DNA of 48,672 nucleotides from assembly GCA_021790335.1 (NCBI GenBank), contig JAJYEE010000020.1, forward strand, positions 1 to 48,672, read 5' to 3'. Below the pieces are notes generated by a model that was given only the letters and a program-made list of their open reading frames with translations, made no database searches and was not told where the DNA came from. Numbering within the stretch: position 1 is the stretch's first letter; every line of letters starts with the position of its first letter. The stretch is from Pseudomonadota bacterium (GTDB lineage: Bacteria > Pseudomonadota > Gammaproteobacteria > Acidiferrobacterales > UBA6901). Both the position numbers and the translations under genes were made by a program. This document shows, piece after piece, positions 1-48,672 of the stretch.

Positions 1-510
1 TATGTCAGCCACGCCATCGACGAAGTGGCCCGGCTCGCTGACTACCTGGTAAATCTTGAACCGGGGCGCGTCGTGGCCCATGGCAACTTGCGTGAGATGC
101 TTACGCGCCTGGATTTGCCGCTTGCCCGCAGCGACGAGGCCGCGGCCATCCTCGACGCGACTGTGGCCGGATACGACGAGCAATTCCAGTTGGCGCTGAT
201 CGCATTCCCGGGCGGGCACCTGGCCATACCGCAGCAGCGGCTGCCGGAAGGAACCGCGGTGCGGGTGCGCATTCTGGCACGCGACGTAAGCCTGAGCCTG
301 GAACACCATCGCAACACCAGCATTCTCAACATCTTCCCGGTGCGCGTGCTGGAAATAACGGCGGACCGCCCGGCACAGGCCATCGTCAAACTGGATGCCT
401 CGGGTGCCTTGCTTCTTGCCCGTGTCACCCGCCGATCAGTACACTTGCTCGGTCTTGGGCCGGGCGCCAAAGTCTACGCCCAGATCAAGAGCGTCGCGCT
501 GCTGCGCTAG
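1..510 (+). CDS. modC: Molybdate ABC transporter ATP-binding protein ModC (3' part)
   Basis: This is the C-terminal 169 residues of an importer ATPase; the frame is open from base 1, so the start lies outside the window. The first residues (YVSHAIDEVARLADYLVNLEPGRVVAHG) are, in pieces, the switch histidine region after Walker B and the 'L..G.V...G' strand typical of ABC importers. The rest is a TOBE-type domain: ARDVSLSL followed by NTSILNIFPVRVLEI is the pattern ModC uses for its regulatory molybdate/tungstate-binding fold. It would energise the ModB permease at the inner membrane. Its end overlaps the converging gene on the other strand by 26 bases. Family is clear; modC rather than another TOBE-type importer rests on the NTSILNI pattern. 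Confidence 0.85.
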   Translation, partial: YVSHAIDEVARLADYLVNLEPGRVVAHGNLREMLTRLDLPLARSDEAAAILDATVAGYDEQFQLALIAFPGGHLAIPQQRLPEGTAVRVRILARDVSLSLEHHRNTSILNIFPVRVLEITADRPAQAIVKLDASGALLLARVTRRSVHLLGLGPGAKVYAQIKSVALLR

Positions 511-940
511 TCGCGCCGGAGTCCTCGAAGTAGTCCTGCAGCGCGCGGGTGCGCAGCACCAGGCTCAGCGCCACGAACAGGCAGGCAGCCATCAGCCCCA
601 TGACAACGTCCAGCGAATGCAACGCCTGTATTGCGTCCGTGCGTTCGAGCCGCGCCGACCATAACGCGATCAGCGCCGGAAGCACGCCGATGATCGCCGC
701 CAGTGCCAGGTTCCACCAAAAAGCCATGCTGCGGCTCCACCAGCGGTGGCGCAGCAATCCAAGCACGCAAACCACCGTGTACAGGGCCGCAAAAGTGAGC
801 AGTCCGGCATACGTAATCCGCGATCCCGGCAGCGCCAGGTTCCAGTTGCGCGCAGAGTAGACTTCCAGCGCCCCATGCACCAGGGCAATGTCCGTCCAGA
901 GATACAGCAGGACATTGATCCATATGACCAGTCTTTTCAC
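485..940 (-). CDS. Small integral membrane protein, unknown function
   Basis: A 151-residue protein with four likely membrane segments (roughly residues 3-25, 40-62, 73-95 and 110-130) and a polar C-terminus. I chose the GTG at 940 because GGGAG sits about 6 bases upstream and the hydrophobic N-terminus begins directly after it; a longer reading up to 1117 adds only arginine/cysteine-rich residues unlike a real N-terminus. The pattern (tryptophan-rich first helix, alanine/leucine-rich later helices) is that of a small DUF-type inner membrane protein. I do not recognise a family. It converges on modC and is not obviously in an operon with it. Confidence 0.6.
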   Translation of the reverse strand: MKRLVIWINVLLYLWTDIALVHGALEVYSARNWNLALPGSRITYAGLLTFAALYTVVCVLGLLRHRWWSRSMAFWWNLALAAIIGVLPALIALWSARLERTDAIQALHSLDVVMGLMAACLFVALSLVLRTRALQDYFEDSGATSAAARRS

Positions 941-1160
941 GCGACTCTCCCGGGCGGAACGAAAGACGGGCACTGCCGTTGCGGCGCACGCCAGCATTGT
1001 CACCTTCCCGGAACTCCATGGTTCGCGCGCAAAATGCGTACAGCGTGCGAACCCGGTGCGATTGCCGCCGACCGCCGAGCGAGACACCGGACACGGGCGG
1101 GCGCAAAGCCGCAGCACCGGACCGGGGGTGTCACAACCCCCCCAGTCAGTACCGTGAATG

Positions 1161-1499
1161 TCAAAGCGGTTCGGGCAATCTGGTCTTCGCGAAGACCAGA
1201 TTGATCAGCGGAACATAACCTTCGGTGCTGGTCTGGTCGAACAACAGCCCGAAACCGTCGGTACCCGCGTGTACGATCTGGGCATGAAAACGCTTCATCG
1301 GCCGAGCCCGGGATGACGGCATCTTCACCATCAACTCAACCGGACCGGTCGGATACGGCCTCGTTCCGCGGATCAGCACGAATGCTCCGTTCAGGCTGAT
1401 GTCCCGGGTCTTGCACGGCCGCAAGTCACCTCCTCCGCTTTTGATCACGGCTTCCAGCGAATATGGAATACGCGGCGTGTCACGACGTTCACTCGGCAC
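1161..1499 (-). CDS. PilZ domain protein (c-di-GMP receptor)
   Basis: A 112-residue single-domain PilZ protein. It has the N-terminal RRDTPR form of the RxxxR c-di-GMP-binding motif near residues 5-10 and the DISLNGAF form of the D/NxSxxG motif near residues 33-40, so ligand binding should be intact. Such proteins pass c-di-GMP levels to motility, pili or polysaccharide systems by protein contact. The GTG start at 1499 has a strong upstream GGGGGAAGGGG. It lies about 107 bases downstream of a degenerate GGDEF gene on the same strand and may be co-transcribed with it. Its 3' end contains a 28-bp perfect palindrome, annotated separately. Confidence 0.85.
   Translation of the reverse strand: MPSERRDTPRIPYSLEAVIKSGGGDLRPCKTRDISLNGAFVLIRGTRPYPTGPVELMVKMPSSRARPMKRFHAQIVHAGTDGFGLLFDQTSTEGYVPLINLVFAKTRLPEPL
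1176..1203. repeat. 28-bp perfect palindrome in the PilZ gene
   Basis: Two 14-base arms (CAATCTGGTCTTCG and its exact complement) meet with no spacer. It lies inside the last codons of the PilZ gene and encodes the stretch around NLVFAKTRL. There is no T-tract on either side, so it is not a plain intrinsic terminator. It could form an RNA hairpin that protects the 3' end, or be a dyad operator. Confidence 0.9.
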
Positions 1500-1606
1500 T
1501 GATCCCCTTCCCCCTTTTCTGCTAAGGCATGCCTGATCTTACTCCTGCGACAGCCCCTGTGAAACCGAACATTCTCCGCCAGCGCGGCGTAGGACGCACA
1601 GCGGTT

Positions 1607-2959
1607 TCAGACGGACGTGTCTGGCCCCGTCTGTACCGGTCGCGCTGCGGCGACAAGAACATGCGGCGGGGGCGCTGATCGAGCCTCTTCTACGGCGTTC
1701 GCGACGCGCGTCATGAGGGACGTGGCATCTTCACCAGCCGCAAGCAGCCCCACGGCACTGAAGAACGCGGGAAGCGGGAGGCTTTCGCCGCCCACTTTCA
1801 GGTGGGTCTCGGCGGCACGCTTCTGCGCTTTCGCCAGGGCGCGCACCGCACCGTCATGCTCGGTACCTGGAAACAGCACCGCGAACCGATGGCGGTCGTA
1901 GGCGGCAACGAAGTCGTAGGTACGAAAACCGGACAGAATCTCTTCAGCGTAACAGCGCAGAACCGTGTGCCCGGCATTTTCGCCGTAACTGGCGGGCAAA
2001 GCATCCAAGCCCTCCAGGCCGATCACTGCCACCGCCAACGAGCCGCTGTGACGGCGCACACGCTCGATCTCGGACGCGAGCCTCTGCAGAAACGTTTCGC
2101 GTCTGGGTAGCGCCATCGCCCGTTTCGCTCGCTTGGTCCCGGGGCGGACGGCGCCAGGCTGCCGCGGGGCCGTCGTGCTGCGCCGGCGCGTCTGGTCGAG
2201 CTCCGCGCGCAGGCGTTCACAATCGGACTCGACGGATTTGATGCGGTCGGTGGCACCGGTCAGCTGCTGTTCGAGGTCAACGCGCTCGCGCCGCAGTTCG
2301 TCAAGACTGCTGACCCAGAGCTGCTTGAGGCTCTTGAAGTCCTTCATCACTCCGTAAATTGCGCGCCAGGCACTGAGCTCGGATCGGCGCAACGCCTCGT
2401 AGCGCCGCTCGCCAGCCGTTTCGGACCCGGGGTGGTCCAGCGCCTTCTCTACCCACTCGGACAGACCCGTCGTGCCGGCGTCGGATGTCGGCGCGCTTGC
2501 AGCCTCCCCGGGCCGGCGCATCGGCAATTCCCGGGCCCCCGCAGCCGTGCCGATCGATATCTGTGGCGGCGTGCGGAGATTGATGGCCGGCGATTCGGGC
2601 GGCGGTGCGGTTCCGATCCCGTTGATCACGTCTATGTACGGTTGAAACGGGTTGTGCAGCACTGGGGCAGGGGGGCTCGCCTCGAGATAGGGGACGAGAT
2701 GCTGCTGGATCACACGCGCCTTGATGCGCAATGCCGGCGGATTGTCTCCATTGGATGCAAATGCGCCCAGCTGGGCATGTAGGCGGCTTACCGCAGCACA
2801 GTTGCCATGCAGGCCGGTCAGCGCCCCGCCCTGATCGAGGCCGTGCTCCAGGAGCCGCGCGAGTCCGGCCCCGGTGCCATTGCGCCGCAAGCTCTCGAGA
2901 TGACGCCGGATGGTCTGTGCCAGAGTCGGATCCGCGGAAACGAATTCGCTCACAGACAC
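1607..2959 (-). CDS. Degenerate GGDEF-domain protein
   Basis: A 450-residue cytoplasmic protein. The N-terminal ~150 residues are unfamiliar; a helical, probably coiled-coil region follows (about 200-260, ending SDCERLRAELDQTRRR). The C-terminal ~160 residues have the diguanylate cyclase fold: PRRETFLQRLASEIER, LAVAVIGLEGLDALPASYG, and a strand-turn-strand where the GGDEF loop should be. That loop reads AAYDRHRFAVLFP, so the GGDEF residues are replaced by DRHRF and cyclase activity is unlikely. It may bind nucleotide or act as a scaffold. GTG start at 2959 with AGGAG upstream. The PilZ gene downstream on the same strand suggests a shared c-di-GMP output role; that is inference. Confidence 0.75.
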   Translation of the reverse strand: MSVSEFVSADPTLAQTIRRHLESLRRNGTGAGLARLLEHGLDQGGALTGLHGNCAAVSRLHAQLGAFASNGDNPPALRIKARVIQQHLVPYLEASPPAPVLHNPFQPYIDVINGIGTAPPPESPAINLRTPPQISIGTAAGARELPMRRPGEAASAPTSDAGTTGLSEWVEKALDHPGSETAGERRYEALRRSELSAWRAIYGVMKDFKSLKQLWVSSLDELRRERVDLEQQLTGATDRIKSVESDCERLRAELDQTRRRSTTAPRQPGAVRPGTKRAKRAMALPRRETFLQRLASEIERVRRHSGSLAVAVIGLEGLDALPASYGENAGHTVLRCYAEEILSGFRTYDFVAAYDRHRFAVLFPGTEHDGAVRALAKAQKRAAETHLKVGGESLPLPAFFSAVGLLAAGEDATSLMTRVANAVEEARSAPPPHVLVAAARPVQTGPDTSV

Positions 2960-3169
2960 TAAGCTTTCTCCTCAGGGCCCTGGAGGTGGTGGGGCAGCCT
3001 TCAACAGAATGTACCTCTGGAATCCAGAAATAACAATACGTTGGGTGCAGACTTCCTCAGGCGGTGACGCTTGCTTCAGGTTCGCGTCACACCGGCAGAG
3101 AATCCGCAACGACTCATGGCCACATCGTCCATCGTCGCGCCCCGGCATGGTGCTTGTTATTATGCCGAA

Positions 3170-5359
3170 ATGGACGTATCGCATCTTCTCGACAACCTGA
3201 ACAGCGCGCAGCGTCGCGCAGTTGCGGCTCCACCGGGCCCGCTGCTTGTCCTGGCGGGCGCCGGCAGCGGCAAAACGCGGGTGCTGACCCACCGCATAGC
3301 CTGGCTGGTTCAAACCCAGGGTGTTTCGCCGCACGCGATCCTGGCCGTGACCTTTACAAACAAGGCGGCCCATGAAATGCGCGGGCGCATCGAAGCGATG
3401 CTCGGTTTTCCGGTATCCGGAATGTGGATCGGGACGTTCCATGGTCTTTCGCACCGGCTGCTGCGTGCGCATTTCCGGGAGGCGGGACTTCCCCAGAACT
3501 TTCAGATTCTCGACAGCGACGACCAGTACCGCCTGATCCGCCGCGTGATCAAGAATCTCGAGCTGGACGAAGCCTACTGGCCGCCGCGCCAGGCGCAGTG
3601 GTTCATCAACGGCCACAAGGAGGCGGGCCGCCGGCCTCGGCACCTGCAGGCGGCCACCGACGCACAGGCCCAGCAGTGGACCCGGGTCTACGAGGCATAC
3701 GAGGATGCTTGCCGGCGCGCCGGACTTGTCGACTTCGGCGAGTTGCTGCTGCGTGCCAATGAGTTGCTGCGCGACGATGACCGGTTGCGCGCGCACTATC
3801 AATCGCGGTTCGGCCACATCCTGGTCGACGAGTTCCAGGACACCAACGCGATTCAGTACAGCTGGCTCAAGCTCTTTGCCGGAGCCCACAACAATTTGTT
3901 CGTCGTCGGCGATGATGATCAGTCCATCTACGGATGGCGCGGTGCGATGGTCGAGAACATCCTTCGCTTCGAGAAAGACCACCCTGGCACGGTCGTGATC
4001 CGCCTGGAACAGAACTACCGCTCCACTGCCACTATTCTCGATGCCGCCAACGGCGTCATCCGGAACAACTCTGGACGTCTGGGAAAGGAACTTTGGACCC
4101 AAGGCGCAAAGGGGGAACCGGTCCGGATCTACGCCGCCTATCACGATATCGACGAGGCCCGGTTCGTCGTGGATCGCATAGAGGCCTGGGTAGCCGCCGG
4201 CCATCGACGCGCCGAGGTGGCGGTGCTGTACCGTTCCAACGCCCAGTCACGGGTTTTCGAGGAAAATCTGATTAATGCCGCCATTCCCTATCGGGTGTAC
4301 GGCGGTCTGCGGTTCTTCGAACGCGCCGAGATCAAGGATGCGCTGGCCTATCTGCGGCTGATTGCAAGCCGTCACGATGACCCGTCCTTCGAGCGGGTGG
4401 CCAATGTCCCGACACGCGGCGTCGGCGAGCGCACCCTAGAGGCGCTGCGCATCCACGCACGCACCAAATCGCTGTCGCTTTGGGAGGCGGCAAACGATCT
4501 GGCCACAGGCGGCGGGCTTAGCGGCCGGGCGATCAAGGCATTGCGGGCCTTCATGGACCTGATCGACCAGATGGCTGCCGAAACCGCGGGCGATTCCCTG
4601 GCGGACCAGGTCGAGCGGGTACTGCAACTGAGCGGTCTGACGGACTTCCACCGCAACGACAAGAGCGAAAAGGCCGAAATGCGGGTTGAGAATCTTGAGG
4701 AGCTGGTCAACGCGACGCGCAACTACCGGCACGACGAAAGCACCGGTCTTGATCCGCTGTCCGCGTTCCTGGCACATGCCGCATTGGAGGCCGGAGAGGG
4801 CGAAGCGGAAAGCTGGGAGGACTGTGTCCAGCTCATGAGCCTGCATTCGGCCAAGGGTCTCGAGTTTCCGCTGGTATTCCTTACCGGCATGGAGGAAGGG
4901 CTGTTTCCGCACCAGCGTTCGCTTCAGGAACCGGGACGGCTCGAGGAGGAGCGGCGGCTGTGCTACGTCGGCATGACACGCGCCATGAAGGAGCTGTACC
5001 TGACCTATGCCGAAGTTCGCCGCCTCTATGGCAGCGAGCATTACACCAGCCCGTCGCGCTTTCTCGCGGAGATTCCGAAGGAGCTGACCGAGGAAGTGCG
5101 GGTTTCGCCGGCGGCGGACTGGCGCCATCAGGCGACGGAATCCGCGAGTGAGCGGGGCGGCTTGGCTGTCCAGGAGCCCGGGAAGTCCGATGCCGGTCGC
5201 GGCCTGCGTCTGGGCGGGCGCGTACACCACGATAAGTTCGGCGAGGGTGTCGTACTCAGTGTCGAGGGCCGAGGCGAGCACACGCGAGTTCAGGTTAATT
5301 TCGAGGATGCCGGCGCAAAGTGGCTGGTTGCGGCCTACGCCAATTTGCGCCCGATCTGA
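3170..5359 (+). CDS. uvrD: DNA helicase II UvrD
   Basis: A 729-residue superfamily 1A 3'-5' helicase for nucleotide-excision and mismatch repair. Motifs in order: LNSAQRRAV (Q motif, 10-18), AGAGSGKT (Walker A, 29-36), LVDEFQDT (Walker B, about 218-225), GDDDQSIYGWRGA (motif III, about 247-259), LHSAKGLEF and YVGMTRA (motif VI, about 597). The C-terminus has the small Tudor-like domain with GRVHHDKFGEGVV. I used the ATG at 3170 because MDVSHLLDNLNSAQR matches the known UvrD N-terminus; the frame is open upstream to 3071 but those residues are not conserved. The length matches the family. Confidence 0.97.
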   Translation: MDVSHLLDNLNSAQRRAVAAPPGPLLVLAGAGSGKTRVLTHRIAWLVQTQGVSPHAILAVTFTNKAAHEMRGRIEAMLGFPVSGMWIGTFHGLSHRLLRAHFREAGLPQNFQILDSDDQYRLIRRVIKNLELDEAYWPPRQAQWFINGHKEAGRRPRHLQAATDAQAQQWTRVYEAYEDACRRAGLVDFGELLLRANELLRDDDRLRAHYQSRFGHILVDEFQDTNAIQYSWLKLFAGAHNNLFVVGDDDQSIYGWRGAMVENILRFEKDHPGTVVIRLEQNYRSTATILDAANGVIRNNSGRLGKELWTQGAKGEPVRIYAAYHDIDEARFVVDRIEAWVAAGHRRAEVAVLYRSNAQSRVFEENLINAAIPYRVYGGLRFFERAEIKDALAYLRLIASRHDDPSFERVANVPTRGVGERTLEALRIHARTKSLSLWEAANDLATGGGLSGRAIKALRAFMDLIDQMAAETAGDSLADQVERVLQLSGLTDFHRNDKSEKAEMRVENLEELVNATRNYRHDESTGLDPLSAFLAHAALEAGEGEAESWEDCVQLMSLHSAKGLEFPLVFLTGMEEGLFPHQRSLQEPGRLEEERRLCYVGMTRAMKELYLTYAEVRRLYGSEHYTSPSRFLAEIPKELTEEVRVSPAADWRHQATESASERGGLAVQEPGKSDAGRGLRLGGRVHHDKFGEGVVLSVEGRGEHTRVQVNFEDAGAKWLVAAYANLRPI

Positions 5360-5501
5360 GGCAGGTCGTACAGCCACTGATTTGACACTTGGCTGACGTC
5401 AGGCCAATCTGTTGCGTGGAAGGCGGTCGTTGTACCGGCGGGGCAACCTAAATAGGTACGGCCCCGGGTAGCGGAGTTGTTCGTCCAGAGCGGAGTAAGC
5501 C

Positions 5502-6275
5502 ATGCCGAGTGATGCTGCGAAAACATCCGATGGGACACGTGCCAAGGTTCTTTCGCTTCTGGCGGTAGCGATAGTCGTTTTCGCCGGAAACACCGCCATT
5601 ACCTTGCTGATCGTCTATGCGGGACAGACAGCCAGGCCGCCGCTGGTTATGATCCTGGGCGGATCGGCTCTGTTGACGGGGATATTGGTGCCCCTGGTCT
5701 ACGCCCTGATACTTACGCCCATGGCGCGAGGGTACGAACAGCGCTTGAAGACAAGCGGTTCGGTCGACATCAGTCGCACCGCCGTAACCGATTCCGTGAC
5801 ACGCCTGGCCAACCGCCGCGGCATCACCTCCAGCCTGATCGAGGCGATGGCACAGGCAGAGCGCTATGGCGACCCCCTGTCGGTGGCCATGGCAAAAATC
5901 GACGACTTCGAGCGCCTGACCGGGTCTTACGGGCACAAAGTGTCCGAGCAGGTACTGCAGGCCGTTGCCGCCGTGCTCGGGGAAACCCTGCGCATGCCTG
6001 ACCGCGCGGGACGCTACGGAGAAAAAGAGTTTCTCATCCTTTTGCCGCATACCTCACTCAAGGACGCCGGCAAGATCACCGAGCGCGTGCGGCGGGGCGT
6101 GGCTTCTGCAGCACTCTCTGTGGGGGAGCAGAAACTCAAGATCAGCGTGACCGTGGGGGCAACCGAGTTTCACAAAGGTGAGGATCTCGAACAGGTCCTT
6201 AGCCGCGTGGAACGCGCGGCACCCGGCACCCGCAAGCCGGCCGCCGGCCGCGCCGGCGGCAAGAAGTCTGCCTAG
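5502..6275 (+). CDS. Membrane protein with degenerate GGDEF domain
   Basis: A 257-residue protein with two transmembrane helices (about 17-41 and 46-70) and a cytoplasmic GGDEF-type domain (about 95-240). The fold is shown by DSVTRLANRRGITSSLIEAM, the substrate region KIDDFERLTGSYGHKVSEQVL and the strand FLILLPHTS. The signature loop reads RYGEKEF instead of RYGGDEF: one glycine and the metal-binding aspartate are gone, so cyclase activity is doubtful. An arginine/lysine/alanine-rich tail ends the protein. The start at 5502 has GGAG about 6 bases upstream. It converges on the deacetylase-family gene, 25 bases away. Likely an inactive GGDEF sensor; a very divergent cyclase is possible. Confidence 0.8.
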   Translation: MPSDAAKTSDGTRAKVLSLLAVAIVVFAGNTAITLLIVYAGQTARPPLVMILGGSALLTGILVPLVYALILTPMARGYEQRLKTSGSVDISRTAVTDSVTRLANRRGITSSLIEAMAQAERYGDPLSVAMAKIDDFERLTGSYGHKVSEQVLQAVAAVLGETLRMPDRAGRYGEKEFLILLPHTSLKDAGKITERVRRGVASAALSVGEQKLKISVTVGATEFHKGEDLEQVLSRVERAAPGTRKPAAGRAGGKKSA

Positions 6276-6300
6276 CCGGCCCGGCTCCGGCGTCCCTCGC

Positions 6301-7239
6301 TCAATCCATCATCGCCTGCGCCACAGCGGCCCAGGCACCGGCCAGGTTTTCCCGGTCGTAGCCTCCCCCGCCCATGGCAACCATGCGGCCCTCGCAGCAC
6401 TCGTCGGCCAGCTGCCGTAAGCGGGCAGCAACGTACCCATGCACCGCGGGCGTGTAATTCAGGTGCGTGAGCGGATCCCCGGCGATGCTGTCGGCACCCG
6501 CCTGCAACAGGATGAACTGCGGTTCTCCGGTTCGCAGGAATTCCTCCACGCGTGGCCAGATGCGGTGGAACGCCGCATCATCCGCACCCGGCTCCATGGG
6601 AATGTTTATCTTCGTCCCGCGCGCGGCTCCGGTACCGGTCTCGCTTGCGGCCCCGGTACCGGGGTAGAGATAGCGACCATCCTCGTGCACGTCCGCGATC
6701 AGCAGGTCCGGGTCGTCTTCGTAGGCGTAGAAGACCCCATCGCCGTGATGGGCATCAATATCCACGTATGCGATGCGGCGGATCTGGTGGACCTGGCGCA
6801 GCGTCTCGACTGCCACGCCGATGTCGTTGAAAACGCAGAAGCCGGCGGCGGAGTCGCGGCGGGCATGGTGCAGGCCGCCGATCGGCACGAAGCTGCGCGC
6901 CCGCCCGCCCGCAACCGCCTGGTTGACGGCATCGACGGTGGATCCGACTACATAGGATGCGGCTTCGAACATCCCTGGAAACGCCGGTGTATCACCGTTG
7001 TCCAGATAACCTTCCCCGGTGAGCGACAGCCGGCGTACGCGCTCGACATACTCCGGTGTGTGGAAGCACAGCAGGTCCGACTCCCTTGCGGACACCGGCA
7101 TGGCGACTTCAACGCGCCCTGCCAGGCCGCGGCTCACACATAGCCGCCAGAATGCGTCCAGTCGATCGGTTCCGAAAGGGTGGCCGCCACCAAAACCGTA
7201 ACGCGCCAGTTCCGCGCCATAATACAGCCGTAGTCGCAT
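6301..7239 (-). CDS. Histone deacetylase family protein (AcuC/amidohydrolase type)
   Basis: A 312-residue zinc-dependent deacetylase of the arginase/HDAC fold. Active-site features are present: GGLHHARRDSAAGFC (tandem histidines, about 121), YVDIDAHHGDGV (aspartate and histidine zinc ligands), ADVHEDGRYLYPGTG, QAGADSIAGDPL (third zinc ligand) and the GGGGYD glycine turn near the end. Bacterial members remove acetyl groups from proteins, acetylpolyamines or other small amides; the substrate cannot be read from sequence. It is monocistronic, between a convergent GGDEF-like gene and an upstream terminator belonging to the next minus-strand gene. Confidence 0.92.
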   Translation of the reverse strand: MRLRLYYGAELARYGFGGGHPFGTDRLDAFWRLCVSRGLAGRVEVAMPVSARESDLLCFHTPEYVERVRRLSLTGEGYLDNGDTPAFPGMFEAASYVVGSTVDAVNQAVAGGRARSFVPIGGLHHARRDSAAGFCVFNDIGVAVETLRQVHQIRRIAYVDIDAHHGDGVFYAYEDDPDLLIADVHEDGRYLYPGTGAASETGTGAARGTKINIPMEPGADDAAFHRIWPRVEEFLRTGEPQFILLQAGADSIAGDPLTHLNYTPAVHGYVAARLRQLADECCEGRMVAMGGGGYDRENLAGAWAAVAQAMMD

Positions 7240-7288
7240 GTCGCTTGCGCCTCGCCGATGGCCCGCCGCGATCAGTGCGCGCGGGCAG

Positions 7289-7315
7289 AAAAAAAACGGC
7301 CACCAGCGTGGCCGT
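7289..7315 (-). terminator. Intrinsic terminator of the BPSS1780-type gene
   Basis: Read on the minus strand: ACGGCCAC, loop GCTG, GTGGCCGT, then a run of eight T. It lies about 30 bases after the stop of the membrane protein gene at 7344 and before the start of the deacetylase gene, so it separates the two transcripts. Confidence 0.9.
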
Positions 7316-7343
7316 CAATCGGTTTAAGACTTTGTCGTTGTTG

Positions 7344-8123
7344 TTAACCGAACGTGTCCTCGTAGCTGCGATACAGGCCGCTGACGAAGAACGGCAGCGC
7401 GATCAGCCCGAGAACGAACAGTACCAGGTAATCCTTCGGAAAATCGAGCGCAAAGTACAGCAAATCTGCGACGGTGCTGATGATCGCAAACGGCAACCCG
7501 AAAACGACGAGCGGCACGGCGTTGTGCATGCAGGCACTAAAGCTCTTCTCGATCGCAGACAGCGGATATTCCTTCTTGAACAGCACCAAGGGCACTGCAT
7601 AGAAAATAGCCATTATCAAGGCAACCTGCAACACCAGAACGATCAGCAGACTGATCAGCGCCGGCAGCCAGATCGCCGGCCCGACACTGCCAGCGAGCAT
7701 GGCCGGGAGCGCCGGCCCGCCCACCTTGAGCAACTGCGCAAGGATCTCGATCACTACCGCGGCACTCAGTGTGAGTGTGCTGATCACCATGATGGGAAGC
7801 AGCTCAGACTCCAGGGTGAACCCGCCGAACAGCTGACGGATGGCGCGATGCAAGTGGCCACGCGCCCCGCGTGCGCTCCTGCCACTCGCGCCTCGCGCCT
7901 GCGCCTCGAGGTCGTGGGCGCCGTGCAGCACACCGGCGAGCATCGTGGGACTGATCAAAATCAGAATAAGCACCCCTATGAACGGGATCATCTTGAGCGC
8001 AAGGGCAATGATCATATAAATGAAGGTCATTCCGCCCCAGAGCATCCAGTCCTTGCGCAGCAGGTCCCAGCCACCGGAGATCCACGACCAGCCACGTCGC
8101 GCCCCGCTATTCATCGATTTCAA
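7344..8123 (-). CDS. BPSS1780-family membrane protein
   Basis: A 259-residue inner membrane protein with about six hydrophobic segments; the start WSWISGGWDLLRKDWMLW and the end FFVSGLYRSYEDTFG are typical of the BPSS1780 family of unknown function. Segments lie near residues 30-65 (two), 120-150, 160-195, 205-225 and 235-250, with a basic cytoplasmic loop in the middle. I chose the TTG at 8123 because GAGGAG sits about 9 bases before it; an ATG three codons further in is too far from that site. It ends in a clear terminator. No functional clue from neighbours. Confidence 0.8.
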   Translation of the reverse strand: MKSMNSGARRGWSWISGGWDLLRKDWMLWGGMTFIYMIIALALKMIPFIGVLILILISPTMLAGVLHGAHDLEAQARGASGRSARGARGHLHRAIRQLFGGFTLESELLPIMVISTLTLSAAVVIEILAQLLKVGGPALPAMLAGSVGPAIWLPALISLLIVLVLQVALIMAIFYAVPLVLFKKEYPLSAIEKSFSACMHNAVPLVVFGLPFAIISTVADLLYFALDFPKDYLVLFVLGLIALPFFVSGLYRSYEDTFG

Positions 8124-8189
8124 CGCTGCGACTCCTCTTTAAAAATTAACATCGGCCGTTGTGCGCCAACACATGCCTGGATCCGCGGC

Positions 8190-9167
8190 CTATCCGATCA
8201 CGGCCAGCTGCCGACCGTCGGGCCAGACGCGGCGCGCCATGGATTCGGTCTCGATACGGTCCAGGAGGATGCGCCTGGATGCTTCCGGATCAAGGCCAGA
8301 TACACCCCACCCCAAACGCGGAAAGTGTGCATCGTAAAGCGCCGACAACCAGCTGTGCAAGGCGGCCGCACGCAGCAGCACCGGCCACGCTCCGCATTCA
8401 AGTGCGGTCAGGGGGCGCAGCACGTGGTAGGCAGCGAGAAGCGCCCGCGCCAGGTGCTCATCGATGCCGCCATCGCCGCGGCTGCACCAGTCGTTCACAG
8501 CAACCGCGAGATCATATAGCAGGGCATCAATACGGAAATGTGGGACACCAACCAGGCCGCTGGCGTGCCCATCCTCCAAAAGAAAGCCCGCGCGGACCGG
8601 GTTGGCGTGAATGATGCCGCGCGGCAAATCGACAAGACGGTAGAGCGCCTGGAATCCGAGCTCGCTTGCCAGCAGCCGTTCATCGGCGTGGACCAGACGA
8701 CTGCGGACGCGTTGCGTTAAATCCCGCCACACCTGCCTGCGGTGATCCTCAGGCAGTTGCTGCGGAAAGCTCCGGCCGGCGACGTGTAATCGCGCCAGCA
8801 TGGCGCCGGCGGCAGCGCAGCGAACCGCTTCGGGCGCTGCCTGGCGGATTCCACACATCACCCCGGCCAGAACGGCAGGCATTTCGTGCAGAGTCCCGAT
8901 CCGTCGGCCTGATCCGCCTCGCAGCGGCTGAGGGCAGGGAATCTGTTGCCGGGCAAGAAAGTCGGCAAGGTCCGGGATCAGGGCAACTCCGCTGACCGTG
9001 GCCGATGCGAACACCGTGAGCACATAGTCCCCGCGCTCGGTGGAAACAAGGAAAATCCCGCAATCGGCAGGCGTCCGGATACGGTCGCACGAAAGCACAG
9101 CACCCGTCGCATACTCATCGAGAAAACACTGCAGCGCGCGATCATTGGTAGGAACAGCGACCGGCAC
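8190..9167 (-). CDS. Homoserine kinase (ThrB, APH-fold) homologue lacking catalytic residues
   Basis: A 325-residue protein aligned along its length with type II homoserine kinases: GDYVLTVF, LPRGIIHA, IDALLYDLAVAVNDWC, RPLTALECGAWPVLLRAAAL and SWLSALYDAHFPR are family signatures. The usual catalytic block H-A-D-L-F-R-D-N-V-L-F reads HANPVRAGFLL, losing the catalytic Asp and the Mg-binding Asn. The following I-D-F strand (Mg-binding Asp) reads VGVPHF, and the N-terminal ENTNYF loop reads ADCGIF. It is therefore probably a pseudokinase, with true homoserine kinase elsewhere. GTG start at 9167 with GAGG upstream; 10 bases after the DUF2782 gene, in the neighbourhood (next to polA) where thrB often lies. 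Confidence 0.8.
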   Translation of the reverse strand: MPVAVPTNDRALQCFLDEYATGAVLSCDRIRTPADCGIFLVSTERGDYVLTVFASATVSGVALIPDLADFLARQQIPCPQPLRGGSGRRIGTLHEMPAVLAGVMCGIRQAAPEAVRCAAAGAMLARLHVAGRSFPQQLPEDHRRQVWRDLTQRVRSRLVHADERLLASELGFQALYRLVDLPRGIIHANPVRAGFLLEDGHASGLVGVPHFRIDALLYDLAVAVNDWCSRGDGGIDEHLARALLAAYHVLRPLTALECGAWPVLLRAAALHSWLSALYDAHFPRLGWGVSGLDPEASRRILLDRIETESMARRVWPDGRQLAVIG

Positions 9168-9177
9168 TGTTCCGGCC

Positions 9178-9561
9178 TCAGAAACGCTTGATCAGCCACA
9201 TCGGGGGGGACATTTGTGGTGCAATATTGCTGCGGCTGAACTGTCCCGTGCCACGCCGGTCAATCAGGTAATACGGTGGGCCCTTCTCCGGAATCACCTC
9301 GATCATGTACAACACACCTCCGACGCGGTACTCCTCGTAGCGGGTCGTGCCACGCGTCGTGATGGTGACCTGCGGAGCGGGTAACCGGTCGGTGGACTCG
9401 GCGGGCGGCTGCGGGGGAGGAAATTTTTCGGCCGGCACCGGCGACTGCACTCCGCCGGCAGCCTCAGCGGCATACGCTCCGCCGCACGGCAGGAGCAGGA
9501 GCACCACCAGCAGCCAGTTCATACGCATCGAAAAACCCGCGCCTAAGGCGTGTCGAATCAC
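9178..9561 (-). CDS. DUF2782 exported protein
   Basis: A 127-residue secreted protein: a signal peptide (hydrophobic core LLVVLLLLPCGGAYA) followed by a proline-rich linker and the DUF2782 fold with YEEYRVGGVLYMIEVIPEKGPPYYLID and a C-terminal WLIKRF. Function is unknown; it is a known neighbour of polA in gammaproteobacteria. The GTG start at 9561 overlaps the TGA of the LOG gene (GTGA) and has AGAAGGA about 9 bases before it; an alternative ATG at 9528 has no visible ribosome site. It is translationally coupled within a LOG-DUF2782-thrB-like operon. Confidence 0.82.
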   Translation of the reverse strand: MIRHALGAGFSMRMNWLLVVLLLLPCGGAYAAEAAGGVQSPVPAEKFPPPQPPAESTDRLPAPQVTITTRGTTRYEEYRVGGVLYMIEVIPEKGPPYYLIDRRGTGQFSRSNIAPQMSPPMWLIKRF

Positions 9562-10292
9562 AGGTCGAGTTCCTTCTCACGTTCTTCGGCGGATAGTCCG
9601 AATCCTCCGCGTCCCTCATAATACCGGAATATGGCATCCAGCACATCTTGCGGTCCGTCCGCCAGAACGAACAACTGCAGGTCGTCACTGCTGATCGTAC
9701 CTTCGGTCACCAAGGTGTTCTTGAACCATTCCACAAGCCCGTTCCAGAAAGGCCGGTGCACCAGGATGATGGGGATGCGCTTGCCCTTGCCGGTCTGGAC
9801 CAGGGTGAGTATCTCGGCAAGTTCATCGAGCGTGCCGAAGCCGCCTGGCAGAACCACGTACGCGGAGGCGTATTTCACGAACATCACTTTGCGCGCAAAA
9901 AAATGGCGAAAGCTCAGACTGATGTTCTGGTAGGGGTTGGTCTGCTGCTCATGCGGAAGCTTGATGTTCAGTCCGACGCTCGCGGACTTGCCGGCGAAAG
10001 CACCCTTGTTGGCTGCCTCCATGATCCCGGGGCCACCCCCGCTTACCACGGAGAAACCGGCGTCGGACAGCAACCGCGATATCTCTTCGGCAGCGGCGTA
10101 ATAAGGATGCCCGGGCGCGATGCGTGCCGATCCGAATATGCTCACGGATGGACGAATGAGGGCGAGCCGCTCGAATCCTTCCACGAATTCGGCCATGATC
10201 TGGAAGACCTTCCAGGACTCGCGCGAGAGCGTGGACGACGAAGTGGTGAACGGTTCGACAGTTTTCTGGGGTGCAGGGAAATCGTTCTTCAT
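9558..10292 (-). CDS. LOG family protein (TIGR00730)
   Basis: A 244-residue Rossmann-like nucleotide hydrolase of the LOG (lonely guy) family. Signatures: SIFGSARIAPGHPYYAAAEE, the glycine-rich SGGGPGIMEAANKGA and the catalytic PGGFGTLDELAE (PGGxGTxxE). LOG enzymes cleave cytokinin-type or purine/pyrimidine nucleoside monophosphates to free base; this longer bacterial subgroup may be a PpnN-like nucleosidase. I used the ATG at 10292 (MKNDFPAPQ); residues upstream of it are low-complexity. It is divergent from polA, separated by 44 bases, so the two share a promoter region. Confidence 0.88.
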   Translation of the reverse strand: MKNDFPAPQKTVEPFTTSSSTLSRESWKVFQIMAEFVEGFERLALIRPSVSIFGSARIAPGHPYYAAAEEISRLLSDAGFSVVSGGGPGIMEAANKGAFAGKSASVGLNIKLPHEQQTNPYQNISLSFRHFFARKVMFVKYASAYVVLPGGFGTLDELAEILTLVQTGKGKRIPIILVHRPFWNGLVEWFKNTLVTEGTISSDDLQLFVLADGPQDVLDAIFRYYEGRGGFGLSAEEREKELDL

Positions 10293-10336
10293 GGTTATGG
10301 TTGCCTTTGTAGCACAAAGCGGGAGATCCTCACAGC

Positions 10337-13033
10337 ATGAACGAGCGCAAACCCCTCGTATTGGTCGACGGTTCGTCCTACCTGTACCGGGCATTTCATG
10401 CCATGCCCAACCTGACCAACTCCCGCGGGGAACATACCGGGGCGGTCTACGGGGTAGCCAACATGCTGCGCAAACTGCTGGCCGATTACGATCCACAGTA
10501 CATAGCAGTGGTATTCGACGCTCCCGGGAGAACCTTCCGCGACGATATCTACGCCGCGTACAAAGCCCACCGTCCACCGATGCCGGAAGAGCTGAGTGCG
10601 CAGATTGCGCCGCTCCATGCGGTGGTGCGGGCCATGGGCCTGGCGCTGCTGATGATCGAGGGTGTCGAAGCGGATGATGTCATCGCCACCCTTGCCGATC
10701 AGGCGACCACCGCGGGTATGGATACCGTCATATCCACCGGCGACAAGGATCTGGCACAGCTCGTGAGCGATTGTGTCACGCTCATCGATACGATGACCAA
10801 CACGCGCTACGACCGTGCCGCAATCGTGGAGAAGTTCGGCGTGCCGCCGGAACGAATCATCGATTATCTGGCGCTGGTGGGGGATCCGGTCGACAACATA
10901 CCCGGGGTACCGAAAGTCGGGCCCAAAACCGCCAGCCGCTGGCTGCAGCAGTACGGGTCGCTGGATGCGGTCAAGCAGCATGCCGGCGAGATCGCTGGCA
11001 AGGTCGGAGATAGCCTGCGCGCATCCCTGGAAGCCGTGGACCTGTCACGCCGGCTGGCCACGGTAAACCGCGATGTGGAGCTTGGCGTGACCGTGCAGGA
11101 CCTTCAGCGCCACGAGCCCGACGCCGCGCAGCTGCGCCTGCTGTACAAGGACCTGGAGTTCAAAAGCTGGCTGGCGGCGCTCGGGGGAATCAACCGCGGC
11201 GGCGACCAGGAAACGTCCGCGGGCACAGGTACTTACGTCACGATATCGGAGGCAGCACAGCTGGAAGCCTGGATTGAGCGACTGCGGGCCGCCGGTCTGT
11301 TTGCCATCGACACCGAGACCACTGATCTCGATGTCATGAATGCCGAACTCGTGGGCCTTTCCTTCACCGACCGTTGCGGCGAGGGTGCCTACCTGCCCCT
11401 AGGCCACGTAGGCCCGGGAGTGGAAGAGCAACTTGATCGTGGCTTGGTACTGCAAAGACTGAAGGACCTTCTCGAGGACCCCCGCCATAAAAAGGTCGGG
11501 CAGAACCTCAAGTACGACATGAGCGTGCTGGCAAATCACGGCATCGAGCTTCGCGGCATCGAGTTCGATACCATGCTCGAGTCCTACGTTCTGGACAGCA
11601 CCGGTTCGCGCCACGACATGGACGGCCTGGCCCTGAAGTATCTCGGCTACAAGACCATCAAGTATGAGGAGGTTACCGGAAAGGGAAAAAGTCAGATCAA
11701 TTTTCGCGAAGTTCCCATAGAAAGGGCGACTCAATACGCCGCGGAAGATGCGGATATCACTCTGCGGCTGCACCAGAACCTGTGGCCACGGCTTGAACAG
11801 ATACCGTCTCTGGCCAAGCTGTTCAGGGATATCGAGATGCCGCTGGTCTCCGTGCTATCCAGAATGGAACGTCATGGCGTCAGAATTGACACCGAGATGC
11901 TGCGTCGCCAGAGCAGCGAATTGGCTCTGCGTCTGTTGGAGCTGGAACATGAAGCTCATCGACTCGCGGGGCGGCCGTTCAATCTTGCCTCGCCGCTTCA
12001 GATCCAGGAGGTGCTTTTCAACGAACAGAAGCTGCCGGTTCTGAAGAAAACCCCCAAGGGGCAGCCATCGACCGCGGAAGAAGTGCTGCAGGAGCTGTCG
12101 CTGAGCTACGAGCTGCCGCGCGTGATCCTGGAACACCGCGGCATCGCCAAACTGAAATCGACCTACGCCGACAAGCTGCCGGAGATGGTCAACGCGCGTA
12201 CCGGACGGGTTCACACCTCCTACCACCAGGCAGTAGCTGCCACCGGCCGACTTTCTTCCTCCGACCCGAATCTTCAGAATATTCCGGTACGCACTGCCGA
12301 GGGCCGCCGCATTCGACAGGCGTTCGTCCCGGAACCGGGCAACAGGCTGCTTTCGGCAGATTACTCGCAGATCGAACTGCGCATCATGGCACACCTCTCG
12401 GGCGATCGCGGCTTGCTGGGTGCCTTTGAACTGGGTTCGGATGTCCATAGGGCGACAGCCGCCGAAGTGTTTGGAGTATCGCCGGATCTGGTGACCGACG
12501 AGATGCGTCGCAACGCCAAGGCTATCAACTTTGGCCTCATCTACGGCATGTCCTCATTCGGGCTGGCGCAGCAGCTGAGGATTGACCGCGGTGCCGCGCA
12601 GGACTATATCAATCTCTATTTTGCGCGTTACCCGGGCGTCAAAGACTTCATGGAACGCACTCGCGCCCAGGCACATGCGCTCGGTTATGTCGAAACCGTG
12701 TTTGGAAGGCGGTTGTACCTGCCGGAGATCAACGCCGCCAACCAGGCGCGGCGGCAGTACGCCGAACGCACCGCGATCAATGCCCCCATGCAGGGTACAG
12801 CTGCCGACCTCATCAAGCTCGCCATGCTTGCTGTGGATTCGTGGCTCTTCGGGTCTGACGCCCGGACCAGGATGATCATGCAGGTCCACGACGAGCTCGT
12901 TTTTGAAGTTCCGGAAGCGGAGCTGGAGACAGCCACCCGCCAGATCCGCCAGTGTATGACCGGGGTGGCGCGCCTGGCCGTGCCCCTGGTGGTCGATATC
13001 GGTACCGGAATAAACTGGGACGAAGCCCACTGA
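10337..13033 (+). CDS. polA: DNA polymerase I
   Basis: An 898-residue three-domain repair and replication polymerase. The 5'-3' nuclease (1 to about 290) has VFDAPGRTFRDDIY, EGVEADDVIATLA, STGDKDLAQLV and VGDPVDNIPGVPKVGPKTA. The proofreading exonuclease (about 310-495) keeps its metal motif DTETTDLD (about 325) and YAAEDADITLRL, so proofreading should work. The polymerase has motif A DYSQIELR (about 675), motif B RRNAKAINFGLIYG (about 724) and motif C VHDELVFEV (about 850). Length is close to the family norm (about 930 in E. coli). GGGAG lies upstream of the ATG and a strong terminator lies about 180 bases after the stop. Confidence 0.98.
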   Translation: MNERKPLVLVDGSSYLYRAFHAMPNLTNSRGEHTGAVYGVANMLRKLLADYDPQYIAVVFDAPGRTFRDDIYAAYKAHRPPMPEELSAQIAPLHAVVRAMGLALLMIEGVEADDVIATLADQATTAGMDTVISTGDKDLAQLVSDCVTLIDTMTNTRYDRAAIVEKFGVPPERIIDYLALVGDPVDNIPGVPKVGPKTASRWLQQYGSLDAVKQHAGEIAGKVGDSLRASLEAVDLSRRLATVNRDVELGVTVQDLQRHEPDAAQLRLLYKDLEFKSWLAALGGINRGGDQETSAGTGTYVTISEAAQLEAWIERLRAAGLFAIDTETTDLDVMNAELVGLSFTDRCGEGAYLPLGHVGPGVEEQLDRGLVLQRLKDLLEDPRHKKVGQNLKYDMSVLANHGIELRGIEFDTMLESYVLDSTGSRHDMDGLALKYLGYKTIKYEEVTGKGKSQINFREVPIERATQYAAEDADITLRLHQNLWPRLEQIPSLAKLFRDIEMPLVSVLSRMERHGVRIDTEMLRRQSSELALRLLELEHEAHRLAGRPFNLASPLQIQEVLFNEQKLPVLKKTPKGQPSTAEEVLQELSLSYELPRVILEHRGIAKLKSTYADKLPEMVNARTGRVHTSYHQAVAATGRLSSSDPNLQNIPVRTAEGRRIRQAFVPEPGNRLLSADYSQIELRIMAHLSGDRGLLGAFELGSDVHRATAAEVFGVSPDLVTDEMRRNAKAINFGLIYGMSSFGLAQQLRIDRGAAQDYINLYFARYPGVKDFMERTRAQAHALGYVETVFGRRLYLPEINAANQARRQYAERTAINAPMQGTAADLIKLAMLAVDSWLFGSDARTRMIMQVHDELVFEVPEAELETATRQIRQCMTGVARLAVPLVVDIGTGINWDEAH

Positions 13034-13151
13034 GAAAGCCGTGCCGACAGCATGCCGGTGGGCGCATGCGGCTGGACGGAAAGACGGTCGCGAGGCTGCC
13101 GGAACTTTTTTCGGCACGCGGGGTCTTTGGATGTATGGACGCTAACCCGTC

Positions 13152-13874
13152 CTACCCGCTCCTCCTCCCTGAGCGGGGAAAATCCCGGAGATTTTTCCGG
13201 GATTGCTTGTAAGCCCCGGACTCTCTCCCCTTGTTTCCGGGGCTTTTTTTGTTCTTGTGTCCGTCCACGCCCAGCCAGTCGAGAACCAGTGCCCGGGCTT
13301 CGTCCACCCCTTCGCGGCTATTCGCGGAAAACAGCTGCACCGATACCGCCATACCGGCGTCTTCCAGCGTTCTGCGCGCGCTGACGAGCGCGCGTGCCGC
13401 CGCACCATGGCCCAGTTTGTCGCTCTTGCTCAACAGCAAATGGACAGGCATCCGCGCGTCCAAGCACCACGTCAGCATCTGCCAGTCGAGCGGCCCCAGC
13501 GACTGTCTGATGTCCGCGACCATCACGACGCCACGCAGGCACCGCCGGTGGCCAAGAAAGACGGCCATCGACTCCTGCCAGCGCTCCCTGACCGAGGCGG
13601 GCACCTTGGCATAGCCGTATCCGGGCAGATCTACCAGGCGCCGCGACGGGTCTACGCCAAAAAAGTTGATCAAACGGGTCCGGCCCGGTGTCTTGCTGGT
13701 GCGGGCAAGCATCCGGCGCCCGGAAATCGCGTTGAGCGCGCTGGATTTTCCGGCATTCGACCGCCCGGCAAAAGCCACTTCGGCGCCATGGTCGGGAGGC
13801 ATCTGCTCCGGAGCATCAACGCTCAGGAGAAAGGTTGTCTCTGGGAAAAAAGTGTCAATAACCTGCTTTTGCAA
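13152..13874 (-). CDS. engB: Ribosome biogenesis GTPase YihA/YsxC (EngB)
   Basis: A 240-residue TRAFAC GTPase needed for late 50S assembly. G1 AGRSNAGKSS (about 36-45), G2 TPGRTRLINFF, G3 DLPGYGYAKV, G4 LLSKSDKL and G5 FSANSREGV are all intact. The TTG start at 13874 is supported by GAGGT five bases upstream and by the FPETTFLLSV N-terminus. The family normally ends about residue 205-210; here a further ~30 residues rich in Lys, Arg, Ser and Gly follow DWLGVDGHK. That tail is encoded by the two hairpins at the polA end, so it may be a read-through extension rather than a conserved domain. Divergent from cytochrome c4. Confidence 0.95.
   Translation of the reverse strand: MQKQVIDTFFPETTFLLSVDAPEQMPPDHGAEVAFAGRSNAGKSSALNAISGRRMLARTSKTPGRTRLINFFGVDPSRRLVDLPGYGYAKVPASVRERWQESMAVFLGHRRCLRGVVMVADIRQSLGPLDWQMLTWCLDARMPVHLLLSKSDKLGHGAAARALVSARRTLEDAGMAVSVQLFSANSREGVDEARALVLDWLGVDGHKNKKSPGNKGRESGAYKQSRKNLRDFPRSGRRSG
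13181..13204. repeat. Stem-loop between polA and engB
   Basis: AATCCCGG and CCGGGATT form an 8-bp stem with an 8-base loop. On the minus strand it is followed by ATTTTCCCC, so it could serve as a weak terminator for engB, although it lies 29 bases before that gene's stop codon. Confidence 0.6.
13211..13250 (+). terminator. Intrinsic terminator of polA
   Basis: AAGCCCCGG pairs with CCGGGGCTT across a 17-base loop, followed by a T7 run. It lies 177 bases after the polA stop. It also lies within the reading frame of engB on the other strand, where it encodes part of that protein's lysine-rich tail. Confidence 0.88.
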
Positions 13875-14084
13875 ATTGACCTCGGGACGGGGTCTTGGTA
13901 TATAAGGCGCCGCTGATCAGACCTGATCGGTTCATTCCTGTCGGGGGCCGCCCGATGCCCGAATCGCGCAAGCTTTTCGTCCTGGGGCAAGCCACTTTCG
14001 CGGACAGTGTAGCATTGCGGGGAGGGTTCCCGCCCGTCTGATACCGACCGGGGACCCGTGGGCGGAATACTGAAGGGGGGTACT

Positions 14085-14693
14085 ATGCACAAGCGAGTAG
14101 CGCTGTTTCTGGGGTTGTTCGTTGCTGGTTCTATGGCCCTGGCTCATGCCTCGGGCAACGCAGCTGCGGGCAAGACGAAGTCGATGGCATGCCAGGGGTG
14201 CCATGGAGCCGACGGGAATAGCGTCAATTCGGCCTATCCGAACCTCGCCGGTCAAAGTGCCGGCTACCTCGTCAAAGAGCTGACCGATTTCAAGGATGGC
14301 AAACGCTCCAATCCCATCATGTCGGGCATGGCCGCATCCCTCTCGCCGCAGGACAGGGAGGATATCGCCGCCTATTTTTCGAGCCAGAAGCCGGCCCCGG
14401 GGGTCACGAAGGCAAGCCCGGATACGCTCAAACTGGGGCAGCGCCTCTATCGCGGAGGTAACCGGAAGTTCGGAATTTCCGCCTGCATGAGCTGTCACGG
14501 TCCGGCGGGCGCCGGCATACCGCCACGCTTCCCGCGCCTGGCAGGACAGCATGCGGCCTATGTCGAGACACAGCTTCTCGCCTTCAAGAATGGACAGCGC
14601 ACGAATGATGACCACATCATGCAAAGCATCGCCTTCCGCATGTCCGTAGCGCAGATCGACGCGGTCGCCCAGTACATCCAGGGACTGCACTGA
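14085..14693 (+). CDS. Diheme cytochrome c4
   Basis: A 202-residue periplasmic electron carrier. Signal peptide at residues 1-22 (VALFLGLFVAGSMALAHA). Two class I cytochrome c domains follow, each with a haem site: CQGCH at 36-40 and CMSCH at 134-138. Likely axial Met ligands lie in NPIMSGMA and in DHIMQSIAFRM. The two halves repeat the pattern YPNLAGQSAGYL...ELTDFKDGKR and FPRLAGQHAAYVETQLLAFKNGQR, the hallmark of c4. It would pass electrons to a terminal oxidase or other reductase. The ATG at 14085 follows AAGGGGGG. It is monocistronic with a hairpin after the stop. Confidence 0.95.
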   Translation: MHKRVALFLGLFVAGSMALAHASGNAAAGKTKSMACQGCHGADGNSVNSAYPNLAGQSAGYLVKELTDFKDGKRSNPIMSGMAASLSPQDREDIAAYFSSQKPAPGVTKASPDTLKLGQRLYRGGNRKFGISACMSCHGPAGAGIPPRFPRLAGQHAAYVETQLLAFKNGQRTNDDHIMQSIAFRMSVAQIDAVAQYIQGLH

Positions 14694-14707
14694 GGTCCAA
14701 ATCCCCT

Positions 14708-14734
14708 GACCTGCCCGGGTTTCCCGGGCAGGTC
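14708..14734 (+). terminator. 12-bp stem-loop after cytochrome c4
   Basis: GACCTGCCCGGG and its exact complement flank a TTT loop, 15 bases after the cytochrome stop codon. No T-run follows, so it may be a Rho-independent terminator of poor quality or an RNA-stabilising hairpin. Confidence 0.65.
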
Positions 14735-14887
14735 TCGGCTCTGCCCGAACCGCGCACCCTAAGGCAGCTCTACTCTGCCCAAGTGCGTCACCCCTGCCCT
14801 GATACGCATCCCATGAAGGGTGTGAGCTGTTCCTTCATCCCACACATAATCTCATGTAAATCAATATGTTGTGAACTGTCGCCATTC

Positions 14888-14903
14888 TGGCACAGCTCTT
14901 GCT
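14888..14903 (+). promoter_or_regulatory. Sigma-54 (RpoN) promoter
   Basis: TGGCACAGCTCTTGCT matches the sigma-54 consensus TGGCAC-N5-TTGCW at every defined base, with GG and GC exactly 10 bases apart. It lies 83 bases before the ATG of the 78-residue gene, in a suitably AT-richer stretch. I see no obvious activator site, but the sequence upstream has room for one. Confidence 0.8.
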
Positions 14904-14985
14904 GCTATGTGGGACAAGGCGATGAAAACAGTACGCCTCGGTGACAGGACAAGCCACCGGGCCGGAACGGACAGGAGTAGCCCAC

Positions 14986-15222
14986 ATGCTCAGCTTTATT
15001 GTCAGCCTGGTAAGCAGTTACGAACAAAACCATGGGGTGCGCCCCAACCTGGTTTACATGAACGAGACGCACTACGGCTATCTGCGCGAAGAGCTTCCCG
15101 GCGTACGGGACCATGAGGACGTGACAGCGATCCTGGGCGTCGACATCGCACTGAGCGATGAAACCCTGCGCCCGCATGTGGCTGCAGTGAAATTCGGTGA
15201 CGAATACATACTTTCAAGCTGA
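14986..15222 (+). CDS. Conserved small protein, unknown function, sigma-54 driven
   Basis: A 78-residue soluble protein (MLSFIVSLVSSYEQNHGV...). The start at 14986 has CAGGAG eight bases upstream; an earlier in-frame GTG adds an unlikely tail. The pattern NLVYMNETHYGYLREEL...ILGVDIALSDETLRPHVAAV resembles short uncharacterised gammaproteobacterial proteins; I know no function. It is a single-gene transcript: a perfect sigma-54 promoter upstream and a strong terminator just after the stop. Regulation by RpoN points to nitrogen, motility, stress or membrane functions, but which cannot be told from the sequence. Confidence 0.75.
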   Translation: MLSFIVSLVSSYEQNHGVRPNLVYMNETHYGYLREELPGVRDHEDVTAILGVDIALSDETLRPHVAAVKFGDEYILSS

Positions 15223-15281
15223 GTCAGGGAAACGAGGGGAACAATAAACCAGGACCAGCGAGCCGGGGTGTGGGCGTGAAA

Positions 15282-15309
15282 GGCTGGGGCAGCGCCCCGG
15301 CCTTTTTTT
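15282..15309 (+). terminator. Intrinsic terminator of the 78-residue gene
   Basis: GGCTGGGGC, loop AGC, GCCCCGGCC (one T-G pair), then T7. It ends at the stop codon of the convergent hemL gene. Confidence 0.88.
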
Positions 15310-16600
15310 ATTTGAGCCTGCGGAAAACGTCAGAGGCGGCCGCGAGCGACGCCTCGATATCCGCATCGCTGTGAGCCGCCGATACGAAACCCGCTTCGAA
15401 CGCGGAGGGCGCCAGATAGACGCCCGCTTCGAGCATCCCGTGGAAAAACCGCCGGAAACGCCCGACATCGCAGGCCATGACCTGCGAAAAGCGCGTGATC
15501 CGTTCTTCAGGTGTAAAAAACAGGCCGAACATCCCTCCTACCGCTTGCGCAAGGAAGGAAATACCGGCTGAGCGCGCACGCGATTGAAGTCCGTCGCAAA
15601 GCGCGCGTGTTTTGACGGCCAATGCCTCGTGAAACCCGGGCTGGAGCAACGCCCGCAGAGTAGCAAGTCCGGCAGCCATTGCCAGCGGATTGCCGGAGAG
15701 CGTTCCAGCCTGGTAGACCGGTCCATCCGGAGCAATCCAGTCCATGATCTGCGCACGACCACCGAAGGCGCCCACGGGCAATCCGCCACCGATCACCTTG
15801 CCCAGGGTGGTCAGGTCCGGTCTAACGCCGTACAGACCCTGAGCTCCGCCCAGCGCCACGCGGAATCCGGTCATGACCTCATCGAAGATCAGGACCACGC
15901 CGTGCTGATCACAGGCGCTGCGCAATTCCTCGAGAAAGCCAGCCACCGGGGGTACACAGTTCATGTTGCCAGCCACCGGCTCGACAATGACGCAGGCAAT
16001 ATCGTCGCCGTGCTCGGCAAACACCGAGCGCACCTGTTCGATGTTGTTGTATTCGAGAGTCAGAGTGAGGCGGGCGAGCGCTTCCGGCACCCCCGGGGAG
16101 GTGGGCACCCCGAGCGTTAGTGCTCCCGAACCGGCCTTGACGAGGAGCGAGTCGGAATGGCCGTGATAGCATCCCTCGAACTTGACGATTCTGTCCCGGC
16201 CGGTAAAGCCTCGCGCCAGGCGTATGGCGCTCATGGTCGCCTCGGTTCCCGAACTCACCATCCGGACTTTTTCTACCGATGGAACAAGCGAGCACACCAG
16301 GTCGGCCATCTCAGTCTCGATGCGGGTCGGGGCGCCGAAACCCAGGCCTTTGTCGGCAACCTTCTTGACAGCTTCCACGGCCTGCGGATCTGCGTGGCCC
16401 AGAATCATCGGGCCCCACGAAGCCACGTAGTCGATATAGCGCCTGCCGTCCTCATCCCAGAGGTAGGCGCCCTGGCCACGCGCGAAGAATACCGGGTCTC
16501 CTCCCACACCCTTGAAGGCGCGCACCGCCGAGTTCACTCCACCGGGTATGTGGCGCCGCGCTTCCTGAAAAAGCATGCTCGATGTACCGGGTTTGTTCAT
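15308..16600 (-). CDS. hemL: Glutamate-1-semialdehyde 2,1-aminomutase
   Basis: A 430-residue PLP enzyme that turns glutamate-1-semialdehyde into 5-aminolevulinate in the C5 tetrapyrrole pathway. Signatures: [13 protein letters not shown] at the N-terminus, [15 protein letters not shown] (phosphate binding), YHGHSD, the cofactor aspartate in [12 protein letters not shown] (D240) and the Schiff-base lysine in [18 protein letters not shown] (K268). Length is normal. I used the ATG at 16600; an in-frame TTG 12 bases upstream is less likely. It is the last gene of the hemH-thiD-thiE-hemL operon, 26 bases after thiE. Confidence 0.97.
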
Positions 16601-16626
16601 AGCAGCTCGCAATCGGGTTTGTGCTG

Positions 16627-17313
16627 TCAGCGCGGAAACAGCTGCGCATAGGCGCTGGCAGCCGCGCGGACGTCGGCTTCGCCGAAAACCCCCGCGATGA
16701 CCGCAATCGCATCGGCGCCAGCCTCGATCAAGGCGGCGCTATTCTCAGGCTTAATGCCGCCTATCGCAACTACCGCCACATCCAGTTCTGCCCTTGCCCG
16801 CCGCAGTAGCTCGTGACCGGCATGCACTGCCTGCGGCTTGGTCCGTGAAGGATAGACACTGCCGAAGGCAACGTAGTCGGCACCGGCATCGGCCGCGCGC
16901 ACGGCACGCTCGAATTCGTTGTAACAGGAAATACCAACGATCGCGTCCGCACCCAGAACGGTCCGCGCGTCCGCCGCATCCCCGTCATCACGGCCGAGAT
17001 GCACCCCCTGTGCACCCGCGTCGAGCACGAGCAGCGGATCGTCATTGACGATAAGCGGAACGGCGTAGCGCTCGCAAAGACGCGCCAGTGCGGCAGCACG
17101 TCGGCAGCGCGTGCCGGCATCCGCGTCCTTGTCGCGATACTGGATGAGACGCGCGCCGCCCTGCAGCGCCCGCTCGACCGCCGGCACAAGACGCATTGCG
17201 CTGAGGTAGGCGCCGTCGGCGATGGCATACAGACCGCGCACCCGCCATTGGCCGCAGGGCGGATGCACGGAACGCGGACCAGGGTTGGGTGGCAATTCAG
17301 GCACCATCGTCAT
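16627..17313 (-). CDS. thiE: Thiamine-phosphate synthase
   Basis: A 228-residue TIM-barrel enzyme joining HMP pyrophosphate and thiazole phosphate to thiamine phosphate. Seen: [19 protein letters not shown] (diphosphate site), [47 protein letters not shown] and [12 protein letters not shown]. All the usual ThiE signatures are present. The start at 17313 follows GAGGAAGG and overlaps the end of thiD by 17 bases, implying translational coupling. The first ~25 residues are a proline-rich leader not seen in most ThiE proteins. Confidence 0.95.
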
Positions 17314-18127
17314 CGTGCGCGCCTTCCTCTTCCTCCTCCGACCGCGCCCAGTACAGGCGGTCGGGGATATACTGGCCCATGCCAAGGCGCAGCCCATGTT
17401 TGATCGAATTCCAGGTAAAATCCTGCGCCTCGGCAACCGCGTCGACCGGGTCGAAGCCATGCGCGAACGTCGCGGCGCAAGCCGAAGCCAGCGTGCAGCC
17501 GGAGCCGTGGTAGCTGTCGGGCAGACGATCCCACGCAAACGTATCGAGCAGCCGGCGGTTACCGTAAAGGCGGTTGATGACTTGAGGCGTGTTTTCGTGG
17601 GTTCCGGTAATGAGCACGAACTGGCATCCGTCCGACAGCAACTGCTGGGCGCAGGCATCCAGCGTATCGGCGTCAGGCGCAAGGCGCCTCGCCTCAAGGC
17701 TGTTGGGCGTGATGAGCGTGGCTTGCGGAATGAGCAGTGCACGCAGCGCGTCTTCGATGGGCTCTTCGGCAAGCGCATCGCCTTGTCCGGAGGCCATGAC
17801 CGGATCCACGATAAGCGGGATTTCCGGATAGTCCTCGACGATCCCGGCAATCGCAGTGAGGTTCGCAATGCTGCCGAGCATGCCGGTCTTGAATGCCGCC
17901 ACCGGCATGTCCTCGAGGACAGCGCGCGCCTGCGCAATGACCAGACCGGAATCGGTCGAGCTGAATTGCTTCACACCGATCGTGTCTTGAACGGTGATGG
18001 CGGTGATGACCGGCGCCGCATGGCAACCCAGGCTCGCCAGAGTCAGGATGTCAGCCTGCAGGCCAGCGCCGCCGGTCGCATCGTTTCCGGCAAATACCAG
18101 GACTATCGGGGGGTGTGACGTTGTCAT
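17297..18127 (-). CDS. thiD: Hydroxymethylpyrimidine/phosphomethylpyrimidine kinase
   Basis: A 276-residue ribokinase-fold enzyme making HMP diphosphate for thiamine synthesis. Seen: LVFAGNDATGGAGLQADI (substrate loop, slightly altered from NDPSGGAGIQAD), FKTGMLGS, VDPVMASGQGDAL, TPNSLEARRL and the anion-hole YHGSGCTLASA. The C-terminus is acid-rich ([13 protein letters not shown]) and encodes the thiE ribosome site. The ATG overlaps the hemH stop (ATGA) and thiE begins inside thiD, so hemH, thiD and thiE are translated as a coupled set. Confidence 0.95.
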   Translation of the reverse strand: MTTSHPPIVLVFAGNDATGGAGLQADILTLASLGCHAAPVITAITVQDTIGVKQFSSTDSGLVIAQARAVLEDMPVAAFKTGMLGSIANLTAIAGIVEDYPEIPLIVDPVMASGQGDALAEEPIEDALRALLIPQATLITPNSLEARRLAPDADTLDACAQQLLSDGCQFVLITGTHENTPQVINRLYGNRRLLDTFAWDRLPDSYHGSGCTLASACAATFAHGFDPVDAVAEAQDFTWNSIKHGLRLGMGQYIPDRLYWARSEEEEEGAHDDDGA

Positions 18128-19098
18128 AGCTGCTGGGCCTCCGCGAGGACTAGCTTTTCCAGGGCACGGATCAAGAGCGGGTGGTCGTTCAGCGCCGGCG
18201 CGACGCGATAATGCTTGATACCTGAAGCCGCCGCAACCTCACGGTAGAGTATGCCGAGCTCGTACAGCGTCTCGGTGTGATCGGATGTGAAAGCGATCGG
18301 GTAGACCAGCATCTGCTGCGTGCCACTGCGGGCCTTTTCGCGGATAACGTCATCAGTGTAGGGCTGCAGCCACTCGAGTGGGCCAACCCGGCTTTGATAG
18401 CACAGGGACACATCCGGCCAGGCGAGCTGGCGGCGCAGGGCTTCGAACGTGGCGCGGATCTGTCGTTCGTAGCGATCACCGCGATCGACGATTTTTTGCG
18501 GCAGTCCGTGGGCTGAGAACAAAAGCGAAACGTGCGCCGGATCGGGATCCGGAAACTTGGCGACTTCGGCACAGATGCTGCTGATGATCGCCTGCTGGTA
18601 ATCGTGTGCGTCGTACCATTCGTGGATCAGTTTCGTGGCCGCGCGGTAGTTCTGGTGCTCGCATTCACGCATAAACTCGTTGTAGGAGCTTCCTGTGGTT
18701 GTGATTGAAAACTGCGGGTAGAGCGGCAAAAGCACAACGCGTGTGTGGCCACTCTCCTTGAGCCGGGAGACAACCTCGGCCGCGCGCGGATTCCAGTACC
18801 GCATGCAGATGAACACTTCAAAGGCACCGTGCTCCTGCAGCGACCGCTGCAGGGCATCGGCCTGCTTGCGCGTGTTGTCCAGCAACGGCGACTTGCCGCC
18901 GATCGCCGCGTATCCGGCGCGTGCCAGTTCCGTGCGCCGGCGGGACAGGATGCGGGCAAAGAAGCGCTGGGTGAGAAACGCCAGCGGCAACTTGAATATG
19001 TCGGGATCGGAAAACAGGTTGAACAAAAACGGTTCGACCGCATCCAGAGAATCGGGACCACCCAGATTAAAGAGCACTACGGCGGTTTTGCTTTCCAT
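18124..19098 (-). CDS. hemH: Ferrochelatase
   Basis: A 324-residue enzyme that inserts Fe2+ into protoporphyrin IX at the inner membrane, the last haem step. Seen: VLFNLGGPDSLDAVEPFL, GGKSPLL, LLPLYPQFSITTTGS, the catalytic histidine in LFSAHGLP (H197) and the acidic pair in FTSDHTETLYEL (E276). The ATG at 19098 gives the standard N-terminus MESKTAVVLFN. It begins an operon with thiD, thiE and hemL, so the first dedicated and last steps of haem synthesis are co-expressed with thiamine genes. Divergent from rubredoxin, 216 bases away. Confidence 0.96.
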   Translation of the reverse strand: MESKTAVVLFNLGGPDSLDAVEPFLFNLFSDPDIFKLPLAFLTQRFFARILSRRRTELARAGYAAIGGKSPLLDNTRKQADALQRSLQEHGAFEVFICMRYWNPRAAEVVSRLKESGHTRVVLLPLYPQFSITTTGSSYNEFMRECEHQNYRAATKLIHEWYDAHDYQQAIISSICAEVAKFPDPDPAHVSLLFSAHGLPQKIVDRGDRYERQIRATFEALRRQLAWPDVSLCYQSRVGPLEWLQPYTDDVIREKARSGTQQMLVYPIAFTSDHTETLYELGILYREVAAASGIKHYRVAPALNDHPLLIRALEKLVLAEAQQL

Positions 19099-19314
19099 GG
19101 GCAGGTATGTGCGGCGTGCGGTCGAAACGGTATTGTAGCGCGTGCTGCCGATGCATTTCACCCGCGAGGAAAAACATGCCAAAATTTCGAGTCGGCCCGA
19201 CTGGCGCCTCATGTGACGCAGACTTTCGGGCCGGAGCGGCTAGGGACGGGAATCCGGAGGTCATGCCCCGGTCCCCTGCAGGGAACGGAACTTGGAAAGC
19301 ATTCGAGGAAAGGC

Positions 19315-19479
19315 ATGAAGGCATATATGTGCGTGATTTGCGGATTCATTTACGAGGAGGAGAAGGGGATGCCCGAGCAGAATATTTCAGCGGGCACTGC
19401 GTGGGCGGACGTGCCGGAAACCTGGAAGTGTCCGGATTGCGGCGCATCCAAGGATGAATTTGAGATGATTGAAATCTGA
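19315..19479 (+). CDS. rubA: Rubredoxin
   Basis: A 54-residue one-iron protein. Two knuckles, CVICG (6-10) and CPDCG (39-43), bind Fe with four cysteines; WADVPETW between them is the conserved aromatic core. It carries single electrons in the cytoplasm, for example to alkane hydroxylase, superoxide reductase or a rubredoxin:oxygen oxidoreductase; none is next to it. GAGGAAAGG lies just upstream. The next gene begins on the base after its stop codon. Confidence 0.97.
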   Translation: MKAYMCVICGFIYEEEKGMPEQNISAGTAWADVPETWKCPDCGASKDEFEMIEI

Positions 19480-20211
19480 GTGCCGCCCACCCGCCTCCCG
19501 CTCGAGCACCAGGCCCTGGACTTCGGCGGGATCTGTCTGCACTACACACTGCGACTGAGTCCGCGCCGCGCTACGATCTGCGTTCAGATCTTGCCTGGCG
19601 GTGAGGTTCGCGTTGCTGCTCCGGCAGTGGTACGGCGCGCCGACATTGATACCTTTTTGCGTGGGCATTGGGGCTGGATCCGGTCGAAGCAGCAGGCACT
19701 GCGCCAACATGTGCCAGCTCCACTGAAAATGCCGTTCGGCGAAGAGGCGCAGCTGCCGCTGCTCGGCGACAGGCTTATTCTGCGACAGCATCTGACGACG
19801 GGCTCAAGACCTGCGGCGGTACGCTGCGGTTCAGAGCTCGTCGTCAGCGCAGCAACACCGGCTCAGGTGCCAGGGCTGATCGTGAGCTGGTACCGGGATG
19901 CGGCACGACGCCAGGTGCTGCAGCGCATAGGCCACTTTGCAGCGCTCGTTGGGCGCTCGCCGGCACGCCTGAGCATCCGCGGCCAGAAGACCCGCTGGGG
20001 AAGCTGTTCGGCACTGGGTACGATCAGTATCAACTGGCGTCTGATGCAGGCATCAGCCGAAATCCTGGATTATGTGATCGTTCACGAGCTTTGCCACCTG
20101 CTGCATCGCAATCATTCGCAGCGATTCTGGCGGGAAGTCGGGCGTATCCTGCCCGACTACATGCGGCTGCGGCGCGAGCTAAGGACATTCGGAGTGAATC
20201 TGGCATTTTAG
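19480..20211 (+). CDS. YgjP-type metallopeptidase (M48/DUF45)
   Basis: A 243-residue zinc protein. The C-terminal half has RGQKTRWGSCSALGTISINWRLM in two parts, followed by LDYVIVHELCHLLHRNHSQRFW: the HELCH zincin motif plus the third histidine in NHS. The N-terminal half is a beta-rich domain (LHYTLRLSPRRATICVQILPGG). E. coli YgjP-like proteins are predicted zinc metallopeptidases; the substrate is unknown. GTG start immediately after the rubredoxin TGA implies coupled translation. Confidence 0.88.
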   Translation: MPPTRLPLEHQALDFGGICLHYTLRLSPRRATICVQILPGGEVRVAAPAVVRRADIDTFLRGHWGWIRSKQQALRQHVPAPLKMPFGEEAQLPLLGDRLILRQHLTTGSRPAAVRCGSELVVSAATPAQVPGLIVSWYRDAARRQVLQRIGHFAALVGRSPARLSIRGQKTRWGSCSALGTISINWRLMQASAEILDYVIVHELCHLLHRNHSQRFWREVGRILPDYMRLRRELRTFGVNLAF

Positions 20212-20484
20212 CGCGTCCCGGCAATGTGGCTCGGCAAGGTGTGCGCCGCATCGGTCGCGCTTTGGCGCCGGAGGCAAATCCCGTGACCCCACATCGGGAA
20301 AACGGGCCAACGTGAACCGGGAAGTCCCGAATATTTGTGCTCCAGTCGGGCACACACAACGCACCCTTTCCTCCGCGGACGTCGGCGCAGAACACCAAAT
20401 CCACTTGCCGGAGCTGCTGGATCGGACGCTTCCGGGGCCATGGGAAGCATCCGGACTGGCCCGCATTTTGCAACACCACGGATC

Positions 20485-20871
20485 ATGCAATCTGAAAATC
20501 GCTCCGCCAGCACCGGGGATCGCCAAGCCATTCTCGATGCGCTACGCCACCCCGGACAGGAAGCGGATTGGCTGATCGAGCGTCACCTGGGGTTTCCTAA
20601 CGGTGCGCAGGGCTGCAAACCCTATACCCGCAGCGTTGAGGCAGCTTTGGCGCTGTTACCGGCGGGGGTGTTCTTTCACTGCGGACGTTTCGCGGAGGGC
20701 ACGATGTTCTGGTGCGATGTAGGAAGTCGTCCGCAAGTCCAGGCCTGGGGCGAGAATCTGGCCGCGGCCATTGCCGGAGGGATCTTCGCCTACCTCACCC
20801 ACCCGGACGTGCAGGACAGCGTCGCGGCACAGGACGCCAAGCCCGGCCCCGAGCCCGGTACAACCGGCTAG
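20485..20871 (+). CDS. Hypothetical protein
   Basis: A 128-residue protein read from the ATG at 20485 (MQSENRSASTGDRQAIL). An open frame continues upstream to 20335 but those residues are arginine-rich and look non-coding. The centre has AALALLPAGVFFHCGRF and EGTMFWCDVGSRPQVQAWGENLAAAIAGGIFAYL; the end is proline/glycine-rich. I recognise no family. It is 273 bases after the peptidase and converges on the large regulator, overlapping its stop by 4 bases. Coding nature rests on codon-like composition and the lack of a competing gene. Confidence 0.5.
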   Translation: MQSENRSASTGDRQAILDALRHPGQEADWLIERHLGFPNGAQGCKPYTRSVEAALALLPAGVFFHCGRFAEGTMFWCDVGSRPQVQAWGENLAAAIAGGIFAYLTHPDVQDSVAAQDAKPGPEPGTTG

Positions 20872-23450
20872 TCGACCTTGCTGCCGGGAAGACCGTAGCG
20901 CTCCAGTTTGTAGTGCAGTGTGTTGGGCCGCAGGCCCAGAAGGCGCGCGGCTTTGGATTTGTTGCCTCCACAACGCTCGAGCGTCTGCGCGATGATGCGT
21001 GCCTCGAATGCAGTCACGTAGTCATCCAGCGTACTGCCTGCTGCCGGCACATCGATCGCAACTGCGGCCGGCGCGGATCCGGCTGCCAGCAGCCGGCTGC
21101 CAAGCGCGTGGAATACCGCGCGCTTCAGCGCTGTCACGGTCTCCGGATGGGCGGTAAACAGCTCGTCCGTCTCGACCCGGTTTAGACCGACGCACACGCC
21201 GCTCTGAAGATTGAATTGGAGAGTAAAGTAGCGGACCAGCAACGCGCCGTCGTCCCGTCTGCCGCTCAGACGGGGCATGTCGATGCACAGAGGCGGGTGT
21301 TGCTCGTGTATCAGCGGTGAATGCGGACCTGCGCCCGCATCGCAGGCAACGATGACGCGCACGCCTGCGCCGCTCAGGTGAGTGGCACGCGATTGCGTGC
21401 GCGTGTCGTCCGCGGGCGAACCGCAGAAACAGAGAATCAGGAGCGTCCCTCCCTGCAGCTCCGCGGCCTCTGCGCCCGGGTCTGATTCGTTGTCTGCAAC
21501 GGTTGCGGGCAGCAGCGCACGGAACGGGCCGGGGCGCCCGCTCGCGGCATGCATGTGCCGCGCCAGAGCGACAGCCTGGCCCATATCCGCAGTCCTGAGG
21601 AGCACCGGCTCATTGAATCCCGCCAGACTGGAAGCTGCTGCCATCTGGCCAGCAAAGGCGTCACTTTGGCCGATCAGAGGCTGTTCGGGATCATGGACCG
21701 GGTAAGTTGCCTGCCGCAGGACGGCGAGACCGCGGATCGCCCGGGCCGCCGTTTCCGCCGCCCACGCACCATCTGGCAGTATCTCGGTCAGGCTTCCGAG
21801 CAGCTTCTCCCGGTGGACGGCGGCAAACGCCGATGCCGCCGGACCATACAGCAAGGCCGCGATCTGTCCGCGACGCTGCCCGAGAAGCTCGGGCAGTTCC
21901 CCGACCGCCTTGTCGTCGACGGCATCGACCCGTACCACCAGGATATCCGGCGTCGACTGGCGCTGGAATCCGGCCGAGTGCAGGCCGACATAGTGGTCGA
22001 GCTGCGGAAAGTGCAACCGCAGATTCCGCAGCATGGTCTTATCGCGACCGAGCAGCGTGATCGCCGCGGCCAGCGGTCCGTTGGGCGAAAGCGCCTCGAG
22101 TTCGCTCGCGGCGAAGGCGGCGATGCTGCCGAGCGGACGTTCCTGCTGAAGGCTTGCGTTCTGCCGCTGCAGAGCTTCATTGTGGCGATGCAGCGAATCC
22201 ACACTGGCCTCCAGTTCCCGCTGACGATTCTGGAGTTCATGGATGCTGCGCGACGCTTCAGACAGCTGGGCACGCAGGATCAGCAGCTTGTCGAGGAACA
22301 GGTCTGCCATTCTGTCGAACAGCTGCTCGACCATCTTGAAGTCGAGCCGGGTATAGACCTGTTCGCTGAAAGACCCCCCCAGGAGAAGCCAGCCGGCCGC
22401 ATGCCTGCTCCGCGGATGGAAGGGCACGACGGCGGCGATGCCATGGCGCCTGAGGGACCAGCATGATTCCGGATTCGAGTCCGCGATTTCATTGGCCACC
22501 ACGATTTGATCGATTCCGTCCAGCACCTGCCGCGGGATTTCCGCCATGCGGCGCGAGCCGCCGACCTCGGCGAGGATCGGCAATTCCGGCCCGACCAGCG
22601 CAACCGGGCAACCTAGCGTCGTCGCCAACCGGTCCAGGATCTCGCCGGACGAGGCTAGATCGGCAATCTCGGCAACCAGCTGGCGGATGCGTCCGTAGAA
22701 GGCGGTCTTGCGCTTGCGTTCCTTCGACCAAGGTATATAGAACTGGATATCGAACAGACGGTTCTGATGGGTGGCATATGCGGTTACGATCAAGAAATAG
22801 GTCGTCAGAACGGGCTGCAGCGATGAAACGTTGATCCATGTGACTCCCAGGCGCAGAAGAATGACGACCGCGATGATTACGGCCGCCATGGGCAGAATGG
22901 CCAACAGCAGCATCGAATTCTTCAGGCGGCTTTGCGGATTTTCCTGGCGATACGCCCCGCGAAGCAGCACGCCGACCGCGCCCCCGACCGTGACAATCGC
23001 GTACAGCTCGAGCAGAAAATAGAGCGGGCCGGGGACACGAGTGACGATGAAATGATGGAATACATAGCCCCGGATCAGCAGCGGCGAAAACAGCAGCAGC
23101 CCGGCGAGCAGCAGCGCCGAAGGATAAACGGCGCCAGCTGCCAAGCTGATCGCGCGGCTACCGCGCTCGAAAGCCAGGCTGGCAGCAAGGTGCAAAAGAA
23201 CGGCAACGGCGAGAATCTCCGTCAGGTAGAACAGGGTCGCCTCCGGATAGGGCGTATGGCGGGCGGCGATCTCGATGTACCCGGGAATGAGCGCCAGGTT
23301 CTGGACGAAGAACAGCGCCAGAAGGGCCATGTAGATCCGCGTCTGCGGGTTCCGGGTCCTGGCGTGATAGGCGTAGGCGAGCAGACCAGCCTTGAGAACC
23401 AGCGCGATGGCGGCCGGCAGGATTACGAACAGATAGATTTTCCATTCCAT
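20868..23450 (-). CDS. Membrane-bound regulator: 7TM, GAF, pseudo-receiver, degenerate AAA+, Fis-type HTH
   Basis: An 860-residue protein. Seven transmembrane helices fill residues 5-227, ending YATHQNRLFDIQFYIP as in PrsK-like sensor N-termini. A GAF-like domain (about 265-390) and a coiled coil (393-436) follow. Residues about 465-580 resemble a receiver (GRDKTMLRNLRLHF, PDILVVRVDAVDD). Residues 590-785 align with a sigma-54 activator AAA+ domain: PLIGQSDAF opens it and GVRVIVAC, PRLSGRRDDG and LKRAVF keep its order. Walker A is lost (TADMGQAV), Walker B reads LILCFCGS, and no GAFTGA is present. The end is a Fis-type HTH (GGNKSKAARLLGLRPNTLHYKLER, 828-851, in two parts). It probably binds DNA while anchored in the inner membrane. 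Only the ATG at 23450 fits; a TAA lies six codons upstream and there is no ribosome site. Confidence 0.8.
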   Translation of the reverse strand: MEWKIYLFVILPAAIALVLKAGLLAYAYHARTRNPQTRIYMALLALFFVQNLALIPGYIEIAARHTPYPEATLFYLTEILAVAVLLHLAASLAFERGSRAISLAAGAVYPSALLLAGLLLFSPLLIRGYVFHHFIVTRVPGPLYFLLELYAIVTVGGAVGVLLRGAYRQENPQSRLKNSMLLLAILPMAAVIIAVVILLRLGVTWINVSSLQPVLTTYFLIVTAYATHQNRLFDIQFYIPWSKERKRKTAFYGRIRQLVAEIADLASSGEILDRLATTLGCPVALVGPELPILAEVGGSRRMAEIPRQVLDGIDQIVVANEIADSNPESCWSLRRHGIAAVVPFHPRSRHAAGWLLLGGSFSEQVYTRLDFKMVEQLFDRMADLFLDKLLILRAQLSEASRSIHELQNRQRELEASVDSLHRHNEALQRQNASLQQERPLGSIAAFAASELEALSPNGPLAAAITLLGRDKTMLRNLRLHFPQLDHYVGLHSAGFQRQSTPDILVVRVDAVDDKAVGELPELLGQRRGQIAALLYGPAASAFAAVHREKLLGSLTEILPDGAWAAETAARAIRGLAVLRQATYPVHDPEQPLIGQSDAFAGQMAAASSLAGFNEPVLLRTADMGQAVALARHMHAASGRPGPFRALLPATVADNESDPGAEAAELQGGTLLILCFCGSPADDTRTQSRATHLSGAGVRVIVACDAGAGPHSPLIHEQHPPLCIDMPRLSGRRDDGALLVRYFTLQFNLQSGVCVGLNRVETDELFTAHPETVTALKRAVFHALGSRLLAAGSAPAAVAIDVPAAGSTLDDYVTAFEARIIAQTLERCGGNKSKAARLLGLRPNTLHYKLERYGLPGSKVD

Positions 23451-23453
23451 TAC

Positions 23454-23485
23454 GGTATCGGAGAATTAAGGTATCGGAGAATTAA
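23454..23485. repeat. Tandem 16-bp repeat at the regulator start
   Basis: GGTATCGGAGAATTAA occurs twice with no gap, ending three bases before the ATG of the regulator (minus strand). It occupies the place where the ribosome site would be. A likely binding site for a protein, perhaps the regulator itself, or a slipped duplication. Confidence 0.85.
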
Positions 23486-23510
23486 TTAGAGTCCGCCCCT
23501 TTTTTGGTTG

Positions 23511-23542
23511 ACGTCCCCGCAGACGGCCAGGGACGTACGTCC
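23511..23542. promoter_or_regulatory. ACGTCC half-sites and 12-bp palindrome
   Basis: ACGTCC at 23511, then the palindrome GGACGTACGTCC at 23531-23542, giving three half-sites upstream of the regulator. The layout resembles an operator for a dimeric transcription factor. Followed on the plus strand by T5, but the palindrome has no loop. Confidence 0.5.
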
Positions 23543-23653
23543 TTTTTAAGATACCAAATTTCTGCTGCAAAAGATGTTCCATTCCCGCAATATCGCCACT
23601 AATTCCGCGCCTTACCCGCGGCATTGCAGGCAATCCGAGGCGTGCCGGGTCAG

Positions 23654-24685
23654 CTACGCCGCGTCCCAGACCAGAGCCGCCTTGCTGATCGCGATGCCGC
23701 TGCCCCCGCCAGTGAGCAGGACCTTGCCGCCGGGAGCGACTTCCCGGTTCTTCTGCAGCAGATAGAGATTGAAGGGTATGTTGGCGGTGGACAGATTGCC
23801 GAAATGGGTGATCGTATCCACCATTACTTCCAGCGACACACCTACATACTGGGCAATGCTCCTGATCATTTTCAGGCTGGCCTGGTGCTGGACGCATTTT
23901 GCTATTTCGGCAGGCTGCCATCCTATTTTGCCGATAAATTCTCGATACATTCTGCTCCAGAGCTTGATTCCTTCCTGGATCAGCGGACCCATATCGGCCT
24001 CGAGCGGCGTGAACGAACCGTTCCGGCCGCAGACGCTGAGCGCGTAGAACTGGGCCTGGGACTGAAGCATGAATCCCAGGAACCCGCTGTCCGGGTCCGT
24101 CTTGGGCCCCATGAGGGCCGCCGCCCCGGCATCGCCGAGACCCAACCCGGATGCGAGCCGGAGGAACTCGCCGCGGTCGTGGCTTTGTCTGAGGGTGTCC
24201 ATGGCGAGTTTCGTATAGCGCCAAGCTTTTTCGCCGGTCACGACCAGCCCGCGCCGCACCTGGCCGGTCGCAATCAGCGTATCCATCAGGTGGATTCCGT
24301 TCATGAAGCCGTGACAGGCGTTGGTAATGTCGAAGCTGACCGCATTGTGTGCCTGGATCTTGCTCTGGACGACGTGGGCGGTTGCCGGCTCGAGAAAATC
24401 CCTGCTCATGCCGGCATAGATGATGGCGTCGATTTCCGATGCCCTGATTTCGGCAGTGGCCATGGCCTCCTCGGCCGCCTGGACCGCCATGTCGGAAGGC
24501 TGGAGGTGCTCCGGCGCGATGCGCCGCTCCTTGATTCCGGTGATGCGCTCGAGCCAGTCATAGGAAACGTCGAATCTGTCCTCCGATTCGATGCGTTCCA
24601 TGATTTCGCGGGAACTGATCCGGTCTTCCGGGATGCATGCCCCGGTGCTGATGAGACGTGAATGACCCTGGGTATACATGTACAT
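23654..24685 (-). CDS. Stand-alone beta-ketoacyl-ACP synthase III (FabH-like)
   Basis: A 343-residue thiolase-fold condensing enzyme. The FabH triad is present: Cys124 in TNACHGF, His267 in VQHQASLKM and Asn297 in HFGNLSTANIP. Also DWLERITGIKERR at the N-terminus and LLTGGGSGIAISKAAL at the end. It lacks neighbouring fabD/fabG/acpP, so it is not the fatty-acid gene cluster; stand-alone KASIII enzymes often make signals or specialised lipids (PqsD, CqsA-like functions, alkyl resorcinols, polyketide starters). ATG at 24685 with GGAGGG 4 bases upstream. It precedes the 7TM regulator gene on the same strand by 203 bases. Confidence 0.9.
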   Translation of the reverse strand: MYMYTQGHSRLISTGACIPEDRISSREIMERIESEDRFDVSYDWLERITGIKERRIAPEHLQPSDMAVQAAEEAMATAEIRASEIDAIIYAGMSRDFLEPATAHVVQSKIQAHNAVSFDITNACHGFMNGIHLMDTLIATGQVRRGLVVTGEKAWRYTKLAMDTLRQSHDRGEFLRLASGLGLGDAGAAALMGPKTDPDSGFLGFMLQSQAQFYALSVCGRNGSFTPLEADMGPLIQEGIKLWSRMYREFIGKIGWQPAEIAKCVQHQASLKMIRSIAQYVGVSLEVMVDTITHFGNLSTANIPFNLYLLQKNREVAPGGKVLLTGGGSGIAISKAALVWDAA

Positions 24686-25399
24686 GTTGCCCTCCGTGTG
24701 CTTGATCTGACGATGCGGGTCGGAACCGGGCGGCACTGGCACGCCGCGTCAGCTCCGCGCCCTGGTTTGCCTACGAGCTGTCCGGGTGGATCGCGCCACC
24801 CCCACCTCGTGGTGGCCACATCATTTGAAATTTTGAATTGTTTTGACAGTGCCAGAGAAAAATAACTTTGGATCAATGTATTGCAGCTGCCGGTGCAGTA
24901 CCCGACACGACACGACGCATCACGGACTGGCGGCCGGGACTGTGGAGGGATGCCATGAATCGTACTACAGCAACAGAAACGGGAACGACGGATCTCTCAG
25001 GAATTCGGCATTGAGACGCCGTCCTGTGCAAACGACGCCTCGGCGGGCGCAAGCGGAGGTTGCCGCCCGACCCGATGCGGTCAGGACAGCGCGCTGAGCG
25101 GGGGTTTATCCGTTTATCGCGGTGACTGCGGTGCGGGGGCGGATGCGCGAATTGGGTGCTGGCACACCAACAACCGTGCGCGAAGCTTATAAATTAAATA
25201 AGTCTTTGTTGGAGGCCTGGCGGCTGGTTTTCTGCGCTGGCCCCATATTTTTATCATGGGCGCACTGCCTGAGGTGGTAATCCTGGATGCACACGGAGCT
25301 TGCGACATGCAACCTGCTGTGGCTGCAGCAAAGCAGCGCGTGCAGTGATGGCCAATGCATGGAACCGACACCGGCAAGCGCCCTCTTGCAGTGGAAAAG
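24686..25399. other. Intergenic region between KASIII and the import locus
   Basis: About 700 bases with AT-rich patches (24815-24880, 25185-25210) and no convincing large gene. It must hold the KASIII promoter (minus strand). The only candidate coding sequence is a 19-codon frame at 24955. I find no terminator or riboswitch with confidence. Confidence 0.6.
24955..25014 (+). CDS. Possible 19-residue peptide
   Basis: Reads MNRTTATETGTTDLSGIRH, threonine-rich, with GGAGGG five bases before the ATG. It lies divergently upstream of the KASIII gene. Too short for composition to support coding; the good ribosome site is the only argument. Confidence 0.2.
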   Translation: MNRTTATETGTTDLSGIRH

Positions 25400-25561
25400 T
25401 CACACCGCCTGCCAGAATCCAGCCACAATGATCGCGCCGACCAGGATCCAGCCGGCGGCGGCAGGGATCCATCGTTGTGCCATATAGGCCAAAGCAATCG
25501 CCAGGGCTACGGATATGATGTTGCGCACGTCCCCGAAGACGAGCTGCAGCAGCTTCCTCAT
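25400..25561 (-). CDS. 53-residue membrane protein in the import operon
   Basis: A short protein beginning MRKLLQLVFGDVRNIIS, with two hydrophobic segments (about 14-27 and 33-50) broken by QRWIPAAAG. Its ATG overlaps the stop of the COG4280-type gene (ATGA), which strongly suggests it is a real, coupled last gene of the operon. The basic N-terminus and helical hairpin are those of a small transporter accessory subunit. No family recognised. Confidence 0.65.
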   Translation of the reverse strand: MRKLLQLVFGDVRNIISVALAIALAYMAQRWIPAAAGWILVGAIIVAGFWQAV

Positions 25562-26304
25562 GCGCGACTCCCTTCGGCTGTGTCGGCGGCTGACAGGCGC
25601 AGCTTCAGGCCGATGAGCCTGCCGGACACTGCGTATACCGCGAACAGCGGCAGCAACGTGACGTCACCCAGCGGCCAGACTGTATGCTCCCCCAGCAGGC
25701 CGCCCACACTCCAGAAACTGCCAAAGGCCAGAAGCGCACAGGCTACGGTGAACTTGAGCGTGTTCTCCGGAACCCGGGTAAGAGGTGCACGCAGCATCAG
25801 GCCCACCACGATGACGGCAAGCAGCGCAACGAGTGCGCTGCCGCTGGCCTGCGCATAGCTGAGAGTGCGGCCCAACGCGACCACCAGCAACCACACTTCC
25901 AGGCCTTCCAAGAGAACCCCCTTGAAGGCCACAAGCCAGGCCACGTGCGCTTCGGCATGCGCCAGATGTTCGCGCGTTTCGCTGAATTCTCTGGCCTCAT
26001 CGTGCAAGGCGGTGCGACCGGCATAGCGGCGTATGGCCTTCACGTACCAGCGCAGGCCGAACAGCAGCAGGAACACGCCAATGACCGCACGAATCCGGTT
26101 GATATCGGCTTTCACCACCGTGAGACCGACTCCAGTGACCGCCACCAGTGCCGCCACCACCACCAGCGCGGCGAGCGCCGCACTCACAGCACGCTTCCAG
26201 CCTATGGACAAGGCCACCGCGAGCACGATGGTGAAAGCCTCCACCCATTCGACGGCGGATGCCAGAAATATCGCGCTCATGCCACCCCATTGCGTTGCGT
26301 TCAT
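25558..26304 (-). CDS. COG4280-type membrane protein
   Basis: A 248-residue inner membrane protein with about seven helices. Two acidic motifs lie in helices, SAVEWVEAFTIVLAVAL (near 16-32) and FKGVLLEGLEVWLLVVAL (near 126-143), arranged like the REGLE-type motifs of FTR1/Fet iron permeases, though the arginine is missing. The family (COG4280) has no assigned function. Its ATG overlaps the ATPase stop and its TGA overlaps the next start, so it is made together with the ABC importer. Inference: a metal permease-like partner of the ABC system. Confidence 0.75.
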   Translation of the reverse strand: MNATQWGGMSAIFLASAVEWVEAFTIVLAVALSIGWKRAVSAALAALVVVAALVAVTGVGLTVVKADINRIRAVIGVFLLLFGLRWYVKAIRRYAGRTALHDEAREFSETREHLAHAEAHVAWLVAFKGVLLEGLEVWLLVVALGRTLSYAQASGSALVALLAVIVVGLMLRAPLTRVPENTLKFTVACALLAFGSFWSVGGLLGEHTVWPLGDVTLLPLFAVYAVSGRLIGLKLRLSAADTAEGSRA

Positions 26305-27374
26305 GCTGACAGGCTCTCCTGGTCAGTTTCAGTCGGATAGAGTAGCGATTGCGCCGGGTCTATGGCCAGCACCAGCTTCGCGCCCGCGGGAGGCGCCTCG
26401 GTAGCCGGCATACGCAGCGTAACACCATGCAGATCGCAGCGTAGTTCCACACCGTCGCCGGTCACGACACTGCCCAATACCCGGGCGTGCGCCGGCCAGG
26501 ACCCGTTCGCCGCCGACTCGAACCGCAGTGCCCGCGCACGCAGATACAAGTGGCCGCTGCCAGTGGGCGGCTTTTTTTCCGGCCCGGATTGCAGCCTGCA
26601 TGCACCCCAGGGTGCGTGCAGAATCCCGTTTTCAATTCTAACAGTCCATGGGCCGAAAGCGTCAGTGAAACGGGCAACTGCTTCGCAGTGCGGGCGGCGC
26701 CAGAGCTCGCGCGGCGCGTCGATCTGCAGCAGGCGGCCGGCTTCCATCACGCCCACGCGATCGGCCAGGGCCAGCGCCTCGCGCCTGTCGTGAGTGATGG
26801 TAAGGGCGGACAGCCCGTGCTCGCGCACCACGCTGCCGATAAGTTCCCGCAATTCCTCCCGCAGGCCGGCATCGAGGCTGGACAGAGGCTCATCGCACAG
26901 CAGCAGCCTCGGGCGCACAGCCAGCGCCCGGGCCAGCGCCACCCGCTGCTGCTGACCGCCCGAGAGTTCGTGCGGTCTGCGTTCTTCGAACCCCTTTAGG
27001 CCCACCCGCTCGAGCATGCGCAGCGCCTGGGCGCGCGCATCGCGTCCTGAGCGCGCGCGCAGCGGCAGGGCGACGTTTTCGAGGGCCGTCATATGCGGCC
27101 ACAGCGCATAATCCTGAAACACCATGCCGAGTCGGCGCTTTTCGGACGGCAGGCCGGGCGCGCCCGGCGCATCAACCACGGCGCCGTCCAGCACTATGCG
27201 TCCGCGATCCACCCGTTCCAGTCCGGCCACGAGACGCAGGAGCGTGGTCTTGCCGGAGCCCGATGCACCCAGCAGACAGACGATTTCGCCGCGGTCGACC
27301 TTCAGAGAGAGGCCGCGCAGTGCATCGTGGTGACCATAGCGTTTGTGCACCGCATCGATTTCCAGAAGTGTCAT
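26301..27374 (-). CDS. ABC transporter ATP-binding protein (Fe3+ type)
   Basis: A 357-residue importer ATPase. Walker A LLGASGSGKTT (about 34-44), Q-loop VFQDYALWPHM, signature ELSGGQQQRVALARAL, Walker B RLLLCDEPLSSLDAG and switch histidine LTITHDRREALALAD. The C-terminal ~120 residues form a TOBE-like domain with LYLRARALRFE, as in FbpC/AfuC and related importers. It powers the fused permease encoded just upstream; 7 bases separate the genes. ATG at 27374 follows GAGGGAT. Confidence 0.92.
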   Translation of the reverse strand: MTLLEIDAVHKRYGHHDALRGLSLKVDRGEIVCLLGASGSGKTTLLRLVAGLERVDRGRIVLDGAVVDAPGAPGLPSEKRRLGMVFQDYALWPHMTALENVALPLRARSGRDARAQALRMLERVGLKGFEERRPHELSGGQQQRVALARALAVRPRLLLCDEPLSSLDAGLREELRELIGSVVREHGLSALTITHDRREALALADRVGVMEAGRLLQIDAPRELWRRPHCEAVARFTDAFGPWTVRIENGILHAPWGACRLQSGPEKKPPTGSGHLYLRARALRFESAANGSWPAHARVLGSVVTGDGVELRCDLHGVTLRMPATEAPPAGAKLVLAIDPAQSLLYPTETDQESLSA

Positions 27375-27381
27375 AGATCCC

Positions 27382-29130
27382 TCATCGCGGCACAGCCGCG
27401 GAAACGGCAAGGCCGCTTTCTGCCGAGATGCGCCTGAAAACGGCGTGGGCCAGCAGCGCGAAGGCCAGCAGCAGCGCCATGCCAAGCAGCTGCAGCCGTG
27501 CCTGCTGGTGCAGCTGGACACCGCTCACCGAATCCAGTAGCGCTACGGCGAGCGGTGGATGTCCCGCAGGATACAGAAGCTCCGAGGCCGGCATCTCGAA
27601 TGCGACGTGGAGCACCGACAGCAACCAGGCCGAGAACAGCGGGCGCGCCAACAGCGGGAGCAGCACGTACCGGAGCGTCTGCAGCCGCGACAGGCCATGC
27701 ACGCGCGCCGCCTCGCTGAAACCATGGTGCAGCTGCGCAACCGGCCCCTGAAGAACCTTCGTGGCCGCCGGCAGTGCCAGCGCCACATAGGCCATCGCCA
27801 GCAGGCTGCTGCCCCCGTACAGTGGCGTGTAGGACTGGTTGTAGGCCAGCACGTAGGCGGCAGCGAGGACAATGCCCGGGAGCGCCATCACACCCAGCAG
27901 CGCAAAGTCTAGGATCCGGCCGGCACGGCCGGCCTTCGCCACCGCCGCGGCCACGGGCCATGCCAGCATCACCGTAACGCTGGCTGCAAGTATGGCCAGC
28001 TCGAGCGAGTAACGGAACGCCGGCAACACGGCATCCAGCATTTGCGGCAGGCTTGAAGAAGTCGAACCCCCGCGGGCCAGGCTGCCGGCAGCGAGTAAGG
28101 GCACGCCCAGCGCCAACGCGGCGAGTGTACCTGCAGCAAGCGTGTGCACCATAGCCGCCGTGCGCCCCAGGCGATGCGGTGGCGGAGGCCGAAAACGCGG
28201 ACCCAGACTGCGCTGGCCTGCGGCCCGTCTGGCGAACCACGCCTGCAGGGCCAACGCCGGAACGATCAGGGTCAACAGCAGCCAGGAGACGGCTGCGGAC
28301 AGCGGAAAGTTCAGCGGCATCGCATTGACCGCCTGCTCGATGGCGTAGGTAGCCATGACAAAACCACTTCCTGCGCCGAGCGTGGCAGCCACCGCGAAGT
28401 CGCTTATGGACTCCGCGAAAGCGGCCGCAAAGCCTGCGGCCAGTCCGGGCAACAGCAGCGCGGCCGCAATCGCGATTCGCTGCCGGCGACGCAGGCCCAG
28501 CACCCGCGCCGCCTCGTCGGGCGCGGCGCTGACCGATCTGAGGCTCGACTGTGTTGCGAGGAAAGTGAAGGGCAACGCCTTGAGCGTCAGCGTCAGCACA
28601 ATGCCAAGTGGCCCCATCAGATGTTGGGCCATGCCCAGCAGCCATGGCCAGCGCGCCAGCGGTCCGACCGGCGCGGCCAGCAGCATCCAGCCGGAAGCGA
28701 GGAAATACCCCGGCGTCACTAGCAGCAGCCACACTCCCGGCTCTATCGAGCCGCGCCACGCCGCCTGACTTCGCGCCTGCAGCCAGGCCAGCCATGAGCC
28801 GAGCGGCAGCGCCAACAGCCCGGCGGCCAACGCCACCACCAGTGAATTGCGTAGCGCCAGCAGCATTCCGCCCTGCAGCGCTTGGGCAAATGGCCTGGCG
28901 CTTGGAGCAAGTGCGCCATGCAGCAGTCCGGGAATGAACGCGCAAGCCAGGAAGCTCAGAAGTGGCCAGCCCCACAAGGCACAGGCTGCCAGTACCAGCA
29001 GTGCGATGCCGGCGAGACCGAGGGCGCTGCGGTAGCGCGACCCTGCGACCCTAGGCGCTTCGGCCGGCAGCGGAGCAACCCGCAAAAGGCCGCACGGGCA
29101 GGGTTCCGTGCTCAGCTCAGGAAGTGACAT
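27382..29130 (-). CDS. ABC transporter permease, fused (FbpB type)
   Basis: A 582-residue inner membrane protein with two homologous permease halves of about six helices each. Each half has the EAA loop that contacts the ATPase: DEAARVLGLRRRQRIAIAA in the first half and SEAARVHGLSRLQTLRYVLL in the second. This is the arrangement of iron(III)/thiamine/aminoethylphosphonate-type importers. The ATG at 29130 lies 14 bases inside the end of the binding-protein gene. A cysteine pair near the N-terminus (EPCPCG) precedes the first helix. Confidence 0.92.
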   Translation of the reverse strand: MSLPELSTEPCPCGLLRVAPLPAEAPRVAGSRYRSALGLAGIALLVLAACALWGWPLLSFLACAFIPGLLHGALAPSARPFAQALQGGMLLALRNSLVVALAAGLLALPLGSWLAWLQARSQAAWRGSIEPGVWLLLVTPGYFLASGWMLLAAPVGPLARWPWLLGMAQHLMGPLGIVLTLTLKALPFTFLATQSSLRSVSAAPDEAARVLGLRRRQRIAIAAALLLPGLAAGFAAAFAESISDFAVAATLGAGSGFVMATYAIEQAVNAMPLNFPLSAAVSWLLLTLIVPALALQAWFARRAAGQRSLGPRFRPPPPHRLGRTAAMVHTLAAGTLAALALGVPLLAAGSLARGGSTSSSLPQMLDAVLPAFRYSLELAILAASVTVMLAWPVAAAVAKAGRAGRILDFALLGVMALPGIVLAAAYVLAYNQSYTPLYGGSSLLAMAYVALALPAATKVLQGPVAQLHHGFSEAARVHGLSRLQTLRYVLLPLLARPLFSAWLLSVLHVAFEMPASELLYPAGHPPLAVALLDSVSGVQLHQQARLQLLGMALLLAFALLAHAVFRRISAESGLAVSAAVPR

Positions 29131-30145
29131 GGGCGGCGAACCAGGACACGACCTTGGGCTCACGCGGTCCCCATCGATCCGGATTCAGCACCAGCGGCCG
29201 TGCGCCCGCCAATTTTGCGAGCACGGGCCGGCCTTCGATGCCGGCGAGCAACGGCTGATAATTGGAATCGGCCGACCGGTCTCCCGCCTGGAGCACCTTC
29301 TGTCCGGCCGGCGAGAGCACGAACTGCACGAAGCGGCGCGCCGCTTGGAGCTTCCCGCCGCGCACCTGCGCACCGATGGCGATATCCGAGGGCAACTCGA
29401 TGCTGGGAGTCGCCGCGACGACACGCAGCCCGGGCTGTCGCTGCACAAGGCCTAGCGCCGCCGAGCTCTGCACGACAGCTACGTCGATCTGCCCGTACTG
29501 AAGCGCGCGCAGGGTTATGCTGTTGCGGGGAAATTCCCGGAGGCCATTGGTTTTGAGCCGCTCGAAAAAGCGCTCTCCGCCCTGCATTCCGAAGTGCTGC
29601 ATCATGCCGGCGACAAAAGGGTAGGTCGGCCCGGATATGGCGGGATTGTTCATGCCCACCTTGCCCCGCAATGCAGGATTTTCGAGATCCGTCCATCGCT
29701 TTGGCCACTCGCTCTTTGGCAGATTCCGGGCGTTTACCAGCATTACCCCGGCGTAGGTCACGCCCACAGGGAAATAGCAGTGGTCAGCAGGCAGCAGTGC
29801 CCGTCCCTGCGCGGTGTAGCGCGCGCTGGGCAGCCAGCCGCAGCTGAGCTGTCGATGGCTGGCGAATTCGCGCATCGCCAGATTGCCGTCGAACCACAGC
29901 ACATCCCATTGCGGGCGATTACCTTCGGCCTGAACCCTTGCCAGCAGCGGGCCGGTGCTCAAGTGCACCAGATTGACGCGGATTCCTGTGCTCTGGGTAA
30001 AGGTCTGCGCGAGTTTTTGGTCATATCCCATGGCCGCATAGACCGTCAGGGTCGCTGCCGTCGCTGGCGCGAAAAGGACGCAGCTCACCAAAAGCCCCAG
30101 CATGGAGGCACGCAAAGCCTGAGGAAAATACAGCAGTCGCATCAT
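29117..30145 (-). CDS. Periplasmic binding protein (Fe3+-type ABC importer)
   Basis: A 342-residue exported protein. Signal peptide to about residue 30 (ASMLGLLVSCVLFAPATAA). The mature part starts LTVYAAMGYDQKLAQTF, the first strand of the family 1/Fe3+-type cluster D binding proteins, and continues with WDVLWFDGN and TYAGVMLVNARNLP. I do not see the paired tyrosines that hold iron in FbpA, so the substrate may be another metal or anion. Two cysteines (LSCGW, DHCYF) could form a disulphide. Two ATG codons lie in a row at the start; the first was used. Confidence 0.85.
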   Translation of the reverse strand: MMRLLYFPQALRASMLGLLVSCVLFAPATAATLTVYAAMGYDQKLAQTFTQSTGIRVNLVHLSTGPLLARVQAEGNRPQWDVLWFDGNLAMREFASHRQLSCGWLPSARYTAQGRALLPADHCYFPVGVTYAGVMLVNARNLPKSEWPKRWTDLENPALRGKVGMNNPAISGPTYPFVAGMMQHFGMQGGERFFERLKTNGLREFPRNSITLRALQYGQIDVAVVQSSAALGLVQRQPGLRVVAATPSIELPSDIAIGAQVRGGKLQAARRFVQFVLSPAGQKVLQAGDRSADSNYQPLLAGIEGRPVLAKLAGARPLVLNPDRWGPREPKVVSWFAAHVTS

Positions 30146-30157
30146 AAGTTTGTGTTC

Positions 30158-30844
30158 TCATCGGTCGTTCAGACGAAAGTGCACCCAGATTTCAAAAGCC
30201 ATGCGTTGGCCTACAAGTTCCGCGGGCGTGGGTGGATAGGATGCGTTGCGGACCGCGCGCTCTGCGGCACGGTCCAGAAGATCGACGCCGCAGCTCCGCA
30301 CTACGCGGATCCCGCTCACGTTGCCGTCACGAAACTCGAACATTACGAGCGTTCGTCCGGTCAGCCGCATGAGGCGCGCGGCTGCGGGGTAGCGCACCGC
30401 CGACTGGATGGCGCTGCGCAGCTCGGCCTCGAAACCCGCCCGGACCGATGCCAGGTCCCGGCTCGCAGGAACGATGGGCGCCACCGGCTGGACATCGGCA
30501 GCGCGGCTAGCCGTCATTGGCCTGGGGTGGACCGGGGCGCTGCGCGGATGCAACTGTGGCTGCGGGTCGGGGAGCGCCTTGTGCACCACCGGCTGTGGCC
30601 TTGGTTTTGGCGCGGGAGCGGGCTTGGGCGGCGGGGGTATGCGCGGCGCGACGGTCTTGGGCGCCGCCTTCATGGCATCAAGCACGATACGTATGGGTGG
30701 CAGCGGGGCTGGAGGCGAGGGTCGCTGCATCCACCAGAAAATGGCCGCAAGAACCACCGCTTCCAGGAGCAGCGCAAGTACTGCCGCTTGCGACCAGCGG
30801 CCTGCATCGCCCGGCCCGGCCAGCGGTGGCTGTGCCTTTCGCAT
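30158..30844 (-). CDS. TonB-type energy transducer
   Basis: A 228-residue protein: one N-terminal helix (about 19-38, ending FWWMQ), a proline/lysine/arginine-rich periplasmic span (about 50-105), and a TonB C-terminal domain (RYPAAARLMRLTGRTLVMFEFRDG..., given here in part) with NASYPPTP. It would pass proton-motive energy to the TonB receptor encoded just upstream. The start is uncertain: ATG at 30844, or GTG at 30856, which overlaps a TGA of an open frame upstream. No exbB/exbD is present here. 12 bases before the binding-protein gene. Confidence 0.85.
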   Translation of the reverse strand: MRKAQPPLAGPGDAGRWSQAAVLALLLEAVVLAAIFWWMQRPSPPAPLPPIRIVLDAMKAAPKTVAPRIPPPPKPAPAPKPRPQPVVHKALPDPQPQLHPRSAPVHPRPMTASRAADVQPVAPIVPASRDLASVRAGFEAELRSAIQSAVRYPAAARLMRLTGRTLVMFEFRDGNVSGIRVVRSCGVDLLDRAAERAVRNASYPPTPAELVGQRMAFEIWVHFRLNDR

Positions 30845-31261
30845 TACCGTGCTCACTGGGGCTGTGCCGAGATTTCTCGCCGGACCGATCCCTGTGCAGC
30901 GTTGGTCCGGGTACACGGGCCGACGCTGGGAGCGCCTCGATCACACATCGCCGCGAACCCGCACAGATCGCCTGAAGCCGGGATGCGGTGTGCGGGCGTC
31001 TGCATCTCCACGGTGATTGCGTAGCGAAACGGACAGCGTGCGGGTGCTGGCGCGACATCGGTGCGCGGCAGGCTTACACCGGCCATGGTGCACAGTCTGT
31101 AAAGGTCAATAAACCGCCGTGCCGGCGCGCGAGTCCGCTCCATTCGGCCGCGTTGCCGAATCCTGCCGCTGCGCACTTGCTTTTCCGACGATGCAACCGG
31201 CCCGTGATACCGGAGGATGCCGGACCACGGGCCGAGCTGCTGCCGATCGATCTGATGTGAA
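30845..31261. other. Gap between TonB receptor and tonB
   Basis: About 415 bases. Just after the receptor stop on the minus strand lies a stem-loop (CGGCCCGTG at 31198 with CACGGGCCG at 31226) without a T-tract. An open frame ends in TGA at 30853 overlapping the GTG alternative start of tonB, but it lacks a ribosome site and I do not call it a gene. Confidence 0.5.
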
Positions 31262-33610
31262 TCAGAAATCCGCCGAGACACTTACGTAAGCCGTTCTGGG
31301 CGCGCCGGGAAGAGCTAGAACCTGTCCCTGTGAAGCGGGACCCAGGAAGCCGCCGCTGGTGATGTATTCAAAGGAGTTGTACTGCTTGTTAAATACATTC
31401 AGCACATCCACGCTGACCTTCACGTCGCGCAGTTCGGCGCCCGTATTGGAGAACGTCGTGTCGAGGCCGAGATTGAAGGTTCCATAAGATGGCACCTTCT
31501 GCTGGCTCGGAGCACCCAGGTTGTTGTTGAACATGCTTTGCTGGCCGACATACTGGTACCAGGCGCTCGGCACGTACAGGATTCCCGAGGCGTAGTAGTC
31601 ATAAGACGCGCCCAGATTGAAGGTGGTGTCGGGCACATTCGAGACTGGAAGCCCCGAATAGCTTACGCCGCCGGTCGTGTAGCTGGCGAAGGTCGCCTTT
31701 TCGATATTCAGATTGCTGAAGACGTGCAGATTGTAAAGAGGATCATCGGCCAGGGCGATGTTGAACCCCTTATAGACCGAACTTCCGTTGGCATCACCGA
31801 GGTAGTTGCCGTTGGCGTCGGTCAACGGGATGAACTGGTTTCTGAAGTCCAGGTGGTAATAGGAGACGCTCAGCAGAAAATTGCGCAACGCCCCGTGATT
31901 CGCGAGGTGTGTCTTGAAACCGACATTATAGTCCTCGCTCTTTTCAAGGTTGTAGATGGGAGGAAGCGTCTGGAACAGTCCGCCGCCACCGCCGACTTGA
32001 GGCTCTTTATAGGCGGTCGCGTAATTGCCGAACAGCGCCAGCCACGGCCGCAGGCGCCAGTTAAGGTCGACCGAGGGTTCGGCTTCGGCATGCGATACGT
32101 TGACCGCCGGCTGAGTAGCCTGATCGTTTTGGGGATACTGCGCATATGCCTGCGGGAAGTCCGTCTGGCCGCCCGGGAAGTAGCTGGTTGCATAAGTGAT
32201 GAACCGCACGCCGGGCGTGACGTCGAGATCCGGCGTGGGGCTGATGCGGTCCTGCAGGAAGGCTGCAAGGTCGGTCTGGTCCCAGTAGTCGCTGCGATAG
32301 TGCGCATTGGGGACAGCCTGGCTGCCGAAGTAGGGCGCATTCGGATTGTAGAAGGAGTTTCGCGAGTTGTATTGGCTCTTCAGGAAGAATCCGCCCACGC
32401 TCACCAGGTTGTACGGAAGCTTGATGTCGGTCCAGGCCTTTTCGCCGTAAACCGAAGAGCGTGGATCGTTGTATTCGTACAGATTGCCCGGGTTGGTCAG
32501 GCCGTAGTTGGCATAGTGATAATGAAATCGCTCGCCCAGGCGGTACCACACCAAGTTGTGGAAAGTAAGGCCGGGATCAAGGGCGACATTGAGCTTGCTG
32601 TAGATGAGACGGGTCTTGTTGGTGTCGTCCTTGAACCACACGCTGGACGGAATTGAGCTGTAAAAGCCCGAAGTTGGCTGACTGTAGAGCGGAGATCCGG
32701 CGGCGCCGGTCTCGGTCACTCCGGCGATCGGCGAAACCGGAATCATCACCGGCCGGTAACCCTCGCCCTTCGCCTGGTAAATGCCGATGGACATGTTTCC
32801 GGTCGCGAAGGTCTTGCGCGTCTTGAGGAAATACACGTAATTGTTGCTGGGGTTCTTGAATCCGTCCGGAGCAGTGCGGAAGCTGTCCGATTTGCCATGA
32901 CCCGCTGCTACGACGGTCGCCCAGCCGTCATGGCTGCCGGTGTCGGCGGAGAAAAACAGGTTTTGGGCACTGTAGCTGCCGGCGGACAGGCCGATTGTTC
33001 CCCCGGCTTTGTCGGTGGGCTGCAACGGCACGAAGTCTATCTGCCCGGCGATATTGTTGTACCAGCGGTCCACCGGGTTGCCGGGGCCATAGGTGATTCC
33101 AATTCCCTGCAGCATCTGGAGCTGCGGGACTTGCGGAGTTGCCCACAGGCCGCTAGAGGGGTTGACCATCGGCACACCGTCGAAGGTTACGGACAGCGTC
33201 CCGTTGTCGATCTGGCCTCCGGAAAACCCTCCCCAACCCTGCTTCAGTCCGTTGATGCTGATCGAGTTCTTGGTCGACCCCGTTGCTCCGTAGCCGGAGA
33301 CGGCTACGCCCGGAGCCATGGACATGGCCTGCGCGGCGCCAGCAACCGGGCCCACCGCCCGGAGTTCATGCTTGTCGACAACCTTGACGGACTGTCCGGA
33401 ACGGAACTGGTGCTTTTGCTTCAGCTTCTTGCTTTCCTGGGACTGTTGTTGCACGGGGTAGCCTTCCTGGCCTGCTGCCTGCACCGTACCCAGGCTCATC
33501 GGAGTGCCGGCGGCGAACACGGCGGCAATGGGTGCCGCCAGCAGTGCCGCCATCAGCGCCAGGGCAAGCTGGCTGGGTTTGAAGACATGATGACAGGTAC
33601 GGCTAGGCAT
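31262..33610 (-). CDS. TonB-dependent outer-membrane receptor
   Basis: A 782-residue 22-strand barrel. Signal peptide to about residue 34 (LALALMAALLAAPIAAVFA). A plug follows with SVKVVDKHEL, MSMAPGVAVSGYGATGS, SISINGLKQGW, VTFDGVPM and the GPGNPVDRWYNNIAGQIDF turn. The barrel has alternating aromatic strands and ends in the C-terminal phenylalanine YVSVSADF expected for BAM insertion. The ATG at 33610 has a strong GGAGGAAAT site; an upstream in-frame start is not needed. Ligand unknown; the downstream ABC importer suggests a chelated metal. Confidence 0.95.
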   Translation of the reverse strand: MPSRTCHHVFKPSQLALALMAALLAAPIAAVFAAGTPMSLGTVQAAGQEGYPVQQQSQESKKLKQKHQFRSGQSVKVVDKHELRAVGPVAGAAQAMSMAPGVAVSGYGATGSTKNSISINGLKQGWGGFSGGQIDNGTLSVTFDGVPMVNPSSGLWATPQVPQLQMLQGIGITYGPGNPVDRWYNNIAGQIDFVPLQPTDKAGGTIGLSAGSYSAQNLFFSADTGSHDGWATVVAAGHGKSDSFRTAPDGFKNPSNNYVYFLKTRKTFATGNMSIGIYQAKGEGYRPVMIPVSPIAGVTETGAAGSPLYSQPTSGFYSSIPSSVWFKDDTNKTRLIYSKLNVALDPGLTFHNLVWYRLGERFHYHYANYGLTNPGNLYEYNDPRSSVYGEKAWTDIKLPYNLVSVGGFFLKSQYNSRNSFYNPNAPYFGSQAVPNAHYRSDYWDQTDLAAFLQDRISPTPDLDVTPGVRFITYATSYFPGGQTDFPQAYAQYPQNDQATQPAVNVSHAEAEPSVDLNWRLRPWLALFGNYATAYKEPQVGGGGGLFQTLPPIYNLEKSEDYNVGFKTHLANHGALRNFLLSVSYYHLDFRNQFIPLTDANGNYLGDANGSSVYKGFNIALADDPLYNLHVFSNLNIEKATFASYTTGGVSYSGLPVSNVPDTTFNLGASYDYYASGILYVPSAWYQYVGQQSMFNNNLGAPSQQKVPSYGTFNLGLDTTFSNTGAELRDVKVSVDVLNVFNKQYNSFEYITSGGFLGPASQGQVLALPGAPRTAYVSVSADF

Positions 33611-34567
33611 GATTTCCTCCGCGTTGTTCAGCAAAAAGTGTTTTGAGGACTTGTTGTTTGGGTTGCCGTGGCTCGAATGAGGGCCTGCAAACGTGATGGC
33701 ATTCTAGGAAGCGGATATGAAAAAACTGTTACGGGGCCGTGAAGGATTTTTTACTTTATCCAGGCAGCGCAACGCCTCCATCACATGACCCGTAGGGTTA
33801 TTGCGCATGGGTTTGAAAAAAATAGGACGGATTAAGTGCGTGAGCGCGTTGGGTTCGATGAGCGCAGGACCGGACCTTCGGCTAAGGCGTCTCATGTATG
33901 TGTTGCGATATAACCGTTAGGTCGCACCCAACGGCGACCAGTGTCAGGATTACACCGGAACGGGTGACAGCATTACTCCGGAATCAGTGGAGGGATTGAG
34001 CCGAATACGCAGTTGCGGCAGACGCAAGGCCCCGATCTGCTTTTCTGGCAACGTTTTCCAAGCACGTTTTGGCGCGGGCTGGGCCTGTTGTAAAAAATGC
34101 GGAAACGTTAAAAGGCTGTTCCAGCGTGGCCAAAAAAGAAATCAACCCCCAGCGATAGTGCAGGCGAAGCGACGCACTGTTTCACGCATTAACGCGCGGA
34201 GGGTTGCAAGGTACGAAGACCTGCGATGGCGCCGATGATTTCGCCCGCAACGCAGTCGATGGCCAGGCGCTGGATGTCATTTCTGTTGCCGAAGCCGCTG
34301 TACCGCGATAAGCACGCCAATCCGGTGGCCTGCAGCACGTCGTCACCGCTGGCTCCGCTCAATCCGCCTTGCCAGAAGGCTCCGAGACTGCGTCACTTAC
34401 GGAGGTTTGATCAAATGTTCGGGGTCTGGGCATGAAACAGATTTCCTAATTTATGGACTCTGTAGCAAAAACTTCGGAAACCTTTGCCATTTCTTGGGAT
34501 TTTGGCTTCGCTGGTGTCGTGCAGGACTCAAGACTGGCGCCGTAGCGCCGAACGCTATCTTCCGAAA
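33611..34567. other. Gene-free stretch with IS debris
   Basis: About 950 bases upstream of the TonB receptor. The first ~250 bases must hold its promoter. From about 33940 there are IS21-type end repeats; beyond, no open frame has a ribosome site or recognisable product. The part near 34440-34520 is AT-richer. Confidence 0.6.
33943..33984. repeat. IS21-type end repeats (remnant)
   Basis: Two imperfect copies of GTCAGGATTACACCGGAAC / GACAGCATTACTCCGGAAT, 15 of 19 bases alike, spaced 23 bases apart. The spacing and the CCGGAA core match the four repeats beside the truncated istA at 39.7 kb, so this is probably an orphan IS21-family end. Confidence 0.6.
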
Positions 34568-35605
34568 TCAATCGCACGACGGCTGGAGCAATAGGGCTTT
34601 CTCCTGGACATCGCCGTCGCGCATGGCCTGGGTGAGTTCGAAATCAGGTCCATGCATGATGCGCGCGAAGTAGGACGCGTGTGCATCGGTCCCAGCAGGC
34701 CAGTTGCGGAGAAACCGGCGCTGCCAAGCAAGGTGATCGAAGCGGATAGGCAGCGCATCGCACCGCAGGCCACCGAGATCGATGCCATAGAGGCTGCCGG
34801 GTGGCACATCGGGGCGAGCCGAAATCCGCGTCAGCAGGCCGAACGTTGTATCCCGAAAATTCGGCAAGCCGGCGGCGCCATTGTTGATGATCAGGCGCTT
34901 GCGGCCGTCTACGTCGAGGGCGAACGCCACCGGGAGGCAGGTGTGCGAGGAGCAGAAGGCGCTCACCCGCGCTTGCTGGAATGTCGCTGCGAGTTTGTCA
35001 CGGAGGCTTACTGCCTGCGCCTGCCCGATCCGGTGCACGAGGTTCTCGGCGGCGAAGTCCCAGCCGGCAAGCGAATGCGCGTCGCCATGCACGATGCCGA
35101 TGAGATGCCCGCCTACGGCCACCGTGGCGTACATCGGGAGGACCGCCAGCCGTTGCAGGATGTCAGGAAAATTCACAGCCTGCGAATACAGGCGCTGCAT
35201 GATGCGGTTGGAACGCCGGACCACTGCGTCGGAGACTTCATCCGGGTAGGCGCACCCGCAGCCGGCAGCACCGCTCGGGGCACCGAGTTCCATCTCGACA
35301 TTGCCACAGATCGCGGCATGCTCGAGTACGACTTGGTTGATGCTGGCGAAACTGTCGGCATCCACGTCGAACCAGTTGAAGTCACCGTTGAACATCAGCG
35401 TCACCGAGCACCCACGGCGCAGCTCGGCCTGCCGCATCGCCAGCACCGTCTGTAGCGCCTCGACGTTGCCGTACAAGCCGCCGACCACATACAGTGTCTC
35501 GGATTCGAACCGCGGCGCGCTGTTGAATACGCGCGGGGAATAGCGGTAGCTCAATGGGCAGTTGCGCCCCGGCTTCGCCTGAACTTCGCTGCGTGGCCTC
35601 GTCAT
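34568..35605 (-). CDS. Metallophosphoesterase-like protein with altered motif I
   Basis: A 345-residue protein with the calcineurin-type order: VVGGLYGNVEAL, FNGDFNWFD, CGNVEMELG, GIVHGDAHSLAGW and CSSHTCLP. The first metal motif is normally GDxHG; here it reads GGLYG, lacking both the Asp and the His, while the later Asp, Asn and His residues remain. It may bind one metal only or be a distinct subfamily. The ATG at 35605 overlaps the stop of the MFS gene (ATGA), so the two proteins are made together; a phosphorylated substrate of the transporter is a reasonable guess. Confidence 0.75.
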   Translation of the reverse strand: MTRPRSEVQAKPGRNCPLSYRYSPRVFNSAPRFESETLYVVGGLYGNVEALQTVLAMRQAELRRGCSVTLMFNGDFNWFDVDADSFASINQVVLEHAAICGNVEMELGAPSGAAGCGCAYPDEVSDAVVRRSNRIMQRLYSQAVNFPDILQRLAVLPMYATVAVGGHLIGIVHGDAHSLAGWDFAAENLVHRIGQAQAVSLRDKLAATFQQARVSAFCSSHTCLPVAFALDVDGRKRLIINNGAAGLPNFRDTTFGLLTRISARPDVPPGSLYGIDLGGLRCDALPIRFDHLAWQRRFLRNWPAGTDAHASYFARIMHGPDFELTQAMRDGDVQEKALLLQPSCD

Positions 35606-36978
35606 GACACCGGATCTGTCGCGACCATCGTTTCGAGCGAACAGCCTTTGCCTTCGACGCCGTAGATCATCCATGGAATCATCGCCACCGCGCCAATCAG
35701 CCAGAACGACGCCAACAGGACCAGCGCCGCAACCATGCCATAGGCATCAGCCACTACAGTCAGAACCAATGGCGCGGCAAAGGCACCAATACGACCCACA
35801 GCCACCGAGATGCCGATACCGGTGGAACGCAGATGGGTGGGAAAGAGTTCGGAAAACGTCGGGTACGCCGAGATCCAGCTTCCGGTGGCGAACAGGTTCG
35901 CCAGGGTGAACGCCGCGAGTACCCAGACCCATGAATGCGTCTGGATGGACGCGACGAGCAGCAGCGCACCTATGGCCGCCAAGGTGTAGAACACCGGTAC
36001 GGTCAGCTTGCGGCCGGCGCGGTCCAGAACCAGCGCAACGATGAGCCCACCGATCAAGGCGCCAATATTGCCAATCAGGTAGAAAAATGGCGCAAATTGG
36101 CTGCTGACATGAACCGCCGGCAGGATGAACAATGCCAGAAAAGCGAACAGGCCGTAGTAACCAGCAGCTTCGGAAAAATCGAGCAGACAGCCCAGCGTGA
36201 CTCGCCCCGGATAGCGGGTGATGAGCGTGCGCGTCTGCTCCCAGACACTAAAAGGTGCGCGCCGCTTTCCAGCAGCAGGCCTATCGTGCGTGCCCCAGTC
36301 GCCCCGCCCCTGCTCGATCCCACTGACGACCCGCTCAGCACCGGTGAGGTCGCACTGGCTGATCAGCCAGCGCGGGGACTCGGGAATGGATTTACGCATG
36401 AATGCGGTGCTGGACGCCACCAGTGCGCCAAAGCCGAAGGCGACTCGCCAGCCGATGTCGGGCGGCAGCAGATTGACCACGTAGAGTGAGACCAGCGCAG
36501 CGAGGATGGCACCCACGGGCCAAAAATTCATCACCGTTGCGTTGGCCTTGCCGCGGTTGCGCGCAGGGATGAACTCACTAATGGCTGCATTGATCGCCGA
36601 ATACTCTGCGCCGACACCGATGGCGGTGAGCAGACGCAGGACCAAGAGCGATTGGTAGTTCCAGGCGAATGCCGTCAGCAGCGTAAAAACACCGTAAATC
36701 AACAGCGTGAGCAAAAACAGCCGCCTGCGTCCAAAACGGTCGGCCAGAAAGCCAAAGCCATAGGCGCCGATCATCAACCCGACAAACCAGATGCTCAGGA
36801 TCCAAGATGCCTGCGTATTGCTCAAGTGCCACAAGTCCTTGAATACCCCGATCACGTTGTTGACAATCGTGACCTCAAAGGCATCGAGCAGCCAGCCAAT
36901 ACCCAAAGCGATCGTGACGGTGGCGTGGAACCGGTTCCAGCGAACCCGATCCAGCCGTTCAGCCAAGTTGTGATGCAT
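35602..36978 (-). CDS. MFS transporter
   Basis: A 458-residue, 12-helix major facilitator. Signatures of the sugar/aromatic-acid type: GWLLDAFEVTIVNN in helix 1, GFLADRFGRRRLF between helices 2 and 3, RLLTAIGVGAEYSAINAAISEF in helix 4 (given in part), ESPRWL after helix 6, and LDRAGRKL in the second half. Cytoplasmic N- and C-termini. The ATG at 36978 follows GAGGGGGT. Substrate unknown. Co-expressed with the phosphoesterase-like gene; the pair is bounded on both sides by IS remnants, pointing to horizontal acquisition. Confidence 0.92.
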   Translation of the reverse strand: MHHNLAERLDRVRWNRFHATVTIALGIGWLLDAFEVTIVNNVIGVFKDLWHLSNTQASWILSIWFVGLMIGAYGFGFLADRFGRRRLFLLTLLIYGVFTLLTAFAWNYQSLLVLRLLTAIGVGAEYSAINAAISEFIPARNRGKANATVMNFWPVGAILAALVSLYVVNLLPPDIGWRVAFGFGALVASSTAFMRKSIPESPRWLISQCDLTGAERVVSGIEQGRGDWGTHDRPAAGKRRAPFSVWEQTRTLITRYPGRVTLGCLLDFSEAAGYYGLFAFLALFILPAVHVSSQFAPFFYLIGNIGALIGGLIVALVLDRAGRKLTVPVFYTLAAIGALLLVASIQTHSWVWVLAAFTLANLFATGSWISAYPTFSELFPTHLRSTGIGISVAVGRIGAFAAPLVLTVVADAYGMVAALVLLASFWLIGAVAMIPWMIYGVEGKGCSLETMVATDPVS

Positions 36979-37156
36979 GGTCAAGACCCCCTCAAGCGGC
37001 ACTGCGCCGACGATGCATCCGTTGACCCACGGATCCGTTGCCCGGCCCCCACGAGGTTGCAACCAGGATCGGGGTACCCCAGATGCTGTGGGTCATGATG
37101 GCTGGAGCGAGTCTTGCTGCTGTCTTCATAACATCTCCGATTGAATGACAAATGGC

Positions 37157-37303
37157 TCAACGCGGATTCATGTGGATGATTTTCGCATGATTTGGGAGCG
37201 CGGGTAAGGAATGGGAGATGATCTTCATAACCAGGTATTCCTCGTCGCGAAAGCCGTGCGCCGTGCGCAGAATGAGGCGCAGGGGGTTGTTCAGCCCCTC
37301 GAC
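37157..37303 (-). pseudogene. ISL3-family transposase, 3' fragment
   Basis: The last ~49 residues of a transposase: VEGLNNPLRLILRTAHGF then RDEEYLVMKIISHSLPALP, the C-terminal DDE-glutamate region of ISL3-type transposases. The rest of the gene is missing upstream. Remnant only; no mobility expected. Confidence 0.75.
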
Positions 37304-37417
37304 GCACCCCCGCGAGACTGTGTTCTCGGGCTTACAACTAAAAGACGATGCCATCCCAATGACGTTCGATCATGGCCGCGAACTTCTCGAATGGCTCAAG
37401 CCGCTGCCAGCGTACAT

Positions 37418-37575
37418 TGTGTAAACGGCGGAGCAAAAATGTACCACTGAAGCGGTAATTTTTCCGCCGAAAAGGCAGAACAAAAGTGTACCGATCTTTG
37501 AAGTCTTCTAGTCCGGCGGACTCCCCAGGCCGGAAGGCAACGAGAATGAAAACAGTGGAACTCTACGCAAAAAAG
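37418..37575 (+). mobile_element. IS21-family left-end remnant
   Basis: Begins TGTGTAAACGGCG and has two related blocks, GAGCAAAAATGTACCA (37431) and GAACAAAAGTGTACCG (37478). At 37546 an ATG opens MKTVELYA, the standard IstA N-terminus of this IS group; homology ends within about ten codons. The rest of the element is gone and the receiver-kinase gene follows on the other strand. Confidence 0.65.
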
Positions 37576-37630
37576 GGCGCGCGCGTTGCCTCGCAGCGGG
37601 TGCGCAAGAATATCGAGATCGACGTAGCGC

Positions 37631-38743
37631 TCATTGATACTGATGCTTTTCCAGCGGCAGACGGAACCAGAAGGTGGCGCCCTGGCCGGAATTATTTCGC
37701 GCCCCGATCTGTCCGCCATGGAGGTGGATCAGTTCGCGGCATATCGACAGACCCAGTCCGGTGCTCTTTTCATTACCGGTGGGCCGATTACTCAAGGCAC
37801 TGAACTCTGAAAACAGTTTGTCTATGTCCTGTTGCGGGATTCCGGGTCCGGTGTCGGCAACCTCGCACAGCACGCTATCGGCATCGAGCCGCACGGCGAT
37901 GTGCGTTCGGCTCCCCGGCGGGCCGAACTTGAGCGCATTACCGATCAGATTTTCCAGCACCTGCATGAGCCTGAATTCATCTGCGATAATGTGCGGAAGG
38001 TCCTTTTCACAATGCATGCCCAGCGCGACGCTCTTGCGCTGGGCATAAACCGAGTTGCGGGCAATTGCCTGGCGCACGATGGCGCCGAGGTCCGTAGGCA
38101 GCGCGACTAGCCGCAGCCGCCCCTGTTGCAGAGCGCTCAGGCCGAGCAGGTCTTCGACGATGCGCTGCATGTACTGTCCGGACTCAATCAGGTAATCAAG
38201 GGATGAGTATGCCTCCGCCGAGAGAGGTGCACCGGGCTTCTGGCCCTCCCTGAACTGGCGCGCCACATCGAGCATCAGCAGCAACGGCTTTTTCAGATCG
38301 TGACTGGCGACGCGCAGAAAGCGGTCGTTGGCCTGTTTTAGCTGCCGGGCCGAGAGCTGGGTCCGGATCCGCGCTAGTGCGACAGTCAGGTCGAACGGTT
38401 TGGTGACATAGTCGTTGGCGCCGCTTTGAAGGGCTGTCACCACGTCGTCGGGCCGATCGAGGCCGGAGACCACGATCACCGGCATGTCGAGCATGGAGCG
38501 CGACCGGCGCAGTTCCCGTAACACCTGCAGCCCGCTCATGTCGGGCAGTTGCATGTCCAGCAGTACCAGATCGGTATTGCCTGACGCCGCCTGCTCCAGC
38601 GCGTTCCTGCCGTTGATGGCCTCGGCAACGTTATACCCTTCGCGGCGCAACTTGATCGCCAGAACCTCTCGGACCGCGTCCGAATCCTCAACCACGAGCA
38701 ATCGCTCTGGCTGAAGCTGTCCGGAGATCACTGTCTGATCCAT
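37631..38743 (-). CDS. Receiver-histidine kinase hybrid
   Basis: A 370-residue cytoplasmic two-component protein with reversed order: receiver first, kinase second. Receiver 14-130 with acidic pair VVEDSD, phospho-acceptor D63 in LLDMQLP and K115 in TKPFDL. Then HisKA with H148 in VASHDLKKPL and HATPase with NLIGNALKFG (N box), DTGPGIP (G1) and STGLGLSICREL (G2). No membrane segment. Such hybrids receive phosphate from another kinase and act further down a relay. No partner gene is nearby. ATG at 38743 with AGGAGG upstream. Confidence 0.93.
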   Translation of the reverse strand: MDQTVISGQLQPERLLVVEDSDAVREVLAIKLRREGYNVAEAINGRNALEQAASGNTDLVLLDMQLPDMSGLQVLRELRRSRSMLDMPVIVVSGLDRPDDVVTALQSGANDYVTKPFDLTVALARIRTQLSARQLKQANDRFLRVASHDLKKPLLLMLDVARQFREGQKPGAPLSAEAYSSLDYLIESGQYMQRIVEDLLGLSALQQGRLRLVALPTDLGAIVRQAIARNSVYAQRKSVALGMHCEKDLPHIIADEFRLMQVLENLIGNALKFGPPGSRTHIAVRLDADSVLCEVADTGPGIPQQDIDKLFSEFSALSNRPTGNEKSTGLGLSICRELIHLHGGQIGARNNSGQGATFWFRLPLEKHQYQ

Positions 38744-39053
38744 GGAGTGGAGACCTCCTGCGGGTTTGGTTACTTGTGAAACTGACTGGTTTTATCGGTG
38801 TAGGCATGCAAAAGATAAGCCATGGCTTGCCAAGTTCAAGGTGCCAGATGCGCGGAAGACCGCAAGCAAGATCGCTTCAATTGGTGATTGTGCCATCGGC
38901 AATTTCCGAAATAGCAGCAGTATGTTGATTTGCATCCAACATTGACCTCGGATTTGCATGCTTCACAGACCCACCGGAATTTGTTTAGGTACCTGTTCTT
39001 TCAGGCGATCCAATTTGCCTTGCTGGATCAGATCTCGATGCAACAATTGGAAG
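38744..39053. other. Gap between kinase gene and truncated istA
   Basis: About 310 bases. Contains the promoter region of the kinase gene. AT-richer around 38865-38945. I see no gene, repeat or terminator. Confidence 0.5.
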
Positions 39054-39641
39054 CTATCGGGTCAATCCTGCCTGCAAATCAACACTCTGGGCCCAGGTCG
39101 CCTCGGCGTAAGTGTAGGAGCTCGCCCCAAGGACCGCGACGAAGATCTGCGCTCGCCGCACTTCCCCGGTATGCCGGTCGATGACTTCCGCCGTCTGTCC
39201 GGCGTAATCGACGAAGCACTTGTCGCCCGGGATGTGATGCTGACGCAACACGAGATCCTGGGTGGCGAGCCAGTGGCGGTACTGATCGCAGAACTGGCTG
39301 TACTGCAGACCCTCGGGGTCGGCGGCCTTGTACTCAGCCCACAGAAGTGCCCGGGTCCCACCGGGACGTTTGAGTTCGGCCTGGATCCTGGCAAAATCGG
39401 GTAGCGGGCTGCGTGGTGTGGGCACTGTGCGCCGGTAGAGCCGCGCCTGCAGGCCTTCTTCATCGAGATCCTCGGGCAAGGGCCAGCCGATACCGGCTTC
39501 CCGGCAGCGGCGCAGGCATTCCTGCACCGTGGAGCGGGCGGCCCCGATCGCCTCGGCGATCCGTTGATCGCTTAGGCCGGCTTCCGCTTTGAGACGTAAA
39601 ATCTCACGAATCTTACGCATGGGTAACCTCTGTTGCGCCAC
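39054..39641 (-). pseudogene. IS21-family transposase IstA, truncated
   Basis: 195 residues of a protein that is normally about 500. The N-terminus MAQQRLPMRKIREILRLKAE and the HTH (QRIAEAIGAARSTVQECLRR) are intact, followed by the start of the catalytic core (CFVDYAGQTAEVIDRHTGE, YAEATWAQS). Homology stops near base 39084 and a short unrelated tail ends in TAG. The helper gene istB is absent. The element can no longer transpose. Confidence 0.88.
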
Positions 39642-39706
39642 CGTCGACCCCCTTTCCGAAATGGAAAAAGGACCACGGTAACGCGGGTTACCCGCTTCAC
39701 GCCCTC

Positions 39707-39796
39707 AGCCCGGCATGGGCCGGAATACCGGCCCGGCATCGACCGGAACGGCAGCCCGGCATGCTCCGGAATCAGGTGCCGGCATGGGCCGGGATC
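39707..39796. repeat. IS21-type end with four 23-bp-spaced repeats
   Basis: Four units of the form GCCCGGCATnnnCCGGAAT begin at 39707, 39730, 39753 and 39776, exactly 23 bases apart. They lie just upstream of the istA start and form the transposase-binding end of the element. Confidence 0.85.
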
Positions 39797-39831
39797 CGCA
39801 AACTGGGGATTTTTAGGGCTGGCAGGCATTG

Positions 39832-40547
39832 GTGTGATGGGCTTCGACGAATTGCGTTGGCGGAGTTACCTGCCATATGGATCACTGAATGCTTTGATGG
39901 TGATCTGCATCGCGTCGTTTCTGGGTGTGGATGGAAGCGTTATTCGCTATCTCATCCAGAGTGGGCGATGTTCAATCTCAAAGAATACACGCTTGCGCTT
40001 GCGGTCTTGTATGGCACGCCAGAGCGGGCGCTGGACTTCGTGAATTGGTAGACGGGTAGTAACAGCACTCCCAGATATTGTCGTTTGCACCCTAGGTGCG
40101 CGTTCCGCGCGGCAAGAATGGTTTCGAGCATACGCGGTGAATCAAGGCGTGTGTCTGAGAACCATGACCTTCGATATATAAAACGGTCATGATCGTGCCT
40201 GCTGACAATAGTGATCAGCGACGAACATGATGATCAAAGGTGATTATTCGGCCAGAAGCAACCTCTCCGGCCCCCCAAAGGCAGGTGGTGGCAACTAGTC
40301 GGCCATTCCAGACGCTGGCACTCGTCACCCTTTGCGTCGGCATTCCTGCTGTCAGCGGCCGTTAGCGAGGTTGGCCAGCCGAACGAGTTATAGTCAAATG
40401 TTGTGTACGCCGTCATGATCAGGCGGCGATCTCCTGACGGCGATTCTTGGGGTTCGTCTACAAAGAGTGCGCCGTGACCGAGCGCGCGAGAGCGACTTGG
40501 ACGTCCTGTCGCGTTTCGCGACGGCCGGCGCACATACGGGCTATTTT
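39832..40547. other. Gene-poor stretch beyond the IS21 end
   Basis: About 715 bases. One frame (to 40051) ends PEWAMFNLKEYTLALAVLYG, which could be the end of a decayed gene, but I recognise nothing and see no start. The rest has no supportable feature. Confidence 0.45.
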
Positions 40548-41159
40548 TCAGTGCATTCCAAAAGCGGCAAGAAGATCTACAAAACTCCATAGCAATAACG
40601 CAGGAAGGAAAAGAATATCTCTTAGCAAGGTACCCGGGAAAGCTGCGTAAATGGGAATCTTTTTCTTCACAAATCCGATCTGATCATAATGAATAAATTT
40701 GCCGCTTGAAGTGGTTATTCCTTGGTCGGTCTTATCAGCAATGATAGTGCTGAAAGGAGGTGGGACCTTGAGTATCAGGTGCACGGCTTGGCCTTGCGCC
40801 AACATTTCTTTTAATCTAGCCAGATTATCGGAGTTGGCATTCCATTGCATCGATGGCACAGAAACCCTTTCTCCCTTACGCAAGAACGCAATGTCACTGT
40901 AATGGATTTCAGTCCCTTCCCGAGTCGTAAATCCATCGGCACCTATGTGCCCTATCGTAATGTCCATAAGTTTCGATTTCCAACCAAGTGTTACCGTATC
41001 GCCCTTCGAAAGGACCTTGCGAGCGATATTCGGTCTTACGGCATAAATTGTTTCGTACTGGTTGGATGACTGATACAGGACGAAAGATAATAATGAAACA
41101 AAAACGACGACCAAGAGAATAGCGATTATTTTGCTATGCCGGCGTCGGACATTTCTCAT
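40548..41159 (-). CDS. Hypothetical membrane protein, AT-rich
   Basis: A 203-residue protein with an N-terminal membrane anchor (about 11-28, IIAILLVVVFVSLLSFVLY), an extracytoplasmic beta-rich middle (GDTVTLGWKSKLMDITIGH; TTSSGKFIHYDQIGFV) with two related segments ('T..G..IHY..I.F' occurs twice, near 78-92 and 147-162) and a C-terminal hydrophobic helix (LFLPALLLWSFVDLLAAF). The base composition is lower in GC than the neighbours, a sign of transfer. No family recognised. It is upstream of nothing on its strand; the protease gene follows 120 bases away on the same strand. Confidence 0.65.
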   Translation of the reverse strand: MRNVRRRHSKIIAILLVVVFVSLLSFVLYQSSNQYETIYAVRPNIARKVLSKGDTVTLGWKSKLMDITIGHIGADGFTTREGTEIHYSDIAFLRKGERVSVPSMQWNANSDNLARLKEMLAQGQAVHLILKVPPPFSTIIADKTDQGITTSSGKFIHYDQIGFVKKKIPIYAAFPGTLLRDILFLPALLLWSFVDLLAAFGMH

Positions 41160-41279
41160 TTCATTACCTGCACTATTCGAGCCGTTTCTTTATTCATGCT
41201 TGCGCTCGCCGTTGTGTACCCGATTTTGCCGGGCTTAGGGGGCTCAGTCTGCAATAGACACGGTGCTATTCCTTCGACG

Positions 41280-42098
41280 CTAGGGTGCGCCGCGAATGGC
41301 ATCCATGACTGCGTCTATCCGGACTGCGACGAGCGCGTGGTGCTCCCAGTGACATTCGATCACCATCCCCGCTAGCAGTGCGCTCCCTGTTGGGTCGCGC
41401 GCGTATGCTTCCGTTGAAGTGAAGTCGCCCAAATCGAGCAGCGCTCCGCCGCTAAGCCCAATGGGGCCGAATGTGTTTTCGCACGTGCCGTCTCCGGTGA
41501 AGGAACGTTTTTCGAACCGAAGAAATAGGTGGTCGCGGCCGGTAACACGGAGATTAGCAGCAAGTTCCGGCATTTCGTCCACTCGGCCAGTATACATTGA
41601 CACCCGAGTTGAGATTGAGCGCTTCGCATGATCTATTGCCTTCTTGTTACGGGATACCGGGTAACCAAGTGCTGTGTAGAGTCTGCCGGCCGATGGTTTT
41701 CGGATGCGCAAGATCCGTGAGCTGTCCAGGAAAGTGACGGTGCCGAGATTGTCGACCGCCTGATCAGGTGGTATCCACATGGCGGTATCAAAATGATCCG
41801 AAGTTCGGCCCTCCTCGAACTTGGGCGTGGACGCTATCACGCCGCCTCGTATGGGCACCGGACTGGTCCGTAGACCTCCGGCGATATAGAGCGTGTACTC
41901 GGTGCGCTGGTCGATGATATGCGCGGCGGTCACGACAATCGGCACGCCGTCGATATTCAGAAGTAGGCAGCTACCAACTTGCTCAGGTCGTGGATTGGAT
42001 TCACTATTGCGGTAGACCGGCCGAACTGAAGGTCGAAATTCCCGTTCTGCTTGCCGCGTGAAGCGATCTCGTGAATCAAGTGACTCAATTCTTGGCAT
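41280..42098 (-). CDS. Trypsin-like serine protease
   Basis: A 272-residue chymotrypsin-fold protein with a complete triad: H60 in VVTAAHII, D104 in DHFDTAMW and S216 in GLSGGALLD. No signal peptide or PDZ domain, so it acts in the cytoplasm and is not a Deg-type envelope protease. Stand-alone trypsin-like domains of this kind often occur in accessory and defence loci, where they are activated by partners; no partner is recognised here. Located between an AT-rich membrane protein and an IS1380 element. Confidence 0.8.
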   Translation of the reverse strand: MPRIESLDSRDRFTRQAEREFRPSVRPVYRNSESNPRPEQVGSCLLLNIDGVPIVVTAAHIIDQRTEYTLYIAGGLRTSPVPIRGGVIASTPKFEEGRTSDHFDTAMWIPPDQAVDNLGTVTFLDSSRILRIRKPSAGRLYTALGYPVSRNKKAIDHAKRSISTRVSMYTGRVDEMPELAANLRVTGRDHLFLRFEKRSFTGDGTCENTFGPIGLSGGALLDLGDFTSTEAYARDPTGSALLAGMVIECHWEHHALVAVRIDAVMDAIRGAP

Positions 42099-42277
42099 GA
42101 CGATCGCGGCTCCTAATGCCTAGTCTCCCTACAGCGAAGGAATCGTCGCTCAACGGCGGGTTGCGCGCAATACTGCACGTCTCCACGGTTCCTTGGGTGA
42201 CAGCGATGCCGCAGAGCGATTAGTCGCCCTTGGCGGCAAAAGATCGAGAGTGGCATTCTTGAACCTAAGAACGTGTA

Positions 42278-43805
42278 TTACCCCGCCCCCGCCAGCCGAT
42301 TTGGCGGCGGCTTAAGCCAGTTCACCCCGGTCAGCGTGGTCATCAAGTGCTCACACACCCGCACCCAGACGGCGGTGGGGTTTAATTGCTCCGCAGTTGC
42401 GTTGGCCCATGCCTGCAGCCTCCGGCTGACGCGCAGGAGCATGGCTTGCGCGAGATGGGCGTAGCGATGAGAGTGGGTGATCACAAGATGCTGTTGTCCG
42501 GCGTGGCGCGTTTTGCGCGCGACCCCGGACAGGAGAAACGGACGGCTGGCGATGGCTTCCAGGCGGGCTTTGGGGTTTGCGAGTCGCACGAACAACGTAC
42601 CACCAGTTATAGATCAAGGCGACGGCCAGTGCATTGAAGCGACAGCGCTTGAGATCCTGCGTCGTAAAGCCGCCCCAGCCCCACTGGTTCTTCAATTCAT
42701 CGAAGGTATTCTCACTGTCGGCACGATCACGATAGAGCTGCGCCAGCGTTCGGATCTCGTGGGCGAGATCCGTGACGAGCACGAAATACTCGTAGCGGTG
42801 CGTGGCGACATCGCTTTCGAGAAAGCCGAGGGCGAGTTGGTGCGCGTCGTCGCCTAAGACCACCTCCCCCTTGAGGCGCCTTCGCAAGACAACGACGCGC
42901 CGCGCCTTCTGCCAGCCGCTTAACGCGAGCTCGCCTTCGCGCCCTTCGAACCCTTCCCCGGCATCCCTCCACCCCTGGCGCCAGAAGACTTTCTCGACGA
43001 AGCGCCTGACGTTCTTCGTCGCGCGCAGCTTCAAAAGATAGGGGATTTTTCGCTCTTCCAGGCCGGTCATCACCGCGTCATTACCAAAGCCTGCATCGCC
43101 GCGCACACAATAAGGACGCTCCGGCGCCGGCAGCCGATCGATGAGCTTCAGCAATCCCGGCAAGGTGGTATTCGAATGACTTTGATTGCCCGCCTCGACA
43201 TCGACCCCGAGCACGAGCCGAAGCCCCGCCATCTGATAGGTGTGGTAGGTGTGCGAGGGGCGTCCGGGTTTCTTGGGGTTATAACCCAGCAGGGCGCCTT
43301 CTTGGTGTCCATAGAGCGGTTTGACCGTCACATCGACATCGAGGATCCACGGGGCCGATAACAACGGCGCAATGCACGCATCGAGGTGGGTCTGTAACCA
43401 GGTCATGCCCGGCGCTTCATCGATCGCTTTGAGAAAGCGGCGTACCGTGTCTTCGGCGACCACGCGATCCATGCCCAGGAGTTCCGGCATCACGCCATCG
43501 AAGCGGATGGCATTCATGTGTGCGTAGCGGCGGTGACCGGCGAGGAGCGAGAGAAACCAGGTGCCGAGGATATCTTCGCGTCTTGAGCCATGGGGGCCGG
43601 AATAACTCAACGGACACGCCGTCTGCCAGCGTTCATAGAGGCCGGTCAGGTGCAGGAACTCAAGGAAGAACGCCATCTGACCGAAGGGGGTGGCCGCGCA
43701 CCCGCCGTCCCAGCGCACTTGCAGGCGACCGTTCCGGGTTTCGACGCCGACCGCCTGAGTGATTGCCGCCATCGCCGTTTGGGACCGTCTTTTTGCCTCA
43801 CCCAT
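42278..43805 (-). pseudogene. IS1380-family transposase, frameshifted
   Basis: The first ~400 codons read as a normal IS1380 transposase: LDVDVTVKPLYGHQEGALLGYN, YCVRGDAGFGNDAV, DLAHEIRTLAQLYRDRADSENTFDELKNQWGW (shown in parts). After ALIYNWW a single extra base near 42599 shifts the frame; the correct C-terminus (LFVRLANPKARLEA ... GVNWLKPPPNRL) continues in the neighbouring frame to 42278. Recent decay, since both parts are otherwise intact. The 43853 end carries CCTGTGTAATCTG (minus strand); I could not find a matching repeat at the other end. Confidence 0.85.
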
Positions 43806-44478
43806 CGGGTGAACGCCTCCTGGGCGGATTGTGTTGTGAGGACAACAGATTACACAGGAAGGGTGGTTTCAATCTACGTTTCTAGGTTGAAACGGAAGGG
43901 ACCGATATGCGGCCCTGAAAAGACACCCAGGTAAGGTAGTTCGGCTGACCGCTTTGGCCGTGTTAGTGGCGGTCCAAATCCGCGTATAAATGACGGAGAA
44001 AAACCAACGAGGACACTACGGGAAAGGCGTCTGCAGGAGACCGTTGTGCCCGCCAGGGGCTCGGTGCGTTGATTTCGAACCGATCCCGAGGTTGGCGCCG
44101 TCGTGTAATCGGCGGATTTTACTGCGGAATACCGCTTCGGCCACCGTATCATCCGTACGTCGCGTCGCTTGGAACATCAGTCTCGTAGCGAGTCAACTAC
44201 CTTTCGTCATGACAGCATATTTACGCGGATTTGGACCGCCATCGACAGGCCGAGAAACGGTCTCCGCACGTTACTTAACTTGGGGCAATCACCGGGTAGC
44301 CATGATCAACAGCAACCAAGACGCAACGCGCATTTGGGAAATCAGAGGTGCAGAAAGTAGACCAATAGGGTGAGGGGCTGGCCAAGGGGAGCAAAAATTG
44401 CTGTAGCTTCTGGAAAGAAAAGAGAATAGTTCGACGGACTTTATTGTTTGTTTTCAGTCCGGTGGTCGCAAATGCGAC
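43806..44478. other. IS debris downstream of glmS
   Basis: About 670 bases with no supportable gene. It contains a 19-bp inverted repeat pair and a single 28-base hairpin (43866-43893, GTTTCAA...TTGAAAC). Open frames on both strands have no recognisable product. Confidence 0.55.
43968..44240. repeat. 19-bp perfect inverted repeats 235 bp apart
   Basis: GGCGGTCCAAATCCGCGTA at 43968-43986 and its exact complement at 44222-44240. No gene between. Could be the ends of a small non-autonomous element or two opposed IS ends. Confidence 0.8.
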
Positions 44479-46305
44479 TTATTCTACCGTGACCGATTTT
44501 GCGAGATTTCTGGGCTTGTCCACATCCGTGCCTTTATGCAACGCGGCATGATAGGCCAGAAGCTGGACTGGCACCGTGTGGACAATTGGCGAAAGCACAC
44601 CCATATGACGCGGCGTACGAATGACGTGAACCCCTTCGTCCTCGCCAAAATGGCTGTCGAGATCGGCGAACACATAGAGCTCGCCACCGCGCGCACGCAC
44701 TTCCTGCATGTTGGATTTGACCTTTTCCAGAAGACTGTCGTTGGGCGCGATCACCACGACCGGCATGTTGCGGTCAACCAGGGCGAGCGGACCATGTTTG
44801 AGTTCACCGGCCGGATAGGCCTCGGCATGGATGTAAGAAATTTCCTTCAGCTTGAGCGCGCCCTCGAGCGCGATGGGATAGTGCAGTCCGCGCCCCAGGA
44901 ACAGCGCATGCTCTTTGGGCGCGAACCGTTCAGCCCAGACCTTGATCTGCGGTTCCAGGTTGAGCGCATGCTGTACGCTGCCCGGAAGGTGACGCAATGC
45001 CTCCAGATACTGGCGCTCCTGGACCGCGGTCAGGTGTCCGCGCAGCTTGGCCAGTAACAGCGTCACGATAAACAGCGCCGCCAGCTGGGTAGTAAAGGCC
45101 TTGGTGGAAGCGACACCGATCTCGGCGCCGGCACGTGTGTAGAAGACAAGCTTTGAGGCGCGCGGGATGGCGCTTTCCGTCACATTGCATATGGAAAGTG
45201 TCTGCTCGTGACCCAGCTCCTTGGCACGCTTGAGTGCCTCCATGGTGTCCAGCGTCTCGCCCGACTGGGATATTGTTACCACAAGCTGTCTCGGGTTGGC
45301 GATGGAGCTGCGGTACCGGTATTCATGGCCAAGCTCGGCATTGGTAGGTATGCGCGCGATCGATTCGAGCCACTGGCGGGCGACTAGGCCGGCATAATAG
45401 CTGGTGCCTGCCGCAAGGATCAGCACGCTGTCGACCGAAGACAGCACGGACCCTGCGTGCTCACCCAGAAGGCCGGGGTGAACACCTTCGCTGATCACGG
45501 CTTCAAGCGTGTCGGAAAGAGCCCGCGGCTGCTCGTGGATCTCCTTTTGCATGTAATGGCTGTACGGGCCCAGATCGACCGCGTCGGCCGAGACTTCCGA
45601 CAGGCGCACCGCGCGCTGCACTTCATGGCCCTGGCGGTCCACAACAGTCACACGGTCACGTGTGATAGCGGCGGCGTCGCCTTCTTCGAGATAGATGATC
45701 CGGCGCGTAACCGAAATCAGCGCCGAGACATCCGAGGCGAAGAAGTTTTCGCCATCACCCAGACCGATTAGGAGCGGGCAACCCATACGCGCACAACATA
45801 CGGTGTCGGGAGAATTCAGCGCGATCACGCCGATCGCATACGCGCCGCGCAGTTCCGCAACAGCCGCGCGCATCGCACTGAAAAGATCCGGCATCGTCGA
45901 GTAGTAATGATGAACGAGATGCGCGATGACTTCGGTATCAGTCTGTGATTCGAACTGATAGCCCATTGCCTTGAGGCGCGTTCGCATCGCCTCATGATTC
46001 TCGATGATGCCGTTGTGTACCACGGCAAGCTCGTCGCGCGAAATGATGGGGTGGGCATTGAATTCGGTGACACCGCCGTGTGTCGCCCAGCGCGTATGGC
46101 CGATTCCGGCCATGCCGCTCAGGTTCTGCGAACGGACTTCCGCTTCCATTTCGGTGACGCGCCCCACCCGCCGGACGCGCGTCAGGCCACCGTTCAGGAT
46201 GGCGATCCCGGAAGAATCATAGCCTCGGTATTCAAGTCGCTTGAGCCCGTCAATCAGGATCGGGACAATGTCCCGGCGCGCGAGCGCACCGACGATGCCG
46301 CACAT
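44479..46305 (-). CDS. glmS: Glutamine-fructose-6-phosphate aminotransferase
   Basis: A 608-residue enzyme making glucosamine-6-phosphate, the entry to peptidoglycan and LPS amino sugars. The catalytic Cys1 follows the initiator Met (MCGIVGA). The glutaminase domain has [19 protein letters not shown] and [10 protein letters not shown]; the two SIS isomerase domains have [23 protein letters not shown] and [22 protein letters not shown]. The protein ends NLAKSVTVE, the family's standard terminus. It lies 113 bases after glmU on the same strand. No glmS ribozyme is seen, as expected in proteobacteria. Confidence 0.98.
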
Positions 46306-46418
46306 GAACGTTCCTCCCGCCTCACCGTGATTTTCGGGTCCGAAAAGCCTGCGCGTGATCGGGAATTTTGATCAGTTCTGCTTCAAACCGGACTGACGGC
46401 AAGACATCAGTAGTTAAA

Positions 46419-47801
46419 TTATGGCTTTTTCGCCGGCCGTTTCCAGCCCTCAATGATTTTTTGCCGGACACGCCCAACCACCAGCACCCCAGGCGGCACG
46501 TCCTCGGTAATTGTCGTATTGGCACCCACAGTGGCACTCGCGCCAACGCTGACCGGCGCTACGAGCGTGCAGTCGGAGCCGATTGACGCGTTGTCCCCGA
46601 TTACCGTGCGGTGCTTGTTGGCGCCGTCGTAGTTGGCCGTGATCGTGCCTGCACCGATGTTTACGTGCCTGCCTACACTACTGTCCCCGATGTAGCTAAG
46701 ATGGTTGACCTTGCTGCCTTCGCCCACCTCGGACTTCTTGATTTCCACGAAATTGCCGATGTGCGCCTGGCCTGCAATGCGCGAGCCGGGACGAATGCGC
46801 GCAAACGGTCCGACCCGAGCGTCATCACCTATGGTGCTGTCCTCGATGACGCAGTTAGGATGCACGATCGTACCGGCACCGATGCTGCAGTTGTGCAGCA
46901 CGTTGTTGGCGCCGATGCGAACCCGGTCGCCCAGGGTGACGTGGCCTTCGACGATGACGTTCACGTCGATGATGACGTCGCGCCCGGCGGTCAGCGTGCC
47001 GCGCAGGTCGAAACGCCCGGGGTCCATGAGTGTGACGCCGCGCTCCAGCAGATCGGAGGCACGATTGCGCTGCACGATGCGCTCAAGCTCCGCCAGCTGT
47101 CCCTTGCTGTTGACCCCCATTACCTCCCACACCGCGCGTGGCTGTTCCGCAACAATGGCAATGCCCTCGGTCGCTGCCATGGCAACGATGTCCGTAAGAT
47201 AGTACTCGCCCTGGGCGTTATCGTCCTTAAGCTCCGCGAGCCAGCGCTTCAGGAGGTGCGCGCCTACGGCCAGGATGCCTGTGTTTATCTCGCGAATGCC
47301 CAGCTGTTCGCTTGTGGCGTCCTTCTGCTCCACGACGCCGGTCACCGCTCCGCGGTGGTCGCGCAGGATGCGGCCGTAGCCACGTGGGTCGTCAAGTTCG
47401 ACCGTCAGAAGCGCCAGGGCGCCGCGGGCCGCCGCTTTCAACAAGGGACGAAGCGTCTCGGCGCGAATCAGCGGCACGTCGCCATAAAGCACCAGCACCA
47501 GCGAATCCGGTGCGATTGCCGGCATTGCCTGCTGCACGGCGTGTCCGGTACCTTTCTGCTCCGCCTGCACCACCCAATCGACACGGGATGCGCTCAGTGT
47601 GGCAGGGAGGAGATCCCCACCATGACCGTACACAACCCGCACACCGTGCGGTTCAAGCTCCTGCGCGGTCAAGATAACGTGCTGTACCAGAGGAGTACCG
47701 GCGAGCGGGTGCAGCACTTTGGGGATGTCGGAATGCATGCGCGTGCCCTTGCCGGCGGCCAGGATAACCACTTCGATTGCAGCTGGAGGGGACGGGCTCA
47801 T
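46419..47801 (-). CDS. glmU: Bifunctional UDP-N-acetylglucosamine synthase
   Basis: A 460-residue enzyme with an N-terminal uridyltransferase (VVILAAGKGTRMHSDIPKVL, QKGTGHAV, LYGDVPL, REINTGI) and a C-terminal left-handed beta-helix acetyltransferase (IGNFVEIKKSEVG, TANYDGANKHRT). It makes UDP-GlcNAc from glucosamine-1-phosphate in two steps. Length and order are normal. It precedes glmS, as in most gammaproteobacteria. Confidence 0.98.
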   Translation of the reverse strand: MSPSPPAAIEVVILAAGKGTRMHSDIPKVLHPLAGTPLVQHVILTAQELEPHGVRVVYGHGGDLLPATLSASRVDWVVQAEQKGTGHAVQQAMPAIAPDSLVLVLYGDVPLIRAETLRPLLKAAARGALALLTVELDDPRGYGRILRDHRGAVTGVVEQKDATSEQLGIREINTGILAVGAHLLKRWLAELKDDNAQGEYYLTDIVAMAATEGIAIVAEQPRAVWEVMGVNSKGQLAELERIVQRNRASDLLERGVTLMDPGRFDLRGTLTAGRDVIIDVNVIVEGHVTLGDRVRIGANNVLHNCSIGAGTIVHPNCVIEDSTIGDDARVGPFARIRPGSRIAGQAHIGNFVEIKKSEVGEGSKVNHLSYIGDSSVGRHVNIGAGTITANYDGANKHRTVIGDNASIGSDCTLVAPVSVGASATVGANTTITEDVPPGVLVVGRVRQKIIEGWKRPAKKP

Positions 47802-47951
47802 GGCAATTCTTCGCGCATCGCAAAGCAGTAATTAAGGAATGATCGCCTGGCCATTACAGGCGCCCGGGCTGCACGGACGCAGGGCGGGTGCCTTCGGAAC
47901 AATGAACTGGCTTTATCAGGCGAAGCTTGCAGTCATTGTATACGCTGGCGG

Positions 47952-47986
47952 CAATAACACGCCATCCAATGGATGGCGTGTTATTG
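47952..47986 (-). terminator. 16-bp stem-loop over the FKBP stop codon
   Basis: CAATAACACGCCATCC pairs exactly with its complement across an AAT loop. The TAA of the FKBP gene (47981-47983) is inside the arm. Only a short TTATT follows on the minus strand, so it may act in termination or RNA stability. Confidence 0.65.
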
Positions 47987-48472
47987 GATGGCCAACGGCG
48001 GACCGCCGGCCGGCCGGCCGTTGCGCAGCTCATCGGGAGTAGCGTCGCGCACACCGTGGATCGTGACCTCGAAACGCACTGTCTGCCCGGCGAGTGGATG
48101 GTTCGCGTCAACGGTCAGCTTGCCGTTTTCAATACTGGTCACAACGAAGGTCATGACTTCACCCTTGGCGTTCTGGGCCTCCAGCTGGGCGCCGACGCGG
48201 CGGTATTCCGCCGGAACGTTTTCCACATCGTCCGTAAAGGTTAGGCCAGGCTCATGAAGACCAAAACCCTCTTCCGGGGTCAGCTCGACGCTGACCAGCT
48301 CACCGACGCGATGCCCCTCCAGCGACCGCTCGACCTTGGCAAACAATTCGCTTCCCGACCCGTGCAGGTATTCGACCGGCAGGTCGTTGTACTCGAAAAT
48401 GTCTCCACGGCCGTTGCGCAGCACATAGGTCAACGCAACCACCTTGTTTCGGACAACTTCATCATGCTGCAT
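47981..48472 (-). CDS. FKBP-type peptidyl-prolyl isomerase (SlyD-like)
   Basis: A 163-residue folding helper and chaperone. FKBP half-domains flank an insert-in-flap region as in SlyD: VVALTYVLRNGRGDIFEY, LHGSGSELFAKVERSLEGHRVG, LTPEEGFG..., DANHPLAGQTVRFEVTI. The usual metal-binding His/Cys-rich tail of SlyD is missing; the end is RNGRPAGGPPLAIQ. It lies between atpC and glmU on the same strand, an unusual insertion in that common gene order. AAAGGTG upstream of the ATG. Confidence 0.92.
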   Translation of the reverse strand: MQHDEVVRNKVVALTYVLRNGRGDIFEYNDLPVEYLHGSGSELFAKVERSLEGHRVGELVSVELTPEEGFGLHEPGLTFTDDVENVPAEYRRVGAQLEAQNAKGEVMTFVVTSIENGKLTVDANHPLAGQTVRFEVTIHGVRDATPDELRNGRPAGGPPLAIQ

Positions 48473-48538
48473 AACACACCTTTCTGCATGGCCAAGGGCC
48501 GATTACGCCGGGAATCCAGCCATCCCCGGCAAAGACCG

Positions 48539-48672
48539 TTATCTGGGCAGTTTTTCCCGCAGCTTCCTCACCGTACGCAGCTGCGCCACGGCCTGGGCGA
48601 GATCGGCCTGGGCGCGGGCGTATTCGATGCCGGACTGGCGGCTTTTCATGGCCTCCTCGGCGGCCGCCTTGG
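48539..48672 (-). CDS. atpC: ATP synthase epsilon subunit (3' end)
   Basis: The last 44 residues, reading KAAAEEAMKSRQSGIEYA then RAQADLAQAVAQLRTVRKLR and ending LPR. This is the two-helix C-terminal regulatory hairpin of F1 epsilon. The gene runs out of the window at the right edge. It is 66 bases upstream of the FKBP gene, on the same strand. Confidence 0.85.
   Translation of the reverse strand, partial: KAAAEEAMKSRQSGIEYARAQADLAQAVAQLRTVRKLREKLPR

Follow-up and report, generated by a model that had tools for sequence, protein, structure and literature searches.

An OleA-like condensing enzyme encoded next to a seven-helix membrane transcription factor: a candidate lipid-sensing circuit in Gammaproteobacteria

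The window analysed here, a stretch of DNA of 48,672 nucleotides, belongs to a genome of 3.08 Mb from the order Acidiferrobacterales and contains two adjacent genes on the minus strand. The upstream gene (23654..24685) codes for a KASIII-fold, OleA-like acyl-acyl condensing enzyme, and the downstream gene (20868..23450), separated from it by 203 bp, codes for a 7TM transcription factor of 860 amino acids. Since the pairing is kept widely, and since a palindrome is located upstream of both this enzyme gene and a second, unrelated one, with matches to its pattern nowhere else in the genome, it is rather likely that enzyme and regulator form a dedicated enzyme-receptor circuit, which would be lipid-sensing and autoregulated. 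The stand-alone KASIII and the adjacent 860-residue regulator on the same strand had been described in an earlier note on this DNA, with which both the coordinates and the Pfam domains agree.

The condensing enzyme was assigned by its Pfam matches, its closest structures and its active-site residues. Its open frame extends over 23654-24742 (minus strand) with a GTG at the outer end; the likely start is the ATG at 24685, which lies behind a GGAGG sequence and gives a protein of 343 amino acids. Pfam matches were obtained to ACP_syn_III_C (8.7e-17) and ACP_syn_III (2.6e-11). In a single-sequence search the nearest solved structures were matched with 1.5e-35, and the family profile gave 195.7 bits for the top entries (3row, 3s21, 5vxd and others) as compared to 163.2 bits for the best FabH. 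These top entries, for which the database title reads 3-oxoacyl-[ACP] synthase III, are presumably OleA.

The Cys-His-Asn triad claimed in the earlier note was located at C143, H286 and N316 (362-aa numbering), to which a glutamate missing from that note, E118, has to be added. In the alignment, SRDFLEPATA of the window enzyme stands against SRDYLEPSTA of the top structure, and E118 corresponds to E117 of OleA. All four residues are kept in 43 of 43 aligned KAS proteins of more than 300 aa, an alignment that excluded KAS pieces no longer than 300 aa and loci at which gene calling had failed. Counts of motif conservation are biased by the motifs used in the species scan, NAC[HL]GFM and EP[AS]TAH; the glutamate is present also in 17 of 17 KAS proteins that matched only the cysteine motif of the scan and were therefore not selected for the full glutamate motif. 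The conserved residue is E117 in OleA and E105 in PpyS, and the exchange E105A in PpyS abolished photopyrone production, as stated in an excerpt of the original report (PMC4578411).

An ordinary housekeeping function of the enzyme, which the earlier note had named as a point against its proposal, was rejected: the window KASIII reaches 149 bits against an NCBIfam fabH cutoff of 292.1, and a separate, true FabH with 445.6 bits is encoded on contig C66 between ORFs that, by eye, are plsX- and fabD-like. The olefin pathway was rejected as well, since oleB, oleC and oleD are not adjacent and the genome is without an OleC match at E ≤ 1e-20; across nine genomes, the search for OleC gave only matches of 26-30% identity, in three of the nine. 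With OleA the window enzyme shares the closest solved structures, the triad and the glutamate, but it differs in having no oleBCD beside it. Because OleA is nearest, the glutamate is kept, FabH is encoded elsewhere and an OleC was not found in this genome, the enzyme, judged by its sequence, most likely joins two acyl chains for a purpose other than the known olefin pathway. An OleABCD-like cluster found in the scan described below (L161) holds a KAS of the wider family and no 7TM gene.

The regulator was assigned by Pfam HTH_8 and by an AlphaFold2 model (pLDDT 76.4, pTM 0.43). According to the model and VIA-align, residues 2-227 (22770..23447, minus strand, like all domains that follow) form a seven-helix membrane domain, in which a beta-hairpin separates helices 4 and 5. 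Residues 268-360 (22371..22649) are predicted to form an alpha/beta, GAF-like domain and residues 368-435 (22146..22349) a coiled coil. A pseudo-receiver without the phospho-acceptor pattern follows at residues 461-580 (21711..22070), then a pseudo-AAA+ domain without Walker A or GAFTGA at residues 590-790 (21081..21683), and finally a Fis-type DNA-binding HTH at residues 808-852 (20895..21029). The last is covered by the HTH_8 match at residues 814-852 (3.7e-16); HisKA_7TM was matched with 0.0011 and 19.3 bits as compared to its gathering score of 28.6. Of the domains listed in the earlier note, the seven helices, the pseudo-receiver, the pseudo-AAA+ domain and the HTH thus hold by model, HTH_8 match and absence of motifs, whereas the GAF domain is read from the secondary structure of the model only, and a Pfam GAF match sought in the regulator was not found.

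The receiver-AAA+-HTH half matches NtrX, LuxO and PspF by Foldseek, with the NtrX match including the pseudo-receiver, and the pseudo-AAA+ domain was aligned with PspF by VIA-align over 205 residues (Z 16.9, rmsd 3.3). The order of domains, the fold and the Fis-type HTH are therefore those of NtrC-family activators. However, these activators keep the phospho-acceptor and the motifs, while Walker A, GAFTGA and the receiver phospho-Asp pattern were found in none of the 12 long regulators of alignment A5, which comprises in addition four short ones without the receiver/AAA+ part. As a control, GETGTGKE or GESGTGKE and also GAFTGA are present at all three of the ordinary NtrC-type loci in this genome. 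A role as sigma-54 activator was rejected, since all 12 long forms have lost the motifs for ATPase activity and for contact with sigma-54.

In further members of the family, the middle part of the protein is missing altogether. Short forms of about 460-540 aa are without the receiver and AAA+ parts, and in a minimal form of about 300 aa, identified in Marinomonas, Exilibacterium, Pseudomaricurvus, Arenicella and other Gammaproteobacteria, the 7TM domain is joined straight to the Fis-type HTH with nothing between. Among 30 minimal regulators, Pfam detects the HTH in 21 and HisKA_7TM at E ≤ 0.01 in nine (best 3.5e-9). In G038, the HTH of the regulator is encoded in a separate 60-aa frame, perhaps by a frameshift.

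For the minimal form, the model has a pLDDT of 88.6, and its best VIA-align match was 8jcx (mGlu2-mGlu3; Z 17.5, rmsd 3.1, 210 residues); the window model was matched to the FSH receptor (Z 17.1, rmsd 3.9, 230 residues). These values have to be read against the Z of about 14 that mostly helical models reach without clear relatives. By Foldseek, the E-values of the minimal model are weak (1.3e-3 at best), a sequence match to any GPCR chain was sought at E ≤ 1 and not found, and bacteriorhodopsin is absent among the matches listed for the minimal model, an absence that carries no weight. The predicted resemblance of the 7TM domain to GPCRs is read as a shared arrangement, which is no proof of common descent. 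With HisKA_7TM receptors and GPCRs the regulator shares a predicted seven-helix domain, for which the models suggest a GPCR-like arrangement, but it differs from the former family in having no kinase domain. In one relative, the 7TM is preceded by a periplasmic ligand-binding domain, an architecture known from class C GPCRs.

Within the order, a close KAS relative was identified in nine of 57 genomes, and in eight of the nine it adjoins a 7TM regulator (of the copies in G044, one is truncated at the contig end). In G003 the KAS is broken by stop codons and no regulator is beside it; in G024, which falls under the threshold for a close KAS, KAS fragments lie next to a regulator. Counted from the regulator, which is present in 17 order genomes, KASIII lies beside it in eight, fragments in one, a FeeM-type gene instead in three and neither enzyme in five, where it is mostly next to fatty-acid degradation genes. 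As regards a further point that the earlier note had named against its proposal, homologues of the regulator occurring mostly without the KASIII, the picture in the order is mixed, with eight of 17 beside KASIII and five of 17 beside neither enzyme; class-wide, 11 of 14 regulator genes adjoin KASIII.

This class-wide number is derived from a sample of 369 genomes, in which scoring was confined to the 5-6 best candidates of each genome. KAS (E ≤ 1e-70) and 7TM-HTH proteins (E ≤ 1e-12) were identified in the same seven genomes, which belong to four of 272 genera; each of the 11 KAS genes found has a 7TM gene as its neighbour. The three regulators not beside a KAS are a FeeM-paired paralogue in the genome of the window, an Arenicella gene, and one at a locus which by eye is polysaccharide-like. 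For the solo Arenicella regulator, the neighbourhood matches that of the complete pair of G405, minus the KAS. In a sample of 398 genomes from the phylum, the 7TM regulator profile gave, outside this genome, only matches in the HTH range, and a 7TM-HTH protein sought on plasmids gave no match.

A wider scan for KAS, with one genome per species for 84,980 species, gave 242 relatives, and the best 80 of them were analysed further. Some of these loci repeat genomes of the other samples (L107 = G004, L108 = G003, L109 = G046, L110 = G025, L111 and L122 = G044, L112 = G011, L120 = G038, L124 = G238, L147 = G098, L135 and L143 = G198). Among the best 80, the KAS scores more than 200 bits at 46 loci, and at 37 of these a 7TM gene on the same strand lies directly downstream. 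Two more have a 7TM gene within 1 kb, in L135 convergent and adjacent, in L123 divergent with a called ORF of 225 aa between. The remaining seven are without one: L119, which ends 420 bp past the KAS, L108 (the broken copy of G003), L131, L134, L138, L140 and L161; the neighbourhoods were called with a simple in-house gene caller, which failed in L134 and L138. At the 34 loci where the KAS scores 200 bits or less, no 7TM gene was found, also with the profile of the minimal form at E ≤ 1e-3. The check on co-occurrence proposed in the earlier note thus came out strongly in favour of the pair, with identical genomes in the class sample and 39 of 46 loci of close KAS as compared to none of 34 remoter ones. 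Distinct loci where both genes are together number 46, namely these 39, the window, G017 and five more in G198, G310 and G405.

In 47 loci selected by KAS, gene clustering recovered the KAS cluster at 45 and the 7TM cluster at 39, and the next commonest cluster was present at eight; the idea that the clades have a third gene in common, for instance an exporter or a tailoring enzyme, was therefore rejected. The distances of KAS and 7TM are correlated with r = 0.89 over 37 pairs, a value as high as which was reached in none of 5000 permutations, and with r = 0.90 for minimal pairs only (n = 23). For the HTH, which spans only 53 columns, the correlation with KAS is lower (0.68 and 0.57). KAS and 7TM have the identical nearest neighbour in 21 of 37 pairs. 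In three genomes (two of Arenicella and one of ALOHA_ZT_16), two paralogous pairs are present in each, which group apart as pairs. Shared species history also contributes to the trees of KAS and 7TM.

Upstream of KAS, a palindrome is conserved in otherwise dissimilar DNA, reading ATTCAAAATTTTGAAT in the clearest cases. In the window, the predicted operator ATTCAAAATTTCAAAT is located at 24823..24838 (minus strand), 138 bp upstream of the ATG of the KASIII gene. It was recognised by conservation in the genus and by a motif scan, its right half deviates from the palindrome at two bases, and no motif match in the window scores higher when the matrix is derived from other groups. The exact form TTCAA-N4-TTGAA was found in eight of 44 regions upstream of KAS genes, all types included, as compared to two of 415 control genes. 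When matrices from other groups, with training sites picked by eye, were applied to 16 loci, the top match of the whole locus was less than 400 bp upstream of KAS in 14, with misses in L115 and L120; L111 (no upstream sequence), L119, L123 and G024 were left out. At L114, L116 and L117, the top match, 308-312 bp upstream, differs from the site that had been picked. At loci of the minimal type, the operator motif was sought and not found. A scan for sigma-70 promoters also gave none.

Further evidence for the operator comes from the second, short regulator of this genome, which is apparently split over contigs C51 and C17 and is encoded directly downstream of a FeeM-type gene. The latter was assigned by PF21926 (113.6 bits, cutoff 27) and by the FeeM structure 2g0b (1.6e-9). 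FeeM genes were identified in four of 57 order genomes, in all four directly upstream of a 7TM regulator; since all four belong to one genus and share synteny, this pairing is probably one evolutionary event. With a matrix from KAS sites alone, the top match was located 122-139 bp upstream of FeeM at four of four loci. A pattern derived from the operator has two matches in this genome, one before each enzyme gene (KAS and FeeM). In five genomes of the genus it has six, one each in the four others, and 6 of 6 are upstream of KAS or FeeM; because the pattern had been built from the known KAS and FeeM sites, information comes only from the lack of further matches. One match was obtained in a member of the family that lacks the system, and a reversed control gave two in seven genomes. 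A perfect palindrome was not found in this genome. In 17 order genomes there are 24 (0-5 each), with four upstream of KAS, one near a regulator and 19 distant from every known pair and regulator; among those of the latter that were examined (four lacking a locus being left out), no regulon was recognisable.

From the computed pairing, its conservation, the catalytic residues, the predicted fold and the operator position, the following circuit can be proposed. The KASIII would join two fatty-acyl thioesters in a non-decarboxylative Claisen condensation, as suggested by the glutamate of OleA and PpyS, to give a beta-keto lipid or a derivative of it. Our best inference is that this product is what the regulator senses, and the 7TM domain would bind it within the membrane. 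In the window protein, the signal may then pass through the GAF-like domain, the coiled coil and the pseudo-NtrC domains to the HTH; in the relatives of about 300 aa it would pass directly from 7TM to HTH. The HTH is predicted to bind the palindrome near TTCAA-N4-TTGAA, a site recognised in the sequence upstream of the enzyme gene, so that the regulator would control the enzyme and itself in a feedback loop of either direction. In the same genus, the paralogous regulator may do likewise with the FeeM-type N-acyl amino acid synthase. The lipid might also act between cells.

A less probable reading, which still has to be taken seriously, is that of product homeostasis, where the enzyme would supply its own cell with a membrane lipid or ketone, the regulator would be a private thermostat that adjusts the enzyme to the level of this lipid, and nothing would leave the cell. 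The membrane, in which the receptor is located, is also the place where such a lipid would collect, and no third gene such as an exporter is common across the clades. In this genome the operator pattern is matched only at the two enzyme genes, which fits local feedback better than a wide quorum-sensing regulon, and a private loop therefore remains a serious rival to cell-cell signalling. However, the exchange of the synthase for an unrelated FeeM-type enzyme, the several paralogous pairs per genome and the solo receptor, whose neighbourhood suggests loss of the enzyme, are all more typical of signalling systems.

It is distinctly improbable that the regulator senses an external or metabolic ligand, like free fatty acids or the acyl-CoA state, and controls fatty-acid use, with KASIII as one target. 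Regulators of the order do lie beside fadE-fadA-fadB-fadD and FadL-type genes, also in the absence of KAS, and the periplasmic binding domain in front of the 7TM in one relative would suit such a role. The operator-like scores argue against it: all but two of the 14 enzyme loci reached 19.8-32.0, the exceptions being G024 (17.6) and G038 (12.4), but the best value at the KAS-less fad loci L076-L079 was 12.6. Strong sites are present at two enzyme-less regulator loci of G036 (L088, 28.1; L083, 21.5), but in L088, a KAS-less fad locus, the site sits between the regulator and hemH and not at fad. The fad regulon was therefore rejected as the main target of the operator, and in other lineages only KAS stays with the regulator. 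That the two genes are unrelated neighbours, together by chance or shared ancestry, can practically be dismissed: the synteny of the pair with hemL-thiE-thiD-hemH in the order is inherited, but the pair is kept in dozens of loci amid differing surroundings, occurs in identical genome sets in the even class sample and has an operator in common across loci.

The proposed enzyme-receptor circuit can be compared to known systems. CqsA is a PLP enzyme and LuxI an acyl-homoserine-lactone synthase; CqsS is a histidine kinase and a multi-helix membrane receptor for a lipid-like ketone. PluR, the partner transcription factor of PpyS in Photorhabdus, is of the LuxR type and reads photopyrone. With CqsA/CqsS and LuxI/LuxR, the window pair shares a dedicated synthase gene adjoining the receptor gene, and with CqsS also a receptor with several membrane helices, but it differs from CqsA/CqsS in that a single polypeptide serves as receptor and DNA-binding protein. 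The lipid signals known from bacteria are, to our knowledge, read either by LuxR-type proteins that are soluble or by histidine kinases in the membrane, and we know of no precedent for a 7TM transcription factor of the membrane that has a lipid synthase of its own. For PpyS/PluR, the likeness lies in a ketosynthase with the OleA-type glutamate and a fatty-acyl-derived signal, as far as described for PpyS in an excerpt of its report (PMC4578411). PluR is LuxR-type, whereas the window regulator combines a 7TM membrane part and a Fis-type HTH, and for the two window proteins no LuxR- or LuxI-type match was found among Pfam and NCBIfam. The earlier note knew of no described system with this pair, and likewise a search of open-licence papers gave no description of it among the matches listed. 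The logic of the proposed circuit resembles that of PpyS/PluR and CqsA/CqsS, and the novelty would lie in the device, a 7TM transcription factor combined with a synthase.

If the proposed circuit is true, a seven-helix receptor is itself the transcription factor and is encoded beside the synthase of its presumed ligand, which would be a very short signalling route. Tentatively, and with rather less confidence than for the circuit itself, the regulators may be seen as a new class of GPCR-fold one-component transcription factors, each with an exchangeable acyl-lipid synthase, OleA-like or FeeM-like, which would read a membrane lipid and switch genes without kinase or second messenger. The small size of the form of about 300 aa makes it suitable for structural and reporter studies. 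The exchange of OleA-like and FeeM-like synthases behind a similar operator offers a direct test of receptor specificity. If the GPCR-like fold holds, the family would provide a bacterial model for a seven-helix bundle passing a lipid signal to a cytoplasmic domain.

For the 7TM regulator, the seven-helix membrane protein with a Fis-type HTH domain, a divergently oriented fadE-type gene was identified at nine loci within the order Acidiferrobacterales (L067-L069, L072-L074, L077, L079 and L088). At these loci, genes of the fadA, fadB and fadD types usually follow the fadE-type gene, and FadL-type genes are located close to some of them. The fad-type assignments at the regulator loci were made from gene clusters, and Pfam was run on the genes of L077 and L069. 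In the window and in genome G004, iron and ABC transporter genes are present beside the regulator in place of the fad genes. In the window, these genes (25558-30916) share the strand of the pair, lie upstream of it and code for an iron-permease-like protein (OFeT_1), an ABC transporter consisting of an ATPase, a fused permease and a binding protein, and TonB; the same types of genes also adjoin the pair in G004. Immediately 5' of the start codon of the regulator in the window, a direct repeat was identified, with two copies of TTAATTCTCCGATACC (23451-23490).

The regulator itself is also found in other arrangements. At L148, L149 and L166, one KAS gene, coding for the OleA-like synthase of the pair, is followed by two tandem 7TM-HTH genes. 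In genome G036, a protein of 916 amino acids (L084:7353-10103, minus strand) combines the same 7TM-GAF-HTH arrangement with a domain of the periplasmic binding type, matched by Pfam Peripla_BP_6 at 3.9e-50 and by ANF_receptor at 3.5e-26. A stand-alone binding protein is encoded nearby (L084:13554-14651). The layout of this fusion, found in this one genome only, recalls that of class C GPCRs. For the short regulator of G038 (L120:11107-12728), the HTH is located in a separate frame of 60 amino acids directly behind the 7TM frame; this may reflect a frameshift or an error in sequencing, or the protein may be split.

Each partner of the pair also occurs alone. The KAS gene of G003 (L075, contig 107, about 7755-8815) is broken by two stop codons and has no adjoining regulator. 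Here, the operator-like site, a predicted TTCAA-N4-TTGAA near-palindrome, has been retained (score 25.8 at 8801), and the genome also contains the pair of FeeM, an N-acyl amino acid synthase-type gene, and its paralogous 7TM regulator. In a deltaproteobacterial MAG, a KAS-family gene lacking a 7TM gene is followed by a GH3-type gene (L140:10037-12682).

Conversely, two 7TM regulators of G036 (L083:7591-9867 and at L088:6851) have operator-like sites, with no synthase gene seen at either locus; one of the sites at L083 immediately precedes a gene whose product carries a PAAR motif. A solo 7TM-HTH gene was also identified in G198 (L210:9751-10662, contig 1), while the matching neighbourhood of G405 (L217, contig 1), judged by gene order and gene lengths, contains the KAS and 7TM pair. 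The synthase has thus apparently been lost in G198, leaving a regulator gene which can be likened to a LuxR solo.
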